From NCBI GenBank assembly GCA_027858495.1, contig JAQICO010000155.1, positions 1 through 35,630 of the forward strand: a stretch of DNA of 35,630 bases, read 5' to 3'. The translations under genes were made by a program, and so were the position numbers. Under the pieces are notes generated by a model, which was given only the letters and a program-made list of their open reading frames with translations, did not search any database and was not told the DNA's origin. Positions within the stretch are counted from its first letter, which is position 1. Every line of letters starts with the position of its first letter. Below, one piece after another: positions 1-35,630 of this stretch. Source of the DNA: Spirochaetaceae bacterium. GTDB taxonomy: Bacteria; Spirochaetota; Spirochaetia; DSM-2461.

Positions 1-45
1 ATATAAATCAGAGCTTAATAACATTTAAATATTAGGAGAATTATC

Positions 46-654
46 ATGGGATTGGATACTCGGAGATTACGCAGCAATTCGGAAATCAGACCAGAGGCCA
101 AGGCATGTCTTAAGGGGAAATGGGGCCAGCCCATTGGTGTAAGCCTAGTGATTGGGTTAATCATGGGGGCTGCCAGTTCCTTCGCCATAGTAGCTCTATT
201 GATTAACGGGGCCCTTTTTTTAGGTCTTTCAATATACTTCTTAAAGTTGATAAGAAAGGAAGAACATAGTTTCGATGATGCCTTTTCCGGGTTCAATCAC
301 TTTGGGAATGCCCTGGGAGTCTATTTCTTATCGGGTCTGTTTATATTCCTATGGACCATGCTTCTAATTATTCCGGGAATTATCAAAGCCCTTGCCTATT
401 CACAGACCTTTTATATTTTGGCAGATCATCCGGAATTGGGGCCTCTGGAATGCATAACCCTGAGCAGGCGGATGATGAAAGGCGCCAAGGGAAAACTCTT
501 TGCCATGGGATTTGGTTTTGCTTTACTAATCATGCTTGCGATTTTTTTGACCCTTGGAATAGGAATGCTTTGGCTGGGTCCCTTTATTAAGACCTCCAGG
601 GCTCAGTTCTATCAGGATTTGAAGGAAAATTATCATACTGACGCTCAGATTTAA
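46..654 (+). CDS. DUF975-like integral membrane protein
   Basis: A 202-residue hydrophobic protein of unknown function. The N-terminus has the basic 'R..LRSNSEIRPEAKACLKGKW' type segment that precedes the first membrane helix in DUF975 proteins. Hydrophobic helices lie near residues 30-68, 90-115 and 153-178. The cytoplasmic middle portion around residues 120-150 contains a glycine- and proline-bearing loop (LIIPGIIKALAYSQ) and a conserved-looking SRRMMKGAKGKL patch, also typical of the family. The start is supported by AGGAG at 34-38, seven bases before the ATG. It stands alone: the next gene is on the opposite strand and convergent. Family assignment is by pattern recognition, and no biochemical role is known to me. 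Confidence 0.7.
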   Translation: MGLDTRRLRSNSEIRPEAKACLKGKWGQPIGVSLVIGLIMGAASSFAIVALLINGALFLGLSIYFLKLIRKEEHSFDDAFSGFNHFGNALGVYFLSGLFIFLWTMLLIIPGIIKALAYSQTFYILADHPELGPLECITLSRRMMKGAKGKLFAMGFGFALLIMLAIFLTLGIGMLWLGPFIKTSRAQFYQDLKENYHTDAQI

Positions 655-727
655 AATACTTCTATAAGCTTCCTGCAATGTCAATTGAACAGGAGAAAGT
701 ATTATCTATCATTCAGAGGGAGATTTC

Positions 728-1579
728 TTAATACCGGACGAAATATTCCTTGGGGTCCAAGGCTGCAAAATGATAGCCCTGGGCCCTTAATTCTTCCACG
801 ATCAGAGGAATGGCCTGTAAAATTTCCCGATTTGCCGCAGTATCATGAAAAAGTACTGTAGCGTTGGTTTTCCCCTGAACCTGGCGAAGCACTTCAGAAA
901 CAAAAAAATCAGGATCATCACTGCTTACATCTCCGCCAAGGACATTCCAATCCACATAGATATATCCCAATCGGTCCATATCTCCACGGAGCCCTTCCAT
1001 CACGTCCATGGAGCGATTACTGTAACTACCACGGGACCCGCCGGGAAACCGTGTTAACATCGGTCGGATTCCAGTAACCTCAAAAAGATAATCCTCCATC
1101 TTCATAAAATCCTGCCAAAAGGCCTCTTTGCTGGAGTAAATGGTGCTATATCGATGACTATAACTATGATTTCCCAAACTGTGCCCCTCTTGGACGATTC
1201 TTCGCATCATAGATTCTTTATATTCGGAAGGGTTTGCCCCAACGACAAAAAAAGTTGCCTTAATATGCAATTCCAGCAATAGAGCTAAAAGATCTTCTGT
1301 CACAACAGAAGGGCCGTCATCGAAGGTTAAATAGACCTGTTTTTCTGCACGAATAACTAAATCCTGCTTTTCCTGCTGCAAAAGAGCATTCTGTTCCTGA
1401 AGGATTTCTTCCTGCTTTTTCAACTGCTCAATTCTATCGATGAGCTGCCACTGACGTCGTTCTTCCTGAAGTTGAGTTTCTTCCATAGATAACAGTTGTT
1501 GATGAGATCGATAAAGAAGCAGCACTGGAAGCGCTAAAAGAAGAAGCATAATGACTGTGGGAAGCCAAATTTTTTTCAC
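728..1579 (-). CDS. Membrane-anchored polysaccharide (peptidoglycan) deacetylase, NodB domain
   Basis: A predicted carbohydrate-esterase-4 enzyme that removes acetyl groups from peptidoglycan or another N-acetylated glycan outside the cytoplasmic membrane. An N-terminal membrane anchor (about residues 4-24) is followed by a coiled coil rich in Glu, Gln and Lys (about residues 28-80). The NodB domain then shows motif 1 TFDDGPS (catalytic and metal-binding Asp at about residues 87 and 88), motif 2 NHSYSHRY (the HSxxH zinc ligands) and motif 3 RFPGGS, so the active site looks complete. I place the start at the GTG of VKKIW (1577-1579) because AAGG lies nine bases upstream. A TTG at 1609 in the same frame has no ribosome site. 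Convergent with the upstream membrane-protein gene. Confidence 0.85.
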   Translation of the reverse strand: MKKIWLPTVIMLLLLALPVLLLYRSHQQLLSMEETQLQEERRQWQLIDRIEQLKKQEEILQEQNALLQQEKQDLVIRAEKQVYLTFDDGPSVVTEDLLALLLELHIKATFFVVGANPSEYKESMMRRIVQEGHSLGNHSYSHRYSTIYSSKEAFWQDFMKMEDYLFEVTGIRPMLTRFPGGSRGSYSNRSMDVMEGLRGDMDRLGYIYVDWNVLGGDVSSDDPDFFVSEVLRQVQGKTNATVLFHDTAANREILQAIPLIVEELRAQGYHFAALDPKEYFVRY

Positions 1580-1731
1580 CAGGGATATCCTTCTTTGTAA
1601 TATATACAAAGTATAGAGATATCATTAGTCTATTTCAATCACCCAAGAACTAACTATAACTCTACCAAATTAAACTTTTGTTCTGGATTCCTTAGGGCTC
1701 TTGATTCATAATTATTATCAGGAGGATATCC

Positions 1732-4038
1732 ATGGGACTTATTTTATCATTGGCTAAACGCTTTGCAAAACTCTATGGAATGGATTCTGCGCTTCAAAGG
1801 CTAGATGAGAGTTTCCGACTGGGGGAAGATTCACATATACAGGTGCCCAAAGATATTGCATCCGAGGCCCTTGAGTTTGCTTCCCGGGGTCTTCTAAATA
1901 TGAATGCCATACAACCCCATCTAGATTGGGTAATGCCCTACTGGGTGAATAAACAATATAACAAAGATTCAGATAGTTATGTCCCAGGTACGGTGCTCTC
2001 AACCAATCAGACCCACCGAAACTGGACCAGCATAGGAAACTTGGATTCTGATCGAGAACCAATTGTAGACCCCACAGGACTTTTAACCCCATGGTTTGAC
2101 GGTTGGTCCGTGGAATTCTGGGTAAAAAAGAAGGACTATCTCATAGTTCCCTCAAAAAATGATGATATCTATCAGTACCTGGTAAAACAGCGTCCCGTGG
2201 TGGTAAGTCAGTTCATAAAAAAGGATCTTCGAATGAGGATAGAGGCCTTTGGAGGACGAATTGATAATATAGAATATGTATTTGATGCCATGGATTTAGT
2301 AAATCTTGAGTCCACCGAGGTAGAAATACAGGTATTTGTTTCTATCCGGCCTTATAATCCCGAAGGAATATCCATTATCCGCAACATTAAGTACGATGAA
2401 AAACAACAGCTTTTTACAGTGGATGGTGCCCCTGGATTATACCTTGCCGAGAAACCCAACCGAATCTTCTGCGCCAATCAACCCATGGGAGACTGTTCTT
2501 TTGCCGTGGATCAAGAGGGAGATTTACATCAAACGGAATGTCCTCAGGGATTGGCCACAGCCATGGCTCAATTCAATCTAAAGCTGAAAGCCGGAGAAGC
2601 TAGACAGTTGGAAGTACGGGCTCCCGTGAGAAAAATGACTAAAAAAGCACCGGAATGGTCAAAGGTATTTGCCCTTAAATATCAAGATCATAAAGGTGAA
2701 ATTCTTCAGCAGTGGGATAAAACCATAGAGCGGGGACTTCAATTACAATTACCCTATCAAAAATTAGAAAATTCCTTTTATGCCAACAAGGCTGCCCTCT
2801 ACCTTTTCATAGACGATAACATCATTACCCCCGGGCCCTTTACCTATCATCATGAATGGTTCAGAGACGCAGCCTACTCGATTCCCATGCTGGATAAACT
2901 TGGATACCATGATGAGGCTGAAAGAATCCTATTAAATTACCCAAACCGGCAAAAAAGTGATGGCTATTTTTTAAGCCAGGAAGGGGAATGGGACGCCAAT
3001 GGGCAAGCCCTGTGGACCTATTATCAGCATTACCTTTTTACCCGGAATAAAGAATTCTTAAAAACCATCTTTAGTTCTGCAAAAAAAGGATTATTATGGA
3101 TCAAAAATAATCGCGAAAAATCAGGGCTATTACCAGCGGGATTTTCGGCAGAACACTTCGGGCCAAACGACAGCTTTTATTGGGACAATTTTTGGGCACT
3201 GGCCGGCATAGAGGGATATGCCTTTATGGCCGCAGAATTGAATAAAGAAAAGGAAGCCCAGGAAGCACAACAATTATTTCAGGAATACCGAAGCAAGGTA
3301 TTTGATTCCATTGATAAAGATCAGGCCAGATTTAAAGAACCCCTGATTGCCTCTTCCCCCAACCGAAATATCGATTCCTCTATAATCGGTTCTGTTGTTG
3401 CGCTCTATCCCCTTCGGCTGGTGGATCCCAGGGAGATTAAGATGACCGGAACTCTTCGAACCATACGGCAGCGCTATATGCAGAACCATGCGTTTTTTCA
3501 CCGGGTGATACACTCGGGATACAATGTATATCTGACGGCGCAAATTGCCCAATGTTACCTCTATCGCCGTTCGGCCAGGGTACTACCCATATTGTATTGG
3601 ATTATGGACAACATTACCCGTACGGGAACCTTTCCCGAGGCCATCCACCCCATCACCGGAGGTGGTTGTTACGGAGACGGTCATCATGGCTGGGCAGCGG
3701 CGGACTTTTTATCGTTAATTCGAAATATGATGTTATTCGAAGAGGGTAATCGTCTGGTTATACTGCCGGTGGTTTATCACCGCTGGATGGAGCCCGATCA
3801 GAAGATTGTGGTGACCAATGCGGCAACCTATTTTGGGAAGGTAAGCTATAATGTAACCAGCGACCCTCAAAAAATAGTATTAACCATGGAAAACCAGTTT
3901 CACCATCCCCCTGAGGATATTGAATTCTCCTCTCCCTTCCCGGTGAGCCATGCTCAGGTGGATGGTAAAGAAGCGCCCTTTCAGGTTAGCCGTATAAGCT
4001 TTTCTCCAGAGGCGAAAGAGGTGGTTTTATTCCGGTAG
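1732..4038 (+). CDS. Large glycoside-hydrolase-like protein with (alpha/alpha)6-barrel domain
   Basis: A 768-residue protein without a signal peptide, so probably cytoplasmic. The N-terminal half (to about residue 310) is beta-rich and resembles the sandwich domain that precedes the catalytic barrel in glucoamylase and debranching-type enzymes. The C-terminal part resembles a six-hairpin glycosidase barrel: TYHHEWFRDAAY near residue 371 is like the W-x-R-D substrate loop of GH15/GH63/GH133-type enzymes, and later blocks such as DSFYWDNFWALAGIEGY and GGGCYGDGHHGWAAADF supply acidic and aromatic residues. I cannot assign a GH family or substrate. The start has a strong AGGAGG about seven bases upstream. 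It is a single gene, followed by 276 bases of non-coding DNA. Confidence 0.6.
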   Translation: MGLILSLAKRFAKLYGMDSALQRLDESFRLGEDSHIQVPKDIASEALEFASRGLLNMNAIQPHLDWVMPYWVNKQYNKDSDSYVPGTVLSTNQTHRNWTSIGNLDSDREPIVDPTGLLTPWFDGWSVEFWVKKKDYLIVPSKNDDIYQYLVKQRPVVVSQFIKKDLRMRIEAFGGRIDNIEYVFDAMDLVNLESTEVEIQVFVSIRPYNPEGISIIRNIKYDEKQQLFTVDGAPGLYLAEKPNRIFCANQPMGDCSFAVDQEGDLHQTECPQGLATAMAQFNLKLKAGEARQLEVRAPVRKMTKKAPEWSKVFALKYQDHKGEILQQWDKTIERGLQLQLPYQKLENSFYANKAALYLFIDDNIITPGPFTYHHEWFRDAAYSIPMLDKLGYHDEAERILLNYPNRQKSDGYFLSQEGEWDANGQALWTYYQHYLFTRNKEFLKTIFSSAKKGLLWIKNNREKSGLLPAGFSAEHFGPNDSFYWDNFWALAGIEGYAFMAAELNKEKEAQEAQQLFQEYRSKVFDSIDKDQARFKEPLIASSPNRNIDSSIIGSVVALYPLRLVDPREIKMTGTLRTIRQRYMQNHAFFHRVIHSGYNVYLTAQIAQCYLYRRSARVLPILYWIMDNITRTGTFPEAIHPITGGGCYGDGHHGWAAADFLSLIRNMMLFEEGNRLVILPVVYHRWMEPDQKIVVTNAATYFGKVSYNVTSDPQKIVLTMENQFHHPPEDIEFSSPFPVSHAQVDGKEAPFQVSRISFSPEAKEVVLFR

Positions 4039-4253
4039 AGAAAATAAACGCCACTCAATGATTAAAGAAAGATAAGATTCTATTATCTCCTCTTCTATGA
4101 AAATTCAAGGAATTATTTTCACAATAATGGAACCTCAGTGTAGCAATCATGAAACCTTTAGGTCAATTTCAACCGGTCTAAGGCCTTGTTTTTATTAAAT
4201 ATATTTTTATCTATACAAAAATATCTAATTATGTTACTTTTCGTATATGGCGT
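4039..4253. other. AT-rich intergenic region, possible weak terminator
   Basis: Non-coding stretch between the glycosidase-like gene and the sulfur-transfer gene. The only structures I see are a small hairpin near 4114-4130 (ATTATT and AATAAT arms) and an imperfect hairpin around 4174-4196 (GGTC pairing with GGCC) followed by GTTTTTATT, which could be a weak terminator for the upstream gene. No small ORF with a ribosome site is apparent. Confidence 0.3.
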
Positions 4254-4281
4254 TTGCATTATGTTTATATGCCTATAAAAT
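4254..4281 (+). promoter_or_regulatory. Predicted sigma-70-type promoter of the CoA-disulfide reductase fusion
   Basis: TTGCAT at 4254-4259 and TAAAAT at 4276-4281 are separated by 16 bases. The expected transcript start near 4288 would give a short leader containing AGGAG at 4301-4305 before the ATG at 4315. This is an ordinary leadered arrangement, unlike several other promoters in the window. Confidence 0.45.
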
Positions 4282-4314
4282 AGACTATTCTTAGGTATAA
4301 AGGAGCGGTTTTAT

Positions 4315-6810
4315 ATGAAATATTTAATTGTAGGCGGAGTCGCCGGAGGAGCTGCAACCGCAGCAAGATTAAGAAGAGACGACGAAAAAGCCGTAATTAT
4401 GATTTTTGAACGGGGAGATTATATCTCCTATGCCAACTGCGGGCTGCCCTATTATCTAGGAGAAACCATAAAAGACCGGGAAAAACTCTTTGTAGAAACT
4501 CCCGAAAGTTTTATGAAAACGCTGGATGTTGAGGTGAGGATCTCCACGGAGGTTACCCATATCAACCGTGAGGATAAAACCGTCAGGGCAAAGGAGAAAA
4601 AAACCGGCCGTGAATATGTGGAATCCTACGATGCCCTCATTCTGTCTCCAGGAGCAGAGACCCTGCGCCCCCCCATTTCCGGTATTGATTCAAAAAAAAT
4701 ATTCACCCTGCGCAATGTTCCCGACGTAGATAACCTCAAGGGTTATGTAGATGAAAAAAGACCCAAAAGAGCCGTGGTAATCGGCGCAGGATTTATCGGG
4801 ATGGAGGTAGCTGAAAACCTCTATAACCGAGGCGTAAATGTTACCATTGTAGAACTGGCAGACCAGGTGATGGCCCCGCTGGACTTCGAAATGGCTGCTC
4901 AAATACATGATCATCTGAAAATGAAAAAGGTGGAACTCTACCTTTCTGATGGAGTAAAGGAATTCCATGAAGAAGCGGATAAATTACGGATTACCCTGAA
5001 CAGCGGAGCAGTTATTAACGCTGACCTTGCGATTTTATCCATAGGAGTTAAGCCAGAAATTGGTCTGGCCAAACAATCAGGCCTGGAGACCAACAGGGGA
5101 ATTGTAGTTAATAGTAGAATGGAAACTTCCGATCCCCATATATACGCTCTGGGGGATGCTGCAGAATTCCACTGGCCACTCACAGGAAAGTCGGGCATAA
5201 CCCCACTGGCCGGTCCTGCGGGGAAGCAGGCTCGAATACTGGCGGATAACCTGGTCTACGGAAGCACCAAGGAATACAAGGGAGCCATCGGAACGGCCAT
5301 CGCAAAAATATTTGATTTAACCGTGGCCGCCACAGGGGTCGCCCAAAAGACCTTAAAAAAAGAAGGCATACCAGCCTCCTGTGTTATCACCCATGGACAT
5401 TCCCATGCAGGCTATTACCCCGGAGCCACCCCCATGGTTCTTAAACTGGTTTACAATCCCCAGGATGGCACCATAGCAGGAGCGCAGATAGTCGGTTACG
5501 AAGGAGTGGACAAGCGTATAGAAATGATCGCCGCTGTACTACGGCGGGGAGGCACCATAGAAGATCTCACAGAGCTGGAACATGCCTACGCACCCCCCTA
5601 CTCTTCCTCCAAGGATCCGGTAAACATCCTCGGATTTACCGCCGAAAATGCGTTGCTTGGTCGAAGTCAGCATACTCCATGGAAAGAACTTCACCGCCGA
5701 TTGGAAGCTAAAGACCCTGACCTATTTCTTCTAGATGTTCGAACCTCCGATGAGTTTGCCATGGGAGCACTACCAGGAGCGGTTAATATCTCCAAAATAG
5801 ATGTGCGTACAAACATCGACAAGATTCCCCGGGACAAGGATATTGTAATCCTCTGCGGAGTGGGCCTACGATCCTATTTGGTTGAACGTATTCTCAAACA
5901 AAATGGATTTGACCGTACCAGTATTCTTTCCGGGGGACTAAAAATCTATAAACCCGCCGTTCAGGATCAAAATAATCGGGACGTATTCACCCAATACGAA
6001 ACGGGATACCAAACCCAGGAAGGAATCAATCCAGTTCTATCGGCGGTTACCGTGTTAGAAGTAGATGCCTGCGGACTGCAATGCCCCGGTCCCATACTCA
6101 AGTTAAAATCGGAAATTGAAAAGATAAAACCCGGAGAGCGATTGCTGCAAAGAGCTTCAGACCCAGGATTTGCCCGGGATGTTCAGTCCTGGTGTAATAT
6201 GACGGGACACCGTCTGGTGGAACTGAAAGAAGAAAAAGGAATCGTTTCAGCGGTGATTCAAAAGGGTGGAGTGGAAACTGCCTCGACAATACCCCAGCCG
6301 GGAACCATCCCCTCGGGCGTACAGGTAATAGCTAACAGTTCAAAGGAACTGACCATGATCTGCTTTTCAGATGATATGGACAAAGCTCTGGCCTCTCTTG
6401 TCATCGGCAACGGCGCCCTGGCTTCAGGCAAAAAAGTGACCATATTTTACACCTTTTGGGGACTAAATATCATCAAGAAACCCAGAAAGCCCAGGGTCAA
6501 GAAATCCTTTCTGGGTCGAATGTTCAGCATGATGCTACCCAAGCACAGTGGCAAATTAAAACTCTCCAAATTACAGATGGGAGGAATGGGCTCCGCCATG
6601 ATGAAAGGCATCATGAAACGTCAAAAAATCGACACTCTTGAGACAATGCTTAGTACCGCCATTGATAACGGAGTTTCCATGATCGCCTGCCAGATGTCCA
6701 TGGATGTAATGGGAATAAAGCGGGAAGAACTGATAGAGCAAGCCCAAATAGGAGGTGTGGCAAATTACCTGGAAGCTGCCAGTTCTTCGGGCATAAATCT
6801 ATTTATCTAG
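4315..6810 (+). CDS. CoA-disulfide reductase / rhodanese / TusA / DsrE2 four-domain fusion
   Basis: An 831-residue cytoplasmic sulfur-transfer flavoenzyme. Domains in order: (1) FAD/NAD(P)H disulfide reductase of the CoA-disulfide/persulfide reductase type, residues 1-445, with FAD motif GGVAGGAATAARLRR at 7-21, redox Cys42 in SYANCGLPYY, NAD(P)H motif VIGAGFIGMEVAE near 155-167, and the HAYAPPYSSSKDP tail; (2) rhodanese, about 455-545, with active-site Cys514 in CGVGLRS; (3) TusA/SirA, about 578-650, with Cys590 in CGLQCPGP; (4) DsrE2-like domain, about 668-831, with Cys792 in IACQMSMDVMG. All four key cysteines are present, so persulfide relay from reductase to carrier is a reasonable inference. 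AGGAG lies nine bases before the start. It is a single gene with no sulfur genes beside it. Confidence 0.9.
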   Translation: MKYLIVGGVAGGAATAARLRRDDEKAVIMIFERGDYISYANCGLPYYLGETIKDREKLFVETPESFMKTLDVEVRISTEVTHINREDKTVRAKEKKTGREYVESYDALILSPGAETLRPPISGIDSKKIFTLRNVPDVDNLKGYVDEKRPKRAVVIGAGFIGMEVAENLYNRGVNVTIVELADQVMAPLDFEMAAQIHDHLKMKKVELYLSDGVKEFHEEADKLRITLNSGAVINADLAILSIGVKPEIGLAKQSGLETNRGIVVNSRMETSDPHIYALGDAAEFHWPLTGKSGITPLAGPAGKQARILADNLVYGSTKEYKGAIGTAIAKIFDLTVAATGVAQKTLKKEGIPASCVITHGHSHAGYYPGATPMVLKLVYNPQDGTIAGAQIVGYEGVDKRIEMIAAVLRRGGTIEDLTELEHAYAPPYSSSKDPVNILGFTAENALLGRSQHTPWKELHRRLEAKDPDLFLLDVRTSDEFAMGALPGAVNISKIDVRTNIDKIPRDKDIVILCGVGLRSYLVERILKQNGFDRTSILSGGLKIYKPAVQDQNNRDVFTQYETGYQTQEGINPVLSAVTVLEVDACGLQCPGPILKLKSEIEKIKPGERLLQRASDPGFARDVQSWCNMTGHRLVELKEEKGIVSAVIQKGGVETASTIPQPGTIPSGVQVIANSSKELTMICFSDDMDKALASLVIGNGALASGKKVTIFYTFWGLNIIKKPRKPRVKKSFLGRMFSMMLPKHSGKLKLSKLQMGGMGSAMMKGIMKRQKIDTLETMLSTAIDNGVSMIACQMSMDVMGIKREELIEQAQIGGVANYLEAASSSGINLFI

Positions 6811-6873
6811 AAAAACGGAGCGTGCAAACAGCACGTGAGTATTTTTCCAACGCCGAGTCCGAATCAAAGGCAC
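6811..6873. repeat. Hairpin-bearing direct repeat, copy 1
   Basis: Begins directly after the stop codon at 6808-6810. Contains a CGTGC/GCACG stem at 6821-6825 and 6831-6835 with a five-base loop, flanked by an outer GAAAAA/TTTTTC pairing. About 55 of 62 positions match copy 2, which starts 101 bases later. Agreement is nearly perfect over the first 50 bases and decays after that. Confidence 0.75.
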
Positions 6874-6878
6874 GTTAT

Positions 6879-6982
6879 CTGACAGCTGGATTTGCCTCTG
6901 AATCAAGGCGGAAAAAACGGAGCGTGCAAACCGCACGTGAGTATTTTTCCAACGCCGCGTCTGAGGCAAAGTCAGCTGTCAG
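6879..6982. repeat. Long inverted repeat enclosing repeat copy 2, between convergent genes
   Basis: The 20-base arm at 6879-6898 (CTGACAGCTGGATTTGCCTC) is the reverse complement of 6963-6982 at 18 of 20 positions. Copy 2 of the hairpin repeat lies in the loop, so the whole 104 bases can fold into one long interrupted stem. The right arm covers the TGA stop (6979-6981) of the minus-strand ABC transporter. Placement between two convergent stop codons suits a two-way transcription barrier or an mRNA 3'-end stabiliser, but that role is inferred. Confidence 0.65.
6912..6975. repeat. Hairpin-bearing direct repeat, copy 2
   Basis: Second copy of the repeat at 6811-6873. Inner stem CGTGC (6923-6927) pairs with GCACG (6933-6937) around loop AAACC. 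Outer stem GGAAAAA (6910-6916) pairs with TTTTTCC (6944-6950). The only change in the hairpin core is A to C in the loop, which leaves the stems intact. Confidence 0.75.
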
Positions 6983-8748
6983 GAGTATTGGAGTTGGTGA
7001 AGCTGGTAGTAAATCCCCCCCCTCTTCAGCAGTTCTTGATGGCTTCCCTCTTCGGCAACCTGCCCATGACTTAGAACTAAAATCCTATCGGCCCGAGCAA
7101 TGGTGGATAAGCGATGGGCGATGATTATGGCGGTTCGATCTTCAAGCAGCTGATCCATGGCGGTTTGAATCCAGCGTTCGGTTTCGGTGTCGATGTTGCT
7201 GGTGGCTTCGTCCATGATGATGATGCTGGGATTAAAAATAAAGATCCGGGCAAAAGCGATGAGCTGGCGCTGCCCAAAGGAAATATTACTGGCCCCCTCG
7301 GATAATTGGGTATCTAGGCCTTGGGGTAATGAAGCCAGCATGGTGGCACCCTTCACCTTCTCCAGGGCCTGAAGAATCTCTTCATCCATTACTTCTTTTC
7401 CCAGGGAGATGTTATCCCTGAGGGTACCGGAAAAAAGTGTGACATCCTGCTGAAGGGTTTGAATATGACTGCGGAGATTTTTTATGGAAAGACTTTGAAT
7501 ATTCCGGCCATCTAATAAAATCCTACCTTCTTGAGGATCCCAGAATCGGGTAAGCAGATTGGCCAGGGTGGTTTTTCCAGCTCCGGTGGTACCTACCACA
7601 GCAATAGTTTCTCCGGGTGTTACATGGAAATTCATATTCTGCAATACAGGCTCTTCTTTGTAGCGGAAATGAACCCCCTGGAATTGCAATTCGCCAGAAG
7701 TGGCTGTCAGAATTTCTTTCCCTTTATCTGCAATGGATTGGTCTTCATCGAGCATTTTAAAAACCCTTTCACCGCCGGCCATGGCCGATTGAAGTATCAC
7801 AATTTTATCGGCCATATCCTTTATGGGTTCATAAAATTTACCCACCAGACTGATAAACGCGATTAATATCCCCAGGGTCAAAGTTCCATTGTCATTCATA
7901 GAAGCACCGTAGTAGATAAGAAAGCCTAGAGAAACGGAACTTAGAAGGTTTATCACCGGGCGAAAAAAAGAGTTGGTATACATCTGCCTCATTCCAATTT
8001 TAAAGAGCGATTGGTTCCGTTCGGCAAACTCCTTTCTAAACCAGTCTCTTCGACCAAACAACTGTAGTATTTCCATACCGGCTATGGATTCTGATAGGAA
8101 GGCGTTGATTCTTGAGGTCTGATGCTGAGTTTCACGATGAACGTCTCTAATTCTGTGACGCATCACCAGGGTCAAAATCAGCACCGGTGGCAGGGTGGCC
8201 AGGGTGATCAGGGCCAAGGGAATATCTAGAATGACCAGGGTGATAAGTACTCCCAACATCAAGCTCAGGTTTTTCATAATTGAAAGAGCCACGGTGGTAA
8301 AAAGTTCATTGACGGTTTCTACATCGCTGGTAACCCGGGAAACCAGACTTCCCACCGGCCGGTCGCCTAAAGATCCAAGGGACTGCCGGATAAGATGACC
8401 GAATAACCGGCTGCGGATATCCTTCATAACCCGTTGACCGGCCACGGCACTGAAATAAACCTGAATAAAATTAGCCCCAAGCGATAAAAACAATACAAGC
8501 AAAAACCGCGAGCTCCAAAGTTTCAGCCCCTGGAGCCTCTCGAATTCACTTAGGCCGTGGGCTTTAAGGATATACTGGTCCATGCTGCGCTGAACAATCA
8601 CCGGGGTGATCAAATCTCCGGCGGTGGCTAAAACAAGCCCCAAAAGAGAGAGCAGCACCAATCCCCGGTAGGGTTTTAAAAAGATGAGCAATCGTTTGAG
8701 TACGCTAAATTTAAGCTTGCTGGAAAATTCCTCCCGTTCTACCCTCAT
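6979..8748 (-). CDS. ABC exporter half-transporter, subunit B (catalytic Glu present, degenerate signature)
   Basis: A 589-residue type IV (MsbA/LmrA-like) exporter half. It has six membrane helices in about residues 20-325, then a nucleotide-binding domain with Walker A GTTGAGKTT (386-394), Q-loop near 433, signature ISFGQ (489-493, canonical LSGGQ), Walker B IIIMDEATSNID with catalytic Glu514, and His545. It overlaps the upstream partner gene by four bases (ATGA), with GGAGGAG before its ATG, so the two are translationally coupled. The modified signature here complements the modified Walker B of the partner, as in TM287/288 and BmrCD heterodimers. The substrate cannot be read from sequence. 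Drugs or lipids are usual for the family. Confidence 0.9.
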   Translation of the reverse strand: MRVEREEFSSKLKFSVLKRLLIFLKPYRGLVLLSLLGLVLATAGDLITPVIVQRSMDQYILKAHGLSEFERLQGLKLWSSRFLLVLFLSLGANFIQVYFSAVAGQRVMKDIRSRLFGHLIRQSLGSLGDRPVGSLVSRVTSDVETVNELFTTVALSIMKNLSLMLGVLITLVILDIPLALITLATLPPVLILTLVMRHRIRDVHRETQHQTSRINAFLSESIAGMEILQLFGRRDWFRKEFAERNQSLFKIGMRQMYTNSFFRPVINLLSSVSLGFLIYYGASMNDNGTLTLGILIAFISLVGKFYEPIKDMADKIVILQSAMAGGERVFKMLDEDQSIADKGKEILTATSGELQFQGVHFRYKEEPVLQNMNFHVTPGETIAVVGTTGAGKTTLANLLTRFWDPQEGRILLDGRNIQSLSIKNLRSHIQTLQQDVTLFSGTLRDNISLGKEVMDEEILQALEKVKGATMLASLPQGLDTQLSEGASNISFGQRQLIAFARIFIFNPSIIIMDEATSNIDTETERWIQTAMDQLLEDRTAIIIAHRLSTIARADRILVLSHGQVAEEGSHQELLKRGGIYYQLHQLQYS

Positions 8749-10481
8749 GAATTCTCCTCCAATCGCTGCAGCTGGTAAATCTCTCGGTAAAATCCTTCCT
8801 GGTCTATCAAAGAGGAATGGCTGCCTTGAGCAGTGATTCGTCCGTCCTCCAAAACGATGATGGAGTCGGCTTGCTTTAGGGTACTGTAACGGTGAGATAT
8901 AAGAATGGTAGTTTTATTCTTACGGTAGGTTTTAAGGGCTTCTAAAATGATCTCTTCTGTGCGGGTATCCACAGCGGAAAGAGCATCGTCCAGGATCAAA
9001 ATCTCCCGGTCCATCAATAAGGCCCGGGCAAGACAGATCCGCTGTTTTTGTCCGCCCGAAAGAGTGACCCCCTTCTCGCCAACAAGAGTTTCTGTTCCCA
9101 GTGGAAAATTTTTAAGATCTCGGTCTATGGTGGTGGCCTCCATGGCTTTCTGCACCTCTTTATCCATGGCTTTGAGATTTCCAAAACGCAGATTATACCC
9201 GATGGTCTCGCTGAATAAAAAACTATCCTGGGGCACCAATGCGGTGGATGCCCTCAGGGCCTCTAAGGTGTATTGAGCAATGTCCTTTCCTCCAATAGAA
9301 ATAATCCCCTGCTGAGGTTCCCAAAGCCTGGAAAACAACTCGATCAGGGTGGTTTTACCACTGCCGGTCCTGCCCAGTACACCTAAAGTACTGCCTTGAG
9401 GAATGGTTAAACTCAAATTTTTAAGCACCTGCTCCTGACTGCCGGGGTAATGGAATTCCACTTGATCAATCTGCAAATCGCCCCGGGGGACTGTTTCCAA
9501 GGCTTGGGGTGCATCAGTAATGGCCGGCTGTTTTTGTAGAATTTCATTGATCCGCTCCAGAGAAGCCGCCCCTCGTTGCAGCACATTGATGGTAAAACCC
9601 ATGCCCATCATAGGCCAGATCAGCATGCCCATATAACTCATAATGGCCACAAAATCTCCCGGGAGCAGAGTGCCTTTTAGAACCATTTCTCCGCCGTAAC
9701 GCAACAGTAGAAAGCTAGTGATACCGGATAATGCCATGATAAGAGGATTGAACATTCCCCAGACTCTAACCAGCCCCAGATTTGCCTGGATATATTTATC
9801 ATTCTGTTTCTGAAAACGTTTAAGTGCAAAGTCCTCCCGCTGAAAACTCTTGATCAGTCGGATGCCCGACAGGGTCTCCTGGGCGGAGTTGCTTATGCCG
9901 GAATAGCCCTTCTGCACTGCCCGGAACAGCTTTCCCAGATAGGGCCCCACCAAAAGAATAAGCAGGGTCAACAGGGGAAGAGGCAGTATCAGCAGCCAGG
10001 TCAGTTTGGGATAAGACCGGAATAGAATAATTAAGATAAAGAGGGTCATGAACAGCCCGTCCATAAAGGCCACCAGAGCCATTCCCGTGGCCATGCGTAT
10101 ATGATGCATATCGTTGGTAAGCCGGGCCATGATGTCACCGGTTTTCATGGTTCCGTAGAATTCCCGGCCTAATTGCAGCAAATGCTGAAAGACCTTGCCC
10201 CGTAGATCCCTCTCAATCCTGCGGGAGGCTCCCTGGATATAATGTCGCCAGGCTATGCGCCCCAGGGTTACCACCAGTGCAAATCCCAGCATATAAAGCA
10301 TCCAATGGAGGATTTTTGAAGTATCGATATTCCCCTGGGAAATATGATTGATGGAACGGCGGATGGTCTGGGGTATGGCCATCTGCCCGGCATTGGTGAT
10401 AAAGAGAAAGATGATTCCCAGCAGGTAACGGTACCAATGCTGTTTCAAATAGGGTTTCAGCAGGAGATATTGTTTCAGCAT
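8745..10481 (-). CDS. ABC exporter half-transporter, subunit A (Walker B Asp in place of catalytic Glu)
   Basis: A 578-residue exporter half with six membrane helices (about residues 15-300). The nucleotide-binding domain has Walker A GRTGSGKTT (370-378), a canonical LSGGQ (474-478), Walker B ILILDDALSAVD with Asp499 where the hydrolytic Glu normally sits, and H-loop His530. Such Asp-for-Glu subunits form the degenerate site in asymmetric heterodimers (TM287, BmrC type). Paired with the downstream gene, one ATP site should be catalytically weak and the other competent. The start ATG (10479-10481) has no Shine-Dalgarno sequence. It directly follows a palindrome containing TATAAT and is probably leaderless. 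Confidence 0.9.
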   Translation of the reverse strand: MLKQYLLLKPYLKQHWYRYLLGIIFLFITNAGQMAIPQTIRRSINHISQGNIDTSKILHWMLYMLGFALVVTLGRIAWRHYIQGASRRIERDLRGKVFQHLLQLGREFYGTMKTGDIMARLTNDMHHIRMATGMALVAFMDGLFMTLFILIILFRSYPKLTWLLILPLPLLTLLILLVGPYLGKLFRAVQKGYSGISNSAQETLSGIRLIKSFQREDFALKRFQKQNDKYIQANLGLVRVWGMFNPLIMALSGITSFLLLRYGGEMVLKGTLLPGDFVAIMSYMGMLIWPMMGMGFTINVLQRGAASLERINEILQKQPAITDAPQALETVPRGDLQIDQVEFHYPGSQEQVLKNLSLTIPQGSTLGVLGRTGSGKTTLIELFSRLWEPQQGIISIGGKDIAQYTLEALRASTALVPQDSFLFSETIGYNLRFGNLKAMDKEVQKAMEATTIDRDLKNFPLGTETLVGEKGVTLSGGQKQRICLARALLMDREILILDDALSAVDTRTEEIILEALKTYRKNKTTILISHRYSTLKQADSIIVLEDGRITAQGSHSSLIDQEGFYREIYQLQRLEENS

Positions 10482-10501
10482 TATTCGATTATAATCGAAT
10501 A
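10482..10501. promoter_or_regulatory. Perfect 20-bp palindrome, likely operator over the ABC exporter promoter
   Basis: TATTCGATTATAATCGAATA is an exact 20-bp palindrome ending one base before the start codon of the ABC exporter operon. TATAAT lies at its centre on both strands, so a protein bound here would cover the -10 box. Size and symmetry fit a dimeric winged-helix repressor of the MarR kind. No such regulator gene is adjacent, so the partner is unknown. Confidence 0.7.
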
Positions 10502-10516
10502 GTCTTACAAATGAAA
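10488..10516 (-). promoter_or_regulatory. Predicted leaderless promoter of the ABC exporter operon
   Basis: On the minus strand, TATAAT (10493-10488) is followed by six bases and then the ATG at 10481, so transcription would start at the A of the start codon. The -35 candidate TTTCAT (10516-10511, 17-base spacer) is weak, which fits a regulated promoter. Confidence 0.5.
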
Positions 10517-10537
10517 GGTGGAAAACATTAAAATTTA

Positions 10538-10546
10538 TGATATAAT
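10538..10546 (+). promoter_or_regulatory. Extended -10 promoter of the envelope-protein cassette
   Basis: TGATATAAT matches the extended -10 consensus (TGnTATAAT). The expected start near 10553 leaves only about seven bases before the ATG at 10560, and no Shine-Dalgarno site. A second possible -10 (TATAAT, 10490-10495) lies inside the palindrome. Confidence 0.45.
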
Positions 10547-10559
10547 GCCAACTATATCT

Positions 10560-11339
10560 ATGAAAACATACTTGTTCATTTTCCTTTTTGCTTTTTTAGC
10601 TCTTAATGTTTATTCTCTTCCAGTGAGTTCCAGTTCTCTGCAGCTGGATTCTGAGATCTCCGTTGATTTTTATACTAGATCTGAAATATCATCCTCCCTT
10701 TGGCATGGAACAACAATGCCTGGTTTTAAGATCGGGTGTAGTTATAATTATATAGACCCTAGAGACCAATTCCATCAACTAGGCCTGGGAATTAAGTATT
10801 TTGAAAGTAACAGTTTCACCGCAAATTCCTTACAATTAGATGAAGGATTAGTCAGGTCCTTGTTATTAGAGCTAAACGCTTTCTATGTCCGCTATCTGCC
10901 CATGGGGCAAAAGTTCGATTACATTTCAGGTTTAACCATTGATAGTACCTATAATTATTACGGAAAAGTTATCACATCCGAAGAATCAAGCATCAGTGAA
11001 TTATACTATTTAAAATTAGGACCCATAAACGGTTTTTCTTTTAACATTCAAGACCGCTTTGAGATTAGATCTCTTTTATGTCTCCAGGCCGGGATTCCGC
11101 TATCGGGCAGAGTTTATTTTCCTTCGGGAAAAGAAAGAGATGTTTTACCCATGACCATAGCTATGAAAATCAATACAGAAATCGCTTATTCCTTTAATCG
11201 TATACATCTGTCTTTGAACTATAATTGGTTCAACAACCTGCTATATTTGATAGACCAGGAAAATCAATCCCCGTTGATGGATGGAATCAATACGGAAGAC
11301 ATACACAGCATTGCCTTTCATGTGGGAATAGAAATTTGA
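10560..11339 (+). CDS. Predicted exported beta-barrel envelope protein, unknown function
   Basis: I do not recognise the family. From the ATG at 10560 the protein has about 259 residues, with a Sec signal peptide (Met-Lys-Thr, then a Leu/Phe core, ending near VYSLPVSSS). The rest is rich in alternating polar and aromatic strands such as LSLNYNWFNNLLYL and IAMKINTEIAYSF, ending in HSIAFHVGIEI. These are features of small outer-membrane beta-barrels. An in-frame GTG at 10518 would add 14 residues but lacks a ribosome site and spoils the signal peptide. First gene of a three-gene cassette; its stop overlaps the next start. The DNA is more AT-rich than its neighbours. Confidence 0.6.
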   Translation: MKTYLFIFLFAFLALNVYSLPVSSSSLQLDSEISVDFYTRSEISSSLWHGTTMPGFKIGCSYNYIDPRDQFHQLGLGIKYFESNSFTANSLQLDEGLVRSLLLELNAFYVRYLPMGQKFDYISGLTIDSTYNYYGKVITSEESSISELYYLKLGPINGFSFNIQDRFEIRSLLCLQAGIPLSGRVYFPSGKERDVLPMTIAMKINTEIAYSFNRIHLSLNYNWFNNLLYLIDQENQSPLMDGINTEDIHSIAFHVGIEI

Positions 11340-12073
11340 AAAAAAAATATTTCTGGTTTTTATTTTATCCATGGATCTTCCTTTTTTTTAGCTGCTCAAT
11401 CCTAATACCCTATGAAAGCTACCGCACCATAAAAGGGGATCATTGCTATATAATTTGTGACGGTGAATTTTCCCAGGAAGAATATGAAGAGATTTTATCC
11501 ATAGCCGATGAGTCTTTTTTGATTATAAAGGAACGCACCGATTTGGATATTAATTTTCCCATAGCAATCTATTTTGATGAGTATAACTTTTTCAATGATT
11601 CAGGATTTGCAAGACATGACGGGATTTTTTTAAATTCGGAGGTGATTGAATATTTGGATGAGGATCTATTGAGAAATACCATAAAGCATGAAATGGTGCA
11701 TATCTTTTTTGGCCTATATTATGGTACCACAACCTCGATGTTTTTTTCTGAAGGTATTGCGGAGTATCTGTCAAACGACGGTGTTGAACCCGAAGAATCT
11801 TCATCCACAAAAAATGATCTATTAAACTGGATTGAATTATCCTACTTTGATTTTGCTTTTGCCAGAGAAAATTATAAGGATAAGGTATATGAGATATATT
11901 TGCTAAGTTATGAATTCATCTTTTATTGGTGTGAAACCTATGGAGAGCGAAGTATATATAAACTATATCCTGAAATTACATCTGAAAATATCATCGCTAA
12001 GCTTGAAGAATATAGCGAAGATAGTTTTGAAAACCTATATAACGATTTTTTAGACTTTTTTGGAGTGCAATGA
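11336..12073 (+). CDS. Lipoprotein metallopeptidase-like protein (HExxH, peptidase-MA type)
   Basis: A predicted 245-residue envelope lipoprotein. The best start is TTG at 11336, overlapping the TGA of the preceding gene, with GGGA eight bases upstream. It gives a basic start (LKKKYFWF), a hydrophobic core and the relaxed lipobox LFFSC with Cys20. The mature part contains HEMVH (His118, Glu119, His122) followed 16 residues later by SEGIAEY (Glu139), the zinc-ligand layout of gluzincin 'peptidase MA-like' proteins. The active-site set looks complete, so proteolysis of an envelope substrate is plausible. No substrate can be named. It overlaps the next gene by four bases. Confidence 0.65.
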   Translation: MKKKYFWFLFYPWIFLFFSCSILIPYESYRTIKGDHCYIICDGEFSQEEYEEILSIADESFLIIKERTDLDINFPIAIYFDEYNFFNDSGFARHDGIFLNSEVIEYLDEDLLRNTIKHEMVHIFFGLYYGTTTSMFFSEGIAEYLSNDGVEPEESSSTKNDLLNWIELSYFDFAFARENYKDKVYEIYLLSYEFIFYWCETYGERSIYKLYPEITSENIIAKLEEYSEDSFENLYNDFLDFFGVQ

Positions 12074-13413
12074 TGAAAAGATACATGTTAATAAGCCTTG
12101 TCTTAATGGTTCTTCTTCTATCCTGTCATCAATTGGATATGGAATCTATAAATTCCGGAGGTTCAATCCTATCAGAAAGGACAACGGAATATACCATCAG
12201 CGATGGAGATACAGAAAGAATTGAGATTTATTGGGATGAAAGTAATGCTCTTATAATAAATACTGCCAACACTCAGAATATTGGTTATTATTTAGTTACC
12301 CTGGATTGGGCATCTTCAGATTGGGAAGATTTATATTTTAACGACATCGTTTTTAAGGTATACCAGGAAATGCCCTACATAGGAGATAGCCAATACAAGA
12401 TATTACACAATAGTGATGGAGAGGGAAATTTTGAATATTACTTCCTTTCCGATGGATTAGAAAAAACCATCATTCTATACCATGAGGATCCAAATGATTT
12501 GAAAAGTAATATTTACGACATAACCCTAAACTCCTACGCTTCTGAGTTAAATGAATATCAGGATACAGACGAGGATCAATATAGGACAATCATTGACCAT
12601 TGGATATCTCCAGGTGAATCTGTAGATGTTTCAGTAAATTATTGGGGAGATAATTTAGCCTATCGATATTATTTTCAAAACTATGAACTAAATAGGAATT
12701 ATCGATTGGTATATAACTGGGATGATAGTAATGCCTTTTTTCAAGACATCCAATACCCTTCCTATTTAGATGAGCATTTCTATAATAGCATTGAAAAAGT
12801 TACTTTGCATGAGATTAGAAATCAAACAAGAGAAGGACAAATCTTTAAAGTTTTCAACAATGATGAAGCAGTCCCTATTTCAGATGAGTCAGGCTATTTT
12901 TTAGTAGATGATCTAAGAACAGGAGATTCCTTCAGTCTTCTTATGGAAGAAATTGATGATCCTGTTTTTACTGATGACACCTTTGAACCGGACCAGGGTC
13001 CTTTATCTGCAAATATGGATATTATTGATGAGAATCATAAAACCAGTGAAATCCATTCTATAACCTGTGAAATAAATGAAAATTATAACAATGAATATAA
13101 TAACGATTGGATTCAATTTTTGCCTTGGGGTATGGGGGAATACGAAATTTCCCTTCGCTTAGAGAATGCCTGGTATATAGAAGAATTTTCCGATGAAGAA
13201 GATTATCAGATTAGCCTTGATCTTATTCATTCCAATGGAGCAGAAACCGAAGATTCGATTACTTTTACTATCCAAGGTGCTCCAGTCAGCCCGATCTTAA
13301 GCAATAATAGCCTGGTTTACTCGTTGATAGAGGATAATGGAAATCCCTTATTTCTAAAGAACCATGCATCTGAGGAAATGAACTATTCCATCATCGTAGA
13401 GAAGCTTAATTGA
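12070..13413 (+). CDS. Acidic lipoprotein with duplicated beta-domain, unknown function
   Basis: A 447-residue protein with a signal peptide and lipobox LLLSC (Cys19), hence a lipoprotein. I recognise no family. The mature chain is strongly acidic and rich in Asn, Tyr and Trp. Two segments look like diverged copies of one beta-sandwich-like unit: about residues 40-100 (ISDGDTERIEIYWDESNAL) and about 177-235 (ISPGESVDVSVNYWGDNLAY), each followed by a strand ending in a Trp-Asp block. The start overlaps the upstream stop as ATGA, with GGAG five bases before. It ends 18 bases before a convergent gene. Probably surface or periplasmic, working with the barrel and the peptidase, but this is inference from gene order. 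Confidence 0.6.
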   Translation: MMKRYMLISLVLMVLLLSCHQLDMESINSGGSILSERTTEYTISDGDTERIEIYWDESNALIINTANTQNIGYYLVTLDWASSDWEDLYFNDIVFKVYQEMPYIGDSQYKILHNSDGEGNFEYYFLSDGLEKTIILYHEDPNDLKSNIYDITLNSYASELNEYQDTDEDQYRTIIDHWISPGESVDVSVNYWGDNLAYRYYFQNYELNRNYRLVYNWDDSNAFFQDIQYPSYLDEHFYNSIEKVTLHEIRNQTREGQIFKVFNNDEAVPISDESGYFLVDDLRTGDSFSLLMEEIDDPVFTDDTFEPDQGPLSANMDIIDENHKTSEIHSITCEINENYNNEYNNDWIQFLPWGMGEYEISLRLENAWYIEEFSDEEDYQISLDLIHSNGAETEDSITFTIQGAPVSPILSNNSLVYSLIEDNGNPLFLKNHASEEMNYSIIVEKLN

Positions 13414-13431
13414 ATCTCTAGGCTCATAATC

Positions 13432-14661
13432 CTATAGCCCTTTAAAGGCCTGCTCCATATCCTCCATAATGTCCTCCACATCCTCAATGCCCACAGAGAA
13501 TCTCAGGGAATTCCGGCCGAAGCCCATGGCCTTGAGCTGTGCATCGTCGGAGCTGGAAAAAATGGTGGAAGCAGGATGGATGATCAGTGACTTGTTATCG
13601 CAGAAATTGGTGGCCCGGCGTATCATCTTCAGCCAATCCATAAATGAGTAACATTCCTGCTGATCGCTTAAATCAAAGAGTATCATCTGCCCGGTATTTC
13701 CCTGAAGGATGGGCTGTAATAGATTTGCCTGAGGATAATCGGCCAGCCCGGGGAACAGCACCCGTGAAACCCTGGACTGAGCCTTTAGAAACTCCGCCAT
13801 TTTCAGGGCGTTCTCCTGGGTGCGTTCAACCCTCAATGCAAGGGTTTCCAGCCCCTGAAGCTGAAGGGATGCCGTTTGCGGAGACATGCAGCCGCCCTGA
13901 TTCCGGTAGACCTCGGTAAAAACTTTTTGGGCCAGGGCCAGGGGGCCAGCCGCTTTATGCGCATCGACCAACTTGGGGATCTTCTTCCATTTTTCGCTGG
14001 GATAATAGAGCACAGCTCCCCCCACACTGGTCCCTCCTCCGGAGATAAACTTGGTGGTTGAAAGAACCTCCACATCCACCTGAAAATCCTTTCCCTGGAA
14101 GAGATAGGGTGTGAGTAAGGAATTATCCACCACCAAAACAATTCCATGTTTCTGGCAAATTTGTGAAAGCCCGGCCATATCGTGAAGAATCAGCTGGGGG
14201 TTGGACAAAACCTCCACCAGCAAACAGCGGGTATCCGGAGTAATAGCATTTTCCACGGCCTGGAGGTCTCGAAGATCCACAAAGTCGGTCTCAATTCCAT
14301 AGGGTTTCATGGTGTTATTCAGAAGAGAGAGGGTATTGCCAAAGAGCCAAGGGGAGCTAAGCACTCGGTCTCCCGAGGACAATAATGCGGTTAGTACCGC
14401 TGTCATAGCAGCCATACCGGAACTGAGACATAGGCATTGCTCCGCTCCGGCCAGAATTCTTAAACGCTCCTGCAGTTCAGAAACTGTAGGGTTGGTAATT
14501 CTGGAATAGCCATGAGCTCCGGAACGGCCCTGAAAGGCATCTTCCATGGACTGGCTGTCGGGAAAATCAAAGGCCGAGGTAACATAGACCGGCGGCTTTA
14601 GGGAGCCATGGGAATAGTGTGTCAGATTCCCATGAATTAACTTGGATGCTTTACCTTTCAT
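13432..14661 (-). CDS. Cys/Met-metabolism PLP enzyme (cystathionine gamma-synthase / homocysteine synthase / gamma-lyase family)
   Basis: A 409-residue fold-type-I PLP enzyme of trans-sulfuration or direct sulfhydrylation. Visible family features: YSRITNPT (Tyr52, Arg54, phosphate and cofactor contacts from the neighbouring subunit), SSGMAAMTA (80-88), the cofactor-binding Asp in VVDNS (Asp179) and the Schiff-base lysine in STTKFISGG (Lys204). Family members include O-acetylhomoserine sulfhydrylase, cystathionine gamma-synthase and methionine gamma-lyase. Sequence reading alone does not separate them. AGGAG precedes the start. It lies 40 bases downstream of the metG remnant on the same strand, so it is likely served by the Met-codon leader upstream. 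Confidence 0.85.
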   Translation of the reverse strand: MKGKASKLIHGNLTHYSHGSLKPPVYVTSAFDFPDSQSMEDAFQGRSGAHGYSRITNPTVSELQERLRILAGAEQCLCLSSGMAAMTAVLTALLSSGDRVLSSPWLFGNTLSLLNNTMKPYGIETDFVDLRDLQAVENAITPDTRCLLVEVLSNPQLILHDMAGLSQICQKHGIVLVVDNSLLTPYLFQGKDFQVDVEVLSTTKFISGGGTSVGGAVLYYPSEKWKKIPKLVDAHKAAGPLALAQKVFTEVYRNQGGCMSPQTASLQLQGLETLALRVERTQENALKMAEFLKAQSRVSRVLFPGLADYPQANLLQPILQGNTGQMILFDLSDQQECYSFMDWLKMIRRATNFCDNKSLIIHPASTIFSSSDDAQLKAMGFGRNSLRFSVGIEDVEDIMEDMEQAFKGL

Positions 14662-14701
14662 TGTTACTCCTTTGGACTTTATCTATTCTTTTTCTAATAT
14701 A

Positions 14702-15629
14702 TCATTTCTTGGGGAACAGCACAGCAATATCTCCCAGCTTCTGACCTTCCCTTAAGGCTAATAGTTTGAACTCCAAACCCTTAAATCCCCCTTGGGGTAT
14801 TTGAATATTCAGAGAGCCAAGAGCTTGGGCCGAGATTCCGGGCATTATCACAGAACCGGCTTCAAAGAGCAAACGAACCGCTTCCAGCCCAGTTCTTAAA
14901 ACAGAAAATAGTTTTATTTGACCTTCTGAACTGTCATCCTTGGCCAAGATCCAGGGAGCCTGATCTTCAATAAACCGGTTGATCCGCCGTCCCATTTCTT
15001 CCATATTTTCAGCAACTTTGGAAATGGCTGTCAGATCAGCTTTTTTAATTTGGTTATTTTTTGCCAGGTATACCAAATCCTGAAGAAATTACAGCTGCAT
15101 ATAGGACAAAGTATTCTGGGGTATTTTCCATTGGCAGTAACGTTCAACCATCTTAACTGCTCTCAAATAGGCATTTCCAATATTGTTGGATAAAATTGAG
15201 ACATAACAATGCTGCACCAATTCCTCTCCAATTTTCGCCTCATTGCGCCCCATGTTCCGTGCGAGAAAAAATCGTAGAGTATCGGCTCCATAGAGTGAAA
15301 TTAGCTGTGTTGGATCTACTGCATTTCCCAGGGATTTTGCCATCTTCTTTCCATCTATACCAATCCAATAGCCATGGACCAGACAGCCCTTGGGCGGGGG
15401 TAGTTCCAAGGCTTTAAGCATTATGACATTCCCCGGTAGTTAGGCCGCTCTTTAGAATCTCTTCCTGATTTTTTTGACCATGCTCATCTACTCCCGTAGT
15501 ATAAAAAACCTCATGGCCCAGCATTCTAAAGGAGCGCTTAAGGATATCCCCCATAACTGAGGTATGAGCATGACCCACATGGGGATTTCCATTTACGTAA
15601 TAGATAGGTGTTGTGAAATAATAATTCAT
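14702..15629 (-). pseudogene. metG: Decayed methionyl-tRNA synthetase gene
   Basis: Three pieces of a MetRS without C-terminal tRNA-binding extension can be read. The 5' piece (15414-15629) has YYFTTPIYYVNGNPHVGHAH, including the HIGH-type motif HVGH, and breaks off after GVDEHGQKNQEEILKSG. The next piece (15089-15421, another frame) resumes at MLKALELPPPKGCLVHG with KMAKS (KMSKS motif). It runs into TAA at 15089-15091; in the same frame the C-terminal helical domain continues to 14702 (RRINRFIEDQAPW). About 200 codons of the catalytic core, including the connective-peptide region, are missing at 15410-15425, and the junction shifts the frame. AGGAGG before the ATG remains intact. It cannot encode a working synthetase, so a full metG must exist elsewhere. 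Confidence 0.9.
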
Positions 15630-15734
15630 CTGTTCCTCCTAGGGAATTATCCCCACACAAAAAATGGCATCATAGGCTGAAAAAAATAAGCAAAAAAATA
15701 ATGATTTACCAAGGCTAATAAAAACCATCAAAGC

Positions 15735-15764
15735 AAAAAAAAAGCCCTCACAAGGAGGACTTTT
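15735..15764 (-). terminator. Intrinsic terminator (3:4 hairpin) in the leader of the metG remnant operon
   Basis: On the minus strand AAAAGTCCTC (15764-15755) pairs with GAGGGCTTTT (15749-15740) over ten base pairs (one G-U) around loop CTTGT, followed by five more T. It sits about 105 bases upstream of the metG remnant start codon, so it would end transcription before the coding part unless prevented. Confidence 0.85.
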
Positions 15765-15840
15765 AGTAGATCTATTTGATCTATCTATAACTGGCCCACC
15801 TTTATCCATGAGAACTTCTGCATCATCATAAAAGAGGTGG
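15752..15840 (-). promoter_or_regulatory. Mutually exclusive leader hairpins (1:2 protector, 2:3 antiterminator)
   Basis: Segment 1 CCACCT (15840-15835) pairs perfectly with AGGTGG in segment 2 (15801-15796). Segment 2 AAGGTGGGC (15802-15794) can instead pair with segment 3 GTCCTCCTT (15760-15752) with one mismatch and one G-U. Segment 3 includes the 5' arm of the terminator, so 2:3 pairing would block termination. The three Met codons (15829-15821) lie between segments 1 and 2, and the leader stop codon (15787-15785) lies just after segment 2. This is the geometry of ribosome-mediated attenuation. Confidence 0.7.
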
Positions 15841-15868
15841 TTTTACTGTATCTGCTATTTGATTTCAT
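15785..15868 (-). CDS. Candidate attenuator leader peptide with Met-Met-Met
   Basis: A 27-codon ORF: ATG at 15868, Met codons 14-16 in a row (15829-15821, context SFMMMQK) and TAG at 15787-15785. It lies between a TTGACA promoter and an intrinsic terminator, upstream of a metG remnant and a methionine-metabolism gene. There is no Shine-Dalgarno site. The -10 box is seven bases before the ATG, so it may be read leaderless. An in-frame ATG at 15880 would add four codons (including one more Met), but it overlaps the -10 box. A stalled ribosome at the Met run would mask segment 1 and favour the antiterminator. Not a member of any known protein family. Confidence 0.65.
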   Translation of the reverse strand: MKSNSRYSKTTSFMMMQKFSWIKVGQL

Positions 15869-15875
15869 TGGCTTA

Positions 15876-15905
15876 AGCATATTACCCCTGGGATATATTT
15901 GTCAA
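15876..15905 (-). promoter_or_regulatory. Promoter of the Met-leader / metG remnant operon
   Basis: Perfect -35 TTGACA (15905-15900), 18-base spacer, -10 TATGCT (15881-15876), then seven bases to the leader-peptide ATG at 15868. An alternative -10 (TAATAT, 15884-15879) has a 15-base spacer. Confidence 0.6.
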
Positions 15906-15932
15906 GAGAGGGAGAATAATCCATAAAACTTG

Positions 15933-16226
15933 CTAGAGATAATTCTTGATCTCATTAATTTGATCATAAAGAGATATAAGGTTCTTCTTATTCATCCCTC
16001 CAGGAATGGAAAAAACAAAATAACCGGGGAATAAGATTAAAGACGAACCAGGTTGAAGGATTCCCCTAAGAAGAGAAGAAAATGAGGCCGATAGATTTAA
16101 CCCTTGGAATGCAGAAATCGAGGACACCATCAGCCAGTTCCAATCTTGATATTCCGGGGTAGAAAGCTCTCCCGAGGCAGCCATTTCAGCGATTCTACCC
16201 AGGGCTCCGCTCTGCCTGGGAACCAT
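15933..16226 (-). CDS. Hypothetical ORF or 5'-truncated gene remnant
   Basis: A 97-codon ORF between the aldo/keto reductase and the Met leader on the same strand. The reading frame stays open ten codons further upstream to a TAG at 16257-16259, and the encoded text there (YDDSPLIMVPRQSG) also looks protein-like, while no ribosome site precedes the ATG. The C-terminal part (GSSLILFPGYFVFSIPGG, then a charged helix) looks like a real small alpha/beta domain, but I do not recognise it. Either a small gene with an unrecognised start or the tail of a decayed gene. Next to the metG remnant, decay is plausible. Confidence 0.35.
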   Translation of the reverse strand: MVPRQSGALGRIAEMAASGELSTPEYQDWNWLMVSSISAFQGLNLSASFSSLLRGILQPGSSLILFPGYFVFSIPGGMNKKNLISLYDQINEIKNYL

Positions 16227-16270
16227 AATCAGTGGGGAATCATCATAGGTAGGTTGCTATCTTATCCATG

Positions 16271-17089
16271 TTAAAACTCGTAATGTTTCCAACTGCCATC
16301 CACCATTCTATAGGTCTCCTCAATGGAATCAATACTTTGTAAGTCTTCAGTACTCAATTCCAAATTCCTGGCGGCAAGATTATTCTTTAGATGATCCAGA
16401 CTGCTTGCCTTGGGTATAACAATTATTCCCTTGGACATTAACCAGGAAATACTGACCTGGGCAATGGAAGCATTATTTTTTGCAGCAATATCCTTTAGAA
16501 TATCATTCTCGAAGATCTTTCCTCGTGCTAGAGGTGAATAGGCCGTAATTTCTACGCCCACTTTTTTGCAGGATTCATAAAGGTCCTTTTGAAATAACAA
16601 TGGATGAAACTCCACTTGATTTACCACCAAAGGGGCCTGGCTGAGTTCAACTGCTTCAGCGGTGATTTCTGCATTAAAATTGCTTATTCCAATATCCTTG
16701 GTTAATCCTCTATTCCTTAATTCGTTAAAAGCCTCCAGGGTTTCCGAAAAGGGAACGGACTTATTAGGCCAATGTATCAGTAGTAAATCCACATAATCTA
16801 CTCGAAGCTCGTCTAAGGATTTTTTAGCCGATTTCAGAACTTCATCATAGGTTGACGTTTCCAAGGGTATTTTCGTTGTAAGGAAAAAGGAGTTTCTTTT
16901 TTTACCTGAATCCTTAATCCCCCGAGCTACGTCTTTGTGATTAGCATAGGCAACGGCCGTATCGATGTGGTCATATCCCATGACCAATGCAGAATTTACT
17001 GCATTGGAGCAATCTTCTCCAGATAATTGCCAGGTTCCCAATCCTATTTGCGGAATGGAATTACCGGATTTTAACAATATGGAATGCAT
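16271..17089 (-). CDS. Aldo/keto reductase
   Basis: A 272-residue NADPH-dependent reductase of the AKR superfamily, close in layout to the 2,5-diketo-D-gluconate reductase group. The catalytic tetrad is visible: Asp43 (HIDTA), Tyr48 (VAYANHKDV), Lys73 (LTTKIP) and His106 (LLLIHWPNK). The N-terminal strand GLGTWQLSG and the late cofactor segment IVIPKASSLDHLKNN are also typical. The residue after Asn50 is His, where most relatives have Glu. A GGGGGA ribosome site lies five bases before the start. A 13-bp perfect inverted repeat sits just upstream. The substrate is unknown. A lone gene between the ABC-2 exporter operon and the metG remnant region. Confidence 0.9.
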   Translation of the reverse strand: MHSILLKSGNSIPQIGLGTWQLSGEDCSNAVNSALVMGYDHIDTAVAYANHKDVARGIKDSGKKRNSFFLTTKIPLETSTYDEVLKSAKKSLDELRVDYVDLLLIHWPNKSVPFSETLEAFNELRNRGLTKDIGISNFNAEITAEAVELSQAPLVVNQVEFHPLLFQKDLYESCKKVGVEITAYSPLARGKIFENDILKDIAAKNNASIAQVSISWLMSKGIIVIPKASSLDHLKNNLAARNLELSTEDLQSIDSIEETYRMVDGSWKHYEF

Positions 17090-17105
17090 ATTTCCCCCAA
17101 GATAA

Positions 17106-17145
17106 TTAGATAAAGGCTATTTAAAGGGTAAAAGCCTTTATCTAA
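17106..17145. promoter_or_regulatory. 13-bp perfect inverted repeat (stem-loop) upstream of the aldo/keto reductase
   Basis: TTAGATAAAGGCT (17106-17118) and AGCCTTTATCTAA (17133-17145) are perfect complements around a 14-base loop. It lies between the end of the ABC-2 operon and the reductase ribosome site, both minus strand. It is not followed by a T run, so it is either an operator, an mRNA-end stabiliser or part of the reductase leader. Confidence 0.6.
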
Positions 17146-17202
17146 GTATAAGATTCCCCTTTTAAATGTCAAATAAATCACTTTTTTAGAAGGAGGACTG
17201 TT

Positions 17203-18219
17203 TTAATCCCATTGAAAGAGCAATGAAGCTGTAACTAGAAACAACAGGGTCATGGCTGCCAGGGTGATAAGGTTGGGTAGGATTTGCACAAAGCCAGCGC
17301 CCTCCAACATAATGGCCCTGGCTCCTTCAATAAAATGAGTAAGGGGAAAAAACCTGGCGATTTTCTGCATCAATGGAGGGGTTCCTTCTAAGGAAAAGAA
17401 TACCCCTGAAAAAATGATCATGGGGAAATTCAGTAGATTCAAAACCCCGGAAGCTAATTCTTCACTTTTGAACCGGGAAGCAAAGATCAAACCGAGAGAA
17501 ATCATACAGAGGATAGCAAGAGCGGTGATCAATATTAGATTCCAGTAGGAGCCAAGCATCATAAACTTCAGAAAGATATTTGTACCTGCAAAGACCACCA
17601 TACTTGTTAATAACACAATAAAGAAGCGGGAAGCCATTTGGGCACTCACAAAACTAAAAGCACTGACTGGAGTGGCTTTCAAACGCTTTAATACGCCATT
17701 TTTTCTATATCGAACAATGACAAATCCCACACCAAACATACAGCTGAAAAGCATATTCATTCCAATGACCCCAGGCACCAGCCAATCCACATAACGAATG
17801 GCTTTACCGGAGACTTCTTTCTCCTGCAAGGCCATCTGGTTATATTGGGGATTCTGTAAAAGCATGCGAAGAATTTTTCCATTGGCCGACTGGTCATTGA
17901 TATAATAACTATTTTTGTCAAAATCCAGCAGCATATCCAACTGATGCATCCGCAGTTTCTGCACCACCGTTTCACGGTCAATCTGTTCCAGATCGTAGGG
18001 AATAAATTCTGCTTGTTCCAACTCTAAAAAAGAATATTGAGAGCTTTGTGGGACATCGCCTAGAAGACCCACCTTAAAAATTTTATCCTGATTACCGGAA
18101 AAAACAAAGGAGAATCCAAAGACAAGTATCAGAGGAAAAAGAAGATTCCAAAAGAAGGTTCCTCTATCACGTACAAATTCCATGGTTCTCGCCTTTACCA
18201 TGGCTAAAAACTGATTCAT
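17203..18219 (-). CDS. ABC-2 type exporter permease
   Basis: A 338-residue membrane subunit of an ABC-2 exporter (DrrB/NatB-like). It has an N-terminal helix (about 23-42), an extracytoplasmic domain of about 110 residues with acidic and Gln-rich stretches, then a block of five helices from about residue 145, with the family-like GVIGMNMLF and RYRKNGVLKRLKATPVS region and PMIIFSGVFFSLEGTPP before the last helices. AGGAGG overlaps the TAG stop of the ATPase gene (CCTAGGAGG), so translation is coupled to it. Partner of the ATPase at 18230-19105. The substrate is not evident. Confidence 0.88.
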   Translation of the reverse strand: MNQFLAMVKARTMEFVRDRGTFFWNLLFPLILVFGFSFVFSGNQDKIFKVGLLGDVPQSSQYSFLELEQAEFIPYDLEQIDRETVVQKLRMHQLDMLLDFDKNSYYINDQSANGKILRMLLQNPQYNQMALQEKEVSGKAIRYVDWLVPGVIGMNMLFSCMFGVGFVIVRYRKNGVLKRLKATPVSAFSFVSAQMASRFFIVLLTSMVVFAGTNIFLKFMMLGSYWNLILITALAILCMISLGLIFASRFKSEELASGVLNLLNFPMIIFSGVFFSLEGTPPLMQKIARFFPLTHFIEGARAIMLEGAGFVQILPNLITLAAMTLLFLVTASLLFQWD

Positions 18220-18229
18220 CTCGGACCTC

Positions 18230-19105
18230 CTAGGTTCTGAGGGAAGAGCCGGTCAGCTTGATGAACAGGTCTTCCAGATTGGGTTTATCGATGGTCATTC
18301 CGGTCAGGTCGTAACTGGAGGACAACAGCTTTTTTAAAGAGGCATCTAAATCGACTGTCTGCATTTCTAAATTACCCCCGGTAATCACTGCTCCCTGGGG
18401 TAATTCTCTTTCGTCACCATCATGGGGCAGACGGATTAGTACTCCCTTAAAATGCTTTTCCAACAGCTTCTGAGGTGTATCACATTCCAGTACTTTTCCC
18501 TTGTCCATTATGGCAATATAATCACAGAGAAGTTGTGCTTCATCCATGTAATGGGTGGTTAATAAAATACTGGTATCCTCGGCCTTGACTCCTTCAATCA
18601 ATTTCCAGAAATTCCTCCTGGCCTGGGGATCTAATCCTGTGGTGGGTTCATCTAAAAAAAGCATCTCAGGTTTTGGAATAATTGCCAGGGCCAGAAGCAT
18701 TCGCTGCCTCTGCCCCCCCGAGAGTTTTCGATTATCCTGATTTAATATATCCAGAAGAGAGCATAGCTCAATCAGTTCATCCATAGGTCGAGGATGAGGA
18801 TAAAAAGAACTGAACAGCTCTAGTGTTTCCTTTACGGTGATAAATTCCGGTAAGGCTGTATTCTGAAACTGAATTCCTACCTTTTTTTTAAAATCACCAC
18901 CAATGGGTTTTCCCTTGAACAAAATTCTTCCATCATCGGCTTTAACTATTCCTTCCATCATTTCGATGGTGGTTGTTTTTCCAGCACCATTGGGGCCCAA
19001 TAGCCCAAAACAACTTCCCCGGGGAATTTCAAGATCTATTCCATCAACCGCTTTTAAAGCTCCATAACTCTTATGGAGTCCTTCTACTTGCATTATTTTT
19101 TCCAT
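18230..19105 (-). CDS. ABC-2 type exporter ATP-binding protein
   Basis: A single nucleotide-binding domain of about 291 residues with Walker A GPNGAGKTT, signature LSGGQRQR, Walker B MLFLDEPTTGLD and H-loop LTTHYMDEA, followed by the C-terminal extension common in DrrA/NatA ATPases. All catalytic residues are present. I choose the ATG at 19105 (MEKIMQVEGLHKS) rather than in-frame TTG/GTG codons up to 19141, because TTGTTT and TATTTT boxes with a 17-base spacer lie there and end seven bases before this ATG. There is no Shine-Dalgarno site, so it is probably leaderless. Operon with the permease; divergent from the TrmJ-like gene. Confidence 0.88.
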   Translation of the reverse strand: MEKIMQVEGLHKSYGALKAVDGIDLEIPRGSCFGLLGPNGAGKTTTIEMMEGIVKADDGRILFKGKPIGGDFKKKVGIQFQNTALPEFITVKETLELFSSFYPHPRPMDELIELCSLLDILNQDNRKLSGGQRQRMLLALAIIPKPEMLFLDEPTTGLDPQARRNFWKLIEGVKAEDTSILLTTHYMDEAQLLCDYIAIMDKGKVLECDTPQKLLEKHFKGVLIRLPHDGDERELPQGAVITGGNLEMQTVDLDASLKKLLSSSYDLTGMTIDKPNLEDLFIKLTGSSLRT

Positions 19106-19112
19106 GACTAAA

Positions 19113-19141
19113 AAAATACTCACAGCCAGGCGGGAAAACAA
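19113..19141 (-). promoter_or_regulatory. Predicted leaderless promoter of the ABC-2 exporter operon
   Basis: TTGTTT (19141-19136), 17-base spacer, TATTTT (19118-19113), then seven bases to the ATG at 19105. Each box matches consensus at three or four of six positions. Confidence 0.4.
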
Positions 19142-19204
19142 GAAAAATGGAACCTTGTAATTGTCGAGGTTGGCGATACTCTTTTCCTGGAGCTCAACAA
19201 AGGA

Positions 19205-19210
19205 TATAAT
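19205..19210 (+). promoter_or_regulatory. -10 box of the TrmJ-like gene
   Basis: Perfect TATAAT eight bases before the ATG at 19219, with no good -35 box. AAGGA at 19200-19204 is too far (about 15 bases) to act as a normal ribosome site. A transcript with a one- or two-base leader is expected. Confidence 0.45.
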
Positions 19211-19218
19211 CCCTATTT

Positions 19219-19938
19219 ATGACCCCCCTATTAAGCCGTATCATCATTGTACTCTGCCGCCCCGAAGGCGGCGGGAATGTGGGCTCCATTTGTCGGGCCA
19301 TGAAAAACATGGGACTTTCAAGGCTCGCCTTGGTATCCCCTTCAGAAACCATGGATCTAAAACATTTGAAAACCATGGCGGTTCATGCCGAGGAGATTTA
19401 TCAGCAGGCTCAATTAAGTGAAAATCTATCTGATATATTAGCATCAGTTGTATTCTCTGCGGGCATCACCCGGCGCAGGGGAACCCGAAGGAAGCGTTTA
19501 TCCTATCTTCCCGAAGAGTTCTGTGAAAAAGCATCTTCCATATCAGAGGGTGATATTGCTCTGGTTTTTGGTAACGAAAAGAACGGACTAAACGAGCAGG
19601 AGCTCGCATGTTGCTGTGCTGCGGTTCATATTCCCAGTTCACCGGTACACCCCTCGCTTAATTTATCTCATGCGGTTCAAATTATGACCTATAGCCTTTT
19701 CAGACAGACAGAAAACGAAGTGGACCGTTGTGTCCCAATAAATGACGGAGAATTGCATAGGCTAACAGAAGTGATCTATCAAAGTTTAAGTGTCTCCGGT
19801 TCAATCAAAATGCCTGACCGTTTTGATAATTATAAATTTCTTCACGATATTCTAGGCAGAGCAACCCTGAGCACCCGTGAAGCGAATCAACTAACCAAGA
19901 TCTTTCAGGCATTAAGATATAAGGAGAAGAAAGAATAG
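19219..19938 (+). CDS. TrmJ/SpoU-family tRNA/rRNA 2'-O-methyltransferase
   Basis: A 239-residue SPOUT methyltransferase. Motif 1 lies at the N-terminus (RPEGGGNVGSICRAMKNMG). The knot motifs are clear: motif 2 LVFGNEKNGLNEQEL and motif 3 PSLNLSHAVQIMTYSLF, with the Asn and Ser-Leu-Asn-Leu-Ser residues that bind S-adenosylmethionine. Length and the helical C-terminal extension (about residues 175-239) match TrmJ, which methylates the 2'-OH of position 32 in tRNAs. A related rRNA target cannot be excluded. Divergent from the ABC-2 operon and probably transcribed with almost no leader. Its stop lies 22 bases from a convergent regulator gene. Confidence 0.85.
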   Translation: MTPLLSRIIIVLCRPEGGGNVGSICRAMKNMGLSRLALVSPSETMDLKHLKTMAVHAEEIYQQAQLSENLSDILASVVFSAGITRRRGTRRKRLSYLPEEFCEKASSISEGDIALVFGNEKNGLNEQELACCCAAVHIPSSPVHPSLNLSHAVQIMTYSLFRQTENEVDRCVPINDGELHRLTEVIYQSLSVSGSIKMPDRFDNYKFLHDILGRATLSTREANQLTKIFQALRYKEKKE

Positions 19939-19960
19939 AGGCTAAATAAAGGCAGCCTTG

Positions 19961-20593
19961 TCAAGAAAAATCTCTATGTCTCTTCACTTTTACCAGCTGA
20001 TCCATCCATATTTCAATATCCTCATCCTCTCCGGAATAGTTAAGCTGTAAGCAGATTCCCCTATCACGGGTTTCCAGACTGTTTATACTTCCTTTAATTC
20101 TGTGAATTTCCTCTCCATATAGGTAGTGGATGTCCAACAACTCACCATTCATCCATGCTTTATTAATCTTCTCGTGCATTTTACGATTTTTGGGGCTCAC
20201 AAGCTTTTTCTTTTCATTAATTTCTCGATGAAATGCCTCCAAAGACTGCTTAATCTCCGGAGAAAGCAAAGCCATTTTACTGCTGATCTTTTCTACTGCC
20301 GACGCCAGATGCGGGGATACAAAGCCTTCATTTTCCAAGAGAAACACAGCACTTTGTTGCAGAGCTATCATTTCATGGGAATCAAGATTTAATGGAGAGA
20401 GGTATCTTTCACTGTCCAGATAGATTTTGCCCTTTTCCAAATAGAAGGATTTATTTTTAATCAGTTCTTCGATATCCCTACCAACGGTGGATCGATGAAC
20501 CTTGGCTAACCGGGCCAATTCGGCCTTTCGCCAACCACGGTTATCCGCAATAATCAGATCTTTTATGTTTTTTTGTCTATCTTTTTTACTCAT
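19961..20593 (-). CDS. HTH transcriptional regulator, short WYL-like type
   Basis: A 210-residue predicted DNA-binding protein. Residues 1-60 form a winged HTH (GWRKAELARLAKVHRSTVGRDIEELI). The middle part (LDSHEMIALQQSAVFLLENEG) resembles the helical linker of YafY/DeoR-like WYL regulators, and the C-terminus (INKAWMNGELLDIHYLYGEEIHRIKG onward) the strand-rich WYL core. The Trp-Tyr-Leu motif itself and the full C-terminal extension are not seen, so the effector domain is short or diverged. The AGGGGGA ribosome site is good. Its target and ligand are unknown. It follows arsR on the same strand but has its own 69-base upstream gap. Confidence 0.65.
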   Translation of the reverse strand: MSKKDRQKNIKDLIIADNRGWRKAELARLAKVHRSTVGRDIEELIKNKSFYLEKGKIYLDSERYLSPLNLDSHEMIALQQSAVFLLENEGFVSPHLASAVEKISSKMALLSPEIKQSLEAFHREINEKKKLVSPKNRKMHEKINKAWMNGELLDIHYLYGEEIHRIKGSINSLETRDRGICLQLNYSGEDEDIEIWMDQLVKVKRHRDFS

Positions 20594-20662
20594 AATTCCC
20601 CCTTAAAGAAATAAATCTATAAAGACCAATGGGAATTCTATCATAAAAACAACCAGAAGAAT

Positions 20663-21016
20663 TTAGGAATATTTCCTATTTTTTGATGCTGAGGAGCAAA
20701 TTAGGCGGGTTATAGAATTCACCTTCCTTCGATCAGAAAGAAAAGGCTCTTTTTCTAGATAGTCAGAGGTGACCCTATGAATGAAGCTTTGAGGCTCTCC
20801 ATTTTTTATTGCATATTCCACCCAGCGACCGTCTTTATGCTGATCCACCAACCCGGAATTATGCAGAATTTTTAAATGATTGGACAAAGTCCCCCCAGAA
20901 ATATCCAGTACTTCCAGTAGTTCACAAACACAGAGAGCACGCTGCCCTAACATCATGACAATACGCATACGATTTGCATCGGAAAGGGCTTTAAGCCGTT
21001 GAATTAATTCATCCAT
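20663..21016 (-). CDS. arsR: ArsR-family arsenic-responsive repressor
   Basis: A 117-residue winged-helix repressor. The Cys-Val-Cys pair (Cys29 and Cys31, context RALCVCELLEVL) lies in the helix that carries the As(III)-binding ELCVCDL motif of ArsR proteins. Recognition helix GGTLSNHLKILHNSGLV follows, then the wing KDGRWVEYAI. A third Cys (107) near the C-terminus could complete a three-thiol site. It is divergent from a permease, small thioredoxin and arsenate reductase, which supports arsenic sensing. There is no ribosome site. TATATT lies eight bases before the ATG, so it is probably leaderless. Confidence 0.88.
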   Translation of the reverse strand: MDELIQRLKALSDANRMRIVMMLGQRALCVCELLEVLDISGGTLSNHLKILHNSGLVDQHKDGRWVEYAIKNGEPQSFIHRVTSDYLEKEPFLSDRRKVNSITRLICSSASKNRKYS

Positions 21017-21024
21017 ATTTCAAG

Positions 21025-21052
21025 AATATACTCAAAACTATTGATTATTCAA
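21025..21052 (-). promoter_or_regulatory. arsR promoter with overlapping inverted repeat
   Basis: On the minus strand TTGAAT (21052-21047), 16-base spacer, TATATT (21030-21025), then eight bases to the arsR ATG. The inverted repeat TTGATTATTCAA (21041-21052) overlaps the -35 box and lies between the divergent arsR and permease genes, a plausible ArsR operator. Confidence 0.5.
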
Positions 21053-21103
21053 GACGTAAAGTCTATATTTAGCTAATTATCGAAATATGAGGAAAAAAAA
21101 GTC

Positions 21104-22072
21104 ATGAATAAACTATTTAAATTTTGGGCAGACTTTTGGATATATCGGGTTGCCGCCATGGATATGGATAGTTCCCTAGGACAAAGCCTACACTTCTTTA
21201 TTGAGGATACCAGCAAAATCTTTGTTCTCCTTCTATTGATGATTTACATCATATCCTGGCTGCGTGCCGGACTGGATATGTTTCGTATCCGTGGATTTCT
21301 TCAAGGCAAAGGACGTCTACCAGCCTACATTATGGCATCCTTCTTTGGAGCCATTACTCCCTTTTGTTCCTGTTCAAGCATTCCCCTCTTTTTAGGTTTC
21401 ACTTCTGCGGGAATTCCTCTGGGCATAACGATGGCTTTCCTCATAACCAGCCCCATGATCAATGAAGTTGCCCTGGTATTGCTGGGCAGTACACTCGGTT
21501 TGAAGTTTCTCTTAATTTATACATCCATCGGAATGACTTCAGGCATTTTGGGCGGCTGGTTTTTAGACAGTATCAAAGCAGAAAGATACCTCACAGATCT
21601 GGGAGCAAGAGCATTAAATCAGCCAAGCCCGGAAAATCAGACAAAGCAGAAGATGACGGGGAAACAAAGGCATCAATTTGCCATTAAGGAACTTAAGGAA
21701 ATCTTCAGCCGCGTGTGGATATGGATTCTAATTGGAGTGGGAATTGGGGCCCTACTACACGGCTTTGTGCCGGAGAATTTTTTTACGGAACATCTTGGAA
21801 AAGGCCAACTGTGGACAGTGCCTGCAGCCGTTATCCTGGGAATCCCCCTCTATGCCAATGCCAGCGGGGTAATTCCTGTGGTTGAAAGCCTTATAAATAA
21901 AGGTGTGCCCATAGGTACCGCAATGGCCTTTATGATGAGTGTAGTTGGGGCAAGCTTTCCGGAATTCATGATGCTGAAACAGGTGATGAAACCCCGGCTA
22001 CTATTGCTGTTTTTTCTGATTCTGATGATATTGTTCAGTGTGGCTGGGTGGGCGTTAAATTATCTTTTATAA
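21104..22072 (+). CDS. DUF318/ArsP-type permease
   Basis: A 322-residue membrane protein with about eight helices. The family hallmark TPFCSCSSIPLFLGFTSAG (Cys88 and Cys90) lies in a membrane segment, and a second block GIPLYANASGVIPVVESL mirrors it in the C-terminal half. These features define the DUF318 permeases, which include ArsP exporters of trivalent organoarsenicals. The neighbouring arsR and arsC support an arsenic role, but no ArsB or Acr3 is in the window, so the exact substrate is uncertain. GAGGA lies ten bases before the ATG. First gene of a three-gene unit with the thioredoxin and arsC. Confidence 0.82.
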   Translation: MNKLFKFWADFWIYRVAAMDMDSSLGQSLHFFIEDTSKIFVLLLLMIYIISWLRAGLDMFRIRGFLQGKGRLPAYIMASFFGAITPFCSCSSIPLFLGFTSAGIPLGITMAFLITSPMINEVALVLLGSTLGLKFLLIYTSIGMTSGILGGWFLDSIKAERYLTDLGARALNQPSPENQTKQKMTGKQRHQFAIKELKEIFSRVWIWILIGVGIGALLHGFVPENFFTEHLGKGQLWTVPAAVILGIPLYANASGVIPVVESLINKGVPIGTAMAFMMSVVGASFPEFMMLKQVMKPRLLLLFFLILMILFSVAGWALNYLL

Positions 22073-22141
22073 CAAAGGCCCCTTTAAAACAATGGTTGTT
22101 TCGAACAGGGTCGGTTAAATAAACAAATAAAGGAAGGTATC

Positions 22142-22384
22142 ATGAAAATTCAAGTATTAGGCTCGGGCTGTAAAAAGTGTAAAGTCTTAGAATTAAGAGT
22201 AAATGAAGCGCTGGAAAATCTAGCCATGGAAGCTCAGGTGATAAAAGTGGAAGATCCCCTGGAAATAATGGGATTTGGTGTAATGTCTACCCCAGCCCTT
22301 GTTATTGACGGAGAGGTTAAATTCAGTGGGTCCCTGCCTGACCAAGAGGAAATTGAGAAATTAATAAAGGCTTACAAAGAGTAA
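22142..22384 (+). CDS. Small thioredoxin-fold redox protein (CxxC)
   Basis: An 80-residue thioredoxin-like protein with active site Cys10-Lys-Lys-Cys13 (GSGCKKC) and the cis-proline loop STPALVIDG, typical of the 'redox-active disulfide protein 2' group that often accompanies DUF318 permeases. It may recycle the arsenate reductase 16 bases downstream or pass metalloid or thiol groups to the permease. The choice between these is inference. AAGGAAGG provides the ribosome site. Confidence 0.85.
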   Translation: MKIQVLGSGCKKCKVLELRVNEALENLAMEAQVIKVEDPLEIMGFGVMSTPALVIDGEVKFSGSLPDQEEIEKLIKAYKE

Positions 22385-22399
22385 AAGAGGATTGCGATT

Positions 22400-22846
22400 A
22401 TGGATAAAAAAACGATTTTAGTGGTTTGTGTTCACAACAGTGCACGTAGTCAGATGGCCGAGGAATATCTTCGAAAATTCGGCGGAGACCTATTTGAACC
22501 GTCCAGCGCCGGTATCGAACCAGGCAATCTGAATCCCTTTGTGGTGAAGGTTCTCCAGGAAGAGAGTATCGATATATCCGGAAAGAAAACACAAAGCACC
22601 CAGGATCTCTACCAACGGGGAGATTCCTACGACTATGTGGTCACCGTGTGCAGCGCAGAAGCTAAGGAGCGCTGTCCCATATACCCAGGAACTATTCAAC
22701 GGTTTCACTGGCCCTTCGACGACCCCTCTTCATTTACTGGAAGCGATGATGAAAAGCTTGAGGGAACCCGGGTAGTTAGGGAGCAGATCAAAGAAAAGAT
22801 TCAGGCCTTTGTACTGGAATATAGAGAAAACAACCCAGAGGTTTAG
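22400..22846 (+). CDS. arsC: Arsenate reductase, thioredoxin-coupled low-molecular-weight phosphatase type
   Basis: A 148-residue cytoplasmic enzyme reducing arsenate to arsenite. The anion loop CVHNSARSQMAE gives nucleophile Cys10, Arg16 and Ser17. The resolving cysteines are Cys84 and Cys92 in VTVCSAEAKERCP, one residue further apart than the usual C82/C89 pair. This is the triple-Cys layout of pI258-type ArsC, which needs thioredoxin, and a thioredoxin-fold gene lies just upstream. A ribosome site AGAGGA lies eight bases before the ATG. Last gene of the unit; a hairpin follows its stop. Confidence 0.9.
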   Translation: MDKKTILVVCVHNSARSQMAEEYLRKFGGDLFEPSSAGIEPGNLNPFVVKVLQEESIDISGKKTQSTQDLYQRGDSYDYVVTVCSAEAKERCPIYPGTIQRFHWPFDDPSSFTGSDDEKLEGTRVVREQIKEKIQAFVLEYRENNPEV

Positions 22847-22853
22847 AGAATCC

Positions 22854-22884
22854 CAAGGGGCCAATGAATCAGCGCTGGCCCTTG
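22854..22884. terminator. Hairpin between convergent genes, possible two-way terminator
   Basis: CAAGGGGCCA (22854-22863) pairs with TGGCCCTTG (22876-22884) with one bulged G around a 12-base loop, eight bases after the arsC stop. There is no adjacent T run on either strand, so termination efficiency is doubtful. Confidence 0.4.
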
Positions 22885-22916
22885 CTTCTACAGCGATAAG
22901 TTCAGCCTGATGTTTT

Positions 22917-23561
22917 TTAGACTGCGGTTTTACGGAAAAGAGCTATATCATCCTCATGGTAGACCAGTTCTAACCCCCAGGTATTTGCAATCCAATGAAG
23001 AGTCCCGCGGCTATAAAAACAAAGATGAGTTAGATCACTTAGATAATGCCATCGATCAAAGCCCTCTATTGGAGGGGGTTGGGTCATCACGGCCAGGATC
23101 CCCTGAGGCTTTAACAACTCCATGAGTTTATTCATCTCTTTTTTGGGAGAATGAAAATGTTCAAAGACCTCGGTGCAACTTATAAGGTCGTATTGTTTTA
23201 GCAGTTTCTCTTTTTGGGGAAAGAACAGGGGATCATAAACACTGCACTGATACCCCCTTTTATTCAGAAGCTCCGCCAACAGAGGCTGAGGTCCGCAACC
23301 ATAGTCCAGCGCCGTGGCTGGTGGCTTTAAAAACTCCTCCACCGGTGGAATAATGCGCTGTAAAAAGCCGATGTATCCAGGTTGATCCCCACTATTATTA
23401 TGTTTTTTATATCGTTGTTCTTCCTCTGGTCGCTTCGGCCAGCTGAGGGGATCACGGAAAATCAGCCAACATTGTCCACACAAAAAATATTCCCAATGGG
23501 GTTTGTGGATTCTCCGATGATAATCCTTAATATCAGAGCAATGACAAAGGGGACAATTCAC
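22917..23561 (-). CDS. Class I SAM-dependent methyltransferase with N-terminal zinc ribbon
   Basis: A 214-residue methyltransferase. An N-terminal four-Cys zinc ribbon (CPLC near residue 3, CGQC near residue 28) precedes a Rossmann-fold domain with motif I ALDYGCGPQPLLAEL and the acidic motif DLISCTEVFEHFHSP. This combination is common in methyltransferases acting on small molecules or glycan intermediates, and the substrate is unknown. It starts with GTG overlapping the TGA of the upstream phosphopantetheinyl transferase (GTGA), with GGAG seven bases before, so the two are co-translated. Confidence 0.82.
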   Translation of the reverse strand: MNCPLCHCSDIKDYHRRIHKPHWEYFLCGQCWLIFRDPLSWPKRPEEEQRYKKHNNSGDQPGYIGFLQRIIPPVEEFLKPPATALDYGCGPQPLLAELLNKRGYQCSVYDPLFFPQKEKLLKQYDLISCTEVFEHFHSPKKEMNKLMELLKPQGILAVMTQPPPIEGFDRWHYLSDLTHLCFYSRGTLHWIANTWGLELVYHEDDIALFRKTAV

Positions 23562-24301
23562 AGGATTTCTCCGGATTCCTTTATGATAGAGCTTTTCCAG
23601 GGCAGCACAAGGGCCAACGCCCGGTCCTCTGAAGCTTCAGCTAGGCTGCGATATTGGGTAAAATGGGTAAAACGGCCCTGCAAATAGCCCTGGTCCCAAA
23701 GGAGGCTTTTTAACTCCAAGGCCTCAAAGGGCAGAGTCAATCCGCATCGTAATACCTTGGATAGAGCCTCCTTCATGGCCCATAACATATATAGAAGGTC
23801 TTTTTGCTCTATAGGGCTTTCAAGCTGCCCCATCAATCTATGTTCTCCCGGGGTCAGCTTTTTATTTAATGTTTCAATACGGCTTTCACGAGAATGGATA
23901 TGCTCTAAATCTACGCCCAACTGCTGTCCCGATGGAAAAACCAAGGCCGCTGCGGAATCAGAACTATGAGCAATGGAAACCTCCGGAGCATCCCACTGAG
24001 GACAGCGAACCACCGGCTGACCAAGGGCACCGCGGATCACCGATGATCCCAGTAGATCTTGATCTCCTAAAAATTTTGCGATGCCAAGCTTGACAGAATA
24101 TCGGCCGAGCAGAAAGGAAGAGCGCTTTTTATCGGATTTAATATCTTCCAAAATGGTTATTTCATCGTCATTGAGCCATAAATGGCTCTGATTTTGTAAA
24201 TCCAGGGGCCTAGCTTTTCGTATTAGAGATAAATAGAGGGGATATTTCTCATTATTCCTTGATAAGGTTAGGCTTTGCAGGCCCCAGCTCTGTAAAAACA
24301 T
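23558..24301 (-). CDS. 4'-phosphopantetheinyl transferase (Sfp/HetI type)
   Basis: A 247-residue enzyme that moves phosphopantetheine from CoA to carrier proteins. Family motifs: SIAHSSDSAAALVFP, GVDLEHIHSRES (Mg-binding Asp and Glu) and LWAMKEALSK (the WxxKEA block). Length fits the two-lobed Sfp class rather than AcpS. No polyketide or peptide synthase gene is in the window; the carrier may be encoded elsewhere. The start at 24301 is preceded by TAAAAT with six bases between and no proper ribosome site, so leaderless translation is likely. Operon with the zinc-ribbon methyltransferase. Confidence 0.85.
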   Translation of the reverse strand: MFLQSWGLQSLTLSRNNEKYPLYLSLIRKARPLDLQNQSHLWLNDDEITILEDIKSDKKRSSFLLGRYSVKLGIAKFLGDQDLLGSSVIRGALGQPVVRCPQWDAPEVSIAHSSDSAAALVFPSGQQLGVDLEHIHSRESRIETLNKKLTPGEHRLMGQLESPIEQKDLLYMLWAMKEALSKVLRCGLTLPFEALELKSLLWDQGYLQGRFTHFTQYRSLAEASEDRALALVLPWKSSIIKESGEIL

Positions 24302-24307
24302 GTTCCT

Positions 24308-24336
24308 ATTTTAAGAGGGCAAGAGGAATATGACAA
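24308..24336 (-). promoter_or_regulatory. Leaderless promoter of the phosphopantetheinyl transferase operon
   Basis: TTGTCA (24336-24331, five of six to consensus), 17-base spacer, TAAAAT (24313-24308, five of six), then exactly six bases to the ATG at 24301. Confidence 0.65.
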
Positions 24337-24380
24337 GCCTTGGAGAAAGTTAATCTTCCCGACACCTAGCAAATTTTTCC

Positions 24381-24409
24381 TTGTCCCAGGCCTAGAGTAA
24401 TTCTATAAT
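24381..24409 (+). promoter_or_regulatory. Leaderless promoter of the DUF819 gene
   Basis: TTGTCC (24381-24386), 17-base spacer, perfect TATAAT (24404-24409), then exactly six bases to the ATG at 24416. There is no Shine-Dalgarno site. Confidence 0.65.
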
Positions 24410-24415
24410 AGCTCC

Positions 24416-25570
24416 ATGACAAAAATCATTATATTATCAGCCCTAACTTTAATATCGCCGGTTCTTTTTTTATACCTGCAAAACAGTAATAGGGAATTAA
24501 AAAAAATTAATCCTATCATCCTATGTTATATATTGGGTCTCGTCATCGGTAATATAGGGCTGATGGATCAACCAACATTGAATCTAATGAACGGGATCGC
24601 ATCGGGCTCAGCCATAATGGCCATTCCTTTGATGCTCTTTTCCTTGAATTTTAAACATATGAAAAATCTAGCCGGTAAAGCAGGACTTTCCATGGTTCTT
24701 GCGTCCTTATCAGTGCTGGTAGTGTCCTTTATAGCCCAATTGATTTTTAGAAACTCCATCGATCAAAGCTGGCAAATTGCAGGATTAACCATTGGAGTGT
24801 ATACCGGAGGAACCCCTAATCTGGCAGCAATTAGAACTGCACTGAATATCGATATGAGCAGTTATATCGCCGTTCATACTGCAGATATGTTATGGTCCGC
24901 TCTTTTTCTTTTGATAATATTAACCCTGGGACGCCGGTGGATCAGCCCTCTTATGCCGGGAAAACCAGCCATAGCCATGGAGAAGAAACAAGAACAACCG
25001 AATTTCCACCTGCAAAACCATTGGAGTAAAGAGGCATTATCAAGGAATTATTTTCTGCCTTTACTCAGGAATTTCCTCGCAGCTGCGGGAGTTGTGGGAA
25101 TAGCAGGGGTTCTTACTACTGTGGTTTCTGAAGAACTTTCCACCTTGATAGCCATTCTGGTAATCACGACGCTAGCCATCCTGTTATCTCTAATTCCCAA
25201 AATTAGGGATACCCGTTATTCCTTTCAATTGGGAGAATATTTCATCTATCTTTTTTGTATCTCCGCCGGAGCATTGGGAGATGTGACCAAACTCATGGTC
25301 TCCGCCCCCGTGATGATACTCTTTGTCGGGTTTGTGCTCTTCGGTTCTTTTTTCCTTCATATGCTTCTTTGTCGCCTTGGCGGTGTGGACGGAAATACCA
25401 TGCTGATAACCTCCACTTCGGCGATCTGTTCCCCTCCCTTCGTTCCAGTGGTTGCGGTAAGCCTGGAAACTCCTTCACTTATTCTACCGGGAATTACCAC
25501 AGGATTATTAGGCTATGCCCTGGGAAATTATCTTGGTGTTTTAGCCGCCAAGCTATTTTCTCTTCTTTGA
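24416..25570 (+). CDS. DUF819 family integral membrane protein
   Basis: A 384-residue protein with about ten to eleven membrane helices. It shows the family-type motif GVYTGGTPNLAAIRTALN near residue 125 and a C-terminal TSTSAICSPPFVPVVAVSL block before the last helix pair, as in YjcL-like DUF819 proteins. Function is unknown to me; the inverted-repeat look of the two glycine/proline motifs suggests a secondary transporter fold. The promoter is divergent with the phosphopantetheinyl transferase and appears leaderless. Followed by 101 bases before the interrupted chemoreceptor gene. Confidence 0.75.
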   Translation: MTKIIILSALTLISPVLFLYLQNSNRELKKINPIILCYILGLVIGNIGLMDQPTLNLMNGIASGSAIMAIPLMLFSLNFKHMKNLAGKAGLSMVLASLSVLVVSFIAQLIFRNSIDQSWQIAGLTIGVYTGGTPNLAAIRTALNIDMSSYIAVHTADMLWSALFLLIILTLGRRWISPLMPGKPAIAMEKKQEQPNFHLQNHWSKEALSRNYFLPLLRNFLAAAGVVGIAGVLTTVVSEELSTLIAILVITTLAILLSLIPKIRDTRYSFQLGEYFIYLFCISAGALGDVTKLMVSAPVMILFVGFVLFGSFFLHMLLCRLGGVDGNTMLITSTSAICSPPFVPVVAVSLETPSLILPGITTGLLGYALGNYLGVLAAKLFSLL

Positions 25571-25671
25571 CATTACAAATAGACCTGCGTTGAAAGACCT
25601 CGATTTTCAAACTATTCTTAATAAAGAGGAGAGCTATTTTCTCCGATATTATATCCAGGAGTCTTTCTTTT

Positions 25672-27246
25672 ATGAAATTTAACAAAAAAATAACCCTTAT
25701 GATGGTGTTTACCGCAATTATCCCTCTTCTATTAGGAACAGGGGTTTCTCTTTTCTTCTCAAATAAAAGATTAGCATTATCCGGACAAACAGCGGAGTTT
25801 ATAAAAAGCGAATTTGTTGCTTCTTTAACGGTACAGGGAATCTTTTTAATTTTTATCATATTTTTCGTCTTAGTTATTGGAACATTGCTGGGTAAAACCA
25901 TGGCAAAAACCGAAAAAGAACCATAAAAAACAGTCTGGGATATTTCCCAGGGAGACGGAGATCTCAGTCAGCGCCTTCAGATAAAAAGCAAAGATGAAAT
26001 TGGTGAATTGGCAAATAACTTAAACTATTTTTTAGAGACCGTAGAATCTTTGGTTTCTGACATCCGCAGCCAGTCCATCCATTTAAATGATACAGGAGAA
26101 AATTTAACCGTCAATGCGACACAAACCGCAGCGTCGGTAAATCAAATAACCAGTAATATACATTCCATAGAAGATCTTATTAAGCGTCAGTACAGCAGCC
26201 TGGCAGGAACCAGAGAGGCCATCAACGAGATATCCAGAAACCTTAGTGGGTTGAGCGGCTCAATTACCAATCAGGCAGGCAGCATTTCTGAGTCTTCCGC
26301 ATCCATTGAAGAAATGGTTGCCAGTATTCAGGCGGAGCATGACTCAATGAACCGTTTAGACCATTATTTCATTGAACTTAAGGACCATGCGGAAAAGGGA
26401 AATGTACAGGTAGATCTGGCTGCAGAAAAAATAAATCAGGTCTCCTTTTTATCGGAAAGTCTATTGGAAGCCAATGAGATTATTTCAGAAATTGCCGATC
26501 AAACAACCCTTCTTGCAATGAATGCGGCCATAGAGGCGGCTCATGCGGGTGAGGCAGGCCGAGGATTTTCAGTGGTGGCCGACGAAATAGGCAAGCTGGC
26601 CGAGCGCTCGGCGGAACAGTCAGAACAGATCAACCACGATTTAAATACAATTTTAACGGGGATCCAAGAGAGTGTTAGCAGCTCCAAGGAAGCCACCGCC
26701 GCCTTTGCCCAGGTAACCCAAATGATAGATCAATTAAGAAGCCTGCAAATTGAGTTGAAACAGGCCGTGGAAGAACAGGCCACAGGCGGTCAGCAGATTC
26801 TCGAAGCACTGAACAATATGCACAGCATAACCAGCGATGTGGTCAACGGTTCAGAAAATATGAAAATGGGAGAAGACGCCATTCATCAAGAATTGGAAAA
26901 CCTTACACAAATAAGTGATGAGGTTAATCAAAGTATAAAGGAGCTTGTGGTAGGCACTGGGGAAATCAACACCGCCATGGGTAATATACAGAACATATCC
27001 CAGGAGAACAGTCAGAGTATAGAACAGGTGAATACCCTGGTTGGCCGATTTAAAATTAACGCTAATCCCCATAAGAAACAGGTAAAACCATCCATGGAAA
27101 TGGAAACCAAACACAATTCCCCTAAGAAGGATGATCCCCCAAGGGCAACGCAAGAAGACGCAACCTTGGTGGATTCGTTAAACCAGGCGAAGCTCTCCGA
27201 TGAAGTAGGAATAACCCTTGATGTTATCAATGATTCAAATAATTAG
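25672..27246 (+). pseudogene. Methyl-accepting chemotaxis protein interrupted by one in-frame TAA
   Basis: One continuous frame of 525 codons broken only by TAA at 25924-25926 (codon 85). The first part has two membrane helices (about residues 7-28 and 54-74) with a loop of only about 26 residues, so no periplasmic sensor domain. The stop falls at the start of the HAMP domain in EP*KTVWDIS, where relatives usually have Leu; TTA to TAA is a single change. After it come the rest of HAMP ([20 protein letters not shown]) and a full signalling domain with the hairpin tip [20 protein letters not shown]. Translation restarting downstream (e.g. Met at 26008) could give a soluble fragment. Genuine mutation or base-call error cannot be told from sequence alone. 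Confidence 0.85.
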
Positions 27247-27306
27247 AAGAAATCAAACATTTAAGATAAAACGGCCAATGCCGAGCTTAAAAAGTAAAGG
27301 AAGCCC

Positions 27307-29067
27307 ATGAAAATTATCAGTCCAGATAACAAATACAGAATCCTCTGGGAATTTTTTGTTCTGCTGATTACCATTCTAGCCACAATTTTATCCCCACTAA
27401 TTGTAGTATTCAACATGCCCCTAAAGGGCCTGATATTAGCTATGGATATCTTTATCACCTTCGTTTTTGCCACGGATATCTTTTTAAACTTTAACACCGG
27501 CTATGAAAAACGTAGAAAGATGATCACCGATAGAAAAAAACTGACCAAGCGTTACCTAAAAGGATGGTTTATACCGGATCTTTTAGCAACCATACCCTTC
27601 AGTCTGATTTTCTTCTCGGTTCACGGTTTAATCATAACCAGAATGTTTAGGTTTTTCAGACTCACCCGTCTGTTTAAACTGCTATCGGCCAATAAAACCC
27701 TGCGAAAAAGCAGTGAACTTTCCAATAAAATAAATCCAAGCTTTATCCGAATGATTCTTTTGATCTTCTGGATACTTATTTTTGCTCACATGGTAGCCAT
27801 TATTTGGGTAGCCATGGTGGGAGTGAATCCTGATATTCCAATTAAAGACCAATACTTAAAAGCTCTATACTGGACCATTACCACCATAACCACCATCGGT
27901 TATGGTGATATCTCCCCCCTGTCTTTAGGAATCACCGCGGTACCGGCAAACGTAATAACAACTTTTACCATAATTATTGAGTTACTAGGTGCGGGTATGT
28001 ACGGTTTTATCATTGGTAATATTTCCAATCTCATCGCAAACCTCGATGTGGCAAAAAGCCAGCACCAAGAGAAGGTAGAGCGAATAAACACCTTTTTGAA
28101 GTATAAAAACCTACCCGGAAACATTCAAAAAAGAGTAAACAACTACTATGACTACCTTTGGGAATCGAGAAGGGGATATAACGAGGCTCAGGTTATTAAA
28201 GAATTGCCCATATCTCTCAAGGAAATAGTTTCTCTTCAGATAAATAAAGAAATCATGGAAAAGGTGCCGCTCTTTAAAGGAGCCTCTCAGACCTTTCTGA
28301 AAGAGGTGATTCTAAATTTGGAACCGGTGGTTTTTACTCCTGAAGACTATATCATTCGGGGAGGAGAAATTGGATACGAGATGTATTTCATAAGCCGGGG
28401 ATCGGTAACTGTTTTATCGGCCGATGAAAATATCACCTATGCCACATTAAACGAAGGACAATTTTTTGGGGAGATGGCCCTGCTTCTAAGTATGCCTAGG
28501 ACAGCCACGGTAAAAGCCTCGGACTACTGCGACCTTTATTTACTCCATAAGGATACCTTTAACAGCATTCTGTTGAAATATCCCAGTTTTGCCAAAAAAA
28601 TTGAAGAATTAGCAGATAAACGCAGAGCAGAAAATGAAACCAAGATTCAGGAGAGTCAGGAAGAGAAACTCCAAGAGCATAAAATAGAGGAAGCTGAACT
28701 GGAAGAGATTGGAGATAATGAGCCTCAAAATCCACCCATGGATTATCCTGATTTGCTTAAAGTTCCCCAAAGAATATCCCAACTGCAAATTTCTGTTTTG
28801 GATGACGACAATTATTTAAAATTACGCTGGAAATCCATAAAAAACACTTACCATTACCAGATACTGAAAAAAATTCCCCACAGTGATAAATGGAAACTGC
28901 TGAATCCCCGGATCCTAACTCCGGAATATTTGGATATGCATCCGGTTATGGATGATAAAAATATCTATAGAATCCGTGGCGTTAATCAGAACGGTTCAGG
29001 AGAATGGAGTTCTCCCTTTCTCTTCTCCCTGGATTCTGTGGATTTCCCCGGAAACGACAAGGAATAA
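27307..29067 (+). CDS. Cyclic-nucleotide-gated, voltage-sensor-type K+ channel with C-terminal coiled coil and FN3-like domain
   Basis: A 586-residue channel. Helices S1-S4 lie in about residues 10-125, with an arginine-rich S4 (TRMFRFFRLTRLFKLL, 111-126). S5, the pore and S6 lie in about 145-240, with selectivity filter TIGYGD (196-201). A C-linker follows (about 250-320), then a cyclic-nucleotide-binding domain (about 320-430) with the phosphate cassette FGEMALLLSMPRTA (387-400, Arg398). This matches the SthK group. Beyond the usual end it carries a charged coiled coil (about 428-470) and a beta-rich domain (about 485-575; LRWKS, IYRIRGVNQNGSGEWSSP) resembling fibronectin type III. AAGGAAG precedes the start. 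The antiporter gene begins seven bases after the stop. Confidence 0.9.
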   Translation: MKIISPDNKYRILWEFFVLLITILATILSPLIVVFNMPLKGLILAMDIFITFVFATDIFLNFNTGYEKRRKMITDRKKLTKRYLKGWFIPDLLATIPFSLIFFSVHGLIITRMFRFFRLTRLFKLLSANKTLRKSSELSNKINPSFIRMILLIFWILIFAHMVAIIWVAMVGVNPDIPIKDQYLKALYWTITTITTIGYGDISPLSLGITAVPANVITTFTIIIELLGAGMYGFIIGNISNLIANLDVAKSQHQEKVERINTFLKYKNLPGNIQKRVNNYYDYLWESRRGYNEAQVIKELPISLKEIVSLQINKEIMEKVPLFKGASQTFLKEVILNLEPVVFTPEDYIIRGGEIGYEMYFISRGSVTVLSADENITYATLNEGQFFGEMALLLSMPRTATVKASDYCDLYLLHKDTFNSILLKYPSFAKKIEELADKRRAENETKIQESQEEKLQEHKIEEAELEEIGDNEPQNPPMDYPDLLKVPQRISQLQISVLDDDNYLKLRWKSIKNTYHYQILKKIPHSDKWKLLNPRILTPEYLDMHPVMDDKNIYRIRGVNQNGSGEWSSPFLFSLDSVDFPGNDKE

Positions 29068-29074
29068 TTAAAAG

Positions 29075-30148
29075 ATGAAACACAACTTATTTTCCTACAT
29101 AGTGGATGGAGAGTTACTGGATCAACTGATGGAGGGACTGAACTTCCCTCTTCTAATGTTAATCATTGTGGTAGGAGTTATTCTACTCTCCAAAGGTGCG
29201 GATATCCTTATCGATGGAGTGGTGCAGCTGGCCGAAAAGACCGGTTTACCAAAAGTGGTAATTGGTGCCACCATCGTGTCTTTGGGAACCACCCTTCCCG
29301 AGGCCTTTATATCGGTTATGGCCGCCTTTATGGGCAATCCAGGGCTGGCTCTGGGAAATGGTGTAGGTTCAATCATTGCGGATACCGGACTTATCTTTGG
29401 TTTAAGTGCCATCCTTACGGTAATTCCTGCAAACAAGTATATCCTAAACCGAACGGGATGGTGGCAGCTGGGATCGGCAGTGATGCTGGTGGTACTGGCC
29501 CTTACAGCCGCCCTAATTGCTCCTGAAGCACCCATCTTAACCCGATGGATGGGGCTATTCCTACTGGCCCTGTTAATAACCTATTTAGCAATGACCTATA
29601 TGTGGGCCAAAAAGGGAGATCCCTCTTTTCAGGATGAAATTACTCAAATTCCCGATGAAGATCAACTTAAACCCGGATACATTATTTGGCCCATGATTCT
29701 CGGAGGGATGGTAATGGTTATATCGGGTTCACGGGTAATGATACCCGCAGCCAGCCAGGTAGCCCTGCGTCTTGGAGTTCCTCAGGATGTTATCGCTGCC
29801 ACCATGGTAGCCTTCGGAACCTCACTGCCTGAGCTAACCACCGCCATTACAGCCTTAAGAAAGGGACATCCTGAAATCACAGTAGGTAATATCGTCGGAG
29901 CCGATGTACTTAATGCACTCTTTGTAATTGGTGCTGCAGCTACGGCCAGTCCCCTGGTGATCCCTTCCAATTTCTTTATATTCCACTTTCCGGTGATGTT
30001 GCTAATTCTGGTCTCCTTCCGGGTTTTTATCGCCATGGCAAAACATCATGGAGACCGTTTTCGACGTTGGCAGGGAGCCTGGCTGTTGGGAATCTATATT
30101 CTTTATGTGGTTCTTCAATATACCCTACAGGTTCAACTTCCAGGATAA
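29075..30148 (+). CDS. Na+/Ca2+ exchanger-family (CaCA, YrbG-like) antiporter
   Basis: A 357-residue protein with about ten membrane helices in two homologous halves. Alpha-repeat 1 has GTTLPE (Glu76) and GNGVGSIIAD (95-103). Alpha-repeat 2 has GTSLPE (Glu253) and GNIVGADVLN (271-280). The two glutamates needed for cation binding are kept, but the G-S-N triad common after GNxxG is changed in both halves (Ser99-Ile100 and Ala276-Asp277). Ion choice may therefore differ from standard Ca2+/Na+ members. It lies seven bases after the CNG-channel stop with AAGGA inside that gene's end, so it is almost certainly cotranscribed with the channel. Confidence 0.85.
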   Translation: MKHNLFSYIVDGELLDQLMEGLNFPLLMLIIVVGVILLSKGADILIDGVVQLAEKTGLPKVVIGATIVSLGTTLPEAFISVMAAFMGNPGLALGNGVGSIIADTGLIFGLSAILTVIPANKYILNRTGWWQLGSAVMLVVLALTAALIAPEAPILTRWMGLFLLALLITYLAMTYMWAKKGDPSFQDEITQIPDEDQLKPGYIIWPMILGGMVMVISGSRVMIPAASQVALRLGVPQDVIAATMVAFGTSLPELTTAITALRKGHPEITVGNIVGADVLNALFVIGAAATASPLVIPSNFFIFHFPVMLLILVSFRVFIAMAKHHGDRFRRWQGAWLLGIYILYVVLQYTLQVQLPG

Positions 30149-30161
30149 ATTATTTAGATTG

Positions 30162-30938
30162 TTAGATTAGAGTCCCTGGTTTCTCGGGGACTTGTAAATT
30201 CCACTTTAAATCCTTCCAATCCATCAACTCAAAGGGCTTAAATCGGCCTTTATAATTCATTTGCTGACAATCCTTGATGTAGTACCCCAGATAGTAATAA
30301 TCGAAACCCAGTTCCCGGGTTAGTTCTATCTCTTTGAGAACGCTGAAGGTCCCCAAGCCGCGTTGTGAAAACTCTGGATCGTAACAGAAATATACTGTGC
30401 TGAGTCCAAGTTCACCCTGGTCCAGGAAGCCTAGCCCTACCAGGCGGTCATCGAAAAAGTATTCCGCTTGAAAGCAGGGCACCGCCGGCTGAAAATGGGC
30501 CCGCCGAAAATGCTCCTCACTCTGAGGCTCATCTGCTTTGAGGAATTTTTGTTGGTGGGCCATATAAAGATGATAAAGCTCTTCCCGGAAATGGTTGGGG
30601 GACAGACGAATTTCAATATCTTGATTACGCCGGAGATTTCTCCGCTGACTTTTTGAAGGGACATGATGCTTCACTGGGACTCGAAGAGGACGGCATTTAC
30701 CACAGTTCCAGCAGGGAAGATCCTTTACATTAACCGATATTTCAACATTCTTAGTTCCTTCTATGCATAGAGGGCGAAAAAAGAACAATCCAAATCGGCG
30801 CCAACCCATATCCAAAAGGTTTTGGAACTCCCGGGATGTTAAATCATGGGCAAAAAAATACTCCTGACAAAAAACATGCTCTTTCAGATAGGGACATGAA
30901 GTAGTAGAAGAGATTTTTTTATCCTGAAGTACAATCAT
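30162..30938 (-). CDS. Arginyl/leucyl-tRNA--protein transferase (Ate/Bpt family)
   Basis: A 258-residue aminoacyl-tRNA-protein transferase of the N-degron pathway. N-terminal cysteines (CPYLKEHVFC), the central CRPLRVPVKHHVPSKSQRRN block with a CWNCGKC insertion before it, and the GNAT-like C-terminal part (GLGTFSVLKEIELTRELG, YYLGYYIKDC, MNYKGRFKP) all match the Ate/Bpt family. Bacterial members usually attach Leu to N-terminal Asp or Glu, but the acceptor preference cannot be read here. The start at 30938 has TAAAAT six bases upstream and no proper ribosome site. Divergent from the U32 gene with 43 bases between start codons. Confidence 0.85.
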   Translation of the reverse strand: MIVLQDKKISSTTSCPYLKEHVFCQEYFFAHDLTSREFQNLLDMGWRRFGLFFFRPLCIEGTKNVEISVNVKDLPCWNCGKCRPLRVPVKHHVPSKSQRRNLRRNQDIEIRLSPNHFREELYHLYMAHQQKFLKADEPQSEEHFRRAHFQPAVPCFQAEYFFDDRLVGLGFLDQGELGLSTVYFCYDPEFSQRGLGTFSVLKEIELTRELGFDYYYLGYYIKDCQQMNYKGRFKPFELMDWKDLKWNLQVPEKPGTLI

Positions 30939-30944
30939 TGTTCC

Positions 30945-30950
30945 ATTTTA
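30945..30950 (-). promoter_or_regulatory. -10 box of the Ate/Bpt gene
   Basis: TAAAAT (30950-30945) followed by exactly six bases and then the ATG at 30938. There is no convincing -35 box. It lies inside the promoter spacing of the divergent U32 gene. Confidence 0.4.
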
Positions 30951-30975
30951 CTCCATTGCCCTAGAATGGTATACT
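30947..30975 (+). promoter_or_regulatory. Leaderless promoter of the U32-family gene
   Basis: TTTACT (30947-30952), 17-base spacer, TATACT (30970-30975), then exactly six bases to the ATG at 30982. It overlaps the -10 box of the divergent Ate/Bpt gene, so the two promoters probably compete. Confidence 0.55.
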
Positions 30976-30981
30976 TACTAC

Positions 30982-33171
30982 ATGACAGAACTTCTGGCTC
31001 CCGGGGGCAGTTTTTCAGCCTCCATTACCGCCCTTAAAATGGGGGCGGATGCAGTATATTGCGGACTCCCTGATTTCTCTGCCCGCCGATCGGCAAAAAA
31101 TCTTGACTTGGAACAGCTTTACCGTCTTCGGGAATACGCAGAAAATCATAACAAGAAGATTTACCTAGCACTTAATACAATCATCAGCCAAGACCAATGG
31201 CCTAAATTATTGGAAACTCTTAGCCATTTGGAGCCTTTAGCTCCTCAGGGAATCATTTTGCAGGATCTAGGCCTTCTGCATCTTTTAAAAAAGGAATTCC
31301 CCCATTTCCCCCTTCACGGATCCACTCAATTGGCCGTTCACAATCCTTCAGCAACCCAGCAGGCCCTGCGACTGGGTATGGAACGGGTGGTGCTCAGCCG
31401 GGAATGCAGTCTGGATCAGATAAAAAAGATTCACCACAGCTGTCCGAAGATGGAATTGGAAGTGTTTATTCACGGAGCTCTTTGTGTCAGCTTTTCAGGC
31501 CTCTGTTTTGCATCTGGACAGCTTTTGGGGCGTTCGGCCAACCGGGGAGAATGTGGGCAAATCTGCAGAACCTGGTTTCAACATCCCTCAGGACCGGGCT
31601 ATTATTTTTCAGCTAGAGATCTGGAACTGGGGCGTAATATTCTTGCATTGAGAGACATTGGTGTCATCAGTTTCAAAATTGAGGGACGAATGAAATCCCC
31701 GGAATACGCAGGATGGACCTCGGCCTATTACCGGGCAATCTTGGACGGGGCGTCCCAGGACGAAATCCTCAAGCTTAGAGAAAAAAGCCTCCAGGCCTTT
31801 TCCCGCCCTAGTACAAGCGGATGGCTGGAAGAGGCCCGAGGAAAAACCATGATCCAAAGGGATTACCCTGGCCATCGTGGATTGGAATTGGGTGAGCTGA
31901 AATCAGGGGGGGAAATCAAACTGAAGCAGCCCCTGTCACGGCGGGACGGTCTTCTCTACTTGGCAGAAGGACACATTCCCTCAGGGGCCAACATAGAAGA
32001 AGCAAACAAAACCTTTAAAATACCCAAGGCTATTTCCTTCGCGGCGGAGTTTTCCAAGGGGCAATCCTCTCAGGGCAGCGAAGCCGAAGAAGGACAGACC
32101 ATCACTCTAAAAAAACATCTTCCAGGCAATGGATATCTATACCGGACGTCCCGACATAACCAACGGCTACCCCATGAAAAAGAAGAGGTTTATGCCCCCT
32201 ATCGGATCAAGGGGCAATTGGAAATATCCTGGCATCAGGATCAACTTGAAATAATGACCCAGCTTCCCTTTATGAAACATCGGTGGAACTGCGAACAAAC
32301 ATGGGAAAAAGCAAAAAATCCCGGTGTGCTGAAAGAACAGATGGTTAAACTATTTCAGACATCCCAAGGCGGGCCGGTGAATGTAAGCACATTGAAATGG
32401 GCTGACGGCGATTTTGATTCGGCCTTCCTCCCCATGTCCAGATTAAAGGAAATTCGCAGACTCTGGCGGGCTGAGGTGGATCAAGCCATTAAAACCCATA
32501 TTAAAAACCGTCTGCAAGGTCTGATGAGCCAGGGGGATTTCCCTGAATCCAGTAGATTCAAAGGGGAGCTGACGGACCACCAGTTACTGAATCAACGTGC
32601 GACTTTAAATCCTGTGCCGGGAGATCTGCCCTTTCTTCTTCATCCGGAGGATTGTACTCTGGAGGATTTTTTTGTTTCCTCAGGTACTTATTATATTCCC
32701 CTTAATCCTATTTTAATGGATGAAGAAGCCTATTTCACCAGCCTGATTGAATTTCTTGACCAGCATACATCTGAGATATTTGTTCTTGGTTTAAACAACC
32801 TGGGCCATCTGAAGCTAGTGGATACACAAAAAGACAATAAAAATATTCATTTCTGGGTGGATTATGGACTTTACTGCGCCAATGAATCGGCCAGGGATTT
32901 CTTTATCCAGAGGATTCCCCGGCTTAAGGGCATCCTACATTGGATAGAGGGCTCCCCCGATTCGGCAGATACTCTGGGTCTCTCCCATGGAAAGAACTTT
33001 ATCCCTCCTCTATTTTCCAGCGCTGTATGTTTTCATCGCCATAGCCTTGGACAGGGCTGTCCGAAGAATTGTACCAAACACTTCGACTATGAAATAGAAC
33101 AGAATGGAATAAAATATAAGCTGTTGGTCAGGGATTGTATGAGCTATTTAGTCAATGTTCCCAAGCTCTGA
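30982..33171 (+). CDS. U32 'peptidase' family protein, RlhA/TrhP-like
   Basis: A 729-residue protein of the U32 family. The N-terminal TIM-barrel part has the opening ELLAPGGSFSA and AVYCGLPDFSARRSAKN. The signature block VFIHGALCVSFSGLCFASG..RSANRGECGQIC (about residues 162-195) carries the conserved cysteines, and SFKIEGRMKSPEYAG follows. The long C-terminal part resembles DUF3656 and ends in a Cys-rich GQGCPKNCTKHFDYE segment. Characterised relatives (E. coli RlhA, TrhP) hydroxylate 23S rRNA C2501 or tRNA U34 using prephenate-dependent, iron-sulfur chemistry; protease activity is doubtful for the group. Its target here is unresolved. The length exceeds E. coli RlhA (653). Leaderless promoter predicted. 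Confidence 0.82.
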   Translation: MTELLAPGGSFSASITALKMGADAVYCGLPDFSARRSAKNLDLEQLYRLREYAENHNKKIYLALNTIISQDQWPKLLETLSHLEPLAPQGIILQDLGLLHLLKKEFPHFPLHGSTQLAVHNPSATQQALRLGMERVVLSRECSLDQIKKIHHSCPKMELEVFIHGALCVSFSGLCFASGQLLGRSANRGECGQICRTWFQHPSGPGYYFSARDLELGRNILALRDIGVISFKIEGRMKSPEYAGWTSAYYRAILDGASQDEILKLREKSLQAFSRPSTSGWLEEARGKTMIQRDYPGHRGLELGELKSGGEIKLKQPLSRRDGLLYLAEGHIPSGANIEEANKTFKIPKAISFAAEFSKGQSSQGSEAEEGQTITLKKHLPGNGYLYRTSRHNQRLPHEKEEVYAPYRIKGQLEISWHQDQLEIMTQLPFMKHRWNCEQTWEKAKNPGVLKEQMVKLFQTSQGGPVNVSTLKWADGDFDSAFLPMSRLKEIRRLWRAEVDQAIKTHIKNRLQGLMSQGDFPESSRFKGELTDHQLLNQRATLNPVPGDLPFLLHPEDCTLEDFFVSSGTYYIPLNPILMDEEAYFTSLIEFLDQHTSEIFVLGLNNLGHLKLVDTQKDNKNIHFWVDYGLYCANESARDFFIQRIPRLKGILHWIEGSPDSADTLGLSHGKNFIPPLFSSAVCFHRHSLGQGCPKNCTKHFDYEIEQNGIKYKLLVRDCMSYLVNVPKL

Positions 33172-33189
33172 CATTGGCTGCCCTCTAGG

Positions 33190-34350
33190 CTAATTAATCC
33201 GCTTAAGTATCTCTTTTAGAACACGACTAGGCAGGGCAAAATTCAAACGGACATGCCCTTCTCCTCCGGGACCAAAGTCTTCACCGAGCTGTACCCCCAG
33301 GGAACGCTGCTCATAAAAATATTCTTTTATCTTTTTAACACTGCCCATGGAGGAAACATCCATCCAGGCAAGATAGGAGCCCTCTTGACGATACAATTTA
33401 ATATTGTCTGGAATAGAACGGTCTATTAGTTCATAGTTCCCCTTCAAATATTCCTTTAGCTCATTCAGCCAGGGGCTTGCTTTAGCGTAGGCAGCCTTGG
33501 CGGCCACCAGTCCAAAGGGATTTTCCATGGCTCCGTGGTTATGATATTTGATCAGATTAAATTGATCGCGTAACTTTTTATTTTTAATGATGCAGAAGGA
33601 CGTTCCCAATCCGGGAACGTTAAAGGTCTTGCTGGGAGAAATCAATACAGCCCAGTTCTCCGTGGAATCCATCAGTCCCCAGGGAATATGTCTTTCTCCG
33701 GGGAAAATTAAATCTCCGTGGATTTCGTCGGAGATAACAAAGACTTCATGGCGATGACAAATGTCCCTGACTGCGGTTAATTCTTCCATGGTCCAGACAC
33801 GGCCTCCAGGATTGGAAGGAGAACACAGCAATAGAATTTTATTTTTAGGGTCTGCGGCTTTTTTTTCCAGGTCTTCAAGATCCATCTGATAATAGGGCCC
33901 TCTAGGGCCTTGGATTTTTAGCATTTGATTATTAATCCAGTTGCACTTTGCATCTTTTATCACCGAACGGAAGGGTCCGTAAACAGGATTCTGAACAATG
34001 ACCCCATCCCCGGGCTCACAAAGGGCCTGAACAAGATAATAGATGGAATTCACCACCCCTGGACTGTAGGAAATCCAGGGAGTATCCACTTGCCAATCCA
34101 GCCGCAACTTCTGCCATGTGGAAACATGCTCAAGAAGTTCCCCGTCATCGGCCATGGTAGAATAACCAAAGATACCATGGGCTGCTCTTTCTTTGACTGC
34201 TTCAATCACTGCAGGCGGGCAAAGGAAATCCATATCGGCCACCCAAAGAGGCTGAAGATTCTGCGGACCCAATTTTTTTTTCATAATTGAAGAGGAATAT
34301 TTAAAGGAATGACTGTGTTCCCTGGAAGGACAGCTGTTAAAATAACCCAT
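33190..34350 (-). CDS. PatB/MalY-type pyridoxal-phosphate C-S lyase
   Basis: A 386-residue fold-type-I aminotransferase-like enzyme. LWVADMDFLCPP near the N-terminus, LLLCSPSNPGGRVWT, VISDEIHGDL (cofactor Asp) and the Schiff-base lysine in ISPSKTFNVPGL are the hallmarks of cystathionine beta-lyases of the PatB/MalY group, which split cystathionine or cysteine to pyruvate, ammonia and a thiol. AGGAG lies six bases before the start. It is convergent with the U32 gene and divergent from nothing nearby. Together with the PLP enzyme at 13432-14661 it could complete trans-sulfuration to homocysteine, but the two loci are unlinked. Confidence 0.85.
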   Translation of the reverse strand: MGYFNSCPSREHSHSFKYSSSIMKKKLGPQNLQPLWVADMDFLCPPAVIEAVKERAAHGIFGYSTMADDGELLEHVSTWQKLRLDWQVDTPWISYSPGVVNSIYYLVQALCEPGDGVIVQNPVYGPFRSVIKDAKCNWINNQMLKIQGPRGPYYQMDLEDLEKKAADPKNKILLLCSPSNPGGRVWTMEELTAVRDICHRHEVFVISDEIHGDLIFPGERHIPWGLMDSTENWAVLISPSKTFNVPGLGTSFCIIKNKKLRDQFNLIKYHNHGAMENPFGLVAAKAAYAKASPWLNELKEYLKGNYELIDRSIPDNIKLYRQEGSYLAWMDVSSMGSVKKIKEYFYEQRSLGVQLGEDFGPGGEGHVRLNFALPSRVLKEILKRIN

Positions 34351-34422
34351 GATGATCTCCTATTTTTACTATTATGACCAATATGGCGAAATTAGAAAAG
34401 ATGAAATTGAAGTTATATCAAA

Positions 34423-35630
34423 CTAGAAAAAAAGCCCCGAATATAACCCCAGTTCAAAGGGGCCCGGCTGTAACAAATCGTATCCAAGTATGGCTGAAAA
34501 TTGAAGGTTCCGAACAAATAGAGGAAACACCAACAGAGAGAAGCCACCTGAAAGATAAAAGTTATCCACTTCCACCAATCCTTCTCCTGGATTTATGGTA
34601 TATCCCCAATCGACAAAGGGCTGTAATTGAAGTTCCACAACAGGGGGGATAGAGATAGATTTTACCGCCAAGCCTGAATTCACATAGAGGCCCCATTGAC
34701 CATAGACAAGCTGATCTTCAATTCCCCGTAGCTTATCTCCTGCGTTATCTCTAATATCATTAAAGATATAGAACCCCGAAAACCCAAGAGAAAATCCCAT
34801 TAAATCTCCCAGATGAGCATATCCATTTAAACTGAAATCCAAGTCTACAGGAGGTTTATCTTCTTCCAGATGGATTTCCCAACGATTATCTAAACTGGCA
34901 GAATATCCGCTGCGCATTTTCCCCTGCCATTGGATATTTTCATAGCTTATTCCGTGCTTGAAGGCTGCAGCATAGAAGGTTTCCTCTTGTTCTATCTCCC
35001 CGACGGTGAGAGAGGAATTATTTTCTATCAAATCAAAACTGTGGTCGGTGATAAAACCCGGCATAATATAATAATTTAATCCAAGTGTTAGAGGGAAATC
35101 GACCTTAAGCTCAATATGAGAGGTCTGAAAGGAATATTTTACAAGTAAATCTTCGTTCTTATCATAACGGTAAACCTCCTCATAATGTTGGGTATAAAAA
35201 ATATTTCCCTGAAAAAAAGTCAGATCAACATTGGCTAATTCTGCAGTTATATCCCATTGGTCTTCCGACCAAAAACCAGTAACTTTTCCGTCAATTAAAG
35301 ATCCAAGGATATTTTTATAAATAATCTCCCCTCCATACATCCGCCCCAAATTTGTATCGTAGGAAAGACTGGGAAAAGCCACGATGGTCCATTTATCTTC
35401 AATAAAAACATAGATATGTGCCTCAATATAATCAGGCGTTTCGGTATAATAAGTTTCATAGTGGATCGACTTAAACAGATTCCTGCTTTCCAATTCCCTT
35501 TTGCCCATTTCCAAACGACGTTCTAATTGACCAATGCTGTTAAATCTATCTCTTTCCATTATGCGAAACGCCCTGAACAGTGCTGTTTCCCTGGTAAGAC
35601 CTACACCATTATTATCTTCATAATCTTTAA
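34423..35630 (-). CDS. Omp85/BamA-like surface antigen, C-terminal part (5' end outside window)
   Basis: The frame is open from the right edge of the window to the TAG at 34423, so the true start lies beyond 35630; the ATG at 35559 is internal and has no ribosome site. The N-terminal visible part (TRETALFRAFRIMERDRF, then LERRLEMGKRELESRNLFKS) reads like a POTRA repeat. After that come alternating aromatic beta-strands ending in FELGLYSGLFF, with terminal Phe as in outer-membrane barrels. The barrel looks shorter than in BamA, so a diverged Omp85 protein or other outer-membrane assembly or secretion pore is possible. An intrinsic terminator overlaps its last codons. Confidence 0.7.
   Translation of the reverse strand, partial: KDYEDNNGVGLTRETALFRAFRIMERDRFNSIGQLERRLEMGKRELESRNLFKSIHYETYYTETPDYIEAHIYVFIEDKWTIVAFPSLSYDTNLGRMYGGEIIYKNILGSLIDGKVTGFWSEDQWDITAELANVDLTFFQGNIFYTQHYEEVYRYDKNEDLLVKYSFQTSHIELKVDFPLTLGLNYYIMPGFITDHSFDLIENNSSLTVGEIEQEETFYAAAFKHGISYENIQWQGKMRSGYSASLDNRWEIHLEEDKPPVDLDFSLNGYAHLGDLMGFSLGFSGFYIFNDIRDNAGDKLRGIEDQLVYGQWGLYVNSGLAVKSISIPPVVELQLQPFVDWGYTINPGEGLVEVDNFYLSGGFSLLVFPLFVRNLQFSAILGYDLLQPGPFELGLYSGLFF
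34427..34463 (-). terminator. Intrinsic terminator overlapping the end of the outer-membrane protein gene
   Basis: On the minus strand GCCCC (34463-34459) pairs with GGGGC (34438-34434), followed by seven T (34433-34427). The stem loop lies within the last 14 codons, and the T run encodes part of the final Gly-Leu-Phe-Phe. Confidence 0.5.

Follow-up and report, generated by a model that had tools for sequence, protein, structure and literature searches.

Leader-peptide attenuators are established for the trp, his, thr, phe and leu operons and, among the synthetases, for pheST. Met genes are usually regulated by T-box and SAM riboswitches, which bind uncharged tRNA or SAM. Candidate leuS attenuators were found in Streptomyces, and no conserved RNA element was seen at the methionine operons of Actinobacteria (PMC1262725). 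For the trpL attenuator of Sinorhizobium meliloti it was shown experimentally that the RNA starts at the leader ATG and is leaderless (PMC7298713). Here we analysed a stretch of 35,630 nucleotides from a Spirochaetaceae bacterium (the window), which carries on its minus strand a leader ORF with a Met run and an intrinsic terminator, followed by the remains of a metG gene. We read this element as a ribosome-mediated transcription attenuator that responds to the supply of Met-tRNA (probability about 0.75).

The putative promoter contains the perfect TTGACA -35 noted in the preliminary description, and the 27-codon ORF with three consecutive ATG codons was found as reported there (Table 1). Between the end of the putative -10 and the leader ATG at 15868 lie 7 nt, so the RNA would start at this ATG or 1-2 bases off; the distance was 7-8 nt in every inspected member of an alphaproteobacterial set of leaders described below. 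A second in-frame ATG at 15880 overlaps the putative -10 (TATGCT) and would be missing from RNA made from this promoter, and ATG 15868 is, judged from the sequence, the best start for the leader ORF. The leader ORF is probably read from a leaderless transcript. A 97-aa ORF without a Pfam or NCBIfam match (15933-16226, minus) lies between an aldo/keto reductase gene and the leader.

All the pairings that had been proposed for the leader were recovered. Segment 1 (CCACCT) pairs with AGGTGG of segment 2 in a long hairpin (15840-15835 with 15801-15796), segment 2 can also pair with segment 3 over nine positions (AAGGTGGGC with GTCCTCCTT, with one U.U mismatch and one G.U pair, enclosing a further hairpin), and segment 3 lies in the 5' arm of a ten-pair terminator with a T run. 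In the folding tests the 1:2, 2:3 and 3:4 pairings were mutually exclusive and were switched by the position of the ribosome. The intrinsic terminator stands before the first gene, which is the place expected for an attenuator.

Table 1. Features of the leader region and of the genes below it (window coordinates).
Feature	Position	Strand	Description or basis
Putative promoter	15876..15905	-	TTGACA (15905-15900), 18-nt spacer, TATGCT (15881-15876); sigma-70-like, 10/12 consensus matches
Leader ORF, 27 aa, MKSNSRYSKTTSFMMMQKFSWIKVGQL	15785..15868	-	Translation; ATG 15868, TAG 15787-15785
Segment 1, CCACCT	15835..15840	-	Pairs with AGGTGG of segment 2; seen in the no-ribosome fold
ATGATGATG, proposed sensing codons (Met-Met-Met)	15821..15829	-	Sequence
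Segment 2, AAGGTGGGC	15794..15802	-	Partner is segment 1 or segment 3
Small hairpin TAGATAGATCAAATAGATCTACTA (TAGATAGATC-AAATA-GATCTACTA)	15764..15787	-	Nested inside the 2:3 antiterminator
Segment 3, GTCCTCCTT	15752..15760	-	Within terminator 5' arm; pairs upstream with segment 2
Intrinsic terminator (3:4), 10-pair stem AAAAGTCCTCCTTGTGAGGGCTTTT (15764-15740), then T run	15735..15764	-	Terminator scan, folding
metG pseudogene	14702..15629	-	68 N-terminal codons match MetRS; out-of-frame loss of ~600 nt near 15425; TAA 15091-15089 in frame in the C-terminal part
Cys/Met-metabolism PLP enzyme, 409 aa, intact	13432..14661	-	PF01053 full length, E 2e-102

From these parts we infer translation of the leader, ribosome stalling and regulation at this element as follows. 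RNA polymerase would begin at the leader ATG or close to it. When Met-tRNA is plentiful, the ribosome would reach the stop codon and cover segment 2, and the 3:4 terminator would form. When Met-tRNA is short, the ribosome would stall on the Met codons and cover segment 1; segment 2 with its nested hairpin would then capture segment 3 before segment 4 has been transcribed, and transcription would continue through the metG pseudogene into the PLP gene.

The folding results agreed with the earlier expectation that a stall on Met favours the antiterminator and a ribosome at the stop codon the terminator. In a transcript ending just before segment 4, the mean probability of upstream pairing of segment 3 was 0.26 when no ribosome was placed. 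It rose to 0.87 when one occupied the first, second or third Met codon, and was 0.15 when one stood at the stop codon. With the ribosome on the second or third Met, the 2:3 antiterminator with the nested hairpin reached -16.5 kcal/mol before segment 4. The terminator formed with a probability of 0.96 when the ribosome stood at the stop codon and of 0.86 when it was absent. At equilibrium with segment 4 present, the antiterminator was kept only by a stall on the first Met (terminator 0.00), whereas stalls on the second and third returned to the terminator (0.72 and 0.88), and the window switch would therefore depend on kinetics, that is, on the order of folding.

The counts of promoters and terminators alone were at chance level (3 vs 2.7 and 1 vs 1.2 in shuffles), and therefore the switch itself was tested. 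In dinucleotide shuffles of the sequence preceding the terminator, 4 of 1000 reached the observed difference (0.26 vs 0.87) and 14 exceeded 0.5, and short ORFs (ATG start, 8-45 codons) with MMM inside occurred in 4 of 20,000 shuffles of the region, where both the 4/1000 and the 4/20,000 are uncorrected for the choice of the site, which a reader had picked from the whole window. The two shuffle tests address separate questions, and the metG identity of the gene below enters into neither. The chance-level counts, together with the same-strand genes upstream, would also suit an ordinary terminator of a transcript from the aldo/keto reductase gene and the 97-aa ORF, with the Met-rich ORF arising by chance and the metG remnant and PLP gene served by a promoter of their own further downstream. 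However, shuffles seldom reproduce the switch or the Met run, the putative promoter lies directly before the leader, no 9/12 promoter was found on the minus strand between the terminator and the metG start, and the sensed codon matches the gene downstream, all of which makes this explanation quite improbable.

Because T-box and SAM riboswitches are the usual regulators of Met genes, another Met-sensing RNA of this kind that escaped recognition would be a conceivable reading of the leader. Against this, Rfam gave no match at gathering score at the window locus and none that was plausible at E values up to 5. The leader did not match the Rfam T-box model, and RF00162, the SAM riboswitch, matched neither the leader nor any sequence in 26 family genomes. 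Such an RNA is thus largely excluded by the sequence, and we give this explanation hardly any weight.

Folding bore out the 1:2/2:3/3:4 logic of the proposed Met attenuator, but the metG below it is a dead gene. The metG sequences seen downstream are the remains of one broken gene (the ~600-nt deletion was measured against relatives and read from the assembled sequence), and the Cys/Met enzyme that had been noted with them is intact. The PLP gene starts 40 nt after the metG remnant and its product keeps the PLP-lysine motif STTKFISGGG; its NCBIfam matches were to homocysteine synthase, cystathionine gamma-synthase and Met gamma-lyase models, all below cut-off. A 447-aa ORF without a Pfam or NCBIfam match (12070-13413, plus) is convergent with the PLP gene. 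Elsewhere in the window, an ArsR-type regulator is divergent from an ArsP-type permease (20663-22846). A member of the low molecular weight phosphatase family is encoded close by (22400-22846), and the group may be a cluster for resistance to arsenic or metals.

Elsewhere, the same genome encodes a second MetRS that belongs to a different type and is divided between two contigs. The window-type metG was absent from 25 other family members and is rare in the class (6 of 395 genomes, this one included). The closest matches to its N-terminus come from diverse foreign bacteria, which makes acquisition by transfer probable. A close-relative search of genome contigs with the PLP protein gave no match, and the proteins closest to it in the class (41-45%) are encoded in different gene neighbourhoods, with no metG adjoining them. 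In other genomes of the class, the genes beside the nearest relatives of the PLP enzyme (L066-L071) resemble, by eye, those for a ThiF-type activating enzyme and a JAMM-type protease, which would point to homocysteine synthesis by way of a sulfur carrier in those neighbourhoods.

The unit was probably once a metG-plus-PLP operon that lost its first gene, and the PLP gene is likely the present target of control. As metG has died, the element, if still working, would now control the intact PLP enzyme, and selection on the leader may already be relaxed. The leader could also be a former attenuator that is now a relic in a drifting locus with a decaying metG2 operon. The large deletion and nonsense codon in metG, the other-type MetRS elsewhere and the adjacent 97-aa ORF without a family are in line with decay, but no part of the leader is damaged and the downstream PLP gene has kept its full length and its lysine motif, and we hold a relic to be unlikely.

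The window leader is known from one genome. A DNA search of 61 relatives returned short chance matches only and no relative with the leader. In the upstream regions taken from two (L156, L157) of the five other window-type metG matches in the class, no Met-run leader was seen. The three best N-terminal matches to the window metG (L075-L077) were considered as leader carriers and rejected, their upstream regions being without a Met leader. The pattern of promoter, ATG and ATGATGATG occurred in 53 of the 395 class genomes; at the fetched loci six other matches had an in-frame Met run, and these lie inside long frames and are therefore probably coding sequence.

When the upstream regions of 80 metG loci were scanned, Met-run leaders followed by terminators were found in six alphaproteobacterial MAGs, and most alphaproteobacterial metG among the regions scanned had no Met leader. 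With a covariance model (R1) and searches of the order, the set grew to 9 of 153 genomes of one uncultured alphaproteobacterial order (L226-L233 and L182). The gene directly below the leader is metG in eight of the nine; in the ninth (L230) the sequence stops shortly past the leader, too early for metG to be read. Weak R1 matches elsewhere in Alphaproteobacteria were discarded, as they had no Met run where inspected, and the element had no Rfam match at gathering score. In the leader peptides (MRNRIDMMMMRMEMGLWL, MRNRIDIMMMRMEMRLFL, MKNRIDMIMRMAKRIGQQ, MKNRIDMMMRMAKRIGQQ, MKIFDLTFNATMRMEMGYY, MRENVFKITAFGRMEMWMKMQFAFPSAQAFLR and MREKVFKITAFGRMEMWMKMRFAFPSAQAFLG) the Met codons are kept and the rest of the peptide diverges.

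The 1:2 pairing of this set is AATGCGAATGG or a variant with CCGTCGGCG, and the 2:3 pairing joins CCGTC with GGCGG, the 5' arm of the terminator. Between L182 and L231 a change in this arm is matched in both of its alternative partners (CCCGTC/GGCGGG/CCCGTC to GCCGTC/GGCGGT/ACCGTC). Covariation over the 1:2 and 3:4 pairs was 0.288 vs 0.159 in shuffles (0 of 500), and the 7 pairs with double changes were equalled in 1 of 500, in an alignment that was fitted to the model and has only 7 distinct rows. The switch was 0.84-0.98 in four members, a value that 0-1 of 400 shuffles matched. L232 and L233, the two most divergent members, have their leader before a MetRS of the other type (MKYLITSALPYVNGTKHLGN...), and its persistence there ties the leader to the function of MetRS rather than to a single gene lineage. 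The simple folding switch was weaker in these two (0.76 without a ribosome, 0.24-0.92 with), and the mechanism is thus less clear there than in the other members.

According to the preliminary description, no Met leader-peptide attenuator of this kind is known to have been described in spirochaetes. This agrees with Rfam and with the open-access papers searched, in which no Met-codon attenuator of metG was found, the subscription literature being mostly outside their scope; the window leader is not, however, the sole one of its kind, given the alphaproteobacterial order. With slightly better than even confidence, we propose that Met-codon leader attenuators of MetRS form a class not yet described, which has at least two origins (in this genome and in the alphaproteobacterial order), uses leaderless initiation, can stay above a MetRS of another type and in the window has survived the loss of metG and now controls an enzyme of sulfur amino-acid metabolism. 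They would add methionine to the amino acids sensed by leader attenuation, with the conserved, covarying alphaproteobacterial set at hand for laboratory tests. Methionine is an awkward case for such attenuation, since its shortage also limits fMet-tRNA for initiation, and in a leader without a Shine-Dalgarno sequence that senses internal Met codons the competition between initiation and elongation can be tested directly.

The window element resembles the known amino-acid leader-peptide attenuators in its short ORF with regulatory codons, its three alternative pairings and its intrinsic terminator, and differs from them in that the regulatory amino acid is methionine. In common with T-box and SAM riboswitches it would control Met genes by premature termination, although neither structure is present in the leader. 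The likely leaderless start of both the window and the alphaproteobacterial Met leaders is shared with S. meliloti trpL, which has Trp codons, a different gene and experimental proof (PMC7298713). As model R1 gave no match in the window up to E 10, we regard the window and alphaproteobacterial leaders as analogues and not as sequence homologues. They share the Met run, the terminator, the switch logic, the distance from promoter to ATG and metG below, whereas the Met codons lie inside segment 1 in the alphaproteobacterial leaders and downstream of segment 1 in the window.
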